NCBI RefSeq assembly: GCF_013365535.1
Contig: NZ_CP053590.1
Coordinates: 3,214,501-3,278,500, forward strand
Reading direction: 5' to 3'
Source: Aquimarina sp. TRL1
GTDB lineage: Bacteria > Bacteroidota > Bacteroidia > Flavobacteriales > Flavobacteriaceae
Length of the DNA: 64,000 nt
In this document: positions 1 through 64,000 of the stretch, in pieces
Layout of the letters: each line of letters begins with the position of its first letter
How positions within the stretch are numbered: the stretch's first letter is position 1
Notes under the pieces: model-generated
Databases searched by the model: none
The model's input: only the letters and a program-made list of their open reading frames with translations
What the model was told of the DNA's origin: nothing
Program-made: the position numbers and the translations under genes

Positions 1-3000
1 ATTACAGATGGTACCGACCCAACTGATGGATGTAGTTTAGTAGCAGCGAATCAGGATGTGACACCAAGTGCAGCCTGGAATGCATTAGACTGTGATGAGG
101 ATGGAGTTACCAACGGACAGGAGATTACAGATGGTACTGACCCAACTGATGGATGTAGTTTAGTAGCAGCGAATCAGGATGCGACACCAAGTGCAGCCTG
201 GAATGCATTAGACTGTGATGAGGATGGAGTTACCAACGGACAGGAGATTACAGATGGTACTGACCCAACTGACGGATGTAGTTTAGTAGCAGCGAATCAG
301 GATGCGACACCAAGTGCAGCCTGGAATGCATTAGACTGTGATGAGGATGGAGTTACCAACGGACAGGAGATTACAGATGGTACTGACCCAACTGACGGAT
401 GTAGTTTAGTAGCAGCGAATCAGGATGCGACACCAAGTGCAGCCTGGAACGCATTAGACTGTGATGAGGATGGAGTTACCAACGGACAGGAGATTACAGA
501 TGGTACTGACCCAACTGACGGATGTAGTTTAGTAGCAGCGAATCAGGATGCGACACCAAGTGCAGCCTGGAATGCATTAGACTGTGATGAGGATGGAGTT
601 ACCAACGGACAGGAGATTACAGATGGTACCGATCCAACTGATGGATGTAGTTTAGTAGCAGCGAATCAGGATGCGACACCAAGTGCAGCCTGGAATGCAT
701 TAGACTGTGATGAGGATGGAGTTACCAACGGACAAGAGATTACAGATGGTACCGACCCAACTGACGGATGTAGTTTAGTAGCAGCGAATCAGGATGCGAC
801 ACCAAGTGCAGCCTGGAATGCATTAGACTGTGATGAGGATGGAGTTACCAACGGACAAGAGATTACAGATGGTACTGACCCAACTGACGGATGTAGTTTA
901 GTAGCAGCGAATCAGGATGCGACACCAAGTGCAGCCTGGAATGCATTAGACTGTGATGAGGATGGAGTTACCAACGGACAAGAGATTACAGATGGTACTG
1001 ACCCAACTGATGGATGTAGTTTAGTAGCAGCGAATCAGGATGCGACACCAAGTGCAGCCTGGAATGCATTAGACTGTGATGAGGATGGAGTTACCAACGG
1101 ACAGGAGATTACAGATGGTACTGACCCAACTGATGGATGTAGTTTAGTAGCAGCGAATCAGGATGCGACACCAAGTGCAGCCTGGAATGCATTAGACTGT
1201 GATGAGGATGGAGTTACCAACGGACAAGAGATTACAGATGGTACTGACCCAACTGACGGATGTAGTTTAGTAGCAGCGAATCAGGATGCGACACCAAGTG
1301 CAGCCTGGAATGCATTAGACTGTGATGAGGATGGAGTTACCAACGGACAAGAGATTACAGATGGTACTGACCCAACTGACGGATGTAGTTTAGTAGCAGC
1401 GAATCAGGATGCGACACCAAGTGCAGCCTGGAATGCATTAGACTGTGATGAGGATGGAGTTACCAACGGACAGGAGATTACAGATGGTACTGACCCAACT
1501 GATGGATGTAGTTTAGTAGCAGCGAATCAGGATGCGACACCAAGTGCAGCCTGGAATGCATTAGACTGTGATGAGGATGGAGTTACCAACGGACAGGAGA
1601 TTACAGATGGTACTGACCCAACTGACGGATGTAGTTTAGTAGCAGCGAATCAGGATGCGACACCAAGTGCAGCCTGGAATGCATTAGACTGTGATGAGGA
1701 TGGAGTTACCAACGGACAGGAGATTACAGATGGTACTGACCCAACTGACGGATGTAGTTTAGTAGCAGCGAATCAGGATGCGACACCAAGTGCAGCCTGG
1801 AATGCATTAGACTGTGATGAGGATGGAGTTACCAACGGACAAGAGATTACAGATGGTACCGACCCAACTGATGGATGTAGTTTAGTAGCAGCGAATCAGG
1901 ATGTGACACCAAGTGCAGCCTGGAATGCATTAGACTGTGATGAGGATGGAGTTACCAACGGACAGGAGATTACAGATGGTACTGACCCAACTGATGGATG
2001 TAGTTTAGTAGCAGCGAATCAGGATGCGACACCAAGTGCAGCCTGGAATGCATTAGACTGTGATGAGGATGGAGTTACCAACGGACAAGAGATTACAGAT
2101 GGTACTGACCCAACTGACGGATGTAGTTTAGTAGCAGCGAATCAGGATGCGACACCAAGTGCAGCCTGGAATGCATTAGACTGTGATGAGGATGGAGTTA
2201 CCAACGGACAGGAGATTACAGATGGTACTGACCCAACTGACGGATGTAGTTTAGTAGCAGCGAATCAGGATGTGACACCAAGTGCAGCCTGGAATGCATT
2301 AGACTGTGATGAGGATGGAGTTACCAACGGACAGGAGATTACAGATGGTACTGACCCAACTGATGGATGTAGTTTAGTAGCAGCGAATCAGGATGCGACA
2401 CCAAGTGCAGCCTGGAATGCATTAGACTGTGATGAGGATGGAGTTACCAACGGACAAGAGATTACAGATGGTACTGACCCAACTGACGGATGTAGTTTAG
2501 TAGCAGCGAATCAGGATGCGACACCAAGTGCAGCCTGGAATGCATTAGACTGTGATGAGGATGGAGTTACCAACGGACAGGAGATTACAGATGGTACTGA
2601 CCCAACTGACGGATGTAGTTTAGTAGCAGCGAATCAGGATGTGACACCAAGTGCAGCCTGGAATGCATTAGACTGTGATGAGGATGGAGTTACCAACGGA
2701 CAGGAGATTACAGATGGTACTGACCCAACTGATGGATGTAGTTTAGTAGCAGCGAATCAGGATGCGACACCAAGTGCAGCCTGGAATGCATTAGACTGTG
2801 ATGAGGATGGAGTTACCAACGGACAAGAGATTACAGATGGTACTGACCCAACTGACGGATGTAGTTTAGTAGCAGCGAATCAGGATGCGACACCAAGTGC
2901 AGCCTGGAATGCATTAGACTGTGATGAGGATGGAGTTACCAACGGACAGGAGATTACAGATGGTACTGACCCAACTGACGGATGTAGTTTAGTAGCAGCG

Positions 3001-3582
3001 AATCAGGATGCGACACCAAGTGCAGCCTGGAATGCATTAGACTGTGATGAGGATGGAGTTACCAACGGACAGGAGATTACAGATGGTACTGACCCAACTG
3101 ATGGATGTAGTTTAGTAGCAGCGAATCAGGATGCGACACCAAGTGTATCCTGGAATGCATTAGACTGTGATGAGGATGGAGTTACCAACGGACAAGAGAT
3201 TACAGATGGTACCGACCCAACTGACGGATGTAGTTTAGTAGCAGCGAATCAGGATGCGACACCAAGTGCAGCCTGGAATGCATTAGACTGTGATGAGGAT
3301 GGAGTTACCAACGGACAAGAGATTACAGATGGTACTGACCCAACTGACGGATGTAGTTTAGTAGCAGCGAATCAGGATGCGACACCAAGTGCAGCCTGGA
3401 ATGCATTAGACTGTGATGAGGATGGAGTTACCAACGGACAAGAGATTACAGATGGTACTGACCCAACTGATGGATGTAGTTTAGTAGCAGCGAATCAGGA
3501 TGCGACACCAAGTGCAGCCTGGAATGCATTAGACTGTGATGAGGATGGAGTTACCAACGGACAGGAGATTACAGATGGTACA
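1..3582 (+). repeat. Tandem array of 123-bp (41-codon) units, 29 unit starts visible
   Basis: Unit starts (codon before ACACCAAGT) fall exactly at 58 + 123k for k = 0 to 28, the last at 3502; a partial unit occupies 1-57. Units differ only at a few positions: GCG/GTG at the first codon (GTG at 58, 1903, 2272, 2641), CAG/CAA, ACT/ACC, GAC/GAT, and one unit at 3133 with Val-Ser for Ala-Ala. Unit 29 diverges after 3570 into non-homogenised repeats. No indel or frameshift is seen over 3.5 kb. Confidence 0.97.
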
Positions 3583-4512
3583 GATCCGATAGACCCAGAT
3601 ACAGATGGTGATGGAGTAACAGATGGAGATGAAAAAACAGATGGAACCGATGGTCTGGATAATTGTGATTATAATGGAGCTAGTGTAACATTAGTGCCTG
3701 ATGCGAATTGGGAGACATTGGATTGTGATGGAGATGGAGAAAATAATGGTGAGGAAGTGACGAACGGAACGGATCCTCAGGATGCATGTAGTGTTTCAAA
3801 TCAGGTTATACCAGATATGTCTTCTTCAACTTACGATGTTTGGGCAATGTCAGATTGTGATGGAGATGGAGTTATCAATGGAGTAGAAGTAGATCCTGAT
3901 GGAGATGGTGTAGCAGGACCAGAAAATACAAATCCATTTGATGGATGTGATTATAATGCCGATGATCAGGATATAAGTATTGTTAGTGATGAATGGAATG
4001 CTTTGGATTGTGATGAGGATGGAGTTACAAATGAAGATGAAGTGACTAATGGTACTGATGCAGTTAAAAAAGATACTGATGGAGATGGAGTCACTGATGG
4101 AGATGAAGTAAAAGACGGTACAGATGGTCTTAGTCCTTGTGACTATAATGGATCAAGTATAACATTACCTCAAACAGTAGATGTTAGTTCTTTAGGATGT
4201 GAAGGAGATGTTACAATTCATACAGGGATTAGCCCTAATGGAGATGGAGTGAATGATGAATTGCGAATAGAAGGATTGGAGAAATATCCCAATAATACAT
4301 TGCGTATTTATAACAGATGGGGAGTGATGGTATTTGAGGCCAGTGGATATGAACAATCCGGGACTGCATATTTTACAGGAACTTCGAATGGTAGAGTAAC
4401 CATTCAGGGGAGTAAGAAACTACCGGTAGGAACTTACTATTATGTTTTGAACTATGTGGATTCTGACGGAGTGAATCAGTCTAAAACAGGCTACTTATAT
4501 ATAAACAGATAA
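1..4512 (+). CDS. Repeat-rich T9SS type B cargo adhesin, 5' end outside window
   Basis: The frame is open from base 1, so the gene begins before the window; at least 1,503 codons are present. The first about 1,190 residues are tandem 41-residue units containing DxDxDG-type acidic loops (thrombospondin type 3-like, expected to bind calcium) and two cysteines each. Then come diverged acidic repeats, and the last about 95 residues are a type B T9SS sorting domain (gliding motility-associated C-terminal domain) starting at ISPNGDGVNDEL with the IYNRWG motif and a final GTYYYVLNY strand. Members of this family are exported through the outer membrane by T9SS and displayed on or released from the surface, as SprB is. 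The PorP/SprF gene directly downstream fits the known need of type B cargo for such a partner. Role as adhesin is inferred from architecture. Confidence 0.9.
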   Translation: MTDGTDPTDGCSLVAANQDVTPSAAWNALDCDEDGVTNGQEITDGTDPTDGCSLVAANQDATPSAAWNALDCDEDGVTNGQEITDGTDPTDGCSLVAANQDATPSAAWNALDCDEDGVTNGQEITDGTDPTDGCSLVAANQDATPSAAWNALDCDEDGVTNGQEITDGTDPTDGCSLVAANQDATPSAAWNALDCDEDGVTNGQEITDGTDPTDGCSLVAANQDATPSAAWNALDCDEDGVTNGQEITDGTDPTDGCSLVAANQDATPSAAWNALDCDEDGVTNGQEITDGTDPTDGCSLVAANQDATPSAAWNALDCDEDGVTNGQEITDGTDPTDGCSLVAANQDATPSAAWNALDCDEDGVTNGQEITDGTDPTDGCSLVAANQDATPSAAWNALDCDEDGVTNGQEITDGTDPTDGCSLVAANQDATPSAAWNALDCDEDGVTNGQEITDGTDPTDGCSLVAANQDATPSAAWNALDCDEDGVTNGQEITDGTDPTDGCSLVAANQDATPSAAWNALDCDEDGVTNGQEITDGTDPTDGCSLVAANQDATPSAAWNALDCDEDGVTNGQEITDGTDPTDGCSLVAANQDATPSAAWNALDCDEDGVTNGQEITDGTDPTDGCSLVAANQDVTPSAAWNALDCDEDGVTNGQEITDGTDPTDGCSLVAANQDATPSAAWNALDCDEDGVTNGQEITDGTDPTDGCSLVAANQDATPSAAWNALDCDEDGVTNGQEITDGTDPTDGCSLVAANQDVTPSAAWNALDCDEDGVTNGQEITDGTDPTDGCSLVAANQDATPSAAWNALDCDEDGVTNGQEITDGTDPTDGCSLVAANQDATPSAAWNALDCDEDGVTNGQEITDGTDPTDGCSLVAANQDVTPSAAWNALDCDEDGVTNGQEITDGTDPTDGCSLVAANQDATPSAAWNALDCDEDGVTNGQEITDGTDPTDGCSLVAANQDATPSAAWNALDCDEDGVTNGQEITDGTDPTDGCSLVAANQDATPSAAWNALDCDEDGVTNGQEITDGTDPTDGCSLVAANQDATPSVSWNALDCDEDGVTNGQEITDGTDPTDGCSLVAANQDATPSAAWNALDCDEDGVTNGQEITDGTDPTDGCSLVAANQDATPSAAWNALDCDEDGVTNGQEITDGTDPTDGCSLVAANQDATPSAAWNALDCDEDGVTNGQEITDGTDPIDPDTDGDGVTDGDEKTDGTDGLDNCDYNGASVTLVPDANWETLDCDGDGENNGEEVTNGTDPQDACSVSNQVIPDMSSSTYDVWAMSDCDGDGVINGVEVDPDGDGVAGPENTNPFDGCDYNADDQDISIVSDEWNALDCDEDGVTNEDEVTNGTDAVKKDTDGDGVTDGDEVKDGTDGLSPCDYNGSSITLPQTVDVSSLGCEGDVTIHTGISPNGDGVNDELRIEGLEKYPNNTLRIYNRWGVMVFEASGYEQSGTAYFTGTSNGRVTIQGSKKLPVGTYYYVLNYVDSDGVNQSKTGYLYINR

Positions 4513-4530
4513 TATACTTAAAAAATGTAC

Positions 4531-4566
4531 TCAACAGGTATTTCTAATTGACGAAATACCTGTTGA
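4531..4566 (+). promoter_or_regulatory. Perfect 14-bp inverted repeat between adhesin and porP/sprF gene
   Basis: Arms 4531-4544 and 4553-4566 are exact reverse complements around the 8-base loop TAATTGAC. No T-run follows (the next bases are CTAAATCCCC), so it is not a standard intrinsic terminator. It lies 19 bases after the adhesin stop and 20 before the next start, and may be an mRNA-stabilising or processing hairpin that sets different levels for the adhesin and the downstream genes. Confidence 0.75.
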
Positions 4567-4585
4567 CTAAATCCCCATATACATT

Positions 4586-5545
4586 ATGAAAAAAACAATT
4601 GTAACCAGAGTAAGTGCATGTATTGCATTCTTTGTTTTGACAAGTTTATATGCTCAGCAAGATGCTCAATACACCCAGTATATGTATAATACAATCAGTG
4701 TTAACCCAGCTTATGCTGGTAGTCGAGGTGTCTTTAGTATTAATGGACTTCATCGAAGCCAGTGGGTTGGTTTGGACGGAGCTCCCAGAACCCAAACCAT
4801 ATCCTTTAATACCCCTTTAGGAGATACGGATAGAGTTGGGTTAGGAGTTTCTATTGTTAACGATGAAATTGGTCCTACCAGAGAGACGTATTTTGATATT
4901 GATTTTTCATATACAATTCCTACTTCTGACATAGGTCGTTTAAGTTTTGGGTTAAAAGCGGGAGGACATTTGCTCGATGTAGATTTTCAACGATTGAGTA
5001 AGTTTGATGTCAACGATGCACTTTTTGAAAATAACATTGATAACAAGTTCAGTCCCAATGTAGGGATAGGGTTATATTACTATACTGATCGCTTTTATAT
5101 GGGCTTAAGTGCTCCAAATCTCTTAGAAACAAAACATTTTGATGAAAGTGCTACTGTAAATAACAATAATTCAGAGGCTTTTATTGCTGAAGAGCGAATC
5201 AATTACTATCTTATTACCGGTCATACATTTGATATCAATGAATATATAAAGTTTAAACCTGCTTTATTAACTAAACTGGTTTTTGGAGCTCCTTTACAGG
5301 TAGATGTTTCAGCTAGTTTTTTATTATATGAAAAATTAACGTTAGGAGTAGGTTATAGATGGGATGCAGCCCTGAGTGGTATGGTAGGACTACAGGTTTC
5401 AGATGCGATGATGGTTGGTTTTGGATATGATAGAGAAACTACGGAATTAGGTAAAGCAGTATTCAATGATGGAAGTTATGAAGTTTTAGTGCGATTTGAA
5501 CTATTTAAAAAATATGATAGAGTATTAACCCCTCGATTCTTTTAA
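4586..5545 (+). CDS. PorP/SprF family type IX secretion outer membrane protein
   Basis: 319 residues, normal length for the family. A signal peptide ends near YAQQ (residue 24). It is followed by the family's hallmark N-terminus, QDAQYTQYMYNTISVNPAYAGSRG, here covering residues 25-48, and the rest is alternating beta strands ending in a Phe-rich tail (PRFF), as expected for an outer membrane barrel. SprF of Flavobacterium johnsoniae is needed for secretion and attachment of SprB, and each PorP/SprF paralogue is often next to its own type B cargo. The position behind the repeat adhesin makes it that adhesin's likely dedicated partner. ATG start, 74 bases after the adhesin stop. Confidence 0.93.
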   Translation: MKKTIVTRVSACIAFFVLTSLYAQQDAQYTQYMYNTISVNPAYAGSRGVFSINGLHRSQWVGLDGAPRTQTISFNTPLGDTDRVGLGVSIVNDEIGPTRETYFDIDFSYTIPTSDIGRLSFGLKAGGHLLDVDFQRLSKFDVNDALFENNIDNKFSPNVGIGLYYYTDRFYMGLSAPNLLETKHFDESATVNNNNSEAFIAEERINYYLITGHTFDINEYIKFKPALLTKLVFGAPLQVDVSASFLLYEKLTLGVGYRWDAALSGMVGLQVSDAMMVGFGYDRETTELGKAVFNDGSYEVLVRFELFKKYDRVLTPRFF

Positions 5546-5562
5546 CATAAATAACAATAGTT

Positions 5563-7524
5563 ATGGTAAAAAAAATAAGAATAAGTATCATTTTAATGGC
5601 AGTACTGTCCAGTGTGGTTTTCTCTCAAGAGAAACAATTAACAAAGGCGGATAATGATTTTGAGAGATTTGCTTTTGTTGATGCTCGCAAGGTGTATCTA
5701 AAAGTAGCAGAAAAAGGATTTAGTTCTGCGAGTTTGTATAAAAAGATAGGAGATTCCTATTATTTCAACGGAGAGTTGGATGAATCGGTTTCCTGGTATG
5801 AACGTCTGATCAGCGAGTATGGAGATGATATGGAGCCAGAGTATTTATTTCGGTATGCACAGGGATTAAAAAGTAAACGCAGATATGAAGAAGCAGATAG
5901 AATCATGGAAGCATTTTATACCAGTGCAGGGAATGATCTTCGAGCATCCTCCTTTATGAGTACTCGAAATTATCTGGATTTTATAGACATGCAGTCAGGA
6001 AAATTCCAACTATTGAAATTAAGTGTTAACTCACCTCATTCGGACTACGCTCCTAGCTTTAACCACCAGGGGCAACTAATTTTTGCTTCTTCCAGAGAAG
6101 GTCAGAATATGACAAAGACCTTACACGAATGGAATGAAATGCCTTTTTTGGATTTGTATTCTTCTGATGTAATAGAAGGAAATGGGGACTTAAGTGCTCC
6201 CAAAAAACTAAAAGGGAAGATCAATACAAAGTTTCATGAATCTTCTACGACCTTTAGTAAAGATGGAAAGACAATGTATTTTACAAGAAATAATTATAGC
6301 CATAGAAAGGTAGGAACAGATTCAAAAGGGACAATTTTATTAAAACTATACAAAGCTACCTTAGATGGTAATAAATGGAAAGATGTAGAAGAATTACCAT
6401 TTAATAGTGAAGAATATTCAGTAGCGCATCCATCGTTAAGTGCAGATGGGAAACAATTGTATTTTGCCAGTGATATGCCTGGTAGTTATGGGTTATCCGA
6501 TATTTATGTAGTAGACATTTTAGAAGATGGAGGGTATGGAACCCCTCGTAATCTGGGAGATCATATCAATACAGAAGGTCGAGAGACGTTTCCTTATATC
6601 AGTGATTCAGGAGTGTTGTATTTCTCTAGTGATGGTCATACCGGTTTAGGAGGATTGGATGTATATATCTCTATTCAGGATCATTTTAATTTTTCAGTTC
6701 CATATAATGTTGGACGTCCGATTAATGGTCCTAGAGATGATTTTTCCTTTGTACTGAATGAAGCCACAAAAATGGGGTATTTTGCGAGTAATCGAGATGG
6801 AGGTATTGGGAATGATGATATTTATAGTTTCCGTCAAAAGGAAGATTTAATAGCGAGTTGTAAACAAATGGTGTCAGGTAATGTGACAGATGAGCAAACA
6901 TCTGCCACTATGGGAGAAGCTTTGGTTGTTTTGTTAAAAGACAATGGAGAAGAAATCACCCGAACCTTAACAGATGATGAAGGGAAATATTCCTTTGAGA
7001 TAGATTGTAATACATCATACCTGATTCGTGCCTCACAGGTTGGTTATAGTCCATCCGAAGAGCTTCTTACAACCAATGCTAGTCTGGCAGAACAATACGA
7101 GGTTTCTTTTGTGCTTAAACAGGGTATTTTAGAGGAGAAAGAAGTTGAAGAAGGGGACGACTTAGCAAAATTACTTTCATTAGAAGAGATTTATTTTGAT
7201 TTGGATAAGTCAAAGATCCGACCAGATGCCGAAGTGGAATTACAAAAGATTATTGTAGCGATGAAAGAGTATCCTCAATTACGTATAGATGTTCGTTCTC
7301 ATACGGATAGTAGAGGAGATGATAGCTATAATCTACGTTTAAGTGATCGTCGAGCAAAGAGTACGATCAAATATATTATAGAGAAAGGAGAGATTGACCC
7401 GGGTAGAGTGACAGGAAAAGGATATGGAGAAACGGAATTGGTTAATAAATGTGAAGACGGAGTTCCATGTGCTACCAAAGAACATCAGGAAAACAGAAGA
7501 AGTGAATTTATTATTGTGAAATAA
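5563..7524 (+). CDS. OmpA family protein with TPR, PD40 and carboxypeptidase-like domains
   Basis: 653 residues. Signal peptide (to about residue 21), TPR-like helices (about 25-130), a PD40/WD40-like beta-propeller (about 155-420, with repeated LYFASD / MYFTRN / LYFSSD strands), a carboxypeptidase-regulatory-like beta domain (about 435-520) and a C-terminal OmpA peptidoglycan-binding domain (about 540-653, motif YFDLDKSKIRPDA and HTDSRGDDSYNLRLSDRRA). This arrangement is common next to PorP/SprF genes in Bacteroidota and is related to PorE-type T9SS periplasmic anchors. Only 17 bases separate it from the PorP/SprF gene, so they are probably co-transcribed. Likely role: connects the adhesin export site to the peptidoglycan. 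Confidence 0.9.
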   Translation: MVKKIRISIILMAVLSSVVFSQEKQLTKADNDFERFAFVDARKVYLKVAEKGFSSASLYKKIGDSYYFNGELDESVSWYERLISEYGDDMEPEYLFRYAQGLKSKRRYEEADRIMEAFYTSAGNDLRASSFMSTRNYLDFIDMQSGKFQLLKLSVNSPHSDYAPSFNHQGQLIFASSREGQNMTKTLHEWNEMPFLDLYSSDVIEGNGDLSAPKKLKGKINTKFHESSTTFSKDGKTMYFTRNNYSHRKVGTDSKGTILLKLYKATLDGNKWKDVEELPFNSEEYSVAHPSLSADGKQLYFASDMPGSYGLSDIYVVDILEDGGYGTPRNLGDHINTEGRETFPYISDSGVLYFSSDGHTGLGGLDVYISIQDHFNFSVPYNVGRPINGPRDDFSFVLNEATKMGYFASNRDGGIGNDDIYSFRQKEDLIASCKQMVSGNVTDEQTSATMGEALVVLLKDNGEEITRTLTDDEGKYSFEIDCNTSYLIRASQVGYSPSEELLTTNASLAEQYEVSFVLKQGILEEKEVEEGDDLAKLLSLEEIYFDLDKSKIRPDAEVELQKIIVAMKEYPQLRIDVRSHTDSRGDDSYNLRLSDRRAKSTIKYIIEKGEIDPGRVTGKGYGETELVNKCEDGVPCATKEHQENRRSEFIIVK

Positions 7525-7555
7525 TTACATATCCCGATAATTATAATTAAGTGAT

Positions 7556-7595
7556 AAAGCCAATGCTTATTTTTTATAAGTACTGGCTTTTTTTT
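7556..7595 (+). terminator. Intrinsic terminator after the adhesin operon
   Basis: Stem 7556-7570 with 7576-7590 (one mismatch, one G-T pair), 5-base T loop, then a run of T to 7595. It closes the adhesin / PorP-SprF / OmpA operon. Confidence 0.75.
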
Positions 7596-7814
7596 GTAAG
7601 TGATTTATTTTCAGAGTAACATAGAAAAGAAGAAAAAGGCATCACATGTTTTCTGCAAAATATAGCAGGAATACCCGTAAATCTTTTTTTTAATGATTCT
7701 ATATTATAGGGATGGGTATTTTATAAAATTCAAAAAATGAAATAGTTATTTTTTTGAAAAATGTAAAAAACAAAGGCGAAAAGCTTATAGCTCACTAAAA
7801 TGCTTTAAAATTTG

Positions 7815-7822
7815 TATTTTTG
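7815..7822 (+). promoter_or_regulatory. Bacteroidota -7 element (TATTTTTG) for aconitase
   Basis: TATTTTTG followed by C matches the TAnnTTTG consensus 31 bases before the ATG. A clear TTTG -33 element at the right distance is not visible, so this is a partial match. Confidence 0.5.
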
Positions 7823-7853
7823 CAAGACTTTTTAATATATAAAAATATAAAGT

Positions 7854-10118
7854 ATGGCATTCGATATTGATATGATTAAAAAGGTTTATAGTCAAGTAGC
7901 AGAACGTGTTACAGCAGCACGTGAGATTACAGGTAAACCTTTGACCTTAGCAGAGAAAATTTTATATAGCCACCTATGGGATGGAAAAGCAGATAAGGCT
8001 TTTTCAAGAGGAAAAGATTATGTGGACTTTGCTCCGGATCGTATCGCATGTCAGGATGCAACAGCACAGATGGCTTTGCTACAGTTCATGCAGGCAGGTA
8101 AAGTCAAAGTTGCAGTACCTACTACGGTACACTGTGACCACTTAATTCAGGCAAAAGTTGGAGCAGATAAAGATTTGCAAACCGCTTTAAATACAAGTAA
8201 CGAAGTATTCAATTTCTTAGAATCAGTTTCTAATAAATACGGAATTGGATTCTGGAAACCTGGAGCCGGAATTATTCATCAGGTAGTTTTGGAAAACTAT
8301 GCTTTCCCAGGAGGAATGATGATTGGAACAGACTCTCATACAGTTAATGCAGGAGGGTTAGGAATGGTTGCAATTGGAGTTGGAGGAGCAGATGCAGTGG
8401 ATGTAATGGCTGGGATGCCATGGGAGTTAAAATTCCCTAAATTGATAGGAGTAAAGCTAACAGGAAAGCTTTCGGGGTGGACGGCTCCAAAAGATGTAAT
8501 ACTAAAAGTAGCTGGAATTCTTACAGTAAAAGGAGGAACCGGAGCGATAATAGAATACTTTGGTCCCGGAGCAGAAGCAATGTCCTGTACAGGAAAAGGA
8601 ACGATCTGTAATATGGGAGCGGAAGTAGGAGCTACTACCTCTACTTTTGGATATGATGAATCAATGGAACGTTATTTACGTTCTACAGATCGAAGTGATA
8701 TAGCAGATGCAGCTAATGAAGTAAAAGAACATTTAACCGGAGATCCAGAAGTATATGCAAACCCTGAACAGTATTTTGATCAAGTTATCGAGATTAATTT
8801 GTCAGAGTTGTTACCACACCTTAACGGACCTTTTACTCCTGATTTAGCAACCCCAGTAGGAGAAATGAATAAAAAGGCGACAGAAAATGATTGGCCTTTG
8901 AAAGTAGAATGGGGATTAATCGGTTCTTGTACCAACTCTTCTTATGAAGATTTATCAAGAGCGGCTTCGATAGCACAGCAAGCTATTGATAAAGGATTAA
9001 AAACAAAAGCAGAATTTGGGATTAATCCAGGATCAGAACAAGTACGATATACGGCAGAAAGAGACGGTTTATTAGATATTTTTGAAAAACTGGATGCAAA
9101 AATATTTACTAATGCATGCGGACCATGTATCGGACAATGGGCAAGAGAAGGAGCAGATAAGGCAGAGAAAAACTCAATTATACATTCTTTTAACCGTAAC
9201 TTCGCGAAGCGTGCCGATGGAAATCCAAATACACATGCCTTTGTGGCATCTCCGGAGATGGTAGCAGCTGTAGCAATTTCAGGAAGGTTGGATTTTAACC
9301 CCTTAACAGATAAGTTGGTGAATGAGAATGGAGAAGAAGTTATGTTGGATGAACCAACAGGATGGGAGTTACCTCCAAGAGGATTTGATGTAGAAGATGC
9401 GGGATATTTAGCTCCTGAAGAAGATGGGTCGCATGTTAATGTAGTAGTAAATCCTGATTCAGAGCGATTAGAATTATTAACGCCATTTGCTGCCTGGGAT
9501 GGAAAAAATATCACAGGAGCTAAATTGTTGATCAAAGCATTTGGAAAATGTACAACAGACCATATCTCAATGGCAGGACCTTGGTTGAGATACCGAGGAC
9601 ATCTGGATAATATTTCTAATAACTGTCTGATAGGTGCAGTAAATGCCTATAATAAGAAAACAAATTCTGTAAAGAGTCAGATTACTGGAGACTATGATGC
9701 TGTTCCGGCTACACAGCGAGCATACAAAGCAGCAGGGATCCCAACAATAGTTGTAGGAGATCACAACTATGGAGAAGGATCTTCCCGAGAACATGCTGCA
9801 ATGGAACCTCGTCACCTTGGAGTAAGAGCTGTAATTGTAAAATCATTTGCTCGTATTCACGAAACAAACCTGAAAAAACAAGGAATGTTAGGATTGACAT
9901 TTGCTAATGAAAATGACTATGATTTAATTCAGGAAGATGATACCTTTAACTTCTTGGATCTGGATCAATTTGCTCCAGATAGACAATTAGCATTAGAAAT
10001 AGTACATGCAGACGGAACAAAAGATACGATCCAATTGAATCATACATACAATGATTCACAAATAGAATGGTTTAAAGAAGGATCAGCACTTAATCTTATT
10101 AAAAAGCAAAATTCTTAA
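7854..10118 (+). CDS. acn: Aconitate hydratase (mitochondrial-type)
   Basis: 754 residues, the usual length of the mitochondrial-type aconitase found in Bacteroidota. It interconverts citrate and isocitrate in the TCA cycle in the cytoplasm. The [4Fe-4S] ligands are visible: Cys359 in [10 protein letters not shown] and Cys422/Cys425 in ACGPCIGQW. The swivel domain has the [14 protein letters not shown] active-site segment near residue 643, and the N-terminal [13 protein letters not shown] substrate loop is present. Single gene with its own promoter and a strong terminator. Housekeeping gene with no unusual feature. Confidence 0.97.
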
Positions 10119-10157
10119 TAGCATATAAACTCATTTTACGAGTTATTATCAATATTA

Positions 10158-10197
10158 AAAACTCCTCAGGAAAAGCCTGAGGAGTTTTCTTTTTTTA
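10158..10197 (+). terminator. Strong intrinsic terminator after aconitase
   Basis: Perfect 13-bp stem: 10158-10170 pairs with 10176-10188 (AAAACTCCTCAGG and its complement) around AAAAG, followed by CTTTTTTT. Confidence 0.92.
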
Positions 10198-10214
10198 CAA
10201 AAATTATAAATATG

Positions 10215-10222
10215 TAACTTTG
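10215..10222 (+). promoter_or_regulatory. -7 element (TAACTTTG) of the nrtR-like gene, probably leaderless
   Basis: TAACTTTG matches TAnnTTTG and ends 5 bases before the ATG at 10228, so transcription would begin at or next to the start codon. The TTGCGT-N7-ACGCAA operator found upstream of the prs-like and nadV genes is not present here. Confidence 0.6.
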
Positions 10223-10227
10223 CTTAT

Positions 10228-10908
10228 ATGGTGCATCAAAACATAAAAGTAGCAGTTGATGGCGTTGTTTTTGGGTATAAAGACAATATATTAAGCGTAC
10301 TATTAATAAAAAGAGATATTCCACCCTTTCAGGAATATTGGGCATTACCCGGAGGATTGGTAAAAGAAGAAGAAAGCCTGGAAGCAGCAGTAGAGCGAGA
10401 ATTAAAAGAAGAAACAAATGTAACTATTGATTACCTGGAACAATTGTACTCTTTTGGAGAGGTAGGACGTGACCCCAGAAACAGGGTCATTAGTATTACG
10501 TACTTTGGTCTGGTGAAACCAGAGCATTATACGATCAAAGCCGATACAGATGCGAATGATGTGCAATGGTTTGATATTCAGGAACTCCCGGCTCTTGCTT
10601 TTGATCATACAACTATTATTGAAGCTGCCAAAGAACGATTAAAAAACAAGTTGACGTACGAACCTATAGGATTTGATTTGCTAGCAACTAAATTTTTATT
10701 CTCGGATTTAGAAAAATTATATACCACTATTCTGGAAAAGAAAATAGACAGGCGAAATTTTAGAAAGAAAATTCTTGGTTTTGGAATTTTAGAAGAATTA
10801 GATGAAAAAGTTTCGGAAGGACGGGGGCGACCAGCTAACCTATTTAAATTTAATAAGAAACAATATTTTATGCTAAAAGAAAAAGGCTTCTTGTTTGATA
10901 TAAAATAA
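10228..10908 (+). CDS. nrtR: NrtR-like Nudix-domain transcriptional regulator
   Basis: 226 residues. Nudix domain at about 5-140 and a winged-helix domain at about 155-226 (EKKIDRRNFRKKILGFGILE, ending in a GRGRPANLF wing): the NrtR layout. NrtR proteins repress NAD metabolism genes and release DNA when they bind ADP-ribose. The Nudix box fits G-x5-E-x7-RELxEE, but the usual final Gly is Asn (EETNV), so hydrolytic activity may be reduced or lost. Next to it are NAD and ADP-ribose genes, and a matching palindrome lies over the promoters of the prs-like and nadV genes, which are its likely targets. Assignment as regulator rather than plain ADP-ribose pyrophosphatase rests on the C-terminal domain and this context. 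Confidence 0.82.
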   Translation: MVHQNIKVAVDGVVFGYKDNILSVLLIKRDIPPFQEYWALPGGLVKEEESLEAAVERELKEETNVTIDYLEQLYSFGEVGRDPRNRVISITYFGLVKPEHYTIKADTDANDVQWFDIQELPALAFDHTTIIEAAKERLKNKLTYEPIGFDLLATKFLFSDLEKLYTTILEKKIDRRNFRKKILGFGILEELDEKVSEGRGRPANLFKFNKKQYFMLKEKGFLFDIK

Positions 10909-11148
10909 GTACTGTTCTGAATGAAGTAAACTATCTTATAAAAGATTGGATAGGGAATAAATCAAGCGTTGAATCTATATTTTTTAATGGTGAAGAGAAA
11001 TGAACTGCCCTGCGGAGCACTATAATGAGCGGATCATTATCTTATTTATAATATATTTTTGGGGCATACCTGTGAGATCTAAAAAAAGTTTTAATCCATT
11101 AGTATCTTCTGTGGAATAATTAAATAATGTATTTTTTACGCAAAATAT

Positions 11149-11179
11149 TTTGTGGTATCGTTTTTCTGAGGTATTTTTG
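11149..11179 (+). promoter_or_regulatory. Promoter of the prs-like operon (TTTG-N19-TATTTTTG)
   Basis: TTTG at 11149-11152 and TATTTTTG at 11172-11179 with 19 bases between fit the Bacteroidota housekeeping promoter. The start codon is at 11198, so the leader is about 14 bases. Confidence 0.7.
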
Positions 11180-11195
11180 CGTTAAAATAACGCAA
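11177..11195. promoter_or_regulatory. Palindromic operator, candidate NrtR box
   Basis: TTGCGTTAAAATAACGCAA has perfect 8-base arms (TTGCGTTA / TAACGCAA) around AAA. It overlaps the -7 element and the expected transcription start, where a bound repressor would block transcription. The same TTGCGT-N7-ACGCAA design recurs at 21174-21192 before nadV. Confidence 0.75.
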
Positions 11196-11197
11196 TT

Positions 11198-12016
11198 ATG
11201 AATTATCTACATCTAGATCCTCTTTTTACACCTTTCGGACCATCTATTCATTTTGAAGCATTTGTTTTTAGTGGAGGAGAGCCACATATTAAAATTCAGG
11301 AGATACCCCTGGGGGAAGAAATTTGTATTACTCATAGAATACGATCATTCAATGATTTAGGCTTATTGTTGATTGCAACTGATGCATTAAAGAGGATGGG
11401 AGTAGCCACCATAGATGTATTTATACCGTATTTTCCGGCAGCGAGACAAGACAGAGTTATGGTTGTAGGTGAGGCATTAAGTGTCAAAGTGTATACAGAT
11501 ATCATAAATGCGCAGGGATATCGTCAGGTAAAGGTATTTGATCCGCATTCAGAGGTAGTCCCAGCGTTACTAAATAATGTAACGGTGCTTCATAACTATG
11601 ATTTTGTAAAAGAATCTTTAGAGCAAATAAAAGAGGAGGTCGTGTTGATTTCTCCTGATGGGGGAGCCTTAAAGAAAATTTATAAAGTTTCAGGATTTTT
11701 AGGAGGAATTCCGGTAGTAGAGTGTTCTAAGAAAAGAGATGTGAAAACCGGGCAGCTATCTGGATTCAAAGTATACGAAGATACTTTAGAAGGAAAACAT
11801 TGTGTTATAGTAGATGATATCTGTGATGGAGGAGGAACATTTTTAGGGCTGGCAACAGCATTGAGGGCAAAACAGGCAGCAAAATTAAGTTTAATTGTAA
11901 GTCACGGGATATTTAGTAAGGGTACAACAGCTTTGGAGGATTGTTTTGATACTGTTTTTACAACAAACTCATTTGCAGATGTAGAAGGAGAAAACATTAC
12001 TCAGATAAAATTATAA
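11198..12016 (+). CDS. Ribose-phosphate pyrophosphokinase-like protein (Prs family, short form)
   Basis: 272 residues, shorter than the usual about 310 of housekeeping Prs. Conserved features: ATP-binding PYFPAARQDR (77-86), FDPHSEV (114-120, replacing the usual DLHS) and the PRPP loop IVDDICDGGGT (about 203-213). The expected reaction is ribose 5-phosphate + ATP to PRPP + AMP, giving PRPP for nicotinamide salvage by NadV. In some bacteria and phages, short Prs relatives next to NadV relatives instead pyrophosphorylate ADP-ribose (Adps of the NARP1 pathway); sequence alone does not decide this here. First gene of a four-gene operon behind the palindromic operator. Confidence 0.85.
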   Translation: MNYLHLDPLFTPFGPSIHFEAFVFSGGEPHIKIQEIPLGEEICITHRIRSFNDLGLLLIATDALKRMGVATIDVFIPYFPAARQDRVMVVGEALSVKVYTDIINAQGYRQVKVFDPHSEVVPALLNNVTVLHNYDFVKESLEQIKEEVVLISPDGGALKKIYKVSGFLGGIPVVECSKKRDVKTGQLSGFKVYEDTLEGKHCVIVDDICDGGGTFLGLATALRAKQAAKLSLIVSHGIFSKGTTALEDCFDTVFTTNSFADVEGENITQIKL

Positions 12017-12020
12017 CAAG

Positions 12021-12968
12021 ATGAATGCAGATCGTATTTGGGGAGGGATTTTTGGAGTAGCTGTTGGAGATGCTCTAGGAGTTCCGGTGGAATTTAAAAC
12101 AAGAGAAAGTCTAAAAGAAAACCCTGTTTCAGAAATGAAGGGCTATATGTCATGGAATCAACCTCCAGGAACCTGGTCTGATGATAGCTCATTATTATTT
12201 TGCACAATAGCTGCTTTACTAGAAGAATATAACCTCGAAAGAATAGGAAACTACTTTGTGCGATGGTATAGAGAAGGCTTTTGGGGAGCACATCATGAGG
12301 TATTCGATATAGGAGGAAGTACAAAGCATGCTATTCAAAGAATTATGAAGGGAGAATCTGCAAAGTTTTCGGGGAATTTATTTGCAGAGGATAATGGGAA
12401 TGGATCCCTCATGAGAATTTTACCATTGGTGTATTTTTTAGCTCCTGAAAAAGATATGACTAGGAGGTATCAAATCGTAAAAGAGGTCTCGTCAATTACA
12501 CATGCTCATTTTAGATCAGTGTTTGCCTGTTTTATATATGTAGAATATGGATTGTTATTGTTGAAAGGCATAAATAAAAAAACAGCTTATCAAAAAGTAA
12601 AAGAAAGAGTATTGGATTTTGCCAAAAAAATGGAATTTAACCCTGAGGAAATAGCACTGTTTTCTAGGGTACTAGTACAGGATATAGAGAGTCAAAAAGA
12701 AGAAGCTATACATAGTTCTGGATATGTATTACATTCGTTGGAGGCTTCTTTATGGTGCTTTCTACAGGAAGACACCTATAAAAAAACCGTATTGAAAGCA
12801 GTTAATTTAGGAGGAGATACAGACACTACTGCTGCTATTGCTGGAGGGATGGCAGGACTTTATTATGGGTATGATAATATACCTCAAATATGGAAAAACC
12901 AAATAGCAAGATATAAGGATATAGAAAAATTGATCGCAAGCTTTTGTAATCGGCTGATAGTAATATGA
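12021..12968 (+). CDS. ADP-ribosylglycohydrolase (DraG/ARH family)
   Basis: 315 residues. Family motifs: GVAVGDALGVPVEF (about 11-24), GTWSDDSSL (about 50-58; Mg-binding acidic cluster), NGSLMRILPL (about 124-133), THAHFRS (about 160) and LGGDTDTTAAIAGG near the C-terminus (second Mg-binding cluster). These enzymes use two Mg ions to remove ADP-ribose from proteins, nucleic acids or small molecules. The start is 4 bases after the prs-like stop, so translation is probably coupled. In this operon it would clear ADP-ribosylated products and feed NAD turnover; its substrate is not known. Confidence 0.9.
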   Translation: MNADRIWGGIFGVAVGDALGVPVEFKTRESLKENPVSEMKGYMSWNQPPGTWSDDSSLLFCTIAALLEEYNLERIGNYFVRWYREGFWGAHHEVFDIGGSTKHAIQRIMKGESAKFSGNLFAEDNGNGSLMRILPLVYFLAPEKDMTRRYQIVKEVSSITHAHFRSVFACFIYVEYGLLLLKGINKKTAYQKVKERVLDFAKKMEFNPEEIALFSRVLVQDIESQKEEAIHSSGYVLHSLEASLWCFLQEDTYKKTVLKAVNLGGDTDTTAAIAGGMAGLYYGYDNIPQIWKNQIARYKDIEKLIASFCNRLIVI

Positions 12969-13002
12969 TCAACTGTTTTATGTCAAAAAAAGAAGGAGAA
13001 GA

Positions 13003-13548
13003 ATGAAAAACAATGATAAAAGAATAGGGAAGTTTTTAAGTTTGATTTTAAGGCATCAACCTGAAAAAATAGGAATACAACTCGATAAAAATGGCTGGGT
13101 AGAAGTCTCTAGTTTATTGGAGAAAATAAAGGTGTATTACCCTCAATTGGATCAGGAATTATTAGAGCATTTGGTAAAGACAAATGATAAACAGCGCTAC
13201 GCCTTTAATGATGATAAAACCAAAATCCGGGCCAATCAAGGACATTCCGTTTCAGTAGCATTAGCTTATGAAGCCGAAAAACCCCCAGAAATGTTATACC
13301 ATGGAACAATTGCTGCTTTTATGAAATCTATTTGCAAAGAAGGGTTGCTAAAAATGAATAGACATCATGTGCATCTGAGTCAGGATATAGAAACAGCTAC
13401 AAAAGTTGGAGCCAGAAGAGGAAAACCTGTTATACTGTTTATCCAGTCAGGAAAAATGTACCGGGAAGGAATTTCTTTTTTTAAATCAAAAAATGGAGTT
13501 TGGTTAACAGAGTCAGTACCTTCGCGGTATATAAATGTTACTGAATAA
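13003..13548 (+). CDS. kptA: RNA 2'-phosphotransferase, Tpt1/KptA family
   Basis: 181 residues, the normal size. It uses NAD+ to remove an internal RNA 2'-phosphate, giving nicotinamide and ADP-ribose 1''-2'' cyclic phosphate. Visible signatures: KFLSLILRHQPE with the conserved Arg17-His18, GWVEVSSLL, the NQGHS motif (about residue 76), YHGT, HHVHLSQD and ARRGKPVIL. Bacteria mostly lack tRNA 2'-phosphates from splicing, so the natural substrate is open; RNA repair or 2'-phospho-ADP-ribosylation of RNA ends are possibilities from the family. Its last base is the first base of the next gene's ATG, indicating tight coupling with the metallophosphoesterase. Confidence 0.93.
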   Translation: MKNNDKRIGKFLSLILRHQPEKIGIQLDKNGWVEVSSLLEKIKVYYPQLDQELLEHLVKTNDKQRYAFNDDKTKIRANQGHSVSVALAYEAEKPPEMLYHGTIAAFMKSICKEGLLKMNRHHVHLSQDIETATKVGARRGKPVILFIQSGKMYREGISFFKSKNGVWLTESVPSRYINVTE

Positions 13549-14273
13549 TGAGAACATTAGTCATAGGAGATATTCATGGAGGGTTTAAAGCGCTATTACA
13601 ATTGCTTAAAAGAGCAAAAGTAACAACAGAAGACAGACTTATTTTCTTAGGAGATTATGTGGATGGATGGAGTGAATCCGCAACTCTTATTGATTTTCTA
13701 ATACAACTAGATAAAAAACAAACCTGTGTTTTTATCAAAGGAAACCACGATGTATGGTGGGGAGAATGGTTGGAGTATCAAAAAACAGATAATAAAATCT
13801 GGTATCAAAACGGAGGAAGAGAGACAATTACTTCATATAGAGGGGCATCTTATGACCTGGCTGCTCACTACACGTTTTATAAAAAACTAAAAAATTACCA
13901 CATCGATGATCAGAATCGATTATTTATTCATGCAGGTTTCTCCTCTATGCATGGTCCCCAAAAAGAAGTGTATGAGTCCAATTATAGCTGGGATAGAACA
14001 TTATGGGAAATGGCATTGACAATGGATACCAATATTGAGAAAACAGCTAGTGTATACCCCCAACGTCTGAAGTTGTTTTCTGAAATATATATAGGACATA
14101 CTCCTACAATCAAATATAACCGTGATACTCCAATGAGGGGAGTGAATGTATGGAATATAGATACCGGAGCTGCTTTTACAGGAAAGTTAACAGCATTGGA
14201 TATAGAAACTAAAGAGTATTGGCAAAGTGATGCATTGCCTTCGTTATACCCAATGGAGAGCGGCAGGAACTAA
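13548..14273 (+). CDS. Calcineurin-like metallophosphoesterase (PPP-type)
   Basis: 241 residues. It has the PPP phosphatase motifs in order: GDIHGGF (7-13), GDYVDGW (about 36-42), GNHD (about 65-68), a later His (HAGF, about 125) and GHTP near residue 184. These ligate two metal ions for phosphomonoester or diester hydrolysis. The ATG overlaps the kptA stop by one base. Because KptA yields a cyclic phosphate of ADP-ribose, a phosphoesterase acting on that product or on RNA ends would fit the operon, but this is inference from position. No terminator was seen directly after the stop. Confidence 0.88.
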   Translation: MRTLVIGDIHGGFKALLQLLKRAKVTTEDRLIFLGDYVDGWSESATLIDFLIQLDKKQTCVFIKGNHDVWWGEWLEYQKTDNKIWYQNGGRETITSYRGASYDLAAHYTFYKKLKNYHIDDQNRLFIHAGFSSMHGPQKEVYESNYSWDRTLWEMALTMDTNIEKTASVYPQRLKLFSEIYIGHTPTIKYNRDTPMRGVNVWNIDTGAAFTGKLTALDIETKEYWQSDALPSLYPMESGRN

Positions 14274-14295
14274 ATAAGTCTTTGTGAAACAATCA

Positions 14296-14314
14296 ATTGC
14301 AATAATGTTGCAAT
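14296..14314. promoter_or_regulatory. Palindrome, candidate metalloregulator operator
   Basis: ATTGCAA-TAATG-TTGCAAT has exact 7-base arms and is embedded in a partial direct repeat of TTGCAATAAT. It lies about 110-130 bases upstream of the -7 element of the TonB receptor operon. The regulator is unknown; a Fur/Zur-family site is a guess from the metal-type cargo genes. Confidence 0.45.
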
Positions 14315-14421
14315 AATTGATGTGTTTACAAGTAGTTGCCCGTCAGTAAAATGATAGTGTTAAAGTTTTTGTTTTATCTAATTATTAACAAAATCAAATC
14401 GAGGTTTCTTCTTCTTTTTTC

Positions 14422-14429
14422 TACATTTG
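14422..14429 (+). promoter_or_regulatory. -7 element (TACATTTG) of the TonB receptor operon
   Basis: TACATTTG matches TAnnTTTG and lies 26 bases before the first codon of the small gene at 14456. No clear TTTG is found at the -33 distance, as is common for regulated promoters. Confidence 0.5.
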
Positions 14430-14455
14430 ACCTCCACAATTGACAGCCAAAATCA

Positions 14456-14821
14456 TTGAAAACAAATTTCCGAAAACATATTGCTTTCTTTTTTTTACTC
14501 CTGTTTATAGGAGGGCAATCCTTTCATATATTCCATGAATATTTTTGTGATCATGGAGTAGAAGAAACATTGGGAATTACGGTACAGAAAATAGAGGCTG
14601 AACAAATAAACAAGGCAGTCTCTTTTCAAGAGTATTGCGACTGTTCCTTATTTCATCAATACCAGTTATTCGATACGATACAGCTTTCTGCTGCTGAATT
14701 AGCGCATATTGAAAACATACATGTTTCCAGAAAAATCAATTCGAACAGAAGGGAGTTTATCGCGAATTATACTTTAAAGGAAAGAACACTCAGAGGACCA
14801 CCGAAGTCTATTATTTCATAA
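14456..14821 (+). CDS. Small exported His/Cys-containing protein, unknown
   Basis: 121 residues. The only possible start in frame near the promoter is TTG at 14456; no ATG is available. An N-terminal hydrophobic segment (about 8-22, HIAFFFLLLFIGGQS) is a signal peptide or anchor, followed by a stretch with several His and Cys (HIFHEYFCDH, later EYCDCSLFHQY) that could bind metal. It is the first gene of the TonB receptor operon, a place where Bacteroidota metal uptake operons often have a small exported protein. I do not recognise the family. Confidence 0.65.
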   Translation: MKTNFRKHIAFFFLLLFIGGQSFHIFHEYFCDHGVEETLGITVQKIEAEQINKAVSFQEYCDCSLFHQYQLFDTIQLSAAELAHIENIHVSRKINSNRREFIANYTLKERTLRGPPKSIIS

Positions 14822-14958
14822 TAAGCTATAAGTAGTTATAATGTGTATGGGATGCATATACATTATATAGAATAGAATCGGATCTATTTCTATAGAAATG
14901 GAATCCATACGATCCATACCAGGTATTCAAAATCAATTACTATAAACTTCATTTATAC

Positions 14959-17340
14959 ATGAAGAAATTCTATATCGCAGGAATTGCGATGCTGTTACTA
15001 TGCATATCTATGCATGGTCAGCAAGTATACACTATTGAAGGAAAAATCCTTAATAAGGAAACGAAGAAACCTATTGCAGATGTAACTGTAAAGCTTCATA
15101 ATCAGTACCATGTATCTGATATCCATGGAAACTTTCGGTTTAAGGAAATAATAGAGGGGCAATACATTTTGGAATGCTCCCACGTGGGATACAAAACAGA
15201 AAAACAATCAATAGATATTTCAAAAAATACAGTATTGAAAATCGAGATGGAAACCATTTCAGAAATACTGGATAATGTGTTGATTACCGGTAAGACCGAG
15301 AAACGGAAAAGAAAAGAAATCCCAATGGTATCTACAGTTGTTGATGAAGAGTTTCTAAAATCCAATAGAGAAAATAGTTTGATGAAAACGTTAGAAAAAA
15401 TTCCGGGAGTAAGTACCATTAGTATCGGAACAGGAATGTCGAAACCTGTTATTAGGGGACTGGGATTCAATAGAGTTGTGGTGGTACAGAACGGAATAAA
15501 ACACGAAGCCCAGCAGTGGGGGAGTGATCATGGGTTAGAAATCGATCAATACGGAATTAATGCAGTAGAGGTTATTAAAGGACCTGCATCTTTATTGTAT
15601 GGGTCGGATGCAATAGCAGGAGTGGTCAACATTTTGCCTCCTCCAATATTGAAAAAAAATGAACTACAGGGAGAAATAAGCCTATTGGCACAAACGAACA
15701 CCAATTTGTTAGGAGGATCAATAGGACTTCAGAAACGATACGATCATTGGTATTATGGAGGTAGGTTCACCTATAGAGATTATGGAGATTATAAGGTGCC
15801 AACTGATAGAATATACTATGAGAATTACATTTTCGAGCTTCAGGATCAATATTTGAGAAATACTGCAGGAGTAGAAAAAAATGCCAGTTTTATAACAGGG
15901 TATGTTTCTGATCGTCTGACGTCTTCTCTGATGATTAGTAATGTAAATGCAAAGAATGGTTTTTTTGCAAACGCACATGGATTGGAAGTTAGGACTTCTT
16001 CCATTGATTATGATCAAAGTAACAGAGATATTGATTTGCCATATCACAGTGTAAATCATTTAAAAATAACAAATAATACACTTTTTCATGGAGAACATAT
16101 CGATATAGAAATAGAAGCAGGCTTTCAGCATAATGACAGAGAAGAGCATTCAGAACCGGTGCCTCATGGTTATATGCCAAAACCTCCAGCTACATTGGAA
16201 AGAAAGTTTATGAAAAATACCTATTCACTAAACTGGAGAGGGTATACGAAACACATTGATGTGCATAAGATCCATATCGGAACGAATCTGGAATACCAAA
16301 ATAATAATATAGGAGGATGGGGATTTCTGATCCCTGAATATGATCGTTTTTCTATAGGAGCATATGCGTATGATCAATATCAAATTCATAATAACCTGCA
16401 TTTGCAGGCAGGTATAAGATATGACTATGGAACTCTAAAAACCAAAGAATATTTTGATTGGTATCAATCGCCAATAACAGATGAAACCGGAGTACAAACA
16501 CAGGTTAATCTGCAAAGAGCTTTCAAAAAGAATAAGACGTATGGAAATTTTAGTGGCTCTTTGGGGCTTAGTTATTTGCATAAAAAAATGACCTATAAAA
16601 TTAATATAGGGAAAAGTTTTAGGATGCCATTAGCCAATGAATTAGCCTCAGATGGGGTTAATTATCACATGTATCGATATGAGAAAGGGAACATTGATTT
16701 ATCAGCAGAAGAAGCCTATCAGTTAGATGTCAGTATTGAAAGGGAACATAATAACTATCAGCTGACGATAAGTCCTTTTGTCAACTATTTTAACAATTAT
16801 ATCTATTTAAACCCTACTTCCGAGTATTATGAAACCTTACAGATATACGAATATACACAGAGTGAGGTTTTTAGAATGGGAGGAGAAGTCTCAGTATCCG
16901 TAGAGCCATTACCTAATATCACTTTAGATATCTCTGGAGCATATGTATTTTCCAGACAAATGAGCGGAGCAAAAAAAGATTTTACCCTACCATTTTCTCC
17001 CCCTTTATCAGGAATGTTAACTGCTTCCTACCAATTTAAAGATACGCGTTTGGTTAAGAAATCAGTATTGCAAACAGCGTTTAAAATTGCAGCATCACAA
17101 GATGAAATTGTTCCTCCCGAAGAAAAAACAGCTGGATATCAGCGTGTAGATCTTTCATGGAGCTCGTCTTTTCAGTTTTTTAGAAAATACGATCCCATAT
17201 CCATTTCTCTAAAAATCAATAATGTGTTCAATACCAGGTATTTTGATCATACCAGTTTTTATAGGTTAATTGATGTTCCGGAGCCTGGAAGAAACGTATC
17301 AGTTTCAATTAACCTACCTATAAATAATACCAATAAATAA
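14959..17340 (+). CDS. TonB-dependent outer membrane receptor, probable metal uptake
   Basis: 793 residues. Signal peptide (1-20), carboxypeptidase-like regulatory domain (about 25-100), plug (about 115-230, with SKPVIRGLGFNRVVVVQNG and VEVIKGPASLLYGSDAIAGVVN) and a 22-strand-type beta-barrel to the C-terminal NLPINN end. The plug motif QQWGSDHGLEIDQYG, with an exposed His, is typical of receptors of the ZnuD-like metal group. The His-rich lipoprotein encoded downstream supports zinc or another divalent metal as substrate, which is an inference. It would use TonB-ExbB-ExbD energy to import its ligand. Confidence 0.88.
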   Translation: MKKFYIAGIAMLLLCISMHGQQVYTIEGKILNKETKKPIADVTVKLHNQYHVSDIHGNFRFKEIIEGQYILECSHVGYKTEKQSIDISKNTVLKIEMETISEILDNVLITGKTEKRKRKEIPMVSTVVDEEFLKSNRENSLMKTLEKIPGVSTISIGTGMSKPVIRGLGFNRVVVVQNGIKHEAQQWGSDHGLEIDQYGINAVEVIKGPASLLYGSDAIAGVVNILPPPILKKNELQGEISLLAQTNTNLLGGSIGLQKRYDHWYYGGRFTYRDYGDYKVPTDRIYYENYIFELQDQYLRNTAGVEKNASFITGYVSDRLTSSLMISNVNAKNGFFANAHGLEVRTSSIDYDQSNRDIDLPYHSVNHLKITNNTLFHGEHIDIEIEAGFQHNDREEHSEPVPHGYMPKPPATLERKFMKNTYSLNWRGYTKHIDVHKIHIGTNLEYQNNNIGGWGFLIPEYDRFSIGAYAYDQYQIHNNLHLQAGIRYDYGTLKTKEYFDWYQSPITDETGVQTQVNLQRAFKKNKTYGNFSGSLGLSYLHKKMTYKINIGKSFRMPLANELASDGVNYHMYRYEKGNIDLSAEEAYQLDVSIEREHNNYQLTISPFVNYFNNYIYLNPTSEYYETLQIYEYTQSEVFRMGGEVSVSVEPLPNITLDISGAYVFSRQMSGAKKDFTLPFSPPLSGMLTASYQFKDTRLVKKSVLQTAFKIAASQDEIVPPEEKTAGYQRVDLSWSSSFQFFRKYDPISISLKINNVFNTRYFDHTSFYRLIDVPEPGRNVSVSINLPINNTNK

Positions 17341-17374
17341 CCTTTTATCAATTATATTTTAAATCTAGTAAACA

Positions 17375-18211
17375 ATGAAAAGAAGTATTAAATTTTTATC
17401 AGTTCTGATTCTCAGTATTGTGTTTTGCACCTCTTGTAGTAATGACGATGATGGAGGAAATACATTTGACGAGAATCAAAATGCAGAGCGTTTTTCCGGT
17501 ATAGAGATAGGAAATGCCGCTTATAAAGTGCCTAGATCCAATGTTGATGTCCATATGGAATTCGATTATGAAGGAGCTAAAAAAGTAGATAAGATCTATT
17601 TGGATATTACTCCGGTTTCTACCCCAAACATGCAGGAAGGTGAAGTAGCCTGGGAAGTGAAAGACCACTTGATTCCTTTGAGTAGTGACTATCAGGGAAA
17701 ATTAAATCCTCATATTCATTACCATGTATATTTTGATCCAGACAATAAGTATGAGCCAAAAATAAAAGTAGCACAAGGAACTTATAAGTTAAAAATCACA
17801 GTTATAGAAGAAGATAAGTCTAAAAGTGTAATCACCAAAGAGTTTGAGATTGTTCAGAAGTTTTTCGGTACAAAAGTAGCTGAACAGTCTATTTTAGCTG
17901 CGGGGAGTGCGTCACTACCTACAGAGTTTACATATGATTCTGGAGCAAATACTGTTGATGAAATAGCGTATGAATTATGGTTTGAAGAGTGGAGAGAAGG
18001 GCAAAATGTAGCACCAGGAAAATGGGATAAGATAAATGTAGTATTACCAGCGGATTTATACAAAGGCAAAGTAAGCCCGAAAGTAGTATATGAATTACCG
18101 ATGAATGTAGAGTTTCCTGAAAATGGCTATTGGTTGAATATTTATGTTAAAGAGAGTAGCGAGAAAGAAAGAGTAAAACTTTCTGTTCCTTTTAAAATTG
18201 AAGCAAAATAA
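17375..18211 (+). CDS. Lipoprotein, probable DUF4625-like, in metal receptor operon
   Basis: 278 residues. Lipobox CTSCS with Cys21, followed by an acidic stretch (SNDDDGG) of the type that sends Bacteroidota lipoproteins to the cell surface. The remainder looks like two immunoglobulin-like beta domains; the first has HIHYHVYFD, a His motif typical of DUF4625-type proteins. It starts 34 bases after the TonB receptor stop. Likely a surface metal-binding partner of the receptor. Family call is moderate, because only the first half shows the motif. Confidence 0.65.
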   Translation: MKRSIKFLSVLILSIVFCTSCSNDDDGGNTFDENQNAERFSGIEIGNAAYKVPRSNVDVHMEFDYEGAKKVDKIYLDITPVSTPNMQEGEVAWEVKDHLIPLSSDYQGKLNPHIHYHVYFDPDNKYEPKIKVAQGTYKLKITVIEEDKSKSVITKEFEIVQKFFGTKVAEQSILAAGSASLPTEFTYDSGANTVDEIAYELWFEEWREGQNVAPGKWDKINVVLPADLYKGKVSPKVVYELPMNVEFPENGYWLNIYVKESSEKERVKLSVPFKIEAK

Positions 18212-18228
18212 CCACCCGAGTAATGAAG

Positions 18229-18278
18229 CATGTTCCGGACTTTAGTTGCCCCCTATTCCGGAATGTGTTTCTTTTTTT
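18229..18278 (+). terminator. Intrinsic terminator inside the receptor operon
   Basis: Stem 18229-18239 with 18257-18267 (11 pairs, two of them G-T; core TTCCGGA) and a tail TTTCTTTTTTT. It ends 12 bases before the ATG of the next lipoprotein gene, so that gene is either expressed by read-through or controlled here. Confidence 0.75.
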
Positions 18279-18290
18279 AAAGAAAAAAAG

Positions 18291-18770
18291 ATGAAGAGAA
18301 GAATTGTTTCCCCTGTTTTTATAGTATTATTTTTTACTTTTTTACTGTCCTGTTCCAGTGATGATGAACAACGGGATGAAGAAAAACCAACCATTACATT
18401 ACAATATGATAATGGGTTTCCTCAATCATGTACAGAACTAAAAAGAGGACAACGCTATACGATTAGAGTAAAGGTATCGGATAACAAAGAATTAGCTTCC
18501 TACGGGATTGATATTCATCATAATTTTGACCATCATACGCATGATGATCAGGGAGCACAATGTACACTGGGTCCCATAAAAAAACCTGTAAAACCAATGA
18601 TTTATATGAAGAATAACACATTGGAAACAGGTAAGAAATCGTATGAAATTGTTCATGAAGTGCAGCTAGGGGAAGATATTGATGTAGGAGACTATCACTG
18701 TCAGATTTCAGTTACGGATATTACCGGGTGGCAAGCGAGAACTTCGGTAGATATTAAAATAGTAAAGTAA
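18291..18770 (+). CDS. His-rich DUF4625-type lipoprotein
   Basis: 159 residues from the ATG at 18291; an upstream TTG at 18246 in the same frame lies inside the terminator and is not likely to be used. Lipobox LLSCSS (Cys20) with acidic DDEQRDEE following, as in surface lipoproteins. A single Ig-like domain starts with PTITL and has the cluster DIHHNFDHHTHDDQ (five His in 12 residues), a strong candidate metal site, and ends in VTDITGWQARTSVDI. Such DUF4625 proteins recur beside TonB receptors in Flavobacteriia. Probable role: capture of a divalent metal at the surface. Confidence 0.75.
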   Translation: MKRRIVSPVFIVLFFTFLLSCSSDDEQRDEEKPTITLQYDNGFPQSCTELKRGQRYTIRVKVSDNKELASYGIDIHHNFDHHTHDDQGAQCTLGPIKKPVKPMIYMKNNTLETGKKSYEIVHEVQLGEDIDVGDYHCQISVTDITGWQARTSVDIKIVK

Positions 18771-18777
18771 TAAGTGA

Positions 18778-19341
18778 CTATTGTGTAATCGTTTTAAGAG
18801 TAGTACCATAGATAATAGTATCATTGGTTAGTAGCCCATTGGTGCGAAGGATAGTATATAACTCGCGAAAGGGAATATTTCTTTTTTGTCGGGTTATTTT
18901 GGCGATGTTATTGGTATAATGATTATAAGATATAGATAACTGTTGAGGGACTTTGTCTTTGTAGCTGAGAATAAAAGTATTGGTTTCTACTCCTGTTTTT
19001 TTGTTAAACGTTACCTTTTGTAAAAAAGGAGCCTGCCTTCTGTATTCTTTAAGAATGATAGAGTCGTTTTCAGAAGTACGGATCAAAGATGTTTTTTGTA
19101 AAGGAGCTGCCAGGTCAAAGAGTCCTTTCTGTATTCTATTGTGGTATAAGGAATGAATTGTGGGGTGTTCTGCTGTATCCTTTATATGATCTTTATATAT
19201 TTTCATAGATAAAAAGCCCGTAGATAAAATGAGTAAAAGGATACAATTGAACAGGTAGATTCCTTTTATTTTTTTTCTTTTGGTAATAAGCAGATAGCTG
19301 ATACTTATTATGGCGATGGATTGGACAATATACGTAATCAT
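18778..19341 (-). CDS. Two-TM membrane protein, probable immunity protein of the type VI module
   Basis: 187 residues. Two hydrophobic helices at about 2-18 and 27-46 with KRKKIKG between them, then a soluble domain of about 140 residues rich in beta strands. No family recognised. It is the last gene of tssD / effector / this gene, 4 bases after the effector stop, the place where immunity proteins sit. A membrane-bound immunity protein would suggest that the effector attacks the envelope. Function is inferred only from position and topology. Convergent with the lipoprotein gene ending at 18770. Confidence 0.5.
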   Translation of the reverse strand: MITYIVQSIAIISISYLLITKRKKIKGIYLFNCILLLILSTGFLSMKIYKDHIKDTAEHPTIHSLYHNRIQKGLFDLAAPLQKTSLIRTSENDSIILKEYRRQAPFLQKVTFNKKTGVETNTFILSYKDKVPQQLSISYNHYTNNIAKITRQKRNIPFRELYTILRTNGLLTNDTIIYGTTLKTITQ

Positions 19342-19345
19342 ACCG

Positions 19346-20212
19346 TTAGCTTTTAATACCCCATTTAGGGGTGTTTAGCATAGATGATTTGTTGAGGTAA
19401 TGATTGCTATACGTACCAGTAGGGTAGATGTCATAATCGTAATTAGGGAATAAAAACACCAAATCCTGGGGAGAGAGCCCCATTCCTTTATACATGATAA
19501 TCCAGGTAGCTCCTCCTACAATAGAAGAAACAGTACCAGCAGTAGCTATTACTGGATTTTTGGTTCGTACTCCCCATGCAGCAGCTACAGTACTTATAAC
19601 GGTAGCAGCATCGGATACGGAAGCAACGGGTTGTAATAACTTTTTGTCAAAGGCTTCTGCGACAGATAATGCTTCGCCTTGATAACCAGTTGCTACAAAA
19701 CTTGTTACTGCAGCTACATATTCTCTGTAATCCTCAGGGGTATTGCCTAAAGAAATACGTTGAGGTTTATTCGAACGCTTAAGTACTTTTTTTTCAATGA
19801 GTATAAGCTCTTCTTTTTCGAATACTTCCCAATCAGTAAGAGGAAATTTGATAGGAGTTCGTTTTACCTCATAAATGTGCTCAATAATTTCTGTAACTTC
19901 TTTTGTGGTCGTAGTTTTTCCATTATAAAGAACTCCTGTAGCAATAGTGGTTTCTTCTTTCCGGTAAATCACTTTGTGTTTTTGATCCTGTTTGTAGACA
20001 AAATATCGACTGTTATTCTGATGATGTAGAATTAATTGCTGGGTGCCTACCCGGGAAACAGCTCCATAAGAGGTTTTATCATACGAAAAAGTAATAAAAA
20101 TCGAACGATTTCCCGTACTGGATATAAATTTTCTTTCCGGAGCAGATACAATTGGAGAAGGACAGGAAATCTGTGTGTCAGGATTTGATTTCAGGATAAT
20201 AGTTGTTGCCAT
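19346..20212 (-). CDS. Probable type VI secretion cargo effector
   Basis: 288 residues without signal peptide. The N-terminal about 140 residues are beta-rich (SIFITFSYDKTSYGAV, VYRKEETTIATGVLYNG). Residues about 170-245 are Ala/Gly/Val/Ser-rich with a hydrophobic helix (AAAWGVR, TAGTVSSIVGGATWIIMY), which could insert in or cross a membrane. The C-terminus is Tyr/Asn-rich (NYDYDIYPTGTYSNHY). No known toxin motif is recognised. It begins 5 bases after the tssD stop and is followed at once by a small membrane protein, the order expected for tube protein, cargo and immunity. Effector function is an inference from this context. Confidence 0.5.
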   Translation of the reverse strand: MATTIILKSNPDTQISCPSPIVSAPERKFISSTGNRSIFITFSYDKTSYGAVSRVGTQQLILHHQNNSRYFVYKQDQKHKVIYRKEETTIATGVLYNGKTTTTKEVTEIIEHIYEVKRTPIKFPLTDWEVFEKEELILIEKKVLKRSNKPQRISLGNTPEDYREYVAAVTSFVATGYQGEALSVAEAFDKKLLQPVASVSDAATVISTVAAAWGVRTKNPVIATAGTVSSIVGGATWIIMYKGMGLSPQDLVFLFPNYDYDIYPTGTYSNHYLNKSSMLNTPKWGIKS

Positions 20213-20217
20213 GATAC

Positions 20218-20913
20218 TTAGTTTTCTAACGGATTAACTGCTTTTAGTTTTATTTTCATTGTATTGCTGTCAATAACAATGTTTTCTAATGTTTTTTGGG
20301 TTAATACACTTCCGTTGTATTCAAATGCCCCGGTAAGATCTCCCAATTCTATGTCTACAGTCTCTCCGATCATGTTCTTTGATTCGGCAATGAGAAAAAC
20401 AGTCTCTCCAAGTGTGGGAGCAGATATTTTATTCCCGTTTTCATCTACATAATAAGAAGTAATAAACTCAGGAGAAGTATCAATAGCTTCTCGTGTAGTT
20501 ATAGAAGTGTTATCAGTAGGATAGGTTTTTCTCCAGTATTCCGAATATTCGGTAGCTCCGTCAATGACTCCTCCAGAAGTAATTTCCAGATCAATAGTAA
20601 TGGGATATGAATCTTTTTCTTTGTATTGTTCTTTATATCCCACACAATGCGCATCAATAAATTCAATGGTTCTGGTTTTTTTGCCAATAATGGCAGAGCT
20701 TATTTTTAGCTGTAATTGTTTGGTAAGTGAAGGAGTAATCATCCAGTCGAGAATCTCACTGTCTTGCGGGTATTCAACCTTTACATACAACCCTTTCAAT
20801 TGTGGCTTGGTTGAAGGCTTACCACTATGATCAATTTCTTGTTTAAATGCTAATCGATACTCTATGACATTTAATTGCTTATCATCGTAATATAGTTTAG
20901 TAATAACGCTCAT
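20218..20913 (-). CDS. tssD: Type VI secretion tube protein TssD (Hcp) with C-terminal extension
   Basis: 231 residues from the ATG at 20913; a GTG two codons earlier is less likely because TssD proteins begin MSxxxKL. Residues 1-130 carry the Bacteroidota TssD pattern: KLYYDD, RLAFKQEIDHSGKPSTKPQ, ILDWMI, TIEFIDAHCVGYKEQY and PITIDLEITSG. TssD rings stack to form the tube ejected by the contractile type VI system (T6SSiii). Residues about 131-231 are an added domain (YYVDENGNKI, LGETVFLIAESKNMIGETVDIEL), absent from a plain tube subunit of about 130 residues, which may bind the cargo encoded next. No other structural type VI gene is in the window, so this is an orphan module. Confidence 0.82.
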   Translation of the reverse strand: MSVITKLYYDDKQLNVIEYRLAFKQEIDHSGKPSTKPQLKGLYVKVEYPQDSEILDWMITPSLTKQLQLKISSAIIGKKTRTIEFIDAHCVGYKEQYKEKDSYPITIDLEITSGGVIDGATEYSEYWRKTYPTDNTSITTREAIDTSPEFITSYYVDENGNKISAPTLGETVFLIAESKNMIGETVDIELGDLTGAFEYNGSVLTQKTLENIVIDSNTMKIKLKAVNPLEN

Positions 20914-21144
20914 GTACACTAGGGTTTTAAGAGATGGTTAAAGGTAATTATTTGATAACGAAGTGTATATGTGGTTTAACCGCCTTTTTTTAAAGTCATA
21001 ATGATAGTTTTATATAATTTATTGTTTTTTTAAACCTTGTTTTCTTTTTTACAACAAATTATGTATATAATTGTATATAAATATATGTTTTTTTCTCTTA
21101 AAAAGAGACGAGTGTATATACTTCAGAGATTAATAGCTAAATTA

Positions 21145-21176
21145 TTTGTGTAATTTGTGTATGTATATTATATTTG
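21145..21176 (+). promoter_or_regulatory. Promoter of nadV (TTTG-N20-TATATTTG)
   Basis: TTTG at 21145-21148 and TATATTTG at 21169-21176 with 20 bases between. Together with the operator at 21174-21192 this gives a repressor-type promoter laid out like that of the prs-like operon. Confidence 0.65.
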
Positions 21177-21192
21177 CGTATAAATAACGCAA
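21174..21192. promoter_or_regulatory. Second copy of the candidate NrtR operator
   Basis: TTGCGTATAAATAACGCAA: arms TTGCGT and ACGCAA separated by 7 bases, identical in design to 11177-11195 and again overlapping the 3' end of the -7 element. The two copies match at 17 of 19 positions. Confidence 0.75.
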
Positions 21193-21205
21193 AATAAATA
21201 ATTTT

Positions 21206-22648
21206 ATGAACCCACTACTACTGACAGACGGTTATAAATTAGGACACAAAGATCAATATCCGGAAAAGACAACGTTAGTTTATTCCAACTGGACTCCAAG
21301 AAAAAGCAGGATAGAAGGAGTGGATACTGTTGTGTTTTTTGGGTTGCAATATTTCATCAAAGAATATTTACTAAAGCAATTTGATACGTACTTTTTTAAT
21401 CAAGACAAAGGAAAAGTAGTCGGTGAGTATAAAAAGTACATTGATCATTATTTGGGAATTGATGCAGATGTATCTCACATAGCTTCATTACATGATTTAG
21501 GATATTTACCAATAGAAATAAAAGCGGTACCTGAAGGAACAGAAGTACCGATTAGAGTTCCGATGTTTACACTTGTTAATACCGATCCTTCTTTTTTTTG
21601 GTTGACAAACTATTTGGAAACATTATTGTCTGGAATTATTTGGCAACCATGTACGTCCGCAACCATTGCAAAACAATACAGAAAAATATTGATAAAATAT
21701 GCTCAGGAAACCGATAAGGATCAGATAGGGTTTGTAGATTGGCAGGGGCATGACTTTTCTATGAGAGGAATGTCCGGTTCAGAATCTGCAATCATAAGCG
21801 GTATGGGACACGCTTTGTCTTTTAGCGGTAGTGATACAGTACCGGTTGCAAAAGCTTTTGAGACCTATTATAATGCTGATGTGACTAAGGAATTAGTGAT
21901 CGGTAGTGTGAATGCAACAGAACATAGTGTTATGTGTGCGGGGAGTAAAGATGATGAAATAGGAACTTTTCAAAGGCTACTAAAGACCTACCCAACAGGG
22001 ATTTTATCAGTTGTTTCTGATACTTGGGATTTATGGAAGGTATTGACAGAGTACTTACCAGTCTTAAAAGAGCAAATTCTCAATAGAGAGGGGAAATTGG
22101 TAATTCGACCGGATTCAGGAGATCCTGTAGATATTATTTGTGGATGTGAGCATGATAATCCTGTTATAGCAAAAGGAGTTATAGAATTATTATGGGATGA
22201 ATTCGGGGGGAGTATAAATGAACAGGGATATAAAGTTTTACATCCTAAAGTAGGCGCTATATACGGAGATAGTATCACTATAGAAAGAGCGACTCAAATA
22301 TGCAAACGCCTTAAGCGAAAAGGATTTGCTTCAACGAATGTGGTATTAGGAATTGGAAGCTTTACATATCAATATAACACTCGTGATACGTTTGGTTTTG
22401 CAATGAAAGCCACTTATGTAGAGATTGATGGAGCAGGAAGAGAAATTTTTAAAGACCCGGTTACAGATGATGGAACTAAAAAATCAGCTAAGGGATTGAT
22501 TCATCTATATGAAGAAAACGGAAGAATAAAATTAAAAGATCAGTGTAGTAAAGAAGAAGAAGGAAAAGGGATGCTGGAAACGGTGTTCAAAAATGGGAAG
22601 TTAACGCGTGAGTATTCATTAGAAGAAATAAGAGAAAGAGTTCAGTAA
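21206..22648 (+). CDS. nadV: Nicotinamide phosphoribosyltransferase (NAMPT/NadV family)
   Basis: 480 residues, the usual NadV length. It joins nicotinamide and PRPP to give NMN. Family residues seen: GHDFSMRGMSGSESA around His182, the catalytic His240 in ATEHSV, SVVSDTWDLW, Arg301 and Asp303 in RPDSGDP, GDSITIE and FKDPVTDDGTKKSAKG near the C-terminus. It makes nicotinamide released by KptA and other NAD-consuming enzymes re-usable, with PRPP from the prs-like protein. A variant acceptor such as ADP-ribose pyrophosphate (NARP1 Namat) cannot be excluded. Own promoter, operator and terminator. Confidence 0.92.
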   Translation: MNPLLLTDGYKLGHKDQYPEKTTLVYSNWTPRKSRIEGVDTVVFFGLQYFIKEYLLKQFDTYFFNQDKGKVVGEYKKYIDHYLGIDADVSHIASLHDLGYLPIEIKAVPEGTEVPIRVPMFTLVNTDPSFFWLTNYLETLLSGIIWQPCTSATIAKQYRKILIKYAQETDKDQIGFVDWQGHDFSMRGMSGSESAIISGMGHALSFSGSDTVPVAKAFETYYNADVTKELVIGSVNATEHSVMCAGSKDDEIGTFQRLLKTYPTGILSVVSDTWDLWKVLTEYLPVLKEQILNREGKLVIRPDSGDPVDIICGCEHDNPVIAKGVIELLWDEFGGSINEQGYKVLHPKVGAIYGDSITIERATQICKRLKRKGFASTNVVLGIGSFTYQYNTRDTFGFAMKATYVEIDGAGREIFKDPVTDDGTKKSAKGLIHLYEENGRIKLKDQCSKEEEGKGMLETVFKNGKLTREYSLEEIRERVQ

Positions 22649-22667
22649 TATAAGTGACTTTGCATAG

Positions 22668-22708
22668 AAAAAGGCATCTATATTCATATGGGTGCCTTTT
22701 TGTTTTTT
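22668..22708 (+). terminator. Intrinsic terminator after nadV
   Basis: Stem of 15 pairs, 22668-22682 with 22687-22701 (two or so G-T pairs, outer core AAAAAGGCA/TGCCTTTTT), loop TTCA, then GTTTTTT. Confidence 0.88.
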
Positions 22709-22946
22709 AGCATGCAATAAAGAGAAAGTGTGTGGTTTTATTGTTATAGGGGTTAAAATTGTTAAGTATTCAAAAAATTATTGTTAAAAATGTTAAAATA
22801 ATTAAATTTTAAGTGGTTTAATATACATTGTTATGAGGAATTTAACGTTTAGGGAATGTGTTAGCAAACAATTTATAAGGGATTTGTGTAAGATCATGAT
22901 GCAATTCTCGACAATACAATAAAAATTAACCCCAAAAAAGATCATT

Positions 22947-23615
22947 ATGAGTACTATTTGGTTTTTTGAAAGCACCAATCTTTTTAAAATATTTTGTCCT
23001 CATAAGTATAAAAACTTCAGGGAAAATCACAAGATAGATGCCTATCGGAAGAATGATTATATCTATTTTGAAGAAGATTCGGCAAGCAAAGTGTATCTTA
23101 TTGAAGATGGCAAAGTGAAAATAGGTTATTATTCAGAAGATGGAGAAGAAGTGATAAAATGTATTTTGACGCGAGGAGAAGTATTTGGAGAAAAAGCAAT
23201 TCTGGGAGAGAATAGAAGAACAGAGTTTGCACAATCCGTAGATAATACGACAGCTATATGTGCGATAAGTGTCAATACGATGCATGAACTAATGAGAAAT
23301 AATAAGACCTTTAGTCTGAAGGTCTATAAATTTATTGGTATGCGTTTTAAAAGATTAGAAAGAAGGTTAGAGTTACTTCTTTTTAAAGATACAAAAACGA
23401 GACTTCTAGAGTTTTTTAATGAGTTAAAAGAAGACTATGGTCATTGCTGTCCTGATACAGGAGATATGGTCATAGAACACCCCTATACACAAAAAGATAT
23501 TGCCAGTTTAATCGGAACTTCCAGACCTACACTTAACATTATTATGAATGAGTTAAAAGAATCACAGGTAATAGACTTTAATAGAAAAGAAATTAGGCTA
23601 AAAAATGTAGCATAG
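22947..23615 (+). CDS. Crp/Fnr family transcriptional regulator
   Basis: 222 residues. Cyclic-nucleotide-binding beta-barrel (about 30-125: IYFEEDSASKVYLIEDGKVKIGY, GEVFGEKAILGE) and a C-terminal winged HTH (about 150-222: YTQKDIASLIGTSRPTLNIIMNELKE). No Cys cluster for an Fe-S group is visible in the first 25 residues apart from FCPH, so the signal is not clear. The HTH recognition helix TSRPTLNIIMNEL is well kept. A palindrome just after the stop (23616-23631) is a possible target before the lipoprotein gene. The upstream 298 bases are AT-rich with no recognised gene; a shorter TGTTAG-CAAACA palindrome is found at 22859-22870. Confidence 0.87.
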   Translation: MSTIWFFESTNLFKIFCPHKYKNFRENHKIDAYRKNDYIYFEEDSASKVYLIEDGKVKIGYYSEDGEEVIKCILTRGEVFGEKAILGENRRTEFAQSVDNTTAICAISVNTMHELMRNNKTFSLKVYKFIGMRFKRLERRLELLLFKDTKTRLLEFFNELKEDYGHCCPDTGDMVIEHPYTQKDIASLIGTSRPTLNIIMNELKESQVIDFNRKEIRLKNVA

Positions 23616-23631
23616 TGTTAGTTAGCTAACA
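23616..23631. promoter_or_regulatory. Palindrome at about -42 of the next promoter, candidate Crp/Fnr site
   Basis: TGTTAG-TTAG-CTAACA. A promoter-like pair follows: TTTG at 23632-23635, 17 bases, then TACTTTTA at 23653-23660. The palindrome centre would be about 42 bases before the expected transcription start, the class II activation position of Crp/Fnr proteins. Confidence 0.45.
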
Positions 23632-23686
23632 TTTGGTGAAGAGTAAGCTTCCTACTTTTACATTGTAATTTAAAAATAAAAAAGCA

Positions 23687-24598
23687 ATGATAAAAAAAGT
23701 AATGATTGGAGCGATTGCTCTGGGAGTTATGCTTTCATCATGTAATAATGATGATGATAATTCCGGAACAGATTCAAATGTAGCAAATCTAAATATAGAC
23801 CTTAAGGGATTAGAGGATTTGGGAGACGGATACCTGTATGAGGGGTGGATAATCGTGGATGGAGCACCTGTATCGACGGGAACATTTTCGGTAGATGGAG
23901 AAGGGGCATTGTCTCAAAAAGCTTTTGAAGTAACTAAAACATCCTTGGAGACAGCTACTGCGTTTGTATTGACGATAGAGCCTGATCCAGATTCAGATCC
24001 TGCACCAGCAGATACCAAATTATTACTGGCAGAATTCGGATCAGGGAATACTGCTTCAGTATCACTTGCACCTGTAGCAGAAGGAGATTTTGCTACTTCT
24101 TCCGGAGACTTTTTCCTTCGTTCTCCAACAGATGAAGCTTCGGGAACTGCCAATAATATGAACGATCAGTACGGAGTTTGGTTTGGACAACCGGCAATGC
24201 CACCATTAGCAACTCTAAATTTACCTACCCTAAATGCAGGATGGAAATATGAGGGATGGGTAGTTACAGAAAATGGTCCCTTATCTACAGGAACTTTTAC
24301 GGCGGTTAATGAAGCAGACGATAATGCAGGAAGCCCAGAAGGATTTAGTGGAACAGAATCTTTTGGTCCTCCAATCCCTGGAGAAGATTTCTTTAGAAAT
24401 GCACCAGAAGGAGTCACTTTTCCTCTGGATGTAAGAGGAAAGACGGTTGTTATATCAGTAGAGCCGTTCCCAGACAATTCACCAGCACCTTTTCTCCTAA
24501 AACCTTTAGTAGGAACAGCAGGAACAGAAACTGCACCTACACATTATCCATTTGGTCTTAATGCAGCTTCTTTTCCTTCAGGAACTGTATCGAGATAA
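23687..24598 (+). CDS. Lipoprotein with two YEGW / anti-sigma-K-like domains
   Basis: 303 residues. Lipobox MLSSCNN (Cys19) and an acidic surface-export stretch (NNDDDNSGTD). Two related beta domains: the first opens with LYEGWIIVDGAPVSTGTFSVD (about 46-66) and the second with YEGWVVTENGPLSTGTFTAV (about 187-206). Each then has SVEP/TIEPDPDSDPAP-type strands. This resembles the C-terminal domain of RskA anti-sigma factors, which in Bacteroidota also occurs in lipoproteins without a sigma-factor gene nearby. Function unknown. Lies 71 bases after the Crp/Fnr gene with its own promoter. Confidence 0.6.
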   Translation: MIKKVMIGAIALGVMLSSCNNDDDNSGTDSNVANLNIDLKGLEDLGDGYLYEGWIIVDGAPVSTGTFSVDGEGALSQKAFEVTKTSLETATAFVLTIEPDPDSDPAPADTKLLLAEFGSGNTASVSLAPVAEGDFATSSGDFFLRSPTDEASGTANNMNDQYGVWFGQPAMPPLATLNLPTLNAGWKYEGWVVTENGPLSTGTFTAVNEADDNAGSPEGFSGTESFGPPIPGEDFFRNAPEGVTFPLDVRGKTVVISVEPFPDNSPAPFLLKPLVGTAGTETAPTHYPFGLNAASFPSGTVSR

Positions 24599-24619
24599 TT
24601 TTCTTTATTTTTTGTTAGT

Positions 24620-24648
24620 ATAAAGCGTAATCTTTGATTGCGCTTTAT
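24620..24648 (+). terminator. Hairpin after the YEGW lipoprotein gene
   Basis: 13-bp stem 24620-24632 with 24636-24648 (one G-T pair), loop TTT. The tail TAATTTGC is only weakly T-rich, so termination may be partial. Confidence 0.6.
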
Positions 24649-24712
24649 TAATTTGCAGTAGATTTGTCTGATTGCTATTTGGGAAAATCAAAGAGCTTAT
24701 AAACAACAGCAT

Positions 24713-25273
24713 ATGAAAATAGATAAAAACAAAATTACCAATATAATTTTTGTAATAATTTTAGTATTGTTTTTTATTCCTTCTACCAGAGGAATGATTC
24801 AGATTGTTTTGACCAGAATTTTTTCTTTTAGTCCTTCAGTTGTTCAGGTAGATGAGCGAAAAAAAATTAATAGCTACGATTGGAAATTGCATGGAGTTAA
24901 TACAGAATCAATCAATATGCAAACTGCAGAAGGAAAGGTTATTGTACTAAACTATTGGGCAACATGGTGCCCTCCCTGTATTGCAGAAATGCCTTCATTA
25001 CAGAAACTGTATACTGATTATGGAGATAAAGTAGTGTTTTTGTTTGTAACCACAGATGATGATCCGGAGCTGCATAAGTTTATGAATGATAAGCATTATA
25101 ATTACCCAATTTATAGATCGCTTTCCCAAACTCCTCACCCTTTTAATGGAGAAAAATTTCCGACGACCTATGTAGTTGATAAAAAGGGAAATATTGTTAT
25201 AGATAAAGTAGGAGCAGCAGATTGGAATAGTAGTACCGTGAGAAAAGTCCTAGATGAGTTACTAGCAGAATAA
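24713..25273 (+). CDS. Membrane-anchored TlpA/ResA-like thioredoxin
   Basis: 186 residues. One N-terminal hydrophobic helix (about 10-28, IIFVIILVLFFIPSTRG) anchors it in the inner membrane; the rest is a periplasmic thioredoxin fold with the active site WATWCPPC (Cys86, Cys89) and a cis-Pro at FPTTYVVD. TlpA/ResA proteins reduce disulfides in periplasmic proteins, for instance in cytochrome c maturation. No cytochrome gene is adjacent, so the target is unknown. Confidence 0.88.
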   Translation: MKIDKNKITNIIFVIILVLFFIPSTRGMIQIVLTRIFSFSPSVVQVDERKKINSYDWKLHGVNTESINMQTAEGKVIVLNYWATWCPPCIAEMPSLQKLYTDYGDKVVFLFVTTDDDPELHKFMNDKHYNYPIYRSLSQTPHPFNGEKFPTTYVVDKKGNIVIDKVGAADWNSSTVRKVLDELLAE

Positions 25274-25755
25274 ATAACTTTTTTTAGTAAATCCCATACT
25301 TTTATACGTAGACATCCATGACGCAGACAGTTTGTTTACACACTAAAAACTATTTCTAATACAAGGGCTTAAATGTATAGATATGAGATTAATTTTTATG
25401 GGTAAGCATTAATTTATAGATGGTTATCTTCTTTTTTTTGGTTGTTTATTCTACAAAATAAATGTTAATATTTTTAATGTTTCTAATAAATTTGTGTTAA
25501 CGTTTGTTGTTTTGTCGGGTTTTGTGTGTAGATCGTCGAAAGATCCTTTTTTTGTTTCTGCTTTTTGATTTACATTCGCTATAAATTCATTTAAATCAGA
25601 TAATTATTGAAACAATTTTACACTCACTAAATAACAAATCAACCCATTTTTGTAAAATGTTCGATTCTTTTCTGTAGGATTGAAGCAAGATAGCTTCATG
25701 ATGTAAATGGATAGTCACAGTTTTTTTTATTTATTAATTTAATACCCCACTAATT
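25274..25755. other. Long AT-rich intergenic region
   Basis: 482 bases without a credible gene. It has a small hairpin (25681-25686 with 25693-25698, TGAAGC/GCTTCA) and, at 25708-25721, one copy of a 14-base sequence whose exact reverse complement lies at 27125-27138 beyond the next gene. No clear promoter with both elements was found. Confidence 0.5.
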
Positions 25756-26997
25756 ATGAAAAAAACTCTTTATTTCATCATGTTAAGTATAGGAATACTT
25801 TCATGTTCAAAAGACAATATTGAGGAGAGTAACAATGCACTTAGGAATGAAGATCAAAAGGACAAGAAAGAAGTATCGCTTGTTTTTAATGATAACGATC
25901 CCAAAGCCAAGTTTATTCTAAAGGTAGCCCCGGATTATATCGAATTTAGCAAAGATGCCGATATTGACTTTGAGAAGTTAGAATATATGGTTGCAGGGCA
26001 GATAGACAAGGCTCCCGAAGGATTTTTGAGAAAAATCAAAAGTGTACGTCAAACAAATTCCAAAACGATTGTCGAAACAGTATCAGCTGAGTTAAATGAC
26101 TTAACTCCGAATACAGATTACAAAACAGTTTATAATTACAATAATTTTAAAAAAGATTATGTAACTAAAACAAGTAATGGAGATGTAGTTACCTACTCGT
26201 TGGTATCTGATGGAACTAAGAAAAATATTTCTTTAGGATCATTTAACATTAACCTCAATCGTGTGATTTATGATGCAGATGGAAATCATTCAACAACACA
26301 TGATCAGATTAAAGCTAATGGATCTGTAAAAATTCAGCCTTCGCTGGATTTAAAATTAAGAGTGTTTTTTGGATCTCTGCAAGAGTTTAAAAGTGTTGTA
26401 ACCTTTAAAAACACCACAAACTTGGATCTGACCTGGAATGTAAGTCATAGCTTATTTAGTCATTCCATACCAGTTGCAAAAATTAATTTACCACCCACTA
26501 CTTTTTGGGCAGGATGGATTCCCGTAGTTGTAACGCATACATTAGATGTTACAATAGATGCAAATGGAAGTGTTAGTGCTTCTATAACAGGGGGATTGCA
26601 AGGAACTATCACTGTCAAAAAAGGAATGCATTATCAAAACAATAACTGGAAATTTATTCACGATGTGAATTCATCAGGAATACGATTCAAGCCTGTTACA
26701 GCAAGCGCGAGATTTGATGCATCTTTAATACTATCGGCAGGATTCGAGTCATCTTTTTACGGATCACTGGGAGTTGGTATTAAAGGAGGAGCAGGGCTCT
26801 ATGCAGAAGGAAGTGTCAGTGCTAATACTGACGGAGAAGCGTCTATTCGTTGGTTTGGAGGAATTAAAGCAAATATAGGCTTGTATGCAAAAGCAGGATT
26901 ATTTGGGATTCCCGGACTCACCTTTAGGTACGACCATCCAATCTATGATTATAAGTATCCACTAACTGAAGGTACAATTCCACTAGGTAAGCAGTAG
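25756..26997 (+). CDS. Lipoprotein of unknown function
   Basis: 413 residues. Lipobox GILSCSKDN (Cys17) with KDN after it. Residues about 30-150 are charged; from about 160 the protein becomes beta-rich with long strands (GSFNINLNRVIYDADGN, PVVVTHTLDVTIDANGSVSASI), and the C-terminal third is Gly/Ala-rich (GVGIKGGAGLYAEGSV, IKANIGLYAKAGLFG). This could be a large beta-sandwich or barrel-like surface protein. No known family recognised. Stands alone between two long intergenic regions. Confidence 0.75.
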   Translation: MKKTLYFIMLSIGILSCSKDNIEESNNALRNEDQKDKKEVSLVFNDNDPKAKFILKVAPDYIEFSKDADIDFEKLEYMVAGQIDKAPEGFLRKIKSVRQTNSKTIVETVSAELNDLTPNTDYKTVYNYNNFKKDYVTKTSNGDVVTYSLVSDGTKKNISLGSFNINLNRVIYDADGNHSTTHDQIKANGSVKIQPSLDLKLRVFFGSLQEFKSVVTFKNTTNLDLTWNVSHSLFSHSIPVAKINLPPTTFWAGWIPVVVTHTLDVTIDANGSVSASITGGLQGTITVKKGMHYQNNNWKFIHDVNSSGIRFKPVTASARFDASLILSAGFESSFYGSLGVGIKGGAGLYAEGSVSANTDGEASIRWFGGIKANIGLYAKAGLFGIPGLTFRYDHPIYDYKYPLTEGTIPLGKQ

Positions 26998-27230
26998 TAA
27001 ATATGCGTGTTTATAGGAATTAACCCAATGTTATAGTCAATTACTTTTCGGTTTTCTCAGTGACGTTTATGTTAGGTATAAAGTATAAACTCTAGTTTAT
27101 TCGATCAATACCTATACTAGTAACACTGTGACTATCCACGTAGTTTTCTCTTTTCACAAATCAGGAAATACATCATTTTATACAGAGGACTCCGGAGGGT
27201 AATTGGTCTATAACTTCAAAAAAAAGTTAT

Positions 27231-28634
27231 ATGATACAAAAACAAAAAATTAGCAGAAAAAGACTTTCTTCCCTATATACGATAAGTACCCTATTCATTA
27301 TTGTCTTTCTTTTATCAAGCTTTCATAAGGAAGACAGGGATGAAGTTAACGGAAGAAAACTGTTGCCAGGTATTGATAAAGTAGAAAAAAGGACGAATGC
27401 ACATTGCGAACTAACCGTAGAAATAAATGGAGATAAGGGATTGTGTGAAGATGATACAGTCGTACTTACTGCTGCCGTTTCCGGAATGTCAAAATGTGAC
27501 AGTTGTAGTGAATATAAAGTGATTAATACAAGTCCTTGCATAGGAAAGCGGGAGCCACTAGTGTTAGATATTAGTAAGACCAGAAACTTCTTTTTCTTTT
27601 CTATTACAGAGCGTAAAGTAATGAGGAACGAAAACCTGAAATTAATTGATCATGGAGATGGAACAGCTATACTAACAGGTTATGTAAGGAATTCAAAGCG
27701 CTATAAGGTAGAAGTAAAATTCACGCAGAAGAAAAAGTATTCATATAAAGAACCTTATAAGAATGCATGTGGAGGCACCTTGCATACTAAGGATTGGATA
27801 TATTTTTGGGATTTTACCGGCTATATTAAAGAAGTTGGAGGTGGATTTTATATGAACATTTCCAAAAAAGGAGGTCCTGCACAAATAGGGAAAGGAGCGA
27901 ATACGAATGAACGAGTGCATAATAAATTAGGAAGCTCTTTTTGGATAAAAGGATCCAATGGCTGGTCTGGTGATTTTCATTTAAATCTGGATTGTGTAAA
28001 ACAGCTCAACACTAACCTATCATATAGGTGGTCTACTGGAGAACGTACGAAGTCGATACGTGTTCATGAACCGGGAACTTATACCGTAACTGTATCAGAT
28101 TGCAACAATTGTAAGGCATCAGATACTGTAGCAATAATGCATCAAGATACTGCGATAGATGCAGGTCAGGATCAGACAATATGTCTGGGAGATGAGGCAG
28201 TATTAACAGTAGAAGGAGAAGGAGATATCTTATGGTCTAATGGAGAAACAACCCGGACGATTACAGTTCAACCTTTCGAAACTACAACATATTCGGTAGC
28301 CTTGACTAATAACGGTTGCAAGGTGGAAGATGAAGTCGTTGTTACTATTGGGGATTGCGGAATTGCTAAAATGAAGGTGTATCCTACAAAAATTAACAGA
28401 AATCAATCCCTGATTATAGATGCTTTGATGAATGGATATGGAAAGATAACTACATCCTTATATGATTTGTCAGGAAGAAAAATCCATACGTTTAAGGAAC
28501 AGCCTTATCAGAAGGGAAATAATAAACTTACCGTCTATATGCATACAGTACCAGTAGTTCTTCCGGGAATTTATATACTAAAATTAGAAGGAGACAACTG
28601 GATAAGAACAAGACGAGTTATTATCGGCTTGTAA
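27231..28634 (+). CDS. Secreted protein with PKD/SprB-like repeats and T9SS type A signal
   Basis: 467 residues. N-terminal hydrophobic export segment (about 15-31). The middle holds Cys-rich beta segments, then two Ig/SprB-type repeats (LSYRWSTGERTKSIRVHEPGTYTVTVSD around 265-295, and ILWSNGETTRTITVQPFETTTYSV around 330-355). The C-terminus (about 385-467) is a type A T9SS sorting domain: KMKVYPTKINRN, SLYDLSGRKIHTF, PGIYILKLEG. It would be secreted through T9SS and attached to the surface or released. No catalytic domain is seen, so binding or a structural role is likely. Confidence 0.82.
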   Translation: MIQKQKISRKRLSSLYTISTLFIIVFLLSSFHKEDRDEVNGRKLLPGIDKVEKRTNAHCELTVEINGDKGLCEDDTVVLTAAVSGMSKCDSCSEYKVINTSPCIGKREPLVLDISKTRNFFFFSITERKVMRNENLKLIDHGDGTAILTGYVRNSKRYKVEVKFTQKKKYSYKEPYKNACGGTLHTKDWIYFWDFTGYIKEVGGGFYMNISKKGGPAQIGKGANTNERVHNKLGSSFWIKGSNGWSGDFHLNLDCVKQLNTNLSYRWSTGERTKSIRVHEPGTYTVTVSDCNNCKASDTVAIMHQDTAIDAGQDQTICLGDEAVLTVEGEGDILWSNGETTRTITVQPFETTTYSVALTNNGCKVEDEVVVTIGDCGIAKMKVYPTKINRNQSLIIDALMNGYGKITTSLYDLSGRKIHTFKEQPYQKGNNKLTVYMHTVPVVLPGIYILKLEGDNWIRTRRVIIGL

Positions 28635-28681
28635 AACAATAATTGCCTTGTTTGTTGGAATTTTTTTCCACGTTCTTTAAT

Positions 28682-28718
28682 AAAACCTTTGAAGAAATAT
28701 TTCTTCAAAGGTTTTTCT
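28682..28718 (+). terminator. Strong terminator after the T9SS protein gene
   Basis: Perfect 16-bp stem 28682-28697 with 28700-28715, outer AAAACCTTT/AAAGGTTTT, then TTTTC. It could also stop transcription from the convergent protease gene. Confidence 0.9.
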
Positions 28719-28908
28719 CTGTGTGACTCCCAACCACATACCCAGAGATATTTTTTATACCTGATAGACTAAAAAAAATCTGTATAGGGAGTTCAATATT
28801 TGTTTAGGTGATGTCTACAAGATCGGTTTTGTTCGTATAAACATATTAATAGTAATCAGGAATATAAGGTAAGATCCCTTTGTGAAGAGACCTTACCTTT
28901 TCGATTGA

Positions 28909-31485
28909 TTACTGTTTGACAATCATTTTTCTAGTCAATATGCTCTCAGATGTAATTAATCGAATAAAATACATGTTTTTTGTAAGTTTTGAAGCATCAT
29001 AAGCAATACGATATGTTCCTTCTGCCAGATTCTTATGCAATACGGTTGCTATTTTTGTGCCAGAGAAATCTACAATTTCCAGTGTAACCATTTCTTGCTT
29101 AGCTAGCGAAAATTGAATATCTGTATATGTGCTAACAGGATTTGGATAGTTTTGATAAAGTTTCGTGTGTTGTTTAGCAGAAACATTGGTTTTCTCCTGA
29201 TTGAATTCAGTTGTAATAGCATTTTTACTTGCATGAGATGTGAATTCGATATTATCGATCCAGGCAGCGTCTTCTCCGCTAGAGACAGAATAGTCCTTTT
29301 TATATACCCAGCTTATCGTATGGGTTCCTTTAGGGATAGAGAAAGAAATACGTTGCCAGTCAAAAATACCACTCCATTTTTTTTCTTCTTTTCCATCAAC
29401 CATAAATATCAGATAGTCATAATCTTTTTCAGAAGATATTTTAATGTCAAAATGCATATCCGTATTGGTAGCAAAATCTTTTGATATGGAAATACTGGTT
29501 TCTTGATTGTCAGTGATTGTATTTGATTTAGAGCTATAGCCAAATGGAGAATGCGTATCTACAAGTTCCCAGGTTCCGTGCTTAAAAGAAAATGCAGCCT
29601 GACTGTAGTCTTTTGTTTCAAAATCGATAACAGAAGTATCTGTACCCGGAGTACCAGGCTTTATATAACGGATAACGTCAATCCATGCACGATCGGCCCC
29701 TTTCTTTACAGAATCATCTTTTACATATGACCACATAATGGTATGGGTACCTTCGGGAATAAGGTAACTTACAGTATTCCACTGAACTTCTCCACTCCAT
29801 TTAGAAATTTCTTTACCATCGATATAAAATTTTAGGTAATCGTATTTCTCTTCAGAAGACACTTTGAAGTCAAAACTTAAAACAGTTTCTTGCGCAAATG
29901 TCTCGGTCATGCTTAACGAAGTACTGGTTTTATCTCCAATTTCGGGAGATGAAGCATGAAAGCGGGCATTGTCTGTTGTAATGATCCACTTTTTATTTCC
30001 TCCAAATGAAAAATTAGCCTGGGAGAAATCTCCAGTGGTAAAATCGATGTTTACCTGTTCTACAGATGTCCCTTTTTTTAGTACTTGAAGGTAAAATGTC
30101 TGCGTAGTAGCAGTAGCGGCATCTTTAACTTTTAATACTACTTTATGAACGCCTGTTGCAGTTTCAGGAGGAGTCCCTTCGAGTATGTATTGAGCATTGT
30201 GTTGTTTGATTTGTAACCAGGAAGGTCCTTCTGTTATTGCTATAGAAACAGCATCATCATTTTCGTCAAACGTTTGAATAGGATATTGGTATATCTCTGT
30301 TGTTTTGAGAATTGTCGATGGAGAAGAAGTGATAACAGGAGGGATGTTTGCTGGCTTTAAATTGATAATCGCAGCATTGCTTTTTACCCAATTGTGATCT
30401 CCGTTATGAGTAATCAGCTTGTTGAGGTAAAAATATCCGTTGGTTCTTCCTCCCCAACCCCAGTTGATATGAAAATAATCTCCCTGTTCAGTAATCTGAT
30501 ATCCATCCAGAACGAACAGATGTCCGGCAGGTTTAGTCAGTGTACTTCTTCCAGAGTATAAGACAGGTCTTCTTTCTTCCAGTTCTTTTTTCATTAAATC
30601 ACTCCATGCTTGCTGAGAGTAGTTGTACTTATTTACAAGTCTCGCAGCTGTATCGTATTTAAAATACGTTTTTAAAGCACCAGGCACATCATGAGTGTAT
30701 GCTCCCGAAGATTTTGCCCCGTAGTTCATGTTTACAGCGACCCCGCAGTGAAATAACAACTTTGCATTTTCCTGATCAGGACGACTTTTAGACATGTGCT
30801 GCCAATTATATGTGGTTGCTCCAAAATTGGCAGAAATAGCTCCGTATTTAGAGTGATTGTACGTTTCGGATCCGCGACCTGTTTTAGGAAATTCCCAATA
30901 TCGGATAACCTGTGCCATAGCTGTAGCCACGCAACCTACAAGAGCATGACCGTCTCTACCTTCCCCATCTTCAGGGCATTGTTTGTTCCAACCTGCTCCC
31001 TGACTGTATAAGATATCATCCATGAATGGAAGAACTTCATTGGTTTTTCGTCTGGATACTGGGTTTTTTAATAATTCCCAACCTTTATCCTTGTTATTGG
31101 ATTTAGAAGTTTTGGAATACTCGATACTTTGGTAAACATACTTTTTGTAGTTATCCAGCCATTGAGTGATAGCAGGGTTTTCTACAGAAATGTCCAGTAT
31201 ACTTTGGTTGGAATACCCCAAAATAGGTTTGGCTGTATCATCAGCTGATATAATAATAAACCCTCCATTGGTGTAGGTGATAATGTAATATACCAAGGTG
31301 TTTTTATACTGAACCTCCTGAATGGTTTGTACTTCTTTTTTTACTGCAGATTTGCTGTTAGGGGTTTGAGAACCAATCCACTGATTGGCAATTTTAATCG
31401 CCGTGTTTCTGTCTATGGAGTTCGCATGGACATCAAAATAAAGAAGCAATAATAAACTAAATGTAATAGATAAAATTCTTTTCAT
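28909..31485 (-). CDS. Secreted C10 family (streptopain-like) cysteine protease, T9SS type A
   Basis: 858 residues. Signal peptide (to about 21), Spi-type inhibitory prodomain (about 22-120, YIITYTNGGFIIISADD), C10 protease domain (about 140-370) with catalytic Cys185 in GCVATAMAQ and His322 in AGHLFVLDGY plus the INWGWGG segment. Then an Ig/cadherin-like domain (about 380-465), two related jelly-roll domains (about 480-610 and 625-750, both with WIDV/WIDN and GTHTIMWSY/GTHTISWVY) and a type A T9SS sorting domain (LYQNYPNPVS to the end). It degrades extracellular protein; the prodomain keeps it inactive until cleaved. All catalytic residues are present. Confidence 0.93.
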   Translation of the reverse strand: MKRILSITFSLLLLLYFDVHANSIDRNTAIKIANQWIGSQTPNSKSAVKKEVQTIQEVQYKNTLVYYIITYTNGGFIIISADDTAKPILGYSNQSILDISVENPAITQWLDNYKKYVYQSIEYSKTSKSNNKDKGWELLKNPVSRRKTNEVLPFMDDILYSQGAGWNKQCPEDGEGRDGHALVGCVATAMAQVIRYWEFPKTGRGSETYNHSKYGAISANFGATTYNWQHMSKSRPDQENAKLLFHCGVAVNMNYGAKSSGAYTHDVPGALKTYFKYDTAARLVNKYNYSQQAWSDLMKKELEERRPVLYSGRSTLTKPAGHLFVLDGYQITEQGDYFHINWGWGGRTNGYFYLNKLITHNGDHNWVKSNAAIINLKPANIPPVITSSPSTILKTTEIYQYPIQTFDENDDAVSIAITEGPSWLQIKQHNAQYILEGTPPETATGVHKVVLKVKDAATATTQTFYLQVLKKGTSVEQVNIDFTTGDFSQANFSFGGNKKWIITTDNARFHASSPEIGDKTSTSLSMTETFAQETVLSFDFKVSSEEKYDYLKFYIDGKEISKWSGEVQWNTVSYLIPEGTHTIMWSYVKDDSVKKGADRAWIDVIRYIKPGTPGTDTSVIDFETKDYSQAAFSFKHGTWELVDTHSPFGYSSKSNTITDNQETSISISKDFATNTDMHFDIKISSEKDYDYLIFMVDGKEEKKWSGIFDWQRISFSIPKGTHTISWVYKKDYSVSSGEDAAWIDNIEFTSHASKNAITTEFNQEKTNVSAKQHTKLYQNYPNPVSTYTDIQFSLAKQEMVTLEIVDFSGTKIATVLHKNLAEGTYRIAYDASKLTKNMYFIRLITSESILTRKMIVKQ

Positions 31486-31863
31486 TTAAGTTGGTTTTAA
31501 TGTTAGAATGAATGGTTATTAACACGAAATTAAGAAAGTGATTTTTGGATTTTAAGATTTTTTGATACCAGTTTTGACACAATATATAGTCGAAAATTCA
31601 AGGAGATGAATCATTTTGATTTTGTAGGAAAGGCGCTATTAAAAAAGTTAATACAACAGTGACCTTTTTGGAAAAAAAAAGGACGAATTGAAAAGTTTTT
31701 TTGAGAAAAATGAAGCTTTTTTTCTTAAAAAAATAAGAGATTTGATAGAAGAAATAGAAAGGATGTAATTTTTAATACTTCAGATTTGTATTACTTTAAC
31801 AATCGTAATGTAGCGGATGTCTGTTTTTTTGCCTTATTTCCTTTCTCAAAAAAAAAACAATCT
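31486..31863. other. Divergent intergenic region, A/T-tract rich
   Basis: 378 bases between the protease gene and the LytS gene. Several A and T runs of seven or more bases (31674-31740). It must hold both promoters, but no complete TTTG/TAnnTTTG pair could be assigned. An open frame from a TTG at 31786 joins the kinase but adds a sequence unlike a signal peptide. Confidence 0.45.
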
Positions 31864-33705
31864 ATGATTTTTCGAATCATACTGGTATATATATGGATAG
31901 GGGGTGTCGGGATATCGCTATGGTCTCAGGATACAAATTCAGTGCAGCTGGAAAATTTGTCTAAAAAGGCGGAAACACTGAAGAAAAAAAAGGATCTGGT
32001 TAATTATAGGTTTGTTTTAAAGCAAATCGCCAGATTAGCAGAAAAGGAAAAAAAGGATACTGTATTATTAGAAGCTTATAAGAATACTGGAAAGTCTTTT
32101 GAGAAAAATAAAGATTCGGTATTGCACTATGATAAGGAAGGAAAACGCATTGCAGATCAACTAGGGAATAAAAAATACAGTACAGAATTCACCTATTTAA
32201 TTGCACAAACAGAAGTAGAAAGAGGAAATTATAAAGTTGCCTATGAGTTATTCCTGAAAGCCGAACAAGAAGCTTCAGAAAAACAATACTCTTTCCTGCC
32301 GAATTTGCAAACTGCTTTTGCAGAGTTGCATTACAGAATGGAGGAATATGAAATGTCATTTGAGAAATTAAAAAAGGCAGGAATACTTTTTAAAAAATTA
32401 CAAAACGATCTGGGAGAATCCTCCATTTATAATAATTTGGGAATACTGTATAAATCGCGAAAAATTTTTGATTCGTCTTTATATTACCATCAGAAGTCCA
32501 TTGCAATAAGTTTAAAGAATAAAGATACCGTTGGTATTGCATATTCCTATAATAATATGGGAGTAACCTATATGAATATGGAAAAAGATACCCTGGCGAT
32601 GACTTATTTTGAAAAAGCACTTCACATAAAACCAGATAACCCCACTCATAGTTTGATTTCTAACTACGGTACAGTGATGATAAAACTCAAAAAATATGAG
32701 GTAGCAGAACGTTTTTTAGAAGAGGTACTGAATACTACCTATGAGTTACAGTTAAAAGTGACTGTGTTGGGAGAGCTTCAGAAAATACAGAAAAAAAGAG
32801 GAGCCTATAAAAAAGCATTGTATTATGCTAATATGGAGAGTGTGTTAAAAGATCAATTGATGGATGATAAGAAGTTCCTGGAAATATCAAAACTGAAAGC
32901 CTCTTATGAATTAAAACACAAAAATGCCGAAATAGCTCATTTAAAAGAGAAAAACAAATACCAGGAATTAGCCAACAGGCAAAATAGAATATTGATTGTC
33001 GTGCTGGTTATCGGGATTTTTTTAGTAATTATCTCGGGTTTTTTATATACTCGTAGTATAAAATTCAGAGACTTATCCCGGCAGTTATCTTTACAGCAAC
33101 GGTTGTTGCGCTCTCAGATGAATCCTCATTTTTTATTTAACAGTATGGCAGCAATTCAAACATTCATACTTAGAAATGAAAATAAAAAAGCAGCTAGCTA
33201 TCTGGCTAAGTTTTCTAAGTTAATGCGGGTTATTTTAGAAAACTCGAGAGAAGATCAGGTGAATTTCAAAACAGAATTATATGCATTAGAAGCATATTTG
33301 AGTCTGCAAAAGCTACGGTTTCAGAATCGGCTACAATATGAAATTATAGTAGATGATGAATTGGAAGAAGGAGAGTATGTGATTCCTCCGATGTTGTTTC
33401 AGCCATTTGTAGAAAATGCGATAGAACATGGTTTTTCAGGTGACAAAGAAGGATTGCTTACCATAACATTTTCTTTACGAGAAAAAACAATTTTATGTAC
33501 CGTTCGGGATAATGGAATCGGATACTCCAAAACGAAAAAAAACAAAGGAAGAAAATCATTATCAATGGCAATTACCAGAGAACGATTAGAGATTTTTTCC
33601 AAAAAGATTAAAAAACCGTTGCATTTGGTTGTGGAAGATAGGGGGACAGAAGAAGCAGCTAAAGGTACGATTGTTAAACTTGATATTCCCATTATAACAA
33701 TATGA
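31864..33705 (+). CDS. LytS-type sensor histidine kinase with TPR sensor region
   Basis: 613 residues from the ATG at 31864, chosen because a signal peptide (MIFRIILVYIWIGGVGIS) starts there. About six TPR-like repeats (about 40-330) form the sensor, followed by a coiled coil, one transmembrane helix (IVVLVIGIFLVIISGFLY, about 377-395), a second helix, the His_kinase domain with SQMNPHFLFNS (phospho-accepting His about 423) and an ATPase domain (MLFQPFVENAIEHGF, DNGIGY). The TPR part probably lies in the periplasm. It is paired with the overlapping LytR gene. Confidence 0.92.
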   Translation: MIFRIILVYIWIGGVGISLWSQDTNSVQLENLSKKAETLKKKKDLVNYRFVLKQIARLAEKEKKDTVLLEAYKNTGKSFEKNKDSVLHYDKEGKRIADQLGNKKYSTEFTYLIAQTEVERGNYKVAYELFLKAEQEASEKQYSFLPNLQTAFAELHYRMEEYEMSFEKLKKAGILFKKLQNDLGESSIYNNLGILYKSRKIFDSSLYYHQKSIAISLKNKDTVGIAYSYNNMGVTYMNMEKDTLAMTYFEKALHIKPDNPTHSLISNYGTVMIKLKKYEVAERFLEEVLNTTYELQLKVTVLGELQKIQKKRGAYKKALYYANMESVLKDQLMDDKKFLEISKLKASYELKHKNAEIAHLKEKNKYQELANRQNRILIVVLVIGIFLVIISGFLYTRSIKFRDLSRQLSLQQRLLRSQMNPHFLFNSMAAIQTFILRNENKKAASYLAKFSKLMRVILENSREDQVNFKTELYALEAYLSLQKLRFQNRLQYEIIVDDELEEGEYVIPPMLFQPFVENAIEHGFSGDKEGLLTITFSLREKTILCTVRDNGIGYSKTKKNKGRKSLSMAITRERLEIFSKKIKKPLHLVVEDRGTEEAAKGTIVKLDIPIITI

Positions 33706-34421
33706 ATGTAATACTAATTGATGATGAAACTTCTATTCGGGAAGGATTAAAAATTCTCTTATCTGAAGAAGATATGACCATTATTGGAGAAGCTGCAAGT
33801 ATAAAAGAAGGTATTTCTTTGATTGATGAAAGAAAACCGGAGCTGGTATTTCTGGATATACAATTAGAAGACGGCAATAGCTTTTCTCTGTTGGAACAAT
33901 TGACTTTTAGAGATTTTAAGCTGGTTTTTATTACAGCCTATAATCAATATGCAATAAAAGCGTTTAAATATAATGCATTGGATTATTTGTTAAAACCGAT
34001 AGACCCCGAAGAACTGCATGAAACCCTCCTTAGAATAAAAAAACAGGAAGAAAAAAATGCCATGGAAGCTCAACTAAAACGCGTGCAGGAGAACAAACAA
34101 TTACAAAATCTAACCATTAATACCACACAGCGAATGCATGTTCTGCCTATAGAGGAGATTATGTATGGACAGGCAGATCAGGGATACTCCACTTTTTTTA
34201 TGAAAAATGGAAAAAAAGTGGTCGCTACCAAACCATTAAAAGAGTATGCAGCACTATTGCCGGAAGAAGTGTTTATTCGGGTTCATCAGTCGTATTTAGT
34301 AAATCAGCGCTATATAAAAAGTTATGATAGAGAAGGGATTCTTTATTTGTCTAATGAAGAGAAAATTCCGGTATCTGTAAGAAAACGCGTAGCGGTAAAA
34401 AAACGCCTGAGTCAGCGATAA
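33702..34421 (+). CDS. LytR/AlgR-type response regulator
   Basis: 239 residues. Receiver domain (1-120) with Asp7-Asp8, phospho-acceptor Asp52 in FLDIQL and Lys in LLKPID; LytTR DNA-binding domain (about 140-239: EEIMYGQADQGYSTFFMKNG, FIRVHQSYLVNQRYI). Overlaps the kinase stop by four bases (ATGA), so the pair is translationally coupled and forms one two-component system. Targets are not shown by the sequence. Confidence 0.94.
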   Translation: MNVILIDDETSIREGLKILLSEEDMTIIGEAASIKEGISLIDERKPELVFLDIQLEDGNSFSLLEQLTFRDFKLVFITAYNQYAIKAFKYNALDYLLKPIDPEELHETLLRIKKQEEKNAMEAQLKRVQENKQLQNLTINTTQRMHVLPIEEIMYGQADQGYSTFFMKNGKKVVATKPLKEYAALLPEEVFIRVHQSYLVNQRYIKSYDREGILYLSNEEKIPVSVRKRVAVKKRLSQR

Positions 34422-34753
34422 ACGACTTCTATGTAAGTCTATTGGGGATTCATATACATAAAGGCATTTGATTTTTGGGTAAATCCCGAAACATTTATAT
34501 TGAGAGTACCGGGGATCATACATTTAGTGTTCTGGTATCGAGGAAAACATTCCATTTCATAAAGAAGGTAACGAATAGTAACTGGGATACTTCGAATAGC
34601 AACTCATCATACCTTTCGCAGAAAAACATATGTACCTTAGTTTAGCAGGTAAGTAACAGGATGAATCAATACTATGGATGGAGTCTTCCGGAATACTGCA
34701 CCGCATTTATTAGAAACATTTTAAGGAAATCATAGAAATTAAAAAGCGTAATT
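34422..34753. other. Intergenic region, no feature recognised
   Basis: 332 bases between the response regulator and a small lipoprotein gene. No open frame of note, no strong terminator and no clear promoter pair were seen. Confidence 0.5.
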
Positions 34754-35155
34754 ATGAAAAAAAAGTTGCTGATTTCAGCACTAATGGTTGTGAGTGTATT
34801 TGTTTTTTCTTGTAAAAAGGGAACAGGTCAAGATCAAAAAGCAGAAGTGATCGCAGAAGAGAGTCAGCCAGTCGCATGGTTAAATGGAACTTATGTAAAC
34901 CAGCAAGAAGATGCATTGCTTAAAGAGATCGTATTATGTGACGAAGGAAAAGCTTCTGTAAGTTCAGTAAGCAGAACATATACGATAGCTATCGAAAAAG
35001 GAAAAACAAAAATAACCGTATCGTCTAATGGAAATTTTGCGTTTTATGTATCCGAAGATAAGACAACACTCACTCCAGCCGACGCTTTCACCAAAGAATG
35101 GGGAACCAATGCCGTTTTCCTTTTGGATAAAGAAAAAGAACAAAACTGTAAGTAA
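34754..35155 (+). CDS. Small lipoprotein, unknown
   Basis: 133 residues. Lipobox VFVFSCKKG (Cys20). The mature part is about 110 residues, predicted as a small beta barrel-like fold (WLNGTYVNQQEDALLKEIVLCDEG, KITVSSNGNFAFYVSEDKTTL), with a later free Cys pair (VLC and the C-terminal NCK). Similar small lipoproteins are frequent in Flavobacteriia; no function is known. ATG start; followed by a terminator. Confidence 0.75.
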   Translation: MKKKLLISALMVVSVFVFSCKKGTGQDQKAEVIAEESQPVAWLNGTYVNQQEDALLKEIVLCDEGKASVSSVSRTYTIAIEKGKTKITVSSNGNFAFYVSEDKTTLTPADAFTKEWGTNAVFLLDKEKEQNCK

Positions 35156-35163
35156 GAAATTAC

Positions 35164-35219
35164 AAAAGGGTGCTATACTTTTAGTGTTGACCAATATGTA
35201 AGGTATAGTGCCTTTTTTT
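35164..35219 (+). terminator. Terminator after the small lipoprotein gene
   Basis: AAAAGG...CTATAC (35164-35177 region) pairs with GTATAG...CCTTTT (35203-35214 region), with a small internal loop, followed by TTTTTTT. The tail ends 12 bases before the next ATG (35232). Confidence 0.75.
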
Positions 35220-35231
35220 AAACCCCAATAC

Positions 35232-35480
35232 ATGATTGATAAATACTTTTTTAAAAGATTAACTAAAAAAGGAAAAATAGCCTATTTTATTATCCAGATT
35301 ATACTCGTAGCCATCTTTTTATATGTCCTTTTCGGACAATTGGGATATCGTCTTGGGAGCTATAATTCGGAAGCAAGAACAGAAACATATATGGTGTTAA
35401 TCCCCGGAGTGATTATTATCTCTTTACTATCAGGAGGAATAAGCCTGTTCTTTTGGAAAAAACCAGAAGAAATAGAATAA
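35232..35480 (+). CDS. Small two-TM membrane protein
   Basis: 82 residues from the ATG at 35232; a GTG at 35208 in frame lies inside the terminator and is unlikely. Two transmembrane helices (about 16-37, AYFIIQIILVAIFLYVLFG, and about 53-74, YMVLIPGVIIISLLSGGISLFFW) and a short charged tail. Family not recognised. Expression would need read-through of the terminator or a promoter inside it. Confidence 0.6.
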   Translation: MIDKYFFKRLTKKGKIAYFIIQIILVAIFLYVLFGQLGYRLGSYNSEARTETYMVLIPGVIIISLLSGGISLFFWKKPEEIE

Positions 35481-35696
35481 TTATGTTCTTATAAGGAGGC
35501 TATCATTATATAATACGGTTGCTTATTATCATTAGAGAGAGCTCCCCAACTCATTCCTCTGATGATTAGCTATTAAAACATCTCTTATGTAAAGTGTATT
35601 ATTGAAAAAGACGAATTCACGACAGTCGATATGCCTCCTGTTCAGCGTATTCATTTCCTAAAAAAAACAGACCTTTCTCTCGGGAAATATATTTAA

Positions 35697-36326
35697 TTGG
35701 GCTACAAAGTGACTACAGGTATTTTTAGAATAATTGATCAGGGAATCGTTCAGGAGCTGGCAGTACATAGTACTTGTTTGGAGCTTTGCATTCCTACTGG
35801 TGATTATGAAAAGAACGCACAATTACTAATTGATATACAAGCAGTCTTTAAGCATGACCATAACCACCTTGAGGTAAGGGAAGATAAGCGAACCCCTGTG
35901 AGAATTCATACGGGAAGCCTGGATATCCCCTTAAAAGATATTCCCAAAAGAGATATTAAATCATTGGAAAATATCGAGGTTGATTATGAAGAAAAGAGAG
36001 GAGGGGATAAATCAGAAAGACAGGCTGTCTCTCCCGGAGCATTATATATTTATTTTCACGAACTATTTATTGAGACACATATCCGTTTTGTGTATGTAAA
36101 GAAAGGGGTTTTTCTTGTGCATATGCATGGAGAAACAGAGTTTGGGAAAGTATTCGAAATTACACAAAACATTCCGCTACAAGTGACAATCAGTTCTTTT
36201 GACATAAAAAAGAAAAGTAAAAAAGAGATGCTGTTGCTATTTAAAACCTATTTTGATACAGGAGACTTTGAATTACAATGGAAAGAAGAAAATAACGATG
36301 TGTATCTGAATGCCATAGTACCGTAA
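35697..36326 (+). CDS. Unknown protein, first of the Cys-tail gene cluster
   Basis: 209 residues. The frame starts at TTG 35697; the next candidate is GTG at 35709, and there is no ATG near the N-terminus. No signal peptide or membrane helix. Alternating beta strands (RFVYVKKGVFLVHMHGETEFG, IPLQVTISSFDI) and a basic segment around 150-165. Not a known family. The strand pattern IRFVYVKKGVFLVHMHGE recalls YLIEVDICRIHQVGTYPITIKVTG in the third gene of the cluster, so the two may be distant paralogues, which cannot be tested by eye. Confidence 0.55.
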   Translation: MGYKVTTGIFRIIDQGIVQELAVHSTCLELCIPTGDYEKNAQLLIDIQAVFKHDHNHLEVREDKRTPVRIHTGSLDIPLKDIPKRDIKSLENIEVDYEEKRGGDKSERQAVSPGALYIYFHELFIETHIRFVYVKKGVFLVHMHGETEFGKVFEITQNIPLQVTISSFDIKKKSKKEMLLLFKTYFDTGDFELQWKEENNDVYLNAIVP

Positions 36327-36425
36327 TTTTTTTTCTGTCTTTTCAGTAAAATATATTTTTAAATAGTCAAAAGCCACCAACTGTTTGTTATTTTTGAGTT
36401 TCGACAAAATAGTTAGGAGGTTATT

Positions 36426-36860
36426 ATGAATCACGAAATACAAAGGGAAACAGCGATATGGACTAAAGAGTTACATGAAGAACTCCCTTTACTGTCGAAA
36501 AAATTGCACCCTCTTTCTGAGGAGAATGGGATAGAAACCATAGAATTATTAACAGAATTATTGCGTTTTTTAAAATTGGTATCACTTGTTCGGCATCCGA
36601 TTACTCCATCGTATTTGGTCGATATGGCATGGCATGAATTTATTCTGTTTACCAAAAAGTATACAGCTTTTTGCGAAGAGAAGCTAGGTAGGTACATTCA
36701 CCATACCCCGGATGACGATACGAAAAAAAATAGCAATAGATTTCAGCAAACGATCCGTTATTATATTCTGTATTTTGGAGAACCTTCAGCGGATATTTGG
36801 GGAAAAGAAGCAAATAAAGAATGGATGCTTTCTAATTGTGGAAGCTGCAGTACTAATTAA
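36426..36860 (+). CDS. Glycine-rich-domain-protein-like (GRDP/DUF1399-type) small protein
   Basis: 144 residues, all helical in appearance. The core ITPSYLVDMAWHEFILFTKKYTAFCEEKLGRYIHHTP (about 59-95) has the D-x-x-WH...T..Y..FC...HH.P pattern of the GRDP family. The C-terminus NCGSCSTN carries a CxxC pair. ATG start with an AGGAGG-like sequence (TTAGGAGG, ending 36421) 5 bases before it, an unusually good ribosome site for this genome. Bacterial members are often next to proteins with Cys/Gly-rich tails; here the next gene has one. Function unknown. Confidence 0.75.
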   Translation: MNHEIQRETAIWTKELHEELPLLSKKLHPLSEENGIETIELLTELLRFLKLVSLVRHPITPSYLVDMAWHEFILFTKKYTAFCEEKLGRYIHHTPDDDTKKNSNRFQQTIRYYILYFGEPSADIWGKEANKEWMLSNCGSCSTN

Positions 36861-36875
36861 AACCGATCGCGTTAG

Positions 36876-37934
36876 ATGTATTTTGAAGGAACGATAAAAA
36901 TAGACCCGTTACAACTCACTAAAATAGAAAAAGTAAAACCTACAAAAGCATTTCGGAAAATGCTCTATTTTATGACCCTAGGACAGGTCTCTGATCAACA
37001 GGAAAGGGAAACTTTTACAGCTATTTCTATATTACAGCAATTAAACAGAGCCCTGATAAAAGAAGAGGTCACGAATATCATTCGCCTATCGCATGATGAT
37101 ATTGATTTTTATTTAGATGAAGAAGGGAAGAAAAATGACTTAAAAGAAGCATTCGATACCTATGATATTCGAATTGATGAATCCATGGCCATGTTTTTTT
37201 CTACTTTGTCGATGGTACTGGAACATGAAGACAAGGAGTATAAATATTTAATAGAAGTTGATATATGCAGGATTCATCAGGTAGGAACATATCCTATAAC
37301 AATAAAAGTAACTGGATTGCTAAAAGAATTTAATGCAGTTGGTAAAAAAGAAGAAGCGGTCGGTAAGCTCGTAGAAGGGGTATTTTCTTCTCAGCAGAAA
37401 TACAACGAATACAAAGTGTCGAAACAGGCTATATTTGAGCAGTTTTTAGAACGCCTTTCTCTGAGCATTAAAAAAAATATCAGGATAGAAGATACGATTA
37501 TTGATATTAAATCAAAAATTGTAATTCCGCAAGAAAAGATAACTTCCAAAACAGCTATACCGCATAGAACTGATAATGGATATAGAGGGATGTATACCGG
37601 ATATTATGGATTTTCAGACTATATGTTCTATAGTTATTTGTGGTCATCTATGTGTCATTCTCACGGGGTCACCCTGCACGATACCCATTACGAAACTGAA
37701 AAAGGAGAGTATTTGGGGTATAAAGAAGAGCTAGAAGGAACTTCGTCATATTTAGATGATACAATCAATTCTGAAGAAAGAAAAGATATTTTTGATGAGC
37801 CGGTAACGGCAGAAGGAGAAGAGAGTAGTAGCTGGTTTGATTTTGATTCCTGGGGCGATAATGATGATACTTCATTCTCTTCATGCAGCTCGTGTTCATC
37901 ATGTTCCTCCTGTGCTTCTTGTGGAGGAGATTAA
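36876..37934 (+). CDS. Unknown protein with SSC-repeat cysteine tail
   Basis: 352 residues, 15 bases after the GRDP-like gene. No signal peptide. About 1-250 mixed alpha/beta; a Tyr/Gly-rich stretch (about 232-255, GYRGMYTGYYGFSDYMFYSY); an acidic linker (about 285-330); and a tail of four SSC units, one ASC and GGD. The tail's serines use different codons (AGC, TCG, TCA, TCC, TCT), so it is kept by selection and is not a recent DNA duplication. Five Cys spaced by two residues suggest metal binding, disulfide or modified tail. No family recognised. Confidence 0.65.
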   Translation: MYFEGTIKIDPLQLTKIEKVKPTKAFRKMLYFMTLGQVSDQQERETFTAISILQQLNRALIKEEVTNIIRLSHDDIDFYLDEEGKKNDLKEAFDTYDIRIDESMAMFFSTLSMVLEHEDKEYKYLIEVDICRIHQVGTYPITIKVTGLLKEFNAVGKKEEAVGKLVEGVFSSQQKYNEYKVSKQAIFEQFLERLSLSIKKNIRIEDTIIDIKSKIVIPQEKITSKTAIPHRTDNGYRGMYTGYYGFSDYMFYSYLWSSMCHSHGVTLHDTHYETEKGEYLGYKEELEGTSSYLDDTINSEERKDIFDEPVTAEGEESSSWFDFDSWGDNDDTSFSSCSSCSSCSSCASCGGD

Positions 37935-38074
37935 AAAAATAAACATCTTTTTTCAATAAGAAAGAAGTACTGTCTTATTAAGGTAGATAAAAGGGGAATT
38001 TGCAGGGAATCAAAATAATTTATTTCTTGTGGTATAAGTTTGAGAATCATTAGTCACAAAGAATTACTTACACC

Positions 38075-38677
38075 ATGGGGAGAAATAAGAAAACAGATCC
38101 GAACCTCTTAATTGCAATAGGAGTATTAATCGCCAGCTTTGCAGCTTTGTTTGTCTATATGAGGCAGGCGGCTATCATGAGTGAACAAACAGAGATATTG
38201 CTGCAGCAAACCAAGGCAAATGCCTGGCCATATGTCTCGATTAATACAGGGAGAAGTTTTCATGATAATGAGATTAGTGAGTATAGATATGAGGTTTCGA
38301 ATAAAGGAACGGGTCCAGCAATTATAGAAGGGGTAAAAATCACGTATAAAGGGGAAATAGCAAGGAACTGGAAGGAATTATACACAGCTTTAGAAGTTCC
38401 TGATACGATTCGAAAAGGGCATACCAACGAAATGATTTCTAACCGTGTGATATCTTCCGGGGGAAGTATTTTATTAATAGACTTTTCTAATAATAAAAAA
38501 GTTATGAAGTGGGTGTTTGAAAAAGCAAAAGATATCCATATAACGATCTGCTATAAATCAGTATTTGGAGAATTTTGGGAAATAAAAAGAGAAGGGTTTT
38601 ACACCAATCTGGAAGCGACTAAGCGAACATCTGTAGCAGAAAATACTATCAGAGAAGAAGAAAGGTTTATTGAATAA
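38075..38677 (+). CDS. Membrane-anchored protein of unknown function
   Basis: 200 residues. One N-terminal transmembrane helix (about 10-29, LLIAIGVLIASFAALFVYM), a short coiled coil (QAAIMSEQTEILLQQTKANAWP), then a beta-sandwich-like domain (YRYEVSNKGTGPAIIEGVKITYKG). Proteins of this layout are common in Bacteroidota and are usually left unnamed. ATG start; the GNAT remnant follows 12 bases after the stop. Confidence 0.7.
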   Translation: MGRNKKTDPNLLIAIGVLIASFAALFVYMRQAAIMSEQTEILLQQTKANAWPYVSINTGRSFHDNEISEYRYEVSNKGTGPAIIEGVKITYKGEIARNWKELYTALEVPDTIRKGHTNEMISNRVISSGGSILLIDFSNNKKVMKWVFEKAKDIHITICYKSVFGEFWEIKREGFYTNLEATKRTSVAENTIREEERFIE

Positions 38678-38689
38678 TAAAAACAGATA

Positions 38690-39223
38690 ATGGAATTATT
38701 AGAAACAAAGAGATTTCAATTACGGGTTATTGAGGATACAGATATAGCTAATATACATCGAGGGTTATCACACCCAGAAGTAATAAAGTATTAAGGGGTT
38801 CGCTTTTTGACCTTAGAAGCAACCAAAGAACAAATGCAATGGTATGCTGATCTGCTAGAGAATAACACCGGAATATGGTGAGGTATATACACTAAAGATA
38901 CTCGAGAATTTGTAGGGGCAGGAGGATTTAACGATGCAGATAGTACTCATAAAAAAGCAGAAATAGGCTTTTGGCTTTTACCAGACTATTGGGGGCAGGG
39001 AATAATGAAAGAAGTAATGCCTGCTATTTTTTCATACGGATTTGATGTGATGGGACTCAATAGAATAGAAGGGTTTGTAGATCACGAAAATGAAAAATGC
39101 AAGAAAGCACTACAGAAGATCAATTTTCAATATGAAGGGACAATGAGAGAGTCAGAAGTAGAAAATGGTCGTTTTATAGATGTGGATATTTTTGCCAGGC
39201 TTCGGAAGGATGCAGAGAGCTGA
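38690..39223 (+). pseudogene. GNAT N-acetyltransferase (RimJ/RimL-like) with two nonsense codons
   Basis: The frame from ATG 38690 to the stop at 39223 codes for a complete 177-residue acetyltransferase (ETKRFQLRVIEDTDIANI, GAGGFNDADSTHKKAEIGFW, LPDYWGQGIMKEVM, NEKCKKALQKINFQYEGTMRE) but is broken by TAA at 38792-38794 (codon 35, where Tyr is expected in KYYGVRF) and TGA at 38879-38881 (codon 64, where Trp is expected in WWGIY). Each is one base change from the expected codon, and there is no frameshift, so inactivation looks recent. A shorter product could start at 39005 but would lack half the fold. Confidence 0.85.
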
Positions 39224-39708
39224 AAGCTTCAAAAAATAAGTAACAAAATTTTAGTTCATAATGATCTAAGGTGTTTTTAAAAAAACAGTTTTGCTATGGA
39301 GAATACCTGCTTTTGAGATTAACGATCATTTTGGAAAGTGATATAGTGAAAAGGAAATAGTAGGGGAAATCCTTTCATTACTCCGTTATTTTTATCGATG
39401 ATTGTGTGTTTTTGTCGGATGAACAGTAAAAAATACGCGTTTTTACCATAACCAACTTATTATCAATATGTAGTACCTTAGTATTCGGATAAAGGGGTTT
39501 GTCCATTTTCTTGAAAACAACTTGAATGTTTTTTTTGAACTAAATGATTTCATGTCAAAATAGGTTGCTATAAACAGCAACCTATTTTTTTTAGAGTGTT
39601 ATCTGGGAGGAAAATTGTTAAAATACAGACAGCTCTCATGTATTGAGAGCCATCAGCGTAAAAATTAAATTATCAATAGGTAATTAGTAAAATACGTATA
39701 TTCGCATT
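39224..39708. other. Intergenic region with terminator and hairpin
   Basis: 485 bases. It contains a strong terminator (39557-39592), a 7-bp hairpin (GCTCTCA 39632-39638 with TGAGAGC 39644-39650) and a -7-like TATATTCG at 39697-39704 just before a small open frame. The 330 bases before the terminator show no gene, which may mean that a transcript or gene remnant ended there. Confidence 0.5.
39557..39592 (+). terminator. Strong intrinsic terminator
   Basis: Perfect 13-bp stem 39557-39569 with 39576-39588, loop ATAAAC, followed by further T to 39592. It stands 330 bases after the pseudogene with no intact gene directly in front. Confidence 0.9.
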
Positions 39709-39828
39709 ATGAGTAATTTTAATACCTGGTGGATGAAAATTCACCCCCTTGTGCGAAGAATCATTCGAGTGGCAATTATAACCATGATTCTATTTTTTAT
39801 ATTTCGTTTTTTTGGTCTTATTAATTAG
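39709..39828 (+). CDS. Possible 39-residue single-TM small protein
   Basis: ATG 39709 to TAG 39828. The product starts MSNFNTWWMKIHPLVRRI, has a basic flank (RRIIR) and one hydrophobic helix (VAIITMILFFIFRFFGLI). A -7-like TATATTCG ends 4 bases before the ATG, so the transcript could be leaderless. The 3' end overlaps the convergent gene by 8 bases. Such small membrane proteins exist in Flavobacteriia, but conservation cannot be judged here. Confidence 0.4.
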   Translation: MSNFNTWWMKIHPLVRRIIRVAIITMILFFIFRFFGLIN

Positions 39829-40258
39829 ATAGAATTGTAATCTCTTTTTGAATTTCAGTTTCCATAAAATCCAAGGTATCATTTCTTAGCTTCCATTCAT
39901 TATATAATACATTCCCTTTTTTTTCTGGAGTTATAATGGCATTTTTTCGTTCCAGTTTTTTTAGAACCCAATTCACAATAGAAAATCGGGAAGTGTTTTT
40001 TTCAGGAGTAATCACATTACATTTTATGTTCTTTCGATGATTGAGTATTCTGGATTGTGTCTCCGGAGATAGAATAGCAGCATTGTACAGACATAAAAAA
40101 TCATCCATGGATACAATATGCTCGAAATGCAATGACTGAGAAGGGTCAATATGATTTCCTGTGTATAGGTTTAAATACTGAGTATTTATTTCTTTTTCCA
40201 GCGATTTTTTTACTTCATAAAAATCACGCTCGTAGATATCTGATATATAGGTTTTCAT
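39821..40258 (-). CDS. Unknown protein
   Basis: 145 residues from the ATG at 40258; a TTG nine codons earlier is possible but less likely. Mostly helical and charged, no signal peptide or membrane segment. Segments SDIYERDFYEVKKSLEKEI, LHFEHIVSMDDFLCLYNAAI and SIVNWVLKKLERKNAI are visible. No family recognised. Single gene, convergent with the small open frame at 39709. Confidence 0.65.
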   Translation of the reverse strand: MKTYISDIYERDFYEVKKSLEKEINTQYLNLYTGNHIDPSQSLHFEHIVSMDDFLCLYNAAILSPETQSRILNHRKNIKCNVITPEKNTSRFSIVNWVLKKLERKNAIITPEKKGNVLYNEWKLRNDTLDFMETEIQKEITILSN

Positions 40259-40664
40259 AAGAGGTCTTTTAATTATATATGACAAAGCTATGGGGAATCC
40301 TTTCGATAGATAACGTAAATAAAGTGAAGTATCTTTTTTGATTGCTGAGGTGTCTTTTTGTGTCAGCGAAGTACTTTTGTTAAGTTCTTGTTAAACAAAA
40401 TAGTACTCATATGATAAGGGTAATCACATAAAATAATAAGAAGAGTGATGTACTATCAGAGGGTACTACTATCTTTTGTAAAAGAAGATCAGGAGGAAAG
40501 TGTTGTGAAATTCTTAACTATTTTCACTGTTGATATTTAGTATATTGGCAAAATTTTTACCGATATTTTAATAAAAAGTAAGACAATCTGGATAGAAACC
40601 TGCTTTTTTTTAAAGGTAAAGTATAGTTATATAAGTCATCAATCGTTTAAAAAACAAAACAAAA
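40259..40664. other. Divergent intergenic region
   Basis: 406 bases between the unknown minus-strand gene and the tricorn-like protease. No gene, clear hairpin or full promoter pair recognised. Confidence 0.5.
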
Positions 40665-43600
40665 GTGAAAAAATTATTAGCTTTTTTGACACTGTTGGTT
40701 ATCAGTGTTGGACAATCGAAGGTGTTGGCACAAGAAACACCTCAATGGATGCGATATCCGGTTATCTCTCCGGATGGAAAAAAGATTGCATTTAGTTATA
40801 AAGGAGATATTTATGTGGTCAATAGTGCTGGAGGAAGAGCAGTACAGCTGACAACTAATATGGCACATGATTATAGACCTGTTTGGTCACATGATGCTCA
40901 AAAAATTGCATTTTCATCAGATAGACATGGGAATTTTGACGTGTATATTATGGACGCAGAAGGAGGGAATGTTCAGCGGTTAACACATCATTCAGCCAAT
41001 GATTATGTCAGTGATTTTTCTGTCGATAATAAAAAAGTATATTATACTTCCACTCGGTTAGATACTCCTGTTTCTATTATGTTTCCTTCTCGTACACTAT
41101 CAGAAATATATAGTGTCAGTGTTCAGGGAGGAAGAGAACAGCAATTTCTGGCAGTTCCTTCAGAACATATGAAGTGGAATGCCACTGGAGATCAGTTTTT
41201 ATTCGAGAATATAAAAGGATATGAAGATCAATGGAGAAAACATCATACTTCTTCCATTACCAGAGATATTGTATTATATGATACCAATCAAAAAGCGTAT
41301 AAAAAAATAGCAAATTGGGAAGGAGAAGAGCGCAATCCTGTATGGAATGGACAAACAGGAGTATATTTCCTTAGTGAAAAAGGAGGTTCCTTTAATATTT
41401 GGAAAAAAGATATCAACTCGAATACCTATGGTACACAAATTACAGAACATACAACACACCCGGTACGATTCTTATCAGCTTCAAAATCTGGGGTATTATG
41501 TTATGGGTATGATGGAGAGATCTATACCTATCAGAACGGGAGTTCTAAAAAAGTAAATATTACGATTAAGTCAGATCAGCCTAACAATCTTTATGAGTTT
41601 ATTAATGCTGGAAGAATTACGGATTTTGATGTTTCCCCTAATGGAAAAGAGGTGGCTTTTATCGCCAGAGGAGAAGTATTTGTAACATCAATAACCTATA
41701 AGACGACTAAGCAAATAACAAAAACCTCAGGAATGGAACGACGTGTTCAGTTTAGTCCTGATGGAAAATCGTTGGTATACGATAGCGAAAGAGATGGAAG
41801 TTGGAATATCTATAAAGCTACCATTGGCAGAAAAGAAGATACTTATTTTTACAATAGTCTGTTAATCAATGAAGAAGTCTTGGTAGCGACAGATCAGGAA
41901 ACCTTTCAGCCATTATTTTCTCCCGACGGAAAAGAGGTCGCTTTTTTAGAAAATAGAACGACTCTGAAGGTAGTGAATTTGGCTTCAAAAGAAATAAGAA
42001 CAGTACTGGATGGAACCTATAATTATTCGTATGTGGATGGAGATCAGTATTTTACTTGGTCTCCGGATAGTAAGTGGTTATTGGTTGAGTTTTTCGAATT
42101 CGAACGCTGGAATTCAGATATAGGTTTAGTAAAAGCTTCCGGAACCGAAAAACCAATTAATCTTACTAAGAGTGGGTACTCCAATACAAGAGCTAAATTT
42201 GCTATGGATGGAGCATTGGTATATTGGGAAACCGATAAACAAGGATTCCGATCTCATGGTAGTTGGGGGTCTCACGGAGATGTATATGGGATTTTTCTAA
42301 CACAAAAAGCATATGATACTTTTTTGCAAAGCAAAGAAGAAACTGAATTAGAAAAAGAAGAAGATACCTCAGAAAAAGAAGAGGGTAAAGACAAAAAAGA
42401 AAATAAAAAGAAGAAAAAAGATAAAGAAGATAAAGAAGAAAAGGTACGTCCAATAGTAGTAGAAAAAGAAGGGCTCCATGATCGTAAACTTAGATTGACA
42501 ATCCACTCTTCCTTTTTAGGAGATTATTTGCTAAATGAGAAAGCGGATCAACTTGTGTATCTATCTAATTTTGAAAAAGGTTTTGATCTTTGGACTACTA
42601 AATTTAAAGAAAAAGAAACAAAACTGTTAGCCAAGTTAAATGGATCAGGATCAAAGCTTCAATTTGATAAAAAACAAGAACATGTGTTTTTGATTAATAA
42701 GGGAAGTTTACAAAAAATAGCAGTAAAAGATGGAAGTAAGAAAAGCATAGGAGCAGATGCTACTATGTCTTTATCAAAAGCTAAAGAACGCGCCTATATG
42801 TTTGAACATGCCTGGAGGCAACTACGAGAGAAATTTTATGTTCAGGATTTACATGGAGTTGACTGGGATATGTATAAAAAGGAATACGAGAAATACCTGC
42901 CTTCAATTAATAATGGATACGATTTTGCAGAAATGTTAAGTGAATTACTGGGAGAGATCAATGCATCTCATACTGGTGCAGGATACAGAAGACGTGCCAA
43001 AAAAGCAGATAAAACAGCTTCATTAGGATGTTTTTATGATGAAACCTATACAGGAAACGGAGTTAAAATAGCCGAAATAATAACAGGAAGCCCATTACAA
43101 CAAAAAGAAAGTAAGATAACTGCAGGGACCATTATAGAAAAAATAAATGGAGAGACTATTACTGCAAATACAAATTTCTATGCACTATTGAATAGAAAAG
43201 AAGGAAAAAGAACATTGCTTGCATGTTATAACCCCACCTCTAAAGAACGTTGGTCAGAAGTAGTAAAGCCAGTTAGTTTATACAAAGAAAGTCAGTTGGC
43301 ATACAAGCGTTGGGTGAAGAGTAGAGCAGCTGCCGTAGAAAAATTATCCGGAGGAAGATTAGGATATGTGCACGTAAAAGGAATGAACTCTGCCAGCTTT
43401 AGAGAAGTATTTGAAAAAGCCTTAGGTGAGTTCCATACCAAAGAAGGATTGATTGTAGATACCCGATTTAACGGAGGAGGTTGGTTGCATGATGATTTGG
43501 TAACATTTTTAGGAGGAAAAGTATATATGACTTTCGAGCCTAGAGGACAGAAAAATATGGGAGGAGAACCAATTTGGAAATGGACAAAACCTTCCTGTGT

Positions 43601-43904
43601 TTTAATGAGTGAATCTAATTATTCTGATGCTCATATGTTCCCATATACCTATAAAGCATTAGGGGTTGGAAAATTAATTGGAATGCCGGTTCCTGGAACA
43701 GGAACAGCTGTATGGTGGGACACCATGGTGGACGGACAGACTACTTTTGGAATACCACAAGTAGGGATGCGAGGAATAATTGACAACAAGTTATTGGAGA
43801 ATAATCAGTTAATGCCAGATATACAAGTGGACAATGTGTATGAAAAGGCTTTAAGTGGTGAAGATCAACAATTAGAAGCAGCGGTTAAAGAACTGCTTAA
43901 ATAA
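40665..43904 (+). CDS. Tricorn-like S41 family protease
   Basis: 1,079 residues starting at GTG 40665, directly followed by a signal peptide (KKLLAFLTLLVISVGQSKVLA). Two beta-propellers built from PD40-type repeats (about 30-300 and 315-690: YPVISPDGKKIAFSYKGDIY, VRFSPDGKSLVYDS); the second is interrupted at about 555-600 by a Lys/Glu-rich insert. A C1 helical domain, a PDZ domain (about 780-860, GVKIAEIITGSPLQ) and an S41 domain (about 880-1079) follow, with the nucleophile Ser987 in SNYSDAHMFPY and a conserved GGGWLHDDL. The family degrades peptides. Here the signal peptide puts it in the periplasm. Lone gene with its own terminator. Confidence 0.93.
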   Translation: MKKLLAFLTLLVISVGQSKVLAQETPQWMRYPVISPDGKKIAFSYKGDIYVVNSAGGRAVQLTTNMAHDYRPVWSHDAQKIAFSSDRHGNFDVYIMDAEGGNVQRLTHHSANDYVSDFSVDNKKVYYTSTRLDTPVSIMFPSRTLSEIYSVSVQGGREQQFLAVPSEHMKWNATGDQFLFENIKGYEDQWRKHHTSSITRDIVLYDTNQKAYKKIANWEGEERNPVWNGQTGVYFLSEKGGSFNIWKKDINSNTYGTQITEHTTHPVRFLSASKSGVLCYGYDGEIYTYQNGSSKKVNITIKSDQPNNLYEFINAGRITDFDVSPNGKEVAFIARGEVFVTSITYKTTKQITKTSGMERRVQFSPDGKSLVYDSERDGSWNIYKATIGRKEDTYFYNSLLINEEVLVATDQETFQPLFSPDGKEVAFLENRTTLKVVNLASKEIRTVLDGTYNYSYVDGDQYFTWSPDSKWLLVEFFEFERWNSDIGLVKASGTEKPINLTKSGYSNTRAKFAMDGALVYWETDKQGFRSHGSWGSHGDVYGIFLTQKAYDTFLQSKEETELEKEEDTSEKEEGKDKKENKKKKKDKEDKEEKVRPIVVEKEGLHDRKLRLTIHSSFLGDYLLNEKADQLVYLSNFEKGFDLWTTKFKEKETKLLAKLNGSGSKLQFDKKQEHVFLINKGSLQKIAVKDGSKKSIGADATMSLSKAKERAYMFEHAWRQLREKFYVQDLHGVDWDMYKKEYEKYLPSINNGYDFAEMLSELLGEINASHTGAGYRRRAKKADKTASLGCFYDETYTGNGVKIAEIITGSPLQQKESKITAGTIIEKINGETITANTNFYALLNRKEGKRTLLACYNPTSKERWSEVVKPVSLYKESQLAYKRWVKSRAAAVEKLSGGRLGYVHVKGMNSASFREVFEKALGEFHTKEGLIVDTRFNGGGWLHDDLVTFLGGKVYMTFEPRGQKNMGGEPIWKWTKPSCVLMSESNYSDAHMFPYTYKALGVGKLIGMPVPGTGTAVWWDTMVDGQTTFGIPQVGMRGIIDNKLLENNQLMPDIQVDNVYEKALSGEDQQLEAAVKELLK

Positions 43905-43927
43905 AAATGATATTTATAATATAAGAG

Positions 43928-43965
43928 AAAAAGACCATTTACGATCAGGTAAATGGTCTTTTTTT
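43928..43965 (+). terminator. Intrinsic terminator after the tricorn-like gene
   Basis: Perfect 14-bp stem 43928-43941 with 43950-43963 (AAAAAGACCATTTA and complement), loop CGATCAGG, T-run following. Confidence 0.9.
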
Positions 43966-44090
43966 ATGATATTACTCCTACAGTATATAACTAAAAATAC
44001 TGAGGGGGTTGGTTTATGTATAGTAGGGATATACCCGGATAATTTCTTTGTTGTTTCGGTTAGGAGTTTTGCAACCAAACCGGCTCAATG

Positions 44091-44618
44091 TTAATGATCT
44101 TCTTTACTGCTTTCGTCTTTTGTGTTTTCTTCTTTACTGTGTTCTTCCAGCATTTGCTTGTGATCCTTCATCATTTTTGTATGATCGTCTTCTAATTTTT
44201 TATGATCTGCTTTTAAGGTTTCATGCTCTGCTTTCATTTTTGCATGCTCAGTTTTTATTTCTTCCTCAGTTGACGAACGATCTTTATGTTTACTTTCTAA
44301 GGTTTTGTGATTTGAAATCAAAGCATCATGTTTTTCAATGATTGCTTGATGTTTTTTCAGGACTGAGTTGTGATCGTTTTCCATTAGCACATGTAATGAG
44401 TCATTTTCGCTCATCACTTTGTTGTGCTCTCCAACCATTTTCATATGCTCTTGTTCCATTTTTTTGTGAGCTTCTTTCATACTCGTATGCTCAGTTTCAA
44501 AAGTCGTATGTTCTTTTGCTAATTCCTTATGAAAATCATTATCCTTTTTGGTATCCTTACAAGCGACAAATGCCAGTAGTACCAGCATGCTAAAAATAGT
44601 TGATGTTAGTTTTCTCAT
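44091..44618 (-). CDS. Lipoprotein with His-rich heptad coiled coil
   Basis: 175 residues. Lipobox LAFVACKDT (Cys20). From residue 29 to near the end the protein is one long helix in which His recurs at seven-residue steps: AKEH, ETEH, KEAH, EQEH, VGEH, then NDH, KKH, EKH, SNH, SKH, and again TEH, AEH, ADH, DDH, KDH, EEH; 19 His in all, with Met/Leu at the core positions. It would form a rod from the membrane with a stripe of His on one face, suited to metal binding or to pH-dependent assembly. No family name known; function not inferable. Confidence 0.75.
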   Translation of the reverse strand: MRKLTSTIFSMLVLLAFVACKDTKKDNDFHKELAKEHTTFETEHTSMKEAHKKMEQEHMKMVGEHNKVMSENDSLHVLMENDHNSVLKKHQAIIEKHDALISNHKTLESKHKDRSSTEEEIKTEHAKMKAEHETLKADHKKLEDDHTKMMKDHKQMLEEHSKEENTKDESSKEDH

Positions 44619-44831
44619 GATGTTATCTTTTAGTATTTAAACTTTTCTAAGGTACAATTTTTTGTATCATTTTTGAATAACATTCAGCGAATAAATGAAT
44701 ATGTAGATTCTCTTACGTTAGTGGTTTTAGAACTTGTTTTTTTGATGTATTCCTTGAAGATGGTTAATAGATAATACACAGACGGTAACATCTTTTATAA
44801 AAAAATCATTTAGTTTTAAGAACTCATATAG

Positions 44832-44859
44832 AAAGGGCGCCTGTTGTGTGACGCCCTTT
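44832..44859 (-). terminator. Hairpin after the tautomerase gene
   Basis: 8-bp stem AAAGGGCG (44832-44839) with CGCCCTTT (44852-44859). Read on the minus strand it follows the tautomerase stop and is succeeded by CTATATG, a weak tail. Confidence 0.55.
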
Positions 44860-44864
44860 GTATA

Positions 44865-45068
44865 TTAATTTCTGCTTAGTGCTGATTTAATTTCAGTGAC
44901 CGTTTTTCCTCCAACAGCAATATTATCATCTTTTACCTCCTTTATAGAGACAAAAAACAATTCTTTTGGAATTCCGGTAACATTTACAGCTACTTCTGTT
45001 AGTTTTTCAATGAGTTCTTGCTTTGTTTTTTTATCAAGAGACCCTGTTTCAAATGATATATACGGCAT
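44865..45068 (-). CDS. 4-oxalocrotonate tautomerase family protein
   Basis: 67 residues, the usual size. Pro directly after Met becomes the catalytic N-terminal Pro1 of this superfamily; the pattern PYISFETGSLDKKTKQELIEKLTEVAVNVTGIPKELFFVSIKEV follows 4-OT/MIF-type subunits. These small proteins form hexamers and move double bonds or protons in keto/enol acids. The substrate is not known. Lone gene on the minus strand. Confidence 0.85.
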   Translation of the reverse strand: MPYISFETGSLDKKTKQELIEKLTEVAVNVTGIPKELFFVSIKEVKDDNIAVGGKTVTEIKSALSRN

Positions 45069-45480
45069 ATTATTTATGATTTAACATGAATTATTAGATA
45101 GAGTGCTCTGAACTTAATTTTTTTTTTTTAAATAATTGATCACTCCGTCATTAAAAGTAAATGTAATCTGAAAAGAATTGTCTTAATTAGTTGTAAAAAA
45201 TCGTTAAGTTTTTCTAAACCGAATACATATGTAAGATGTTTATTGTTAAAGTTTTATGATTTGATTTTTCTAAAAAAATAATAGTGATAAAAACCACTTT
45301 TTTATCCGGATAGTTTTTAAAATAGTGTTATAATTTTCCGGAAACTTCCTCGTTCATAGTATCAATTTGTATGCTCTTCTAAAGCATATACACAATTTTT
45401 AATTACAAACAGATCTTAGCGATATAATAGGGAAGTCATTTCTCTTGTATAGAATAAGGTTTATCTTAACAAATATCTCA
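45069..45480. other. AT-rich intergenic region
   Basis: 412 bases, divergent promoters expected. It has a run of 12 or more T around 45118-45130. No gene or convincing palindrome was found. An in-frame TTG at 45445 precedes the SnoaL gene, but the ATG at 45481 is preferred. Confidence 0.45.
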
Positions 45481-46284
45481 ATGAATAATAAAGAAAAAGC
45501 AAAGGCTTATCATACAGCCGTTAGTGCATACGATGTATCGACAATAGAAAAAATGGTTGAAGAAAATTACATTCAACATAATCCAAAAGTTCCATCAGGA
45601 AGGGCAGCATTTGTCTCCATGATTCCTACATTAAAAATGCATGGTAGCAAAATAGAAAACATTCGGATGATGGAAGATAATGATCATATTATCATGCATC
45701 ATAAGTGGGTCAATGCGGCTCCATTTGGTTTTGAAGCGTCAGTGGCTTTTCATATTATAAGGTTTGATAGCCAGGGTTTTATTGCAGAACACTGGAATGT
45801 GATGACAGGAATTGCACCCTTGAATGCTTCTAAAAGATCCTTATTTGACGGGGAGACAACAATTACGGATATAGAGAACACAGAAAGTAATAAGGCAATC
45901 ATTGCAAAACTGATCAATCAGATGATACACGATGATGTTGAAGAGATTACCACTACTGTGATTCCTCGATATTTTCAGGAAGAATTCCACCAGCATAATG
46001 CAATGATATCTGATGGAATTCAAGGGCTAACGGATGCCATTCAACAAGGAGTATATGTCCCTCGTTATAAAAAACAGCAAGCTGTTTTCGGAGAGGGAAA
46101 TTTTGTCCTTTCTATTAGTGAGGGAATACTTTCACAAAAAAATACAGCATTGTACGATCTATTTAGATTGGATAATGCAAAGATTGTAGAACATTGGAGT
46201 ATCTATCAGGAAATCCCAACGACTGATTTGGCGAATACGAATACGATGTTTAATTTTCAACATAGGTTTCAACCAAGTTTTTGA
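45481..46284 (+). CDS. Double SnoaL-like (NTF2-fold) protein
   Basis: 267 residues from ATG 45481. Two tandem SnoaL-like domains of about 125 residues: the first with YHTAVSAYDVSTIEKMVEENYIQHNPKVPSG and ending FIAEHWNVMTG; the second with MIHDDVEEITTTVIPRYFQEEFHQHNAMISDG and ending IVEHWSIYQEIP. SnoaL-type proteins are cyclases, hydrolases or hydroxylases in secondary metabolism, or orphan enzymes. Its 3' end overlaps that of the FAD monooxygenase by 35 bases in convergent orientation. It may be a tailoring enzyme of the isonitrile cluster, but it is on the other strand and this is only positional. Confidence 0.8.
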   Translation: MNNKEKAKAYHTAVSAYDVSTIEKMVEENYIQHNPKVPSGRAAFVSMIPTLKMHGSKIENIRMMEDNDHIIMHHKWVNAAPFGFEASVAFHIIRFDSQGFIAEHWNVMTGIAPLNASKRSLFDGETTITDIENTESNKAIIAKLINQMIHDDVEEITTTVIPRYFQEEFHQHNAMISDGIQGLTDAIQQGVYVPRYKKQQAVFGEGNFVLSISEGILSQKNTALYDLFRLDNAKIVEHWSIYQEIPTTDLANTNTMFNFQHRFQPSF

Positions 46285-47707
46285 GTAAGGATTCCGCTTC
46301 CCCGATAGGGGCAACAGCCTCGATATAAGCGTCTGGCCTTACAATAACAATCTGATTTTTATAGTAATCCTCTTTAGTCCAGTATTCGTGCTGTGTTTCA
46401 TTAGGGCGAACCTGCAATATGGTTACGAAATCAGGAACCGTTATAGCGGGTACATAATCACCAAAACACAACAAGGTGAATTTTGTATACTCCAGAAGGG
46501 AGTATAATCGCATACTTTTCTTCTCTTTGTGTATTGTAAGGTCATATACTCTTGTACCGGCACATCCGGATTCACTATAACGGATTCCCATCCCGGTAAT
46601 ATTTCCTGCCCTTTTTTCTACAATTTTTACATAATCCTTGGCATGTGTTCCGTCATCGGAATATTTAGTAGACCGGACAAGTTCCCCGGAACTTTCGATA
46701 ACACTTAGTGCGACAGGCTTTCTTTCATTTTCATAGGTACGCAGCAGGTTTTGGTTTGTTCCGTGGTTTTTTATCATGTTTAATTTCCAGATCAGATTAA
46801 AAGCATCTGCTAAACCGGTATTAAGCCCTTGTCCTCCATTTACGGAATGGATATGACAAGCGTCTCCGGCAAGAATAACACGATCTTGAAAAAGAAAATG
46901 TTCTGCAACTGATTCTTTTACCGAAAATTGAGAAAACCATACAAGTTTTTTAATCTTAACATAGTGTGGAGCCATAGCAAGATTGATTCTTTTCAGCGCA
47001 TCCTCCATATCGAAATCTTTGCGATCCATTCTAATATAAAACCGGTCAATTTCCCCTTCTCTGGGAATCCAGGCAACATCTGATGTTTCAGACTGGAAGA
47101 CGATTATCTCTGGTACTTTTGGGAAATCAGTTTCGAATACGGCATCAATTACAGCCCATATAATTTGGGGGCGTGTAATTTCAAAAGGAATCTTAAAGTG
47201 ATTTCTGACAAAAGAACGAGAACCATCTGCTCCGATGAGGTATGTTGATTTAATAATATCACCATTGGTAAGTGTACTGGTACATCCATGAGCTGTAAGT
47301 TGGATGTCTTCTATAGTTGTTTTTCTTATTACAGCGGCATCAATTGCAGTAAGCTTTTTATCTAAGAGCTGTTCTACAAACGCTTGCCCAAGCATTAGAA
47401 AATGTTTGTGAAAGCACCCCTGGAGTTCATTCCACCAGGAAGACTGTCGGGATATAAACTTTCCTTTTTCCCAAACGGAACTTGTATTACATGGAAGCCC
47501 CAAAGGATAGAGATCCTGGAATAAATTAGCTACTTCGAGTAGTTGTAATGTTCTGGCATTAAGGGCATCAGCTCTTCCTACTTCCAAAGGTCCTTCCGAT
47601 TTATCAATAATAATAGTTTTTAGCCCTGAAATTTCTGCCAGATAAGCACATAATAAACCTACTGGACCAGCGCCTATAATAAAGATATCTGTTTCTCTTG
47701 TCTTCAT
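46250..47707 (-). CDS. FAD-dependent aromatic monooxygenase of the isonitrile cluster
   Basis: 485 residues. Class A flavoprotein hydroxylase (PheA/TfdB type): FAD-binding IIGAGPVGLL (10-19), the GADGSR motif (about 167-172) and VILAGDACHIHSVNGGQGLNTGLADA (about 285-310). The C-terminal about 100 residues match the thioredoxin-like tail of this class without active cysteines. Such enzymes hydroxylate phenols with NAD(P)H and oxygen. Its ATG overlaps the stop of the PvcB-like gene by 4 bases, so it belongs to the same operon. In Pseudomonas pvc clusters the corresponding oxidising step uses a different, HpaB-like PvcC, so the product here may differ. Confidence 0.88.
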   Translation of the reverse strand: MKTRETDIFIIGAGPVGLLCAYLAEISGLKTIIIDKSEGPLEVGRADALNARTLQLLEVANLFQDLYPLGLPCNTSSVWEKGKFISRQSSWWNELQGCFHKHFLMLGQAFVEQLLDKKLTAIDAAVIRKTTIEDIQLTAHGCTSTLTNGDIIKSTYLIGADGSRSFVRNHFKIPFEITRPQIIWAVIDAVFETDFPKVPEIIVFQSETSDVAWIPREGEIDRFYIRMDRKDFDMEDALKRINLAMAPHYVKIKKLVWFSQFSVKESVAEHFLFQDRVILAGDACHIHSVNGGQGLNTGLADAFNLIWKLNMIKNHGTNQNLLRTYENERKPVALSVIESSGELVRSTKYSDDGTHAKDYVKIVEKRAGNITGMGIRYSESGCAGTRVYDLTIHKEKKSMRLYSLLEYTKFTLLCFGDYVPAITVPDFVTILQVRPNETQHEYWTKEDYYKNQIVIVRPDAYIEAVAPIGEAESLLKNLVETYVEN

Positions 47708-48540
47708 TTCGTATAGATTAAATGCGGATTATCTAATGGAGTTTTTCCTAATAACTGCACACGTCTGATATGTCTGGGAGCTCCTTTAAGGAAGGGTTCT
47801 CTACCGTGTAACAATGTGTGATTATCAGAAAATACAATATCTCCTGTCTGCCATTGATGCGTATAAAGGTTTTCTGGTGCGTAGAGTGTTTTATTGAGGT
47901 CCTGAATGAAATCGTCTATTTCTTGGCTGGGAATTCCCTCTATGGCAAAACCAGGATGATTGATAAACGACGCATCTGTTGTATTCGGAGGTTCGCAATA
48001 CCGGATTACAGAAAAATCCCTTTCAGGGTGTTTTGTCAGGATAGGGGCAATGGTTTTACTGTCATAAAATTCCATTTTTCGAGAGTAAATACAGGTAATT
48101 TTATTCCAGTATTCCAGGGTTTCTTTTTTAGTTTTTTCCAGAACTTGTTTTGTGTTGACAAATGTAGTTCCCCCACCATTATTGCTTCCAGGGGCACTTA
48201 CACAATGGAACACCTGAGTTTCGGGAACCTGTTCTCGATACATTCCATCCCAGTGAAGAGGAATATAGCTATTATCAAAAATATGATCTTTAGGGTTATC
48301 ATGTTCGATGAGTTCTAATACTTTGCCAAAAGGCCATACACTGATTTCTCCAAATGTTTCGCAGTAATTAGAAAAATCAGTTGCCGTATCAAAGCTATGA
48401 AAACCTCTCAAAGCGAGGAGGTGTTCATCAGATAATGCTTTTTTTAGCTCGTTAATATCGATATTTCTAATGTCCTCTTTCCCAGGGACTGGTTCTATTA
48501 AGAGACCGAACGGACGTAATTTTGTGATGTTAAAATTCAT
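47704..48540 (-). CDS. isnB: PvcB/IsnB-like Fe(II)/2-oxoglutarate oxygenase (TauD family)
   Basis: 278 residues. TauD-type jelly roll; iron ligands His96 and Asp98 in LHWDGMY and His245 (or 241) in DNHTLLHGREPF, with Arg259/260 in IRRVQLLGK for 2-oxoglutarate. The sequence GGGTTFVNTKQVL and PGSNNG region are typical of PvcB relatives. PvcB/IsnB act on the amino-acid isonitrile, desaturating or decarboxylating it to a vinyl isonitrile. It lies 24 bases after the isocyanide synthase, the standard pair. Symbol given by homologous arrangement. Confidence 0.87.
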   Translation of the reverse strand: MNFNITKLRPFGLLIEPVPGKEDIRNIDINELKKALSDEHLLALRGFHSFDTATDFSNYCETFGEISVWPFGKVLELIEHDNPKDHIFDNSYIPLHWDGMYREQVPETQVFHCVSAPGSNNGGGTTFVNTKQVLEKTKKETLEYWNKITCIYSRKMEFYDSKTIAPILTKHPERDFSVIRYCEPPNTTDASFINHPGFAIEGIPSQEIDDFIQDLNKTLYAPENLYTHQWQTGDIVFSDNHTLLHGREPFLKGAPRHIRRVQLLGKTPLDNPHLIYTK

Positions 48541-48564
48541 GATGCATTTTTTTATGTTGAGGTA

Positions 48565-49599
48565 TTATAGCTCATAAGTGAGCTGTTGGTTTTGGGAGAT
48601 TAGTTTGTAGTGACTAGGACGCCCTTTTTCATCCTTAATTAATTGGGCATTTAATTCTTTGACCTCCCGATGTTTCATTAAAATAAAATTATTCCCTGTG
48701 TTTACCGCTACTCCATGCCAGGGAGTCATCCATGTTTCTATTCCGAGAAGTTGAATTCCGATTTTTCTGGAACCACAGCTCTGAGGGTGGATGGATAGGC
48801 GAATTGCCTCCGGGAATTTTTCTGCGATTAAATCTGTCCAGGCATTACTTCTTATAATTGCTAAGTACGCTCTTGATTTACACTCTTTTTGAATTGCACT
48901 TTTTGATTTAGTCTGCCCAGGAAAAAGTGAGTCTTCTACAAGAAAACGTGTTAAACCGCAATACAGTCGATTTGCTTCCCTCTCTTCAGGAGTACTAGAT
49001 CCGGTTACATCCCCTCCTCTTTTTACTTTTTCTTTTAGGCGTTCCAGATCTTGACCATATTTTCCTATAAGCTCTGAGCGAGCTTGTTCGAAATTGCAAT
49101 CGTGGTATACATCATCAAGATTAAAAGTAGAAAGAGATGTAAGATTTGATTCTTTAATGATGCGATCGATTTCGATTTGATAACTTGTAATGTGCTTCTC
49201 AGCAATCCCTACAACATCACTAAAGACTCTACCATCAGAACAAATAATAACTTCAGCACCAGGAGTATATATACTTTGAATGCGTTTACAGAGGTTGTTT
49301 AGGAATGTTAGTGCTTGCTTTTCTGCCATATCAGGAAGATGACCTAAGACTTTTGCCGGGTTGGGGGATTTGCCAGGAAATGCAGGAAGAACGAATCTGA
49401 TCTTTTTTTCTTGCATGATGGCAGCAATAACTTTGTCAATATGAGGTTTATGGCAGTCTGAACACGTAGTAGAGTCACATTTTTTTTCGGTATCGATCAT
49501 TCGTCGAAATTGCATAACTTCTGTTAGTATATTCGTAGCAATATCAGCTATTTGTTGATCAGAACTAGGTTTCCCTAATTCATTGGTTAAGATTTTCAT
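48565..49599 (-). CDS. isnA: Isocyanide synthase, PvcA/IsnA family
   Basis: 344 residues. Diagnostic segment RFVLPAFPGKSPNPAKVLGHLPDMAE (about 68-93, with KSPN), YTPGAEVIICSDGRVFSDVVG (about 111-131) and the C-terminal SIHPQSCGSRKIGIQLL and TPWHGVAVN. An N-terminal Cys cluster C-x4-C-x2-C (about 41-49) is seen as in many family members. The enzyme converts the amino group of an amino acid (Tyr or Trp) to an isonitrile with ribulose 5-phosphate as carbon donor. First gene of the operon isnA / isnB / FAD monooxygenase. This is a strong family call; the amino-acid substrate is not determined. Confidence 0.93.
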   Translation of the reverse strand: MKILTNELGKPSSDQQIADIATNILTEVMQFRRMIDTEKKCDSTTCSDCHKPHIDKVIAAIMQEKKIRFVLPAFPGKSPNPAKVLGHLPDMAEKQALTFLNNLCKRIQSIYTPGAEVIICSDGRVFSDVVGIAEKHITSYQIEIDRIIKESNLTSLSTFNLDDVYHDCNFEQARSELIGKYGQDLERLKEKVKRGGDVTGSSTPEEREANRLYCGLTRFLVEDSLFPGQTKSKSAIQKECKSRAYLAIIRSNAWTDLIAEKFPEAIRLSIHPQSCGSRKIGIQLLGIETWMTPWHGVAVNTGNNFILMKHREVKELNAQLIKDEKGRPSHYKLISQNQQLTYEL

Positions 49600-50319
49600 A
49601 ATAATTCTTAGGTTTTAAGGTGAATTTTCTAAATATAGATGAGACCAAGCTAGGGAAACACTTGTATGAAAAACCTTTACTTACGAGGATTAACGCAAGT
49701 TTAAAACCTATTAACACAGACTTGCTAGGAAGGATACTAGGAATTTTTATTAAAGTAACCTATTACTTTATAGTACAGTGATTGCTGAAGAAAAAAACAG
49801 AAATAATACATAAGTATCTTATTAATAGGTGATTACATGTATGATTGTAAGATATCAGAAATGTAATTTGAAAAGTCTTAAAATGGGATAAATTGACATT
49901 TTATTATTAATAATAGAGGCTTGTTAAAATCTCCTAATTTTTATTCTGAGATTAAAAATTAACAAAATATATTAAATCAGTGTTAATGTGTTTTTGTTGT
50001 TTTTTTAGCCTTTGTGTAATGATGAGTTTTAAATATATTGCAATGTATTGTGTTGATATTGAGATTTTTGTTTTTGTGTTGTTTATGTTTGATATTTTAT
50101 TTTTAAAATTTTTAAAAACGCATATTATCATTTTATTAGTGTTAAATAATAAGGGTGTTTTATGAAATTTTTAGCCTCTAATAAGAAGGCAAAACAAGTT
50201 TGCACAAGAAAAACATTTTTTTCTTATAGAAATTCACAGAGGGAATTTTTGTATGTTTTTTTATCAGGGGTAAAATAATTCTGTTATACTTATGCAAAAT
50301 TTAGTTTGATCAACTACTT
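49600..50319. other. Long extremely AT-rich region between two minus-strand units
   Basis: 720 bases. The right part (49900-50280) is especially AT-rich. A 61-codon open frame at 49980-50165 is Phe/Leu/Ile/Val-rich by composition and is not considered real. No tRNA, sharp terminator or repeat was found. A -7-like TATATTTA on the minus strand (49630-49637) could serve isnA. Confidence 0.5.
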
Positions 50320-52452
50320 TTAATTACTTTTCATCCGCTCCCTAAGGTTCGTAATTTTAGAGAGTGTTCTTTTTAATAAATTGAGTAAAGCTTCCTGGTT
50401 TTCTTCTGATGCAGGGCTACTATTGGTTGTAATTGTATTATTAATAGTAAGGGTAGGTTGTACAGGGTTGTTAAACACATTTTTTAAAGCTTCGGATTTT
50501 TGTAATATTTTATGAGCATAGTAGAGTAATAATTGCTGGTTGTCAGACCATTCAGGTAGTGGGATGAGCTCTACACTTCTTATAAAAGACAAATCAGTTT
50601 CTGCTACAATTTCGATCCACTCGGAATACCCGAATCTGGATAATTTTACTTTGGTATTAGAAGCATCTGTCGGCGCTTCGAACAGCGATTTATAGGTTCC
50701 GCTGAAGTCAACAGCTTCTTGTAATAAAACTTCCGGGGAGGGGACAAAATCCGTAACGGTAACAGTGGTATCTGTAAGATCGAGCAATTCAATGTATTTA
50801 AAAGTTCCGGTACTATCAATATACCCAAATTCTATGGCAGCTCCATTAGCGACACTAATGGTTCCTGTGGTTTCTATACTGGTAAATTTAGTTCCGAATC
50901 TCAGGGCATTACTTCGTATAGTGATGGTTTGATTTCCTTCATCTACGGCAAAAGCAGCAGGTGCATTTTGGTCAATAACCAGGTTCCAGTCTGCTGATAA
51001 TACCAGGCGATCTCCATTAGTCGTAAAGAAGAAGTTTTCTATACCTAATGTTGTAATGTTATCAACCTTAAAACTTTTAGCACGATCATATAACTGATCC
51101 AGGGTATTGATTTCAGTATATCCATCTACAACAGTCTTGCTGATTTCTGAAATTGCAGTATCATCAAAAACTTTGGTAGATAAACTAGTTCCGTCAACTC
51201 CTTTTAATACGGCATCTGCTATGATTTGATATAAGTAATTATACGCCCATAAGTGGATGTCGAATACGTCGCTATCATCATTGTTTTTGCCACGATAATC
51301 CCAGGCATAGGTACCGCTATTTAACCCATTAGCTCCACCTGTGTTAGCAACATTTGCAGCCAGTAATATTTGTTGTTGAGGGATTGTGCCATTGATATCT
51401 GTTTGAGTGATGTATTCATTATCCTGAGTATTATCTACAGTATGTCCTTCCCGATTATATGTTTCTCTCCCTCCATTGTTTGTATCCCGGATATACATAG
51501 TTACTCCGGCAACAGGGGCATTTGCCAAATCAGTGACAGTCAGGTCTAATTCCTGGTATACGAGTGCAACTCCATATCCGGCCCCATTTCCATCATTTTT
51601 ATGATTTCCGGCAATGAGCTGAGAACCTGTTTTGGAATTAATAAGGATAGGGCGACACCCTTGCCAGAATTTTATGTCTTGTGTATTTCCTCGATCTCCT
51701 CCAGAGTATCCTCTAAAAGTTACATCGTAATTAGGAGTATTACCTGAAAAAGCAATGGCTCCTCCTGTAGTTTCCGGGCGGTAATTATTCATTTGTTGCG
51801 GACGTCTCAAAAAAGTAATATCCCCTCTTCCGTTTCCAATAAACGTAAGACCATTGACAAAGAAATTATCCGAGTTTTGTCGTACCTGTACCACATCAGA
51901 TGTCGCATCTCTACGTACTAATAATACACCGTTAGTGATCTGAACGGTAGAAGTCGGTTCGGCAAACCAGGGCAGTTGTCCAACATCAATTGTAGCCCCT
52001 CTCCAATTCCAGGTAGCCCCATTACGGATAGCAATAGCAGCATTGTTCGCATTACAGCATCCTGCATCTGTAGAAGAAATAAAGATCCCTAATCCCAGTC
52101 GTTGTCTGGTAACTCCATTGACAACCACATCTTCTCCCAGGTTATAAGTGGCTCCGTTTTGTATATCTATGATGGGATTTCCCGGGTTATTGAATAACAA
52201 TTGTTCCTGTTCGGGGTTATGTGTTAAAGTCCCTTGAATAACCAGTCGTAAATTCCCCAGGTTATAAGTAATAAATTGATTAGCTCCTGTACCATTAGAG
52301 ATAACTGTAACTCCTGCAATACCTGTCAACCCGGATAAGTTAGTATCTACTCCGGTTTGTGTAATTACATTTCCTGCCAGTGTAAAATTAGCATACATAG
52401 TTTGTAGCAGAAAACAGCAGTAACAAATGAGAATTGTAGTTTTTCTAATCAT
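50320..52452 (-). CDS. Large secreted protein, probable beta-helix, unknown function
   Basis: 710 residues. Signal peptide (about 1-21, ending MYANF). The first about 300 residues look like a right-handed beta-helix (short strands with NGAT, IAIRNGATWNWRGATIDVG, VQITNGVLLVRRD, repeated Asn). A carboxypeptidase-like Ig insert (about 305-370: LTVTDLANAPVAGVTMYIRD) comes next, then a mixed domain and a helical C-terminus (EENQEALLNLLKRTLSKITNLRERM). No T9SS sorting domain. Phage tail or exopolymer-related proteins can look alike. Second gene of a pair with the gene at 52458; 5 bases between them. Confidence 0.65.
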   Translation of the reverse strand: MIRKTTILICYCCFLLQTMYANFTLAGNVITQTGVDTNLSGLTGIAGVTVISNGTGANQFITYNLGNLRLVIQGTLTHNPEQEQLLFNNPGNPIIDIQNGATYNLGEDVVVNGVTRQRLGLGIFISSTDAGCCNANNAAIAIRNGATWNWRGATIDVGQLPWFAEPTSTVQITNGVLLVRRDATSDVVQVRQNSDNFFVNGLTFIGNGRGDITFLRRPQQMNNYRPETTGGAIAFSGNTPNYDVTFRGYSGGDRGNTQDIKFWQGCRPILINSKTGSQLIAGNHKNDGNGAGYGVALVYQELDLTVTDLANAPVAGVTMYIRDTNNGGRETYNREGHTVDNTQDNEYITQTDINGTIPQQQILLAANVANTGGANGLNSGTYAWDYRGKNNDDSDVFDIHLWAYNYLYQIIADAVLKGVDGTSLSTKVFDDTAISEISKTVVDGYTEINTLDQLYDRAKSFKVDNITTLGIENFFFTTNGDRLVLSADWNLVIDQNAPAAFAVDEGNQTITIRSNALRFGTKFTSIETTGTISVANGAAIEFGYIDSTGTFKYIELLDLTDTTVTVTDFVPSPEVLLQEAVDFSGTYKSLFEAPTDASNTKVKLSRFGYSEWIEIVAETDLSFIRSVELIPLPEWSDNQQLLLYYAHKILQKSEALKNVFNNPVQPTLTINNTITTNSSPASEENQEALLNLLKRTLSKITNLRERMKSN

Positions 52453-52457
52453 AGGCT

Positions 52458-52928
52458 TTAATTATATGTTAGCCCTTGTACCTGTGCAAGTGTACTGGGT
52501 TGCGCTCCCGTACCAGTGGCACTTTCTTCTACATTAACATCTGTCTTGTCATATCGGATTACAAGATAATTACTCCCATCTTCAACCATGGATACATAAC
52601 AGTAATCCTCATCTTCAAAAATCAATTCATCAGTCATATTTTTGAAACTGGTCGTAATAGTATATACATTATTGGTGTTACTGATTGACAGGAAAGGATC
52701 AGAAGTAGTAATGTCTTCAATAGGAGTTAGTGTACGCCAGACAGTAGCATTCCTGAAAAATATAGTCTGGGTGGTCGTATTGTATAGTAAGGAACCTTCA
52801 TTCGGTGCCGTAATTGCATTCATCTCCGTCAGTGAGGCTGTTGGAAGTCCTAATAAGGAGCCAGCATCTATCTGTGCAATACATAGATATGATTGCAGTA
52901 TAATAAGTAACAGGGGTATTTTTTTCAT
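52458..52928 (-). CDS. Small secreted protein with tail-fibre-like LYNT motif
   Basis: 156 residues from the ATG at 52928, where a signal peptide (MKKIPLLLIILQSYLCIAQ) begins; a start 23 codons earlier would hide it. The mature N-terminus has LPTASLTEMNAITAPNEGSLLYNTTTQTIFFRNATVWRTL, a motif found in many Bacteroidota secreted or fibre-like proteins (LxYNTxTxxxxxxxGxxW). The rest is beta-rich, ending in SATGTGAQPSTLAQVQGLTYN. It precedes the beta-helix protein gene, and both are probably co-exported. Confidence 0.65.
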   Translation of the reverse strand: MKKIPLLLIILQSYLCIAQIDAGSLLGLPTASLTEMNAITAPNEGSLLYNTTTQTIFFRNATVWRTLTPIEDITTSDPFLSISNTNNVYTITTSFKNMTDELIFEDEDYCYVSMVEDGSNYLVIRYDKTDVNVEESATGTGAQPSTLAQVQGLTYN

Positions 52929-53392
52929 CAATAGTAATATAGATTTAGGGGAGTCTAATATACAATATATTAGCCTTTTATCAAAGAATATAGGCATGTT
53001 ATCACTGGTGGAAACAATTATTAATGTATCTGAATACGAGTTTATTAGTGGTAGTGGAAGTACTATGATAAAAAAAGAGAAATGATACGTAATGTCAAAT
53101 AGAAAGGAAAGTTGATTAATTACCTTTTAGTAAGATAAGCTACTTTTTTTAAAAAGAGGAGTTGTTTTTAATACCAGTTGTTGTAATTCGGTATAAAAAT
53201 CTTTTTTTTCCTGTGTTTTAAAGGGGTTTGAGAAGAATTTTAGGGTGTAAGGTGTTAATTTTGTGCGATTTACTGTTTATGGTTAAAAAACAACGTTTAA
53301 TGTAAAAAATCGTGTGTTTGGTTAAATTATGTTAACAACTAAGGTCTAAACCTTATTAAATTAACAAAGATTTAACAAAATAACACAAACTT
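52929..53392. other. Divergent intergenic region
   Basis: 464 bases between the secreted pair and the metalloprotease gene. AT-rich, several T runs. An open frame of 148 codons runs through it and the adjoining gene on the plus strand; it is the complement of the real gene and is not taken as coding. No complete promoter pair assigned. Confidence 0.45.
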
Positions 53393-54229
53393 ATGAAGAG
53401 AATTAATTTTTTAACAAGCATTGCAGTGATCTCGATGCTGTTAGTTTTTACGTCATGTGAAAAAGAATCGTTTGAAAATGAGAATGTAGCACTTTCAGAA
53501 GAAGTTTCAAAAGAGCTATTAAACAAGCTGATAGAGCTGAACTTTAATCCTAATGGAGTAGAGAAAATGAAAATTACAGAGGAAGATGGTACTTCTAAAA
53601 TAGTGTATCTAATAGAAGGAGATATTATGATGACAGAAGAAGAAATCATGCGTATGAACATTTATGGAGGTGTTCAGGATAAGCAGTATCGCACTTGGAA
53701 TTTAATAAACAGATCCAGTATAACAGTTGTGGGAGACTCCAGATTATTGAGTCAAACAGCCAGAAGAGCATTGGGGTATGCTGTCGATAACTATAACAGA
53801 TTGAATCTGAGTTTTCGTATCAACCTTCGCTTTGATACACGAAGAGGAAATGGAGATATTTTTGTGACGATTAATGATAACCTGGGAAGTGGATCCAGAG
53901 GACAGGCAGGGTTTCCTAGTTTTGGACGACCTTATAACTTAGTATGGATTAATCAATTTGCAAATCACAGACAGAGTGATCAGCAATTAGAACATTTATT
54001 AGCCCACGAAATAGGTCATTGTGTAGGTTTGAGACATACAGACTGGAATACCAGAAAATCATGTGGAGAGAATAGTAACGAAGGAACATTCGGAGTAGGA
54101 GTTGTTCATATTCCAGGAACACCTTATGCAGGAAGAGATAATGCTTCTATTATGAATGCATGTTACCCGAATGGAACTGATGGAGAGTGGAGTTATTATG
54201 ATAGAGTAGCACTAAACTATTTATATTAA
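53393..54229 (+). CDS. M57-type (HEIGH) zinc metalloprotease lipoprotein
   Basis: 278 residues. Lipobox VFTSCEKES (Cys21). The zinc site is HEIGHCVGLRHTD (His205, Glu206, His209, His215) and a Met-turn at ASIMNACYPNG, placing it in the metzincin-like M57 / dual-action HEIGH family. A prodomain of about 70 residues lies before TWNLINRSSITVVGD. Expected to sit on the outer membrane or surface and cleave proteins. The full zinc site and Met-turn indicate activity. ATG start; terminator follows after about 200 bases. Confidence 0.88.
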   Translation: MKRINFLTSIAVISMLLVFTSCEKESFENENVALSEEVSKELLNKLIELNFNPNGVEKMKITEEDGTSKIVYLIEGDIMMTEEEIMRMNIYGGVQDKQYRTWNLINRSSITVVGDSRLLSQTARRALGYAVDNYNRLNLSFRINLRFDTRRGNGDIFVTINDNLGSGSRGQAGFPSFGRPYNLVWINQFANHRQSDQQLEHLLAHEIGHCVGLRHTDWNTRKSCGENSNEGTFGVGVVHIPGTPYAGRDNASIMNACYPNGTDGEWSYYDRVALNYLY

Positions 54230-54435
54230 TTAAAGAATAAGTAAACCTAACCATTTATTTATGCTAGTAAGATTGTAATACACCTATTTTAAATTTGTGG
54301 GGAAACTGATTTTCGAGAAGGAATTAAGTGATTATCAGATTGAGAATATCCCTCTTGGAGGATAATTAATTAATGATACGGTTTCCGGTAAAGTAAAATT
54401 TTATCAACTGACAGTATTACAATTTAATAACGGTA

Positions 54436-54482
54436 CAAACCAGTTTGGAGATTTTATATCTTCTGACTGGTTTGTTTTTTTA
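54436..54482 (+). terminator. Intrinsic terminator
   Basis: Stem CAAACCAGT (54436-54444) with ACTGGTTTG (54466-54474), inner pairs GGAGA/TCTTC, then TTTTTTT. It is about 200 bases after the metalloprotease stop, so a leader or untranslated tail of that length is implied. Confidence 0.8.
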
Positions 54483-54522
54483 TATGGATAAAATTAAATC
54501 TTCATTGTGTATTATAGTATTT

Positions 54523-54954
54523 TTATCCTATTTTGATACGCACCATGGTCGAAAGAATTAACAATAAGGATATAATTCCGACAATGGTGGTGAATATTCC
54601 TGTTTTCCTGGATTTAACCCAGCCTGCTAATGATATAATTGTTAATAAGGATACCAACCCGATTATTAGACTAAGAACCCCGGTGATTCTGGGAATTACA
54701 AAATCATCCATAGCGACTTGATTTATGTACCCTCCGGGAGTGGTGATCATTGAGATCTGTGTCATAGCAAATACCGAAACAAGAAAACTTCCCGAGGCAA
54801 TGGTTGCCAACCGTACAAGGAGATTTATCATTTTCCCTTTTTTATCAGAGACTAATAATCCCGCTACGATTGTCATAGAAAAACCACTGAGCAAGGAGCT
54901 GATTAATAGTGTCTGATTCGCTAATGTATTCCAGTATGCTAATGTTGTTTCCAT
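54523..54954 (-). CDS. Four-TM membrane protein, unknown
   Basis: 143 residues with four hydrophobic helices (about 13-35, 45-65, 85-107 and 115-138), separated by short basic loops (SDKKGK, VKSRKTG). No motif for transport or catalysis recognised. Monocistronic. Confidence 0.7.
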   Translation of the reverse strand: METTLAYWNTLANQTLLISSLLSGFSMTIVAGLLVSDKKGKMINLLVRLATIASGSFLVSVFAMTQISMITTPGGYINQVAMDDFVIPRITGVLSLIIGLVSLLTIISLAGWVKSRKTGIFTTIVGIISLLLILSTMVRIKIG

Positions 54955-55092
54955 AATAGTCCCTTGTATTTAGGGGGGTATATTGTACAATTGTTCCCGT
55001 ATGTAGAGTTGATATTGTAACCCAAATATAGAGAAGTATTCCACATTATTTTCAGCAGATAAAGAAGAAAATGATATATCGGTTATAATTTT

Positions 55093-55131
55093 AATAAAAA
55101 AACGAAAGCATCAACCTAATGTTGATGCTTT
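55093..55131 (-). terminator. Terminator of the nitroreductase gene
   Basis: Perfect 11-bp stem AAAGCATCAAC (55105-55115) with GTTGATGCTTT (55121-55131). On the minus strand it is followed by CGTTTTTTTATT, which gives a good T-run (complement of 55093-55104). Confidence 0.88.
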
Positions 55132-55155
55132 ACTGTGATCAAAAATACAGTATTG

Positions 55156-55830
55156 TTATTTCCAGGAGACAATATCACTTAGCTTTCTTCTTGATTTTGG
55201 ACGGGTAGGTGCTTCTTTTCTATAACCAAATGCAACCATATAGGATAGACCATATTGGGTAGTATCTATATTGAATTTTTCCCGTAGTAGAGCTTCAGCT
55301 TTTTCCTGATGAAACCCTTCGATAGGACAGCTGTCAATACCAGATAATGCCGCAGCAGTCATCATATTTCCCAGAGCGATATAACTCTGTTTTGATGCCC
55401 AGTCGAATAGTTTCTTATCTGTGTCCAGATCAAAATCACGTTCCTGAAATTCCTTGTAGAATGTAGAATACATTTTAATGACATCCTCTGGTAGCTGTTT
55501 TACTTCTTTCATCATATGGGTAATATAGTCAGCATCCCATTTTGTCAGAGGAGCTTTCATGCTTAACCCTAATACAAAATGACTGGCAGTATCTAGTTTT
55601 AGAGGTGCTCCCCAGGCAACAGGTTTCAGTAATTCTCGTAACTCAGGATCTTGAACGACAACAAAATGCCAGGGCTCAAAACCAAAAGAACTAGGGGATA
55701 AATTTGCTGTTTGAAGGATGAAATTGATATCAGTGTCTGACAATTTTCTGCTTGGGTCAAACTCTTTGGTTGCATGTCGGAATTGAAAAGCATTGATAAT
55801 GTCTTTTTGTGCAATATTTGGTGTATCCAT
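55156..55830 (-). CDS. NAD(P)H-dependent nitroreductase family oxidoreductase
   Basis: 224 residues, NfsB/DrgA-like. N-terminal FRHATKEFDPSRKLSDTDINFILQTANLSPSSFGFEPWHFVVVQ is the FMN-binding signature; SYIALGNMMTAAALSGIDSCPIEGF and the C-terminal GYRKE segment complete it. Reduces nitro compounds, quinones or flavins with FMN. It is divergent from an HxlR regulator gene, the common arrangement for redox-stress-induced reductases, so control by that regulator is likely. Confidence 0.92.
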   Translation of the reverse strand: MDTPNIAQKDIINAFQFRHATKEFDPSRKLSDTDINFILQTANLSPSSFGFEPWHFVVVQDPELRELLKPVAWGAPLKLDTASHFVLGLSMKAPLTKWDADYITHMMKEVKQLPEDVIKMYSTFYKEFQERDFDLDTDKKLFDWASKQSYIALGNMMTAAALSGIDSCPIEGFHQEKAEALLREKFNIDTTQYGLSYMVAFGYRKEAPTRPKSRRKLSDIVSWK

Positions 55831-55845
55831 AAGATTTAATTTTAT

Positions 55846-55862
55846 ACTATAAATTATATAGT
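55846..55862. promoter_or_regulatory. Palindrome in the nitroreductase/hxlR intergenic region
   Basis: ACTATA-AATTA-TATAGT, 6-base arms with a 5-base centre. It lies between the divergent starts and overlaps the TTG (55862-55864) that forms a -33 element with the TATCTTTG at 55885-55892 (20 bases apart). Candidate HxlR-family operator. Confidence 0.5.
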
Positions 55863-55884
55863 TGCAAAACTAAGTATAGTAATC

Positions 55885-55892
55885 TATCTTTG
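55885..55892 (+). promoter_or_regulatory. -7 element (TATCTTTG) of hxlR-type gene
   Basis: TATCTTTG matches TAnnTTTG; the TTG at 55862-55864 stands 20 bases before it. Start codon 30 bases downstream. Confidence 0.6.
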
Positions 55893-55921
55893 CAATAACG
55901 GTCAAAAAGGATAGTTTATAT

Positions 55922-56260
55922 ATGCATACATTTAGAGGAAAAGAATACCCTTGTTGTACCAGTCTGACGATGGGAATTATCGGAGGAAAATGGAAAACAG
56001 TTATTTTGTATTATTTGATAGACGGAAGTTTACGATATAATGAACTGAGAAAAAAAATGCCATCAGTAACTGAACGTACTTTGAGTTTACAGTTAAAAAC
56101 GCTGGAAGAAGATGGTATTATCAAAAGAGAGGTATTTACCTCAAAACCCCCGTTAAAAGTAGTATATTCTCTGACAGCATTAGGAAAAACACTGATTCCG
56201 TTGGTACAGTCTATAGCAGATTGGGGAAATTTTGCCGTAAAAGAATTTGCAGATCAATAA
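55922..56260 (+). CDS. HxlR family winged-helix regulator
   Basis: 112 residues. Family pattern: CTSLTMGIIGGKWKTVILYYLIDGSLRYNELRKKMPSVTERTLSLQLKTLEEDGIIKRE (about 12-70), then the wing VVYSLTALGKTLIPLV. Two neighbouring Cys (residues 12-13, PCCTS) precede the first helix; Cys in this position serves as a sensor of reactive electrophiles or oxidants in some HxlR/YodB proteins. It probably controls the divergent nitroreductase gene. Confidence 0.9.
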   Translation: MHTFRGKEYPCCTSLTMGIIGGKWKTVILYYLIDGSLRYNELRKKMPSVTERTLSLQLKTLEEDGIIKREVFTSKPPLKVVYSLTALGKTLIPLVQSIADWGNFAVKEFADQ

Positions 56261-56455
56261 TTGTGATTCTTTTTCGTATTAGTGTAGAAAATAACAACTT
56301 CATTACGCATCATTACAGATTTTTATGGATACGAAGAATGCTTATATTTTTTGATATCTCGTTGAGGTAGTTACTCTTAATCGTCATTAAGCGAGGAGTT
56401 AATTTGTTTAGAAATTACGATCTGTTTCCTGTCATTTTTTTAGAGGAAATAAATT

Positions 56456-56503
56456 TAAAAAATTATCCCCTTCTATAAAAAGGGTAGAGCTTTATAGAAG
56501 GGG
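56456..56503 (-). terminator. Terminator of the M91-type gene
   Basis: Perfect 13-bp stem CCCCTTCTATAAA (56467-56479) with its complement at 56491-56503. On the minus strand the following sequence is ATAATTTTTTAAATTT. Confidence 0.85.
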
Positions 56504-56530
56504 AGTGAAATTAAAAACCTTTTGAGATGT

Positions 56531-57490
56531 TTATTTTAGCTCATCATGATTATTAGAGCAACTACCACAAAAAAGAGGATCACTGCAAGCCCCTCCACAT
56601 GGAGCATGTGGATTTTGATTTGTATAAGAGACTCTGGCTGGTCGACCTGTCCAGGCTCTGTAGTTATTTTCAGTAAATGCACTAGGATCTGTATTCCCAA
56701 AACCAACAGTATTATATTCTTCTCTAGGAATGTTTTCATTACCCAAAAAATAGTTGGTTCTATTGGCCGCATTAATTCTTCTGTTGACCTCATGAGAGAT
56801 ATACCCTTGCGCATCTCTTCTATCCGCGATATGAAGCGCATGAATAAGTTCATGAAATAAAGTAACATCGGTAGGTGATACACGCTGAGATGCTTCCCCT
56901 TCACGATTACGATCTATATTTATATAACGATTATCATTAATATTCCAGTTTACAGTTATAGTATTCCCTTCTGCACGTGTTTGTGTAATTCCAGAGGTTA
57001 ATACATTGATTTCTATTTGTCGGGGAGAATCAATTACATCTCTCAGAAATAGGGAACCTTCTGTTTCATCATTTCCAGTTGCCCAAACCGGGATCCCTCC
57101 TACAAAAAAAGCGAAAGCATTTGCAAGAACACTGGCAGTATGATCTCGATATTCCCACTCATCACTTTGATAAAGGGTTCCATCAGTATCTATTTTTACC
57201 CGGTATAAAGTACCTCTGTCTCTGGAGGTTTGTGCTAAGTTAATTTTCTTAATTACTTGTTTTACAGCCTTCTTTTGCCTATCACTTAGAGAGGTCCAGT
57301 TTTTTATTTTTAAAGAGCTTGGACCTGTATAGTTCTGAGCTGGTTTTGTAGGCTCATCATTTTTCAATTGAGAGACGATTTGGTTTGTTTCAAGTGTTTG
57401 AGTAGATTCTTCTATAGCTACAGAATCATGGTCACAAGCAGTAAAAACTGTACCTGTTAAAATGAGAAGTAATAAAATTTTTTGTTTCAT
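56531..57490 (-). CDS. M91-type (NleD-like) zinc metalloprotease lipoprotein
   Basis: 319 residues. Lipobox TVFTACDHD (Cys19). Zinc motif FHELIHALH (His213, Glu214, His217), followed by YNTVGFGNTDPSAFTENNYRAWTGRPARVSY, which matches the M91 family, known best from the E. coli type III effector NleD. The first about 90 residues are a low-complexity spacer. The C-terminus has four cysteines (CGGAC...CGSC). In NleD the family cuts host kinases; here the protein carries a lipoprotein signal and probably works at the bacterial surface or in competition, which is an inference. Own terminator. Confidence 0.85.
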   Translation of the reverse strand: MKQKILLLLILTGTVFTACDHDSVAIEESTQTLETNQIVSQLKNDEPTKPAQNYTGPSSLKIKNWTSLSDRQKKAVKQVIKKINLAQTSRDRGTLYRVKIDTDGTLYQSDEWEYRDHTASVLANAFAFFVGGIPVWATGNDETEGSLFLRDVIDSPRQIEINVLTSGITQTRAEGNTITVNWNINDNRYINIDRNREGEASQRVSPTDVTLFHELIHALHIADRRDAQGYISHEVNRRINAANRTNYFLGNENIPREEYNTVGFGNTDPSAFTENNYRAWTGRPARVSYTNQNPHAPCGGACSDPLFCGSCSNNHDELK

Positions 57491-57737
57491 AATGAAGTGT
57501 GAATTTTGATTAATTTATGAACACCAAAAATATTTGTAATTAAAAGATCTAACTGTTGTGCTTTTACTAATTTTTGTTACGAATGAGTTAACTATATGAG
57601 CTATCTAGGTGTCTTGTTTTTTTGAAAAACAAAGATGTATTACAAAATCGTTAGCGTTGATTATGTGGTGTATAACAGGGGTGATACCGTCTTTTAAAAG
57701 GAGAAAAGATCAGTTTGTAACTGTTAAAGAAATCTTT

Positions 57738-58907
57738 TTATACGTTCTTATGAGCAATGGTTGTATCAATATTATATACAGTTAGCATCTGTTGTTGCAT
57801 CATCTTCTGAGGGGTATATTTTAGGATGAAATTGCGCAGGATTTCCAGAGGTCTGTTTGTGATTGCCATTCTGGATGTGTTCCAGGATTGTTTGACTAAT
57901 CTTTCTACTTTGGGTTTTCTAAAGGTGTAAAATGTATCAAAAGCATCTTCTGTTTTTGGGATACCATGGATAAAATTAGAAAGGTAGAAAGCATCTTCAA
58001 TGGCCTGAGCACCTCCTTGTCCCAAATCAGGAGTCATACTATGTGCAGCGTCTCCAATAAGGCAGATGTTTTGATAATGCCATCGTTCCAGTAAGTTCAG
58101 ATCGAATAGGTCATTTCTCATTATTTTTTCTAAAGGCGTATTGTCGATTAGAGTGTTGACAATCGGATGGAATTCCGAAAATAACGTTGTTAATGTGTTT
58201 TTCAGGGTATGAAGATTGTCTTTTTGTTGCATTTTACTACGTCTGACGGCAAACCAATATACTTTTCCATTTTCTAGTTTAGACATCCCGAATTGTAGCT
58301 TTTTTCCCCATAAGGTACATCCAATGTTGGTAAGTGATATATCCAGGTCATAATTAGCGATCCCTCTCCAACAGGTCTGTCCGGTATATCTCAAAGTACT
58401 GCCTGGGAATAGCTGTTTCCTGAGGGTAGAATTGATCCCATCAGCCCCGATAAGGAAGCGAGTTTTTACAGTGGATTTATCTGTAAATGTTATGGTTATG
58501 TGGTCTCTGTACGATTCGTATTTTTTGAGGGTTTTATTTAGTACGATGTTTTCTTTGGTTGCATAGTCATAGAGGATTTTTTGTAGTTTTCCTCTGTGAA
58601 TTGCCATGGTGGTATATCCGTATTTTTGTAAGGCAAACTGTTGATTACTATCTGAGATAGGGCGGAGATTATGGTCTGTTACTCGAATACTGTCGAATGC
58701 ATTTCCGGAAGATTGTACCGCCTGTAGTAATTTGGGATCAATCCATTCGAGTACTTGCAAGGCATTTGGTGATAACCAAATGCCCGCTCCAACTTCTTTT
58801 AAAACTGCAGCTCTTTCATAAAGTACATAAGGGATGTTTAATTTTTCAAAACAAATAGCTGTTACGATTCCTCCTATTCCCCCTCCAATAATTGTTATAG
58901 AATTCAT
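57738..58907 (-). CDS. FAD-dependent monooxygenase (salicylate hydroxylase-like)
   Basis: 389 residues, class A flavoprotein hydroxylase: ITIIGGGIGGIVTAI (4-18), GAGIWLSPNALQVLE, GADGINSTLRKQLFP (about 157-171) and ICLIGDAAHSMTPDLGQGGAQAIEDA (about 280-305). Such proteins add one oxygen to aromatic or related substrates using NAD(P)H. The stop of the DUF6463 gene is 29 bases upstream of its start; with that gene and the Crp-type regulator it may form a small unit. Similar architecture to the enzyme at 46250 but a different subfamily (shorter, no thioredoxin-like tail). Confidence 0.88.
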   Translation of the reverse strand: MNSITIIGGGIGGIVTAICFEKLNIPYVLYERAAVLKEVGAGIWLSPNALQVLEWIDPKLLQAVQSSGNAFDSIRVTDHNLRPISDSNQQFALQKYGYTTMAIHRGKLQKILYDYATKENIVLNKTLKKYESYRDHITITFTDKSTVKTRFLIGADGINSTLRKQLFPGSTLRYTGQTCWRGIANYDLDISLTNIGCTLWGKKLQFGMSKLENGKVYWFAVRRSKMQQKDNLHTLKNTLTTLFSEFHPIVNTLIDNTPLEKIMRNDLFDLNLLERWHYQNICLIGDAAHSMTPDLGQGGAQAIEDAFYLSNFIHGIPKTEDAFDTFYTFRKPKVERLVKQSWNTSRMAITNRPLEILRNFILKYTPQKMMQQQMLTVYNIDTTIAHKNV

Positions 58908-58936
58908 TGTTATTGAGTAAAGTATATTAATAAAGG

Positions 58937-59332
58937 TTATAAACTTTTTTTAGGGATCATCATATAGAGTGCATGTGGTAACATTATAAAGGTCATGCCA
59001 GAGTTAGGAATCATATAGATACCTACTAATATCAGTGCTAGATATGAAAACCGAACAGCTTTAGGGATTTTACCGGAGTTTTTTTCGATATGATAAACGG
59101 CAATTCCCAATGGAATCAGCAGAAGACCGAAGTAGAAAAACCAAAATGCGGCAAAGTTTTCATAATTCATTTGTCCGTTGTTAGCAGGAAACTCATCTAG
59201 TCCCTCACTGATTTTAAAAAAAAAGTGATCTGCAAATGTTGCAAATTGTTTCCCGAAAGCGGAAGGGGATAGCCCGAATAATGTATGTCCGATTCCTGTA
59301 AGGATGATGATCGTACCATTTAATGATTTCAT
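58937..59332 (-). CDS. DUF6463-type four-TM membrane protein
   Basis: 131 residues. Hydrophobic helices near 5-22, 60-80, 92-110 and 112-127; between the first two lies a soluble loop with GLSPSAFGKQFATFADHFFF. The start IIILTGIGHTLFGL and FAAFWFFYFGLLLIPLG pattern matches DUF6463 proteins. Commonly next to regulators or oxidoreductases; no function known. Confidence 0.7.
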   Translation of the reverse strand: MKSLNGTIIILTGIGHTLFGLSPSAFGKQFATFADHFFFKISEGLDEFPANNGQMNYENFAAFWFFYFGLLLIPLGIAVYHIEKNSGKIPKAVRFSYLALILVGIYMIPNSGMTFIMLPHALYMMIPKKSL

Positions 59333-59395
59333 AGGTTTGATTTTATAAGGTACTTCAAAATTAGGTCATTTAGGAGGACCTGTTTTTGATCTATG

Positions 59396-59968
59396 TCAAA
59401 TGGCTTTAGACCCTCGGATCCTGCTCAGGGTTTCCTGGGTAATTCCCAGAAAAGATGCAATATCTCCCAAGGGAGCAGATAATTCGATTTTGGGATATTG
59501 TTCGATCAGACTGCGGTATCGCTGATATCCGGTTTTGAATTGAAGGGAGACAATCCGATGCCTGAACTGTACGATAACCCGAGATAACACTATCCGGAAC
59601 AAATGCTCAAAGTCATGGTGCTTTTTGCAGAGCATTTCTACTTTGCTCTTATCGGTCTCCAGAAGGACACAATCTTCCATTGCCTGGATAATATGCAGGC
59701 TTGGTTCATCCGTAAAATAACTGGTGCTCGAGGTGATAAATTCATTTTCAAAGGCAAACCAGTCAATTATTTTTCGATCCTTATAATAGTAATAGGCTTT
59801 TAAGGACCCTTTGACCAGATAAAACAACTTATGTCGTTGTTGCCCTTCTTCTATAATAGTGGTTCCCTTTTTATAGGAAACCAGTTTGCTGTTGTTCTCC
59901 CAGTCAATATATGTTTTATGATCAAGAGAAGAGTACATATCGGTTATGCTAGCTTGTATAAAGTCCAA
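59396..59968 (-). CDS. Crp/Fnr family regulator (cNMP-binding domain)
   Basis: 190 residues. cNMP-binding barrel (about 25-120: GTTIIEEGQQRHKLFYLVKGSLKAYYYY) and a C-terminal HTH (about 150-190: APLGDIASFLGITQETLSRIRGSKAI). This is the short type frequent in Bacteroidota. First gene of regulator / DUF6463 / monooxygenase on the minus strand, 63 bases before the DUF6463 start. Confidence 0.87.
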   Translation of the reverse strand: MDFIQASITDMYSSLDHKTYIDWENNSKLVSYKKGTTIIEEGQQRHKLFYLVKGSLKAYYYYKDRKIIDWFAFENEFITSSTSYFTDEPSLHIIQAMEDCVLLETDKSKVEMLCKKHHDFEHLFRIVLSRVIVQFRHRIVSLQFKTGYQRYRSLIEQYPKIELSAPLGDIASFLGITQETLSRIRGSKAI

Positions 59969-60046
59969 TTTTTTTGTTTTAAAGAAAAATAATGGTTTCG
60001 TATAATAAGAGGGGAGAGGATGCGGTTTTATATGGATGCATTATGA

Positions 60047-61501
60047 TCAGGGGGTGTTTAACTGTGCTATTTTGACTAACATTTTTGCTGCGTTTTTGTT
60101 TTCTGGATTTAAATCTAAGGATTTTTGATAGTTTCGTCTTGCCAGATCGTATTGTTTATTCATAAAATATGCTTCTCCATAACTGTCAAACGCATTGGCA
60201 GATTCAGGATAATCTTTTGTGTAAAGTTCAAAAATAGAAAGTGCCTTATCGATATCCTTATGGTAGAGGAAGTGATACCCTGTTTGATTCAATGCCCGTT
60301 CAAAACTGATTTCCGGATGCTCACTTTTCATTTGTTGATATTCTTGTACAGTCTGATGAAAAGGATTTAAGATAAACCGAAGGCGAATTTCTTCATTAAA
60401 CCATCTGTCTTTTCTTAGTAAACGAGGGTCTGCTACTCCCGAAATATAATTGATGGCATTGCTTATAACTGGTCGTTGTTTAAAACCGTTAGATAACACA
60501 ATAATGGTTAGGTCATGGTTAATAAACTTCATAAAGGCACTGACACCCCCTCCGGCAAAGCCATAATACCGTTTGTCTTCAGGACCGAATATTCCCCAGC
60601 TATAACCAAAAAGAGCATTTGGATCTTGATAATCAAATGGCTGCATCATTTGTTTTTTGGTTGCCGTTTTAAGGAGCTGATCGTTATCGAGTTTTGTATT
60701 CCAGCGGATTAGATTTTCCAAATTTATATTGAGACCATTTCCTGCCAGTGAACGTTCCCCGGCTGCAAATGAACTTATTTCGTAAGTACCGTGTTTTTGA
60801 TTGAATTCATATTTAGGAACTCTGTTTGGAATCGCTAATAAGCTGTTAGAGGCATAGACAAGGTGTGTATTTTGGTGATTAAACTGATGTTCGAGAACAA
60901 ACTCTTCCAGTTTCTGCTGACTTATTTTTTCGATGATCTGTTTCAAAAACCAAAAATTAGTCTGGTTATATGAAAAGCGAGCTCCTGTTTCGAAGAGAAG
61001 CGGTTTTTGAGTGATTTCTGTATGTATTTGCTCATCTGATAGTAACGGTTGATTTTTGATGTCTTTGTATTCAGGGAGACCCGAAGAGTGTGATAAAAGG
61101 TGTTTTACTTTTATTTTTTTCCAGGGATCCGGGAGTTTTTCTATAAATAAGCCGATGGAGTCCTCAAGTGACAGTTGATTTCTTTCTATTAACTGGAATA
61201 CTGCGACTGAAGTAATTAACTTAGAAGTCGAATAGATCCGGAATAAGGTACTGTCCGTTACAGGAACTTTATGAGCCAGATTAGCCAGACCGTAATTTTT
61301 CTGGTGTAGCATTTGTCCATTCTGGATAACGGCTATAGCCATTCCGGGGATTTCATCTGCCTGCATTAGGCGTTTGATATAGGTATCTATTTCCTGATGA
61401 TAAGAAGGAGTTTCTTCATTAGAGGAGCTTTTTGGAGCGCAGGAAAAGCTTAGAAGTATACCTAGTAAACTTCCTGTGAATAGGAGTGTTCTTAGTTGCA
61501 T
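60047..61501 (-). CDS. Beta-lactamase-family serine hydrolase with TPR tail, lipoprotein
   Basis: 484 residues from the ATG at 61501, where the lipoprotein signal (LLSFSC, Cys21) begins; a start 19 codons earlier would mask it. Class C beta-lactamase / penicillin-binding fold: catalytic Ser91 and Lys94 in STSK, YNQTN as the second motif (about 182-186), and PFDYQDPNALFGYSWGIFG followed by YYGFAGGG in place of the KTG. The last about 85 residues are TPR-like helices (DIDKALSIFELYTKDYPESANAFDSYGEAYFMN). Probably a peptidase or esterase in the periplasm or at the outer membrane rather than a resistance enzyme. Confidence 0.88.
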   Translation of the reverse strand: MQLRTLLFTGSLLGILLSFSCAPKSSSNEETPSYHQEIDTYIKRLMQADEIPGMAIAVIQNGQMLHQKNYGLANLAHKVPVTDSTLFRIYSTSKLITSVAVFQLIERNQLSLEDSIGLFIEKLPDPWKKIKVKHLLSHSSGLPEYKDIKNQPLLSDEQIHTEITQKPLLFETGARFSYNQTNFWFLKQIIEKISQQKLEEFVLEHQFNHQNTHLVYASNSLLAIPNRVPKYEFNQKHGTYEISSFAAGERSLAGNGLNINLENLIRWNTKLDNDQLLKTATKKQMMQPFDYQDPNALFGYSWGIFGPEDKRYYGFAGGGVSAFMKFINHDLTIIVLSNGFKQRPVISNAINYISGVADPRLLRKDRWFNEEIRLRFILNPFHQTVQEYQQMKSEHPEISFERALNQTGYHFLYHKDIDKALSIFELYTKDYPESANAFDSYGEAYFMNKQYDLARRNYQKSLDLNPENKNAAKMLVKIAQLNTP

Positions 61502-61767
61502 GATGTTTTCTTTTTTTGATTGATGATGAATTGTTAGCCAATAGGTCATAAAAAACACTGTTTTGTTACATAATGTATCTTCATTATCAGAGAGGTACCT
61601 GTTATTAGTGGTTTTTTCGAAATAAGGACTGATTTTCTATACAGTATCAATACACTTGTTCTGAAATTGAAAATTTGTTTCTAAGAAATGTCTTGTGGGC
61701 TTACCACGAGGTAGTTTATTATTGAATGCAGAGTGATTAGAGAAGAGAGTACCGTTGTTTTTAGTAG

Positions 61768-62727
61768 TTAAGGAGAATGTGATTCGATTTTAAATTTTAG
61801 TGATTTTAATAAACGAGTTTCAAAATCCGTAATAATACTTCCAGCCCAAAAGTTGGCATATCCATTCATTTTTGAGCTCAGCGTATATTGACAAGCGAGT
61901 TTTAACTCGGTGGTGGTAGGCGATTGTTTGGAAAGGGTGTAAGAGATGTTTTCAAAGGTAAAGGACTCGCTTTTTAATAAAAGATTATCGGTAGGAAGAT
62001 CTCTTAATTCAGATTCATTGATATGGATTTTAAATTCCAGGTAGTTTAGAGTATCTACTGTAGCAAGTGTCTCATAGAGTTTTAATCGATTGGAAAAATA
62101 CCCTATTCTGTAGGTTGTTCCATTGACGATTTCGAGTTTGGACTTTACAGGTCTGGGAACCCCGATATAATTAAAAAAACCTTTTTGATATTCACTGTCT
62201 TTAATTTCGGGAACTTCTATCAGATAAGACCAAACAGTTTGACGATCAGCTTCGATGAGTATTTTAGATGTTACAGTGTAGGTTGTCAGGGTATTAGGGA
62301 TAAAAGATTCCAGGGGACTAAGCAGAAAGGGCAATGCGACAATAGCGTATAGTTTTTTAGAATATCTTTTTTTGATAAGAGGAGCCAGTGCAGTACCGAC
62401 AATTCCGGCAGTTATTAAAAAAGGAAGAGCGATGATTAGAATACAAAGCCAGTCTTCAAAACCGCTGGATAATGTAAAGATGAAAAAAAGTAACACACTC
62501 AAAAATGGAAAAACGAATTGTTTCCATTTTGATGTTAGAATTTCTTTTTTAGCAAATAGCATCGGAATGATGGAAATAACGAGGGGAAGTACCCAAAGAA
62601 AAGAAAGAGAATAGCTATTGTAGTAGTCATGAATAGCCGTATTGTGATTTCCTGAGCCTGAGATTCCTCTGACGAGCAAACCGTATAAGCCCCCCAGGAT
62701 GATTCCGATGTATTGTTTGTATTTCAC
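61768..62727 (-). CDS. Membrane protein with SRPBCC-like C-terminal domain
   Basis: 319 residues. Five or so transmembrane helices in the first 150 residues (about 8-22, 43-58, 71-86, 93-118, 126-142), then a soluble SRPBCC/polyketide-cyclase-like domain (about 155-310: TSKILIEADRQTVWSYLIEVPEI, a typical first strand and helix). The function of such fusions is not known. ATG start; not obviously in an operon. Confidence 0.7.
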   Translation of the reverse strand: MKYKQYIGIILGGLYGLLVRGISGSGNHNTAIHDYYNSYSLSFLWVLPLVISIIPMLFAKKEILTSKWKQFVFPFLSVLLFFIFTLSSGFEDWLCILIIALPFLITAGIVGTALAPLIKKRYSKKLYAIVALPFLLSPLESFIPNTLTTYTVTSKILIEADRQTVWSYLIEVPEIKDSEYQKGFFNYIGVPRPVKSKLEIVNGTTYRIGYFSNRLKLYETLATVDTLNYLEFKIHINESELRDLPTDNLLLKSESFTFENISYTLSKQSPTTTELKLACQYTLSSKMNGYANFWAGSIITDFETRLLKSLKFKIESHSP

Positions 62728-62921
62728 TTGTTTTTTCTGATAAATGCTAAGGGGTTTTGTTGCACAAAATCAGCCATGATTTTCTGCCGTAGCCGAAAGA
62801 TAGTGAATTGCAATAAATTCCGTTAAGGAGTTCAACTGCAATGAGCCATACACGATGTGATATACGTTCGGCTTTCGTTCTTATTCCACTTGTTTTTTAC
62901 TAGTAATCCGCTGGAATCGAT

Positions 62922-63404
62922 TTAGTTTATGGTTGGCTGTTTTATTTGGATATAAGAAAACCCCTTGTCGTTTTTTCCTAGTACACTAACCTTTATACGA
63001 TCTGTATCTATTCTTTTGTATTGAATTTTTTTGGGAAAATCGTGATTGATATTTTCAAAGGATAGGTATTCATTGTTGTCAGGATTTAAAATAAACTCAA
63101 TCGTTTTTCCGTCATTTTGATTGAGGACTGTCGCTCCATATACTAAGTGATCCCCAACATTTTTAATCGTTAATGTTTCAGAGATGATTTTTTTATGTTT
63201 CACAAGTTTATATGAATACCCAACAAGTCCGCCTTTTGGGTGCTTTTCCCAAAATTCGTACTGTTCTTTCCCTTCCTTTTTCCACGTTCCGACGAAAAAG
63301 TCCAATTTAGATGTTTTGTTTTCGTTACAGGATGCCAAAAGGAATAGCAGACAAATGGCAGATAGTATTTTTATGTTTGATGATTTGTAAATTCCAATTT
63401 TCAT
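62922..63404 (-). CDS. DUF6265-type lipoprotein
   Basis: 160 residues. Lipobox LLASCNEN (Cys26). The mature part starts FFVGTWKKEGKEQYEFWEK and has GYSYKLV, SETLTIKNVG, ATVLNQNDGKTIEF and the highly kept FENINHDFPKKIQY segment of DUF6265 proteins, a calycin-like beta barrel of unknown ligand. Small lone gene. Confidence 0.78.
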   Translation of the reverse strand: MKIGIYKSSNIKILSAICLLFLLASCNENKTSKLDFFVGTWKKEGKEQYEFWEKHPKGGLVGYSYKLVKHKKIISETLTIKNVGDHLVYGATVLNQNDGKTIEFILNPDNNEYLSFENINHDFPKKIQYKRIDTDRIKVSVLGKNDKGFSYIQIKQPTIN

Positions 63405-63668
63405 AAGTGTTTTAATTATTGTTGCAAGTTACCTTTATTACTATGTTTTAAACTTGTTTTATGCCTAGAAATATATCGTATTTTTAGTTGGTGCACAGGG
63501 GGTAATGTGTACGTTGGAGTTAGACAAATATACCTGAATCTATCGATTTTTCTGCGCATTTTTATTCCCCAGTAAGACGGATAAAAAAATGAGTGCAGTA
63601 CAGAGGAGAAATACCTTTTGATCTGGTACTAAACTATTCTGGTTTTGTATAAACTGTTGTAAGACCAT

Positions 63669-64000
63669 TTAGTTTTTTAGAATAATCCCTTCCATTATTT
63701 CGGGATTATTTTTTTTGAATTCTTCAATTTCGTCATGCAATATTTTTTTTAATTCACGGCCTTTAATTATGATTTGATCTTCTAAGGAATAGTTTATTTT
63801 GTATGTCATAGTGTCAAATGAAGTGAGTGCTAAAAGTACTCCGTCGAAAGGGATGTCATCCGGCATAACCATTTCAGTTTCTAAGATTTTTTTCTGACTA
63901 GTGTATATTGGAAAAAAGGGGGTTCCGTTAGTATCTTTAAACATGTGTAAATGATGATGATAATCATTATTGCTTTTTCCTATAGAGCGCATCATATATA
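63669..64000 (-). CDS. SseB-like protein, 5' end may lie outside window
   Basis: A 108-residue product starts at ATG 63995, but the frame is still open to the window edge (a Tyr codon precedes the Met), so the true start may be further out. The segment LHMFKDTNGTPFFPIYTSQKKI recalls the N-terminal domain of SseB-type proteins (which have PVFTS), and a following acidic helix is at the C-terminus (LKKILHDEIEEFKKNNPEI). The family call is tentative. Confidence 0.5.
   Translation of the reverse strand, partial: YMMRSIGKSNNDYHHHLHMFKDTNGTPFFPIYTSQKKILETEMVMPDDIPFDGVLLALTSFDTMTYKINYSLEDQIIIKGRELKKILHDEIEEFKKNNPEIMEGIILKN

What the first reader, a model, noticed from the sequence alone, without database searches (positions are those of the whole stretch)
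45481..49599. Isonitrile biosynthesis cluster with a PheA/TfdB-type monooxygenase and double SnoaL protein
isnA and isnB homologues are followed, with a 4-base overlap, by a class A FAD aromatic hydroxylase rather than the HpaB-like PvcC of Pseudomonas, and a convergent double SnoaL protein ends on it with a 35-base overlap. The combination suggests a hydroxylated aryl vinyl isonitrile or a rearranged product. Isonitriles chelate metals and inhibit enzymes, so a role in competition or metal capture is possible.
Basis: partly seen in the sequence, partly recalled or inferred. Interest (0 to 1): 0.78.

Follow-up and report, generated by a model that had tools for sequence, protein, structure and literature searches.

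The report
Isonitrile operon with phenol-hydroxylase-type partner
A marine bacterium carries a small gene set that should turn tyrosine into a reactive isonitrile and then add a hydroxyl group to its ring; the same three-gene core turns up in distantly related bacteria, and our paper searches found no description of its product.

Summary
In detail: isnA (48565-49599), isnB (47704-48540) and a class A FAD monooxygenase, FMO (46250-47707), lie on the minus strand; isnB and FMO overlap by 4 bp, and a convergent double SnoaL protein (45481-46284) overlaps FMO by 35 bp. The trio is widespread: of 80 FMO loci kept from a species-genome scan, 77 have isnB on the same strand and three are cut at a contig end. 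They bear eight phylum-level labels. The FMO keeps D54/R281/Y289 of phenol hydroxylase as D47/R216/Y224, so I predict ortho-hydroxylation of a tyrosine-derived aryl isonitrile, replacing PvcC by an unrelated enzyme. In 43 isnA loci of the Bdellovibrionota, FMO accompanies only IsnBs with Arg107; 13 of the 17 others have a P450. SnoaL goes with IsnB Cys188 (11 of 12 against 3 of 62), an ATP-grasp ligase only with non-Cys188, though tree-corrected tests lack power. The window's IsnB (R107, C188) mixes the published vinyl-isonitrile and isocyanoacrylate signatures, so the exact product is open. No product, expression or function was tested.

The parts
48565..49599 (-). isnA: L-tyrosine (inferred) isonitrile synthase, PF05141
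   Evidence: PF05141 1.5e-76; nearest solved structures PvcA 3e59 2.4e-77 and 9dh4 9.2e-72; single copy in the genome
47704..48540 (-). isnB: Fe/2OG desaturase of the PvcB/IsnB type; HWD and LLHGRE metal-ligand stretches aligned; R at PIsnB position 107, C at 188
   Evidence: TauD 3e-43; PvcB 3eat 7.8e-83, PIsnB 7tcl 2.7e-66 with alignment; residues
46250..47707 (-). FMO: class A FAD monooxygenase, phenol-hydroxylase group, NCBIfam PRK07190.1
   Evidence: PRK07190.1 847.9 bits, cut-off 530; aligns to VibO, 3-hydroxybenzoate hydroxylase, phenol hydroxylase; D47/R216/Y224 conserved; model matches TvMNX3, VibO, phenol hydroxylase at TM 0.80-0.84
47704..47707 (-). 4-bp isnB stop/FMO start overlap, same in 66 of 81 rows
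45481..46284 (+). SnoaL-like protein with two NTF2-type halves, convergent with FMO
   Evidence: PF07366 4e-10, PF12680 7.5e-9; AlphaFold model pLDDT 95.2; fold matches
46250..46284 (.). 35-bp overlap of the 3' ends of the convergent SnoaL and FMO genes
   Evidence: a 37-bp convergent overlap of the same two genes is in L108 (5207-5243)

Best explanation
The locus is a small isonitrile biosynthesis operon. IsnA joins the amino nitrogen of tyrosine to a carbon of ribulose 5-phosphate; IsnB desaturates the side chain; the FMO uses FAD, a reduced nicotinamide and O2 to hydroxylate the phenol ring ortho to the hydroxyl, giving a catechol-type aryl isonitrile. Pseudomonas aeruginosa is thought to use the unrelated flavoenzyme PvcC for such a step (recalled). 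The SnoaL protein acts after the FMO on the oxidised intermediate (isomerisation, cyclisation or water addition; which one is not known). Shown: the four genes, their families, their conserved association, and the conserved catalytic-type residues. Inferred: tyrosine as substrate, the order of steps, ortho position, catechol product, action of SnoaL.
For: Families. IsnA chemistry: abstract of PMC7949033 as seen in a search listing. Trio conserved under eight phylum-level labels with a 4-bp isnB-FMO overlap in 66 of 81 rows. FMO residues aligned to D54, R281, Y289 of phenol hydroxylase 1foh (that these three are catalytic there is recalled, from no call): D47 in 79 of 81 with 2 gaps, R216 and Y224 in 81 of 81. 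Fold nearest to hydroquinone/phenol hydroxylases and VibO. In Bdellovibrionota the FMO accompanies 25 of 26 isnA loci with an R107 IsnB (the other contig ends in isnB) and 0 of 17 others. SnoaL is near FMO in 13 of 81 rows, in both orientations. A phenol-hydroxylase-type enzyme argues for a phenol, hence tyrosine rather than tryptophan (inference).
Against: IsnA scores 311 bits against the 600-bit cut-off of the NCBIfam tyrosine isonitrile synthase model, so tyrosine is not certified. FMO is 485 residues against 664-665 of phenol hydroxylase and scores under the phenol 2-monooxygenase cut-off (178.6 against 560). VibO, its best PDB sequence hit, is titled an oxepinone-forming enzyme, so simple hydroxylation is not assured. 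Structural matches at 21-26% identity do not give regiochemistry.
Confidence: 0.6

Rival explanations
1. Coumarin-type reading: IsnB of this branch keeps the carboxylate (PvcB-like isocyanoacrylate), FMO hydroxylates the ring, and SnoaL isomerises and lactonises it, giving a paerucumarin-like cyclic isonitrile by non-homologous enzymes.
For: IsnB has C188 as in PvcB, and PvcB is its best PDB hit (281 against 227 bits). C188 goes with SnoaL: 11 of 12 SnoaL rows against 3 of 62 others, 74 scorable of 81; new locus L108 fits. SnoaL-type proteins include polyketide cyclases (one search hits).
Against: R107 is the vinyl-isonitrile (PIsnB) type, not Leu. PMC9467999 (section 12) reports that K113L or N194C singly did not change the product of PIsnB-Ah. 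L053 has SnoaL with N188. Independent-pair tests have only 1-2 well-supported pairs and cannot reach significance.
Confidence: 0.25
2. FMO epoxidises or dearomatises the aryl vinyl isonitrile and SnoaL opens the epoxide or rearranges the ring, giving a non-aromatic product.
For: The Foldseek matches of SnoaL over both domains are polyether epoxide hydrolases Lsd19 and MonBI/MonBII (ranks 1-8); VibO, the best PDB sequence hit of FMO, forms an oxepinone according to its PDB title.
Against: These two-domain matches have TM 0.36-0.37 and rmsd about 15-16, so the two halves do not superpose together. The D/R/Y set and fold are those of phenol hydroxylases.
Confidence: 0.15
3. SnoaL is only a neighbour: the pathway is isnA-isnB-FMO and SnoaL does something else.
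For: 68 of 81 rows have no SnoaL hit on the locus, a few of them cut short; in the window it is on the opposite strand.
Against: All seven rows of the window's own FMO clade (window, L002, L003, L004, L005, L073, L100) carry it within 0.9 kb of FMO, in both orientations; in L025, L053, L075 it overlaps FMO on the same strand by 4-17 bp. It is unlike the one other hit in this genome (28% over 124 residues).
Confidence: 0.12

Closest known systems
pvcABCD operon of Pseudomonas aeruginosa (paerucumarin)
   Same: PvcA- and PvcB-type first two enzymes in one operon with further tailoring genes (operon structure: PMC3639982, passages seen)
   Different: The third enzyme here is a class A FAD monooxygenase; PvcC is an HpaB-type enzyme (recalled). 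A PvcD homologue was not searched for. IsnB has R107 where PvcB has Leu
Rhabduscin/byelyankacin-type isnAB (PIsnB)
   Same: isnAB core; R/K at position 107 of IsnB
   Different: C188 instead of N/H; FMO and SnoaL instead of glycosyltransferase (glycosylation recalled)
Legionella isnAB cluster with HTH protein and P450 (PMC5126622, passages seen)
   Same: isnAB with one oxygenase and a regulator
   Different: P450 in place of FMO. Of 13 loci titled Legionella in our scan, 12 show regulator-isnA-isnB-FMO (isnA of L063 split; L014 fused to the next gene) and one (L056) is cut, so the FMO kind exists in that genus too
Phenol hydroxylase (1foh), 3-hydroxybenzoate hydroxylase (2dkh), VibO (7yj0)
   Same: FAD fold and D/R/Y residue set
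   Different: 485 residues, short C-terminal part; conserved neighbour of isnAB

Membership tests
DIT1_PvcA isonitrile synthases | PF05141 above gathering score | tested here: met
   257.9 bits against 26.4
NCBIfam TyIsonSynPvcA (tyrosine isonitrile synthase equivalog) | score over 600 bits | tested here: not met
   311 bits
PIsnB type (vinyl isonitrile former) | K/R at 107 | tested here: met
   R (rule PMC9467999 section 12)
PIsnB type (vinyl isonitrile former) | N/H at 188 | tested here: not met
   C
PvcB type (isocyanoacrylate former) | L at 107 | tested here: not met
   R
PvcB type (isocyanoacrylate former) | C at 188 | tested here: met
   C
NCBIfam PRK07190.1 'FAD-binding protein' | score over 530 bits | tested here: met
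   847.9 bits, residues 1-479; the model's name gives no function
Phenol hydroxylase group of class A FMOs | D54/R281/Y289 equivalents (roles recalled) | tested here: met
   D47/R216/Y224
Phenol 2-monooxygenase (PRK08294.1) | score over 560 bits | tested here: not met
   178.6 bits
Phenol hydroxylase group of class A FMOs | ortho-hydroxylation of a phenol | not testable with these tools
   needs enzyme assay
SnoaL/NTF2 superfamily | PF07366 or PF12680 above cut-off and NTF2 fold | tested here: met
Polyether epoxide hydrolases (Lsd19/MonB) | same two-domain arrangement | tested here: inconclusive
   TM 0.36-0.37, rmsd about 15-16

The most novel reading that the evidence does not exclude
The isnA-isnB-FMO core is an undescribed, widespread branch of isonitrile biosynthesis whose IsnB chemistry and tailoring genes co-evolve: Cys188 with SnoaL gives a carboxylate-retaining or cyclised isonitrile, non-Cys188 with an ATP-grasp ligase gives an aminoacylated or otherwise ligated one. 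Each would be a new product class, made by enzymes unrelated to PvcC/PvcD.
Probability: 0.3. Interest if true: 0.72.

Novelty: new variant of a known kind. Interest (0 to 1): 0.52.

Why it matters
Isonitriles bind metals and inhibit enzymes, but few bacterial products of isnAB operons are known. A three-gene core found under the labels Bacteroidota, Pseudomonadota, Bdellovibrionota, Melainabacteria/Cyanobacteriota, Myxococcota, Planctomycetota and Actinomycetota, with no product found in the papers searched, is small enough to express whole. It also offers a natural experiment on IsnB selectivity: residue 188 varies with the downstream tailoring gene, which makes the open question of what decides vinyl isonitrile against isocyanoacrylate directly testable.

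Tried and rejected
1. FMO as a stand-alone detoxification or degradation enzyme: judged unlikely, because among the 80 loci kept of 88 it was not seen without isnB except on cut contigs; more distant FMOs were not surveyed.

2. A phylogeny-corrected test of SnoaL against C188: the FMO tree needs 5 (SnoaL) and 7 (C188) changes, but only 1-2 independent pairs lie on well-supported branches, so no significance can be reached. The Fisher p of 1e-9 ignores relatedness, and the correlation was noticed before it was tested. A concatenated tree (67 of 81 rows; the rest lack a regular isnA or isnB, or have one split) gives 4 changes for C188 and 5 for SnoaL, with weak deep branches and a warning about L072/L075. 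Counter-examples: L053 (SnoaL, N188), L037 (C188, no SnoaL near, and none in its genome by this query), L065 and L077 (L107/C188, no SnoaL beside the operon; the genome of L077 has a weaker one elsewhere, 88 bits).

3. Same-contig-length matching of listed IsnB and SnoaL proteins: 11 of 52 C188 against 1 of 45 others with contigs of 3 kb or more. Insensitive: only the best 120 of 4708 SnoaL hits are listed, and the pair in L043 (contig 1210554) is missed. It overlaps the genome set.

4. Promoter and terminator scan: about as many sites as in shuffles (25 against 21.1, sd 4.8; 4 against 3.3); a promoter-word count in L083 was no better (6 against a mean of 3.6). Active-site geometry of the FMO model was not measured (no coordinates to hand; pLDDT 77.6). 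A third fold job was not used.

5. Ten paper searches listed no paper on isnAB with this FMO. Searches had 14,970, 556 and 2,179 papers of which only 20, 30 and 15 were listed. The library lacks most subscription papers; Brady et al. 2007, an isnA survey, was not seen.
Full report
What is there. On the minus strand, isnA (48565-49599), isnB (47704-48540) and a class A FAD monooxygenase, FMO (46250-47707), run in one direction; isnB and FMO share 4 bp. A SnoaL-like gene (45481-46284, plus strand) converges on FMO and shares 35 bp with it. Families: DIT1_PvcA, TauD, FAD_binding_3, SnoaL. The FMO belongs to NCBIfam PRK07190.1, an equivalog model named only 'FAD-binding protein' (847.9 bits, cut-off 530). 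isnA is single-copy in the 5.4 Mb genome. The genus is probably Aquimarina: IsnA contigs of several 'same genus' genomes have the lengths of named Aquimarina contigs.

Distribution near home. PF05141 is in 2 of 299 genomes of the family sample and 10 of 66 of the genus, the window's genome counted in both. Of these ten, six carry isnA-isnB-FMO. Two (L097, L098) have a divergent isnAB followed by a tryptophan-halogenase-like flavoprotein and a HAD phosphatase (Pfam on L097 only); a third, L089, shows the same IsnA/IsnB scores but was not read further. One (L096) has isnA and isnB fused in a 593-residue frame with a HAD phosphatase next to it. So the pathway is patchy and its third enzyme is exchanged within one genus.

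The trio elsewhere. A scan of a collection of 84,980 species genomes with an alignment of 18 FMOs (A1) gave 101 pattern matches, 88 confirmed relatives, 80 kept. 77 of the 80 have isnB on the same strand; L056, L079 and L081 are cut at the contig end. For 81 rows (79 of these loci, L014 dropped, plus L100 and the window): 68 have a regular isnA on the locus; seven Vibrio/Marinomonas rows have instead a long IsnA-like protein after FMO; six have none, five of them cut contigs and one (L067) not. The isnB-FMO offset is -4 bp in 66 of 81; 2218 bp with two genes between in L065; 3 cannot be scored. Labels over the 81: Pseudomonadota 36, Bdellovibrionota 23, Bacteroidota 7 (plus L100 of the same genus), Actinomycetota 4, Melainabacteria 3, Myxococcota 2, Planctomycetota 1, Cyanobacteriota 1, none 3 with the window. 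Labels follow record titles: L012, labelled Myxococcota, falls in the Bdellovibrionota survey below (its contig length recurs in L111). The FMO tree does not follow these labels (15 changes, least possible 7), which fits transfer, though paralogy and bins are not excluded.

A control on the association. PF05141 occurs in 43 of 368 genomes of the phylum of G365, a Bdellovibrionia bin. One locus for each of the 43 was read (a second fragment in G606 was not). 26 have an IsnB with Arg at position 107: 25 of these have the FMO, and the other (L131) is a 3.4-kb contig ending in isnB. The other 17 (15 with a different residue, 2 without readable IsnB) have no FMO; 13 of the 17 have a P450 within 24 bp of the isn genes; the four without are L134, L139 (contigs end), L142 and L146 (Pfam confirmed the P450 in L133 and L109). 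No FMO-type locus had such a P450 within 3 kb. So two IsnB lineages use two unrelated oxygenases. About 20 of the 25 FMO loci are also in the scan. PMC5126622 (passages seen) reports the P450 kind in Legionella; our scan shows the FMO kind in that genus too.

What the FMO does. Its nearest solved relatives are VibO, 3-hydroxybenzoate hydroxylase and phenol hydroxylase. D47, R216 and Y224 align with D54, R281 and Y289 of 1foh (numbering checked; their catalytic role is recalled). Over 81 rows: D 79 with 2 gaps, R 81, Y 81. The model (pLDDT 77.6) matches hydroquinone hydroxylase TvMNX3, VibO and phenol hydroxylase at TM 0.80-0.84. Ortho-hydroxylation of a para-substituted phenol is thus the likeliest reaction, and it points to tyrosine. 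It would replace PvcC by an unrelated enzyme (PvcC's family is recalled).

IsnB and the tailoring genes. PMC9467999 (sections 4, 7, 12 read) gives K/R107 with N/H188 for vinyl isonitrile and L107 with C188 for isocyanoacrylate, and warns that single swaps in one enzyme changed nothing. The window has R107 and C188. Over 81 rows: RN 55, RC 12, RG 3, RA 2, RS 2, LC 2, MN 1, one with 107 missing, 3 without IsnB. SnoaL near FMO goes with C188: 11 of 12 rows with SnoaL, 3 of 62 without (74 scorable; dropped L015, L024, L056, L069, L079, L080, L081 for contig ends or missing isnB). An ATP-grasp ligase follows in 22 of the 74, all non-C188 and none with SnoaL; counting L036, whose frame overlaps FMO, and rows not scorable, it is in 25 of 81, again none C188. 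Its NCBIfam subfamily is PRK07206.1, next best dapdiamide A synthase (one member scanned). L108, found later in the Bdellovibrionota survey, is C188 with a convergent SnoaL overlapping FMO by 37 bp. L014 is a 900-residue frame holding both FMO and ATP-grasp, a natural fusion that ties the two, unless it is an assembly error. The association is suggestive, not proven: relatedness leaves too few independent pairs.

Verdict. It is a new variant of a known kind, widespread and without a product in the ten paper searches made. Product, substrate and role remain inference.

Noticed in passing
L014:8001-10703 (Legionella steigerwaltii): FMO and the ATP-grasp ligase lie in one 900-residue open frame (731 and 747 bits), a natural fusion linking the two enzymes.
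   Followed up: partly
L097:9689-10369, L098, L003, L004, L005, L073, L100, L096, L057/L118, L117, L036/L132: A HAD phosphatase recurs within 2.5 kb of isn genes of different types; it might clear the sugar-phosphate left by IsnA. The window has none by this query; the genome's best copy is 45% identical at C1:786638.
   Followed up: partly
L097:7782-9566, L098:6703-8487: In other genomes of the same genus a tryptophan-halogenase-like flavoprotein takes the third position after a divergent isnAB.
   Followed up: partly
L096:6815-8596 and L006:9657-11504: IsnA fused to a TauD-type domain, strong in L096 (134.9 bits) and weak in the Vibrio protein (26.6 bits, under the cut-off), which follows isnB-FMO.
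   Followed up: no
L065:6875-7558: A DJ-1/PfpI-like protein lies between isnAB and FMO in Pseudomonas haemolytica (no model over its cut-off); isonitrile hydratase is of that superfamily (recalled).
   Followed up: no
window 57738-58907 (-): A second FAD_binding_3 monooxygenase of 389 aa, about 8 kb from isnA, next to a DUF6463 gene.
   Followed up: no
L109:9151-11519: In one locus of the P450 branch (L109), isnA-isnB-P450 is followed by a UDP-glycosyltransferase-like gene.
   Followed up: no
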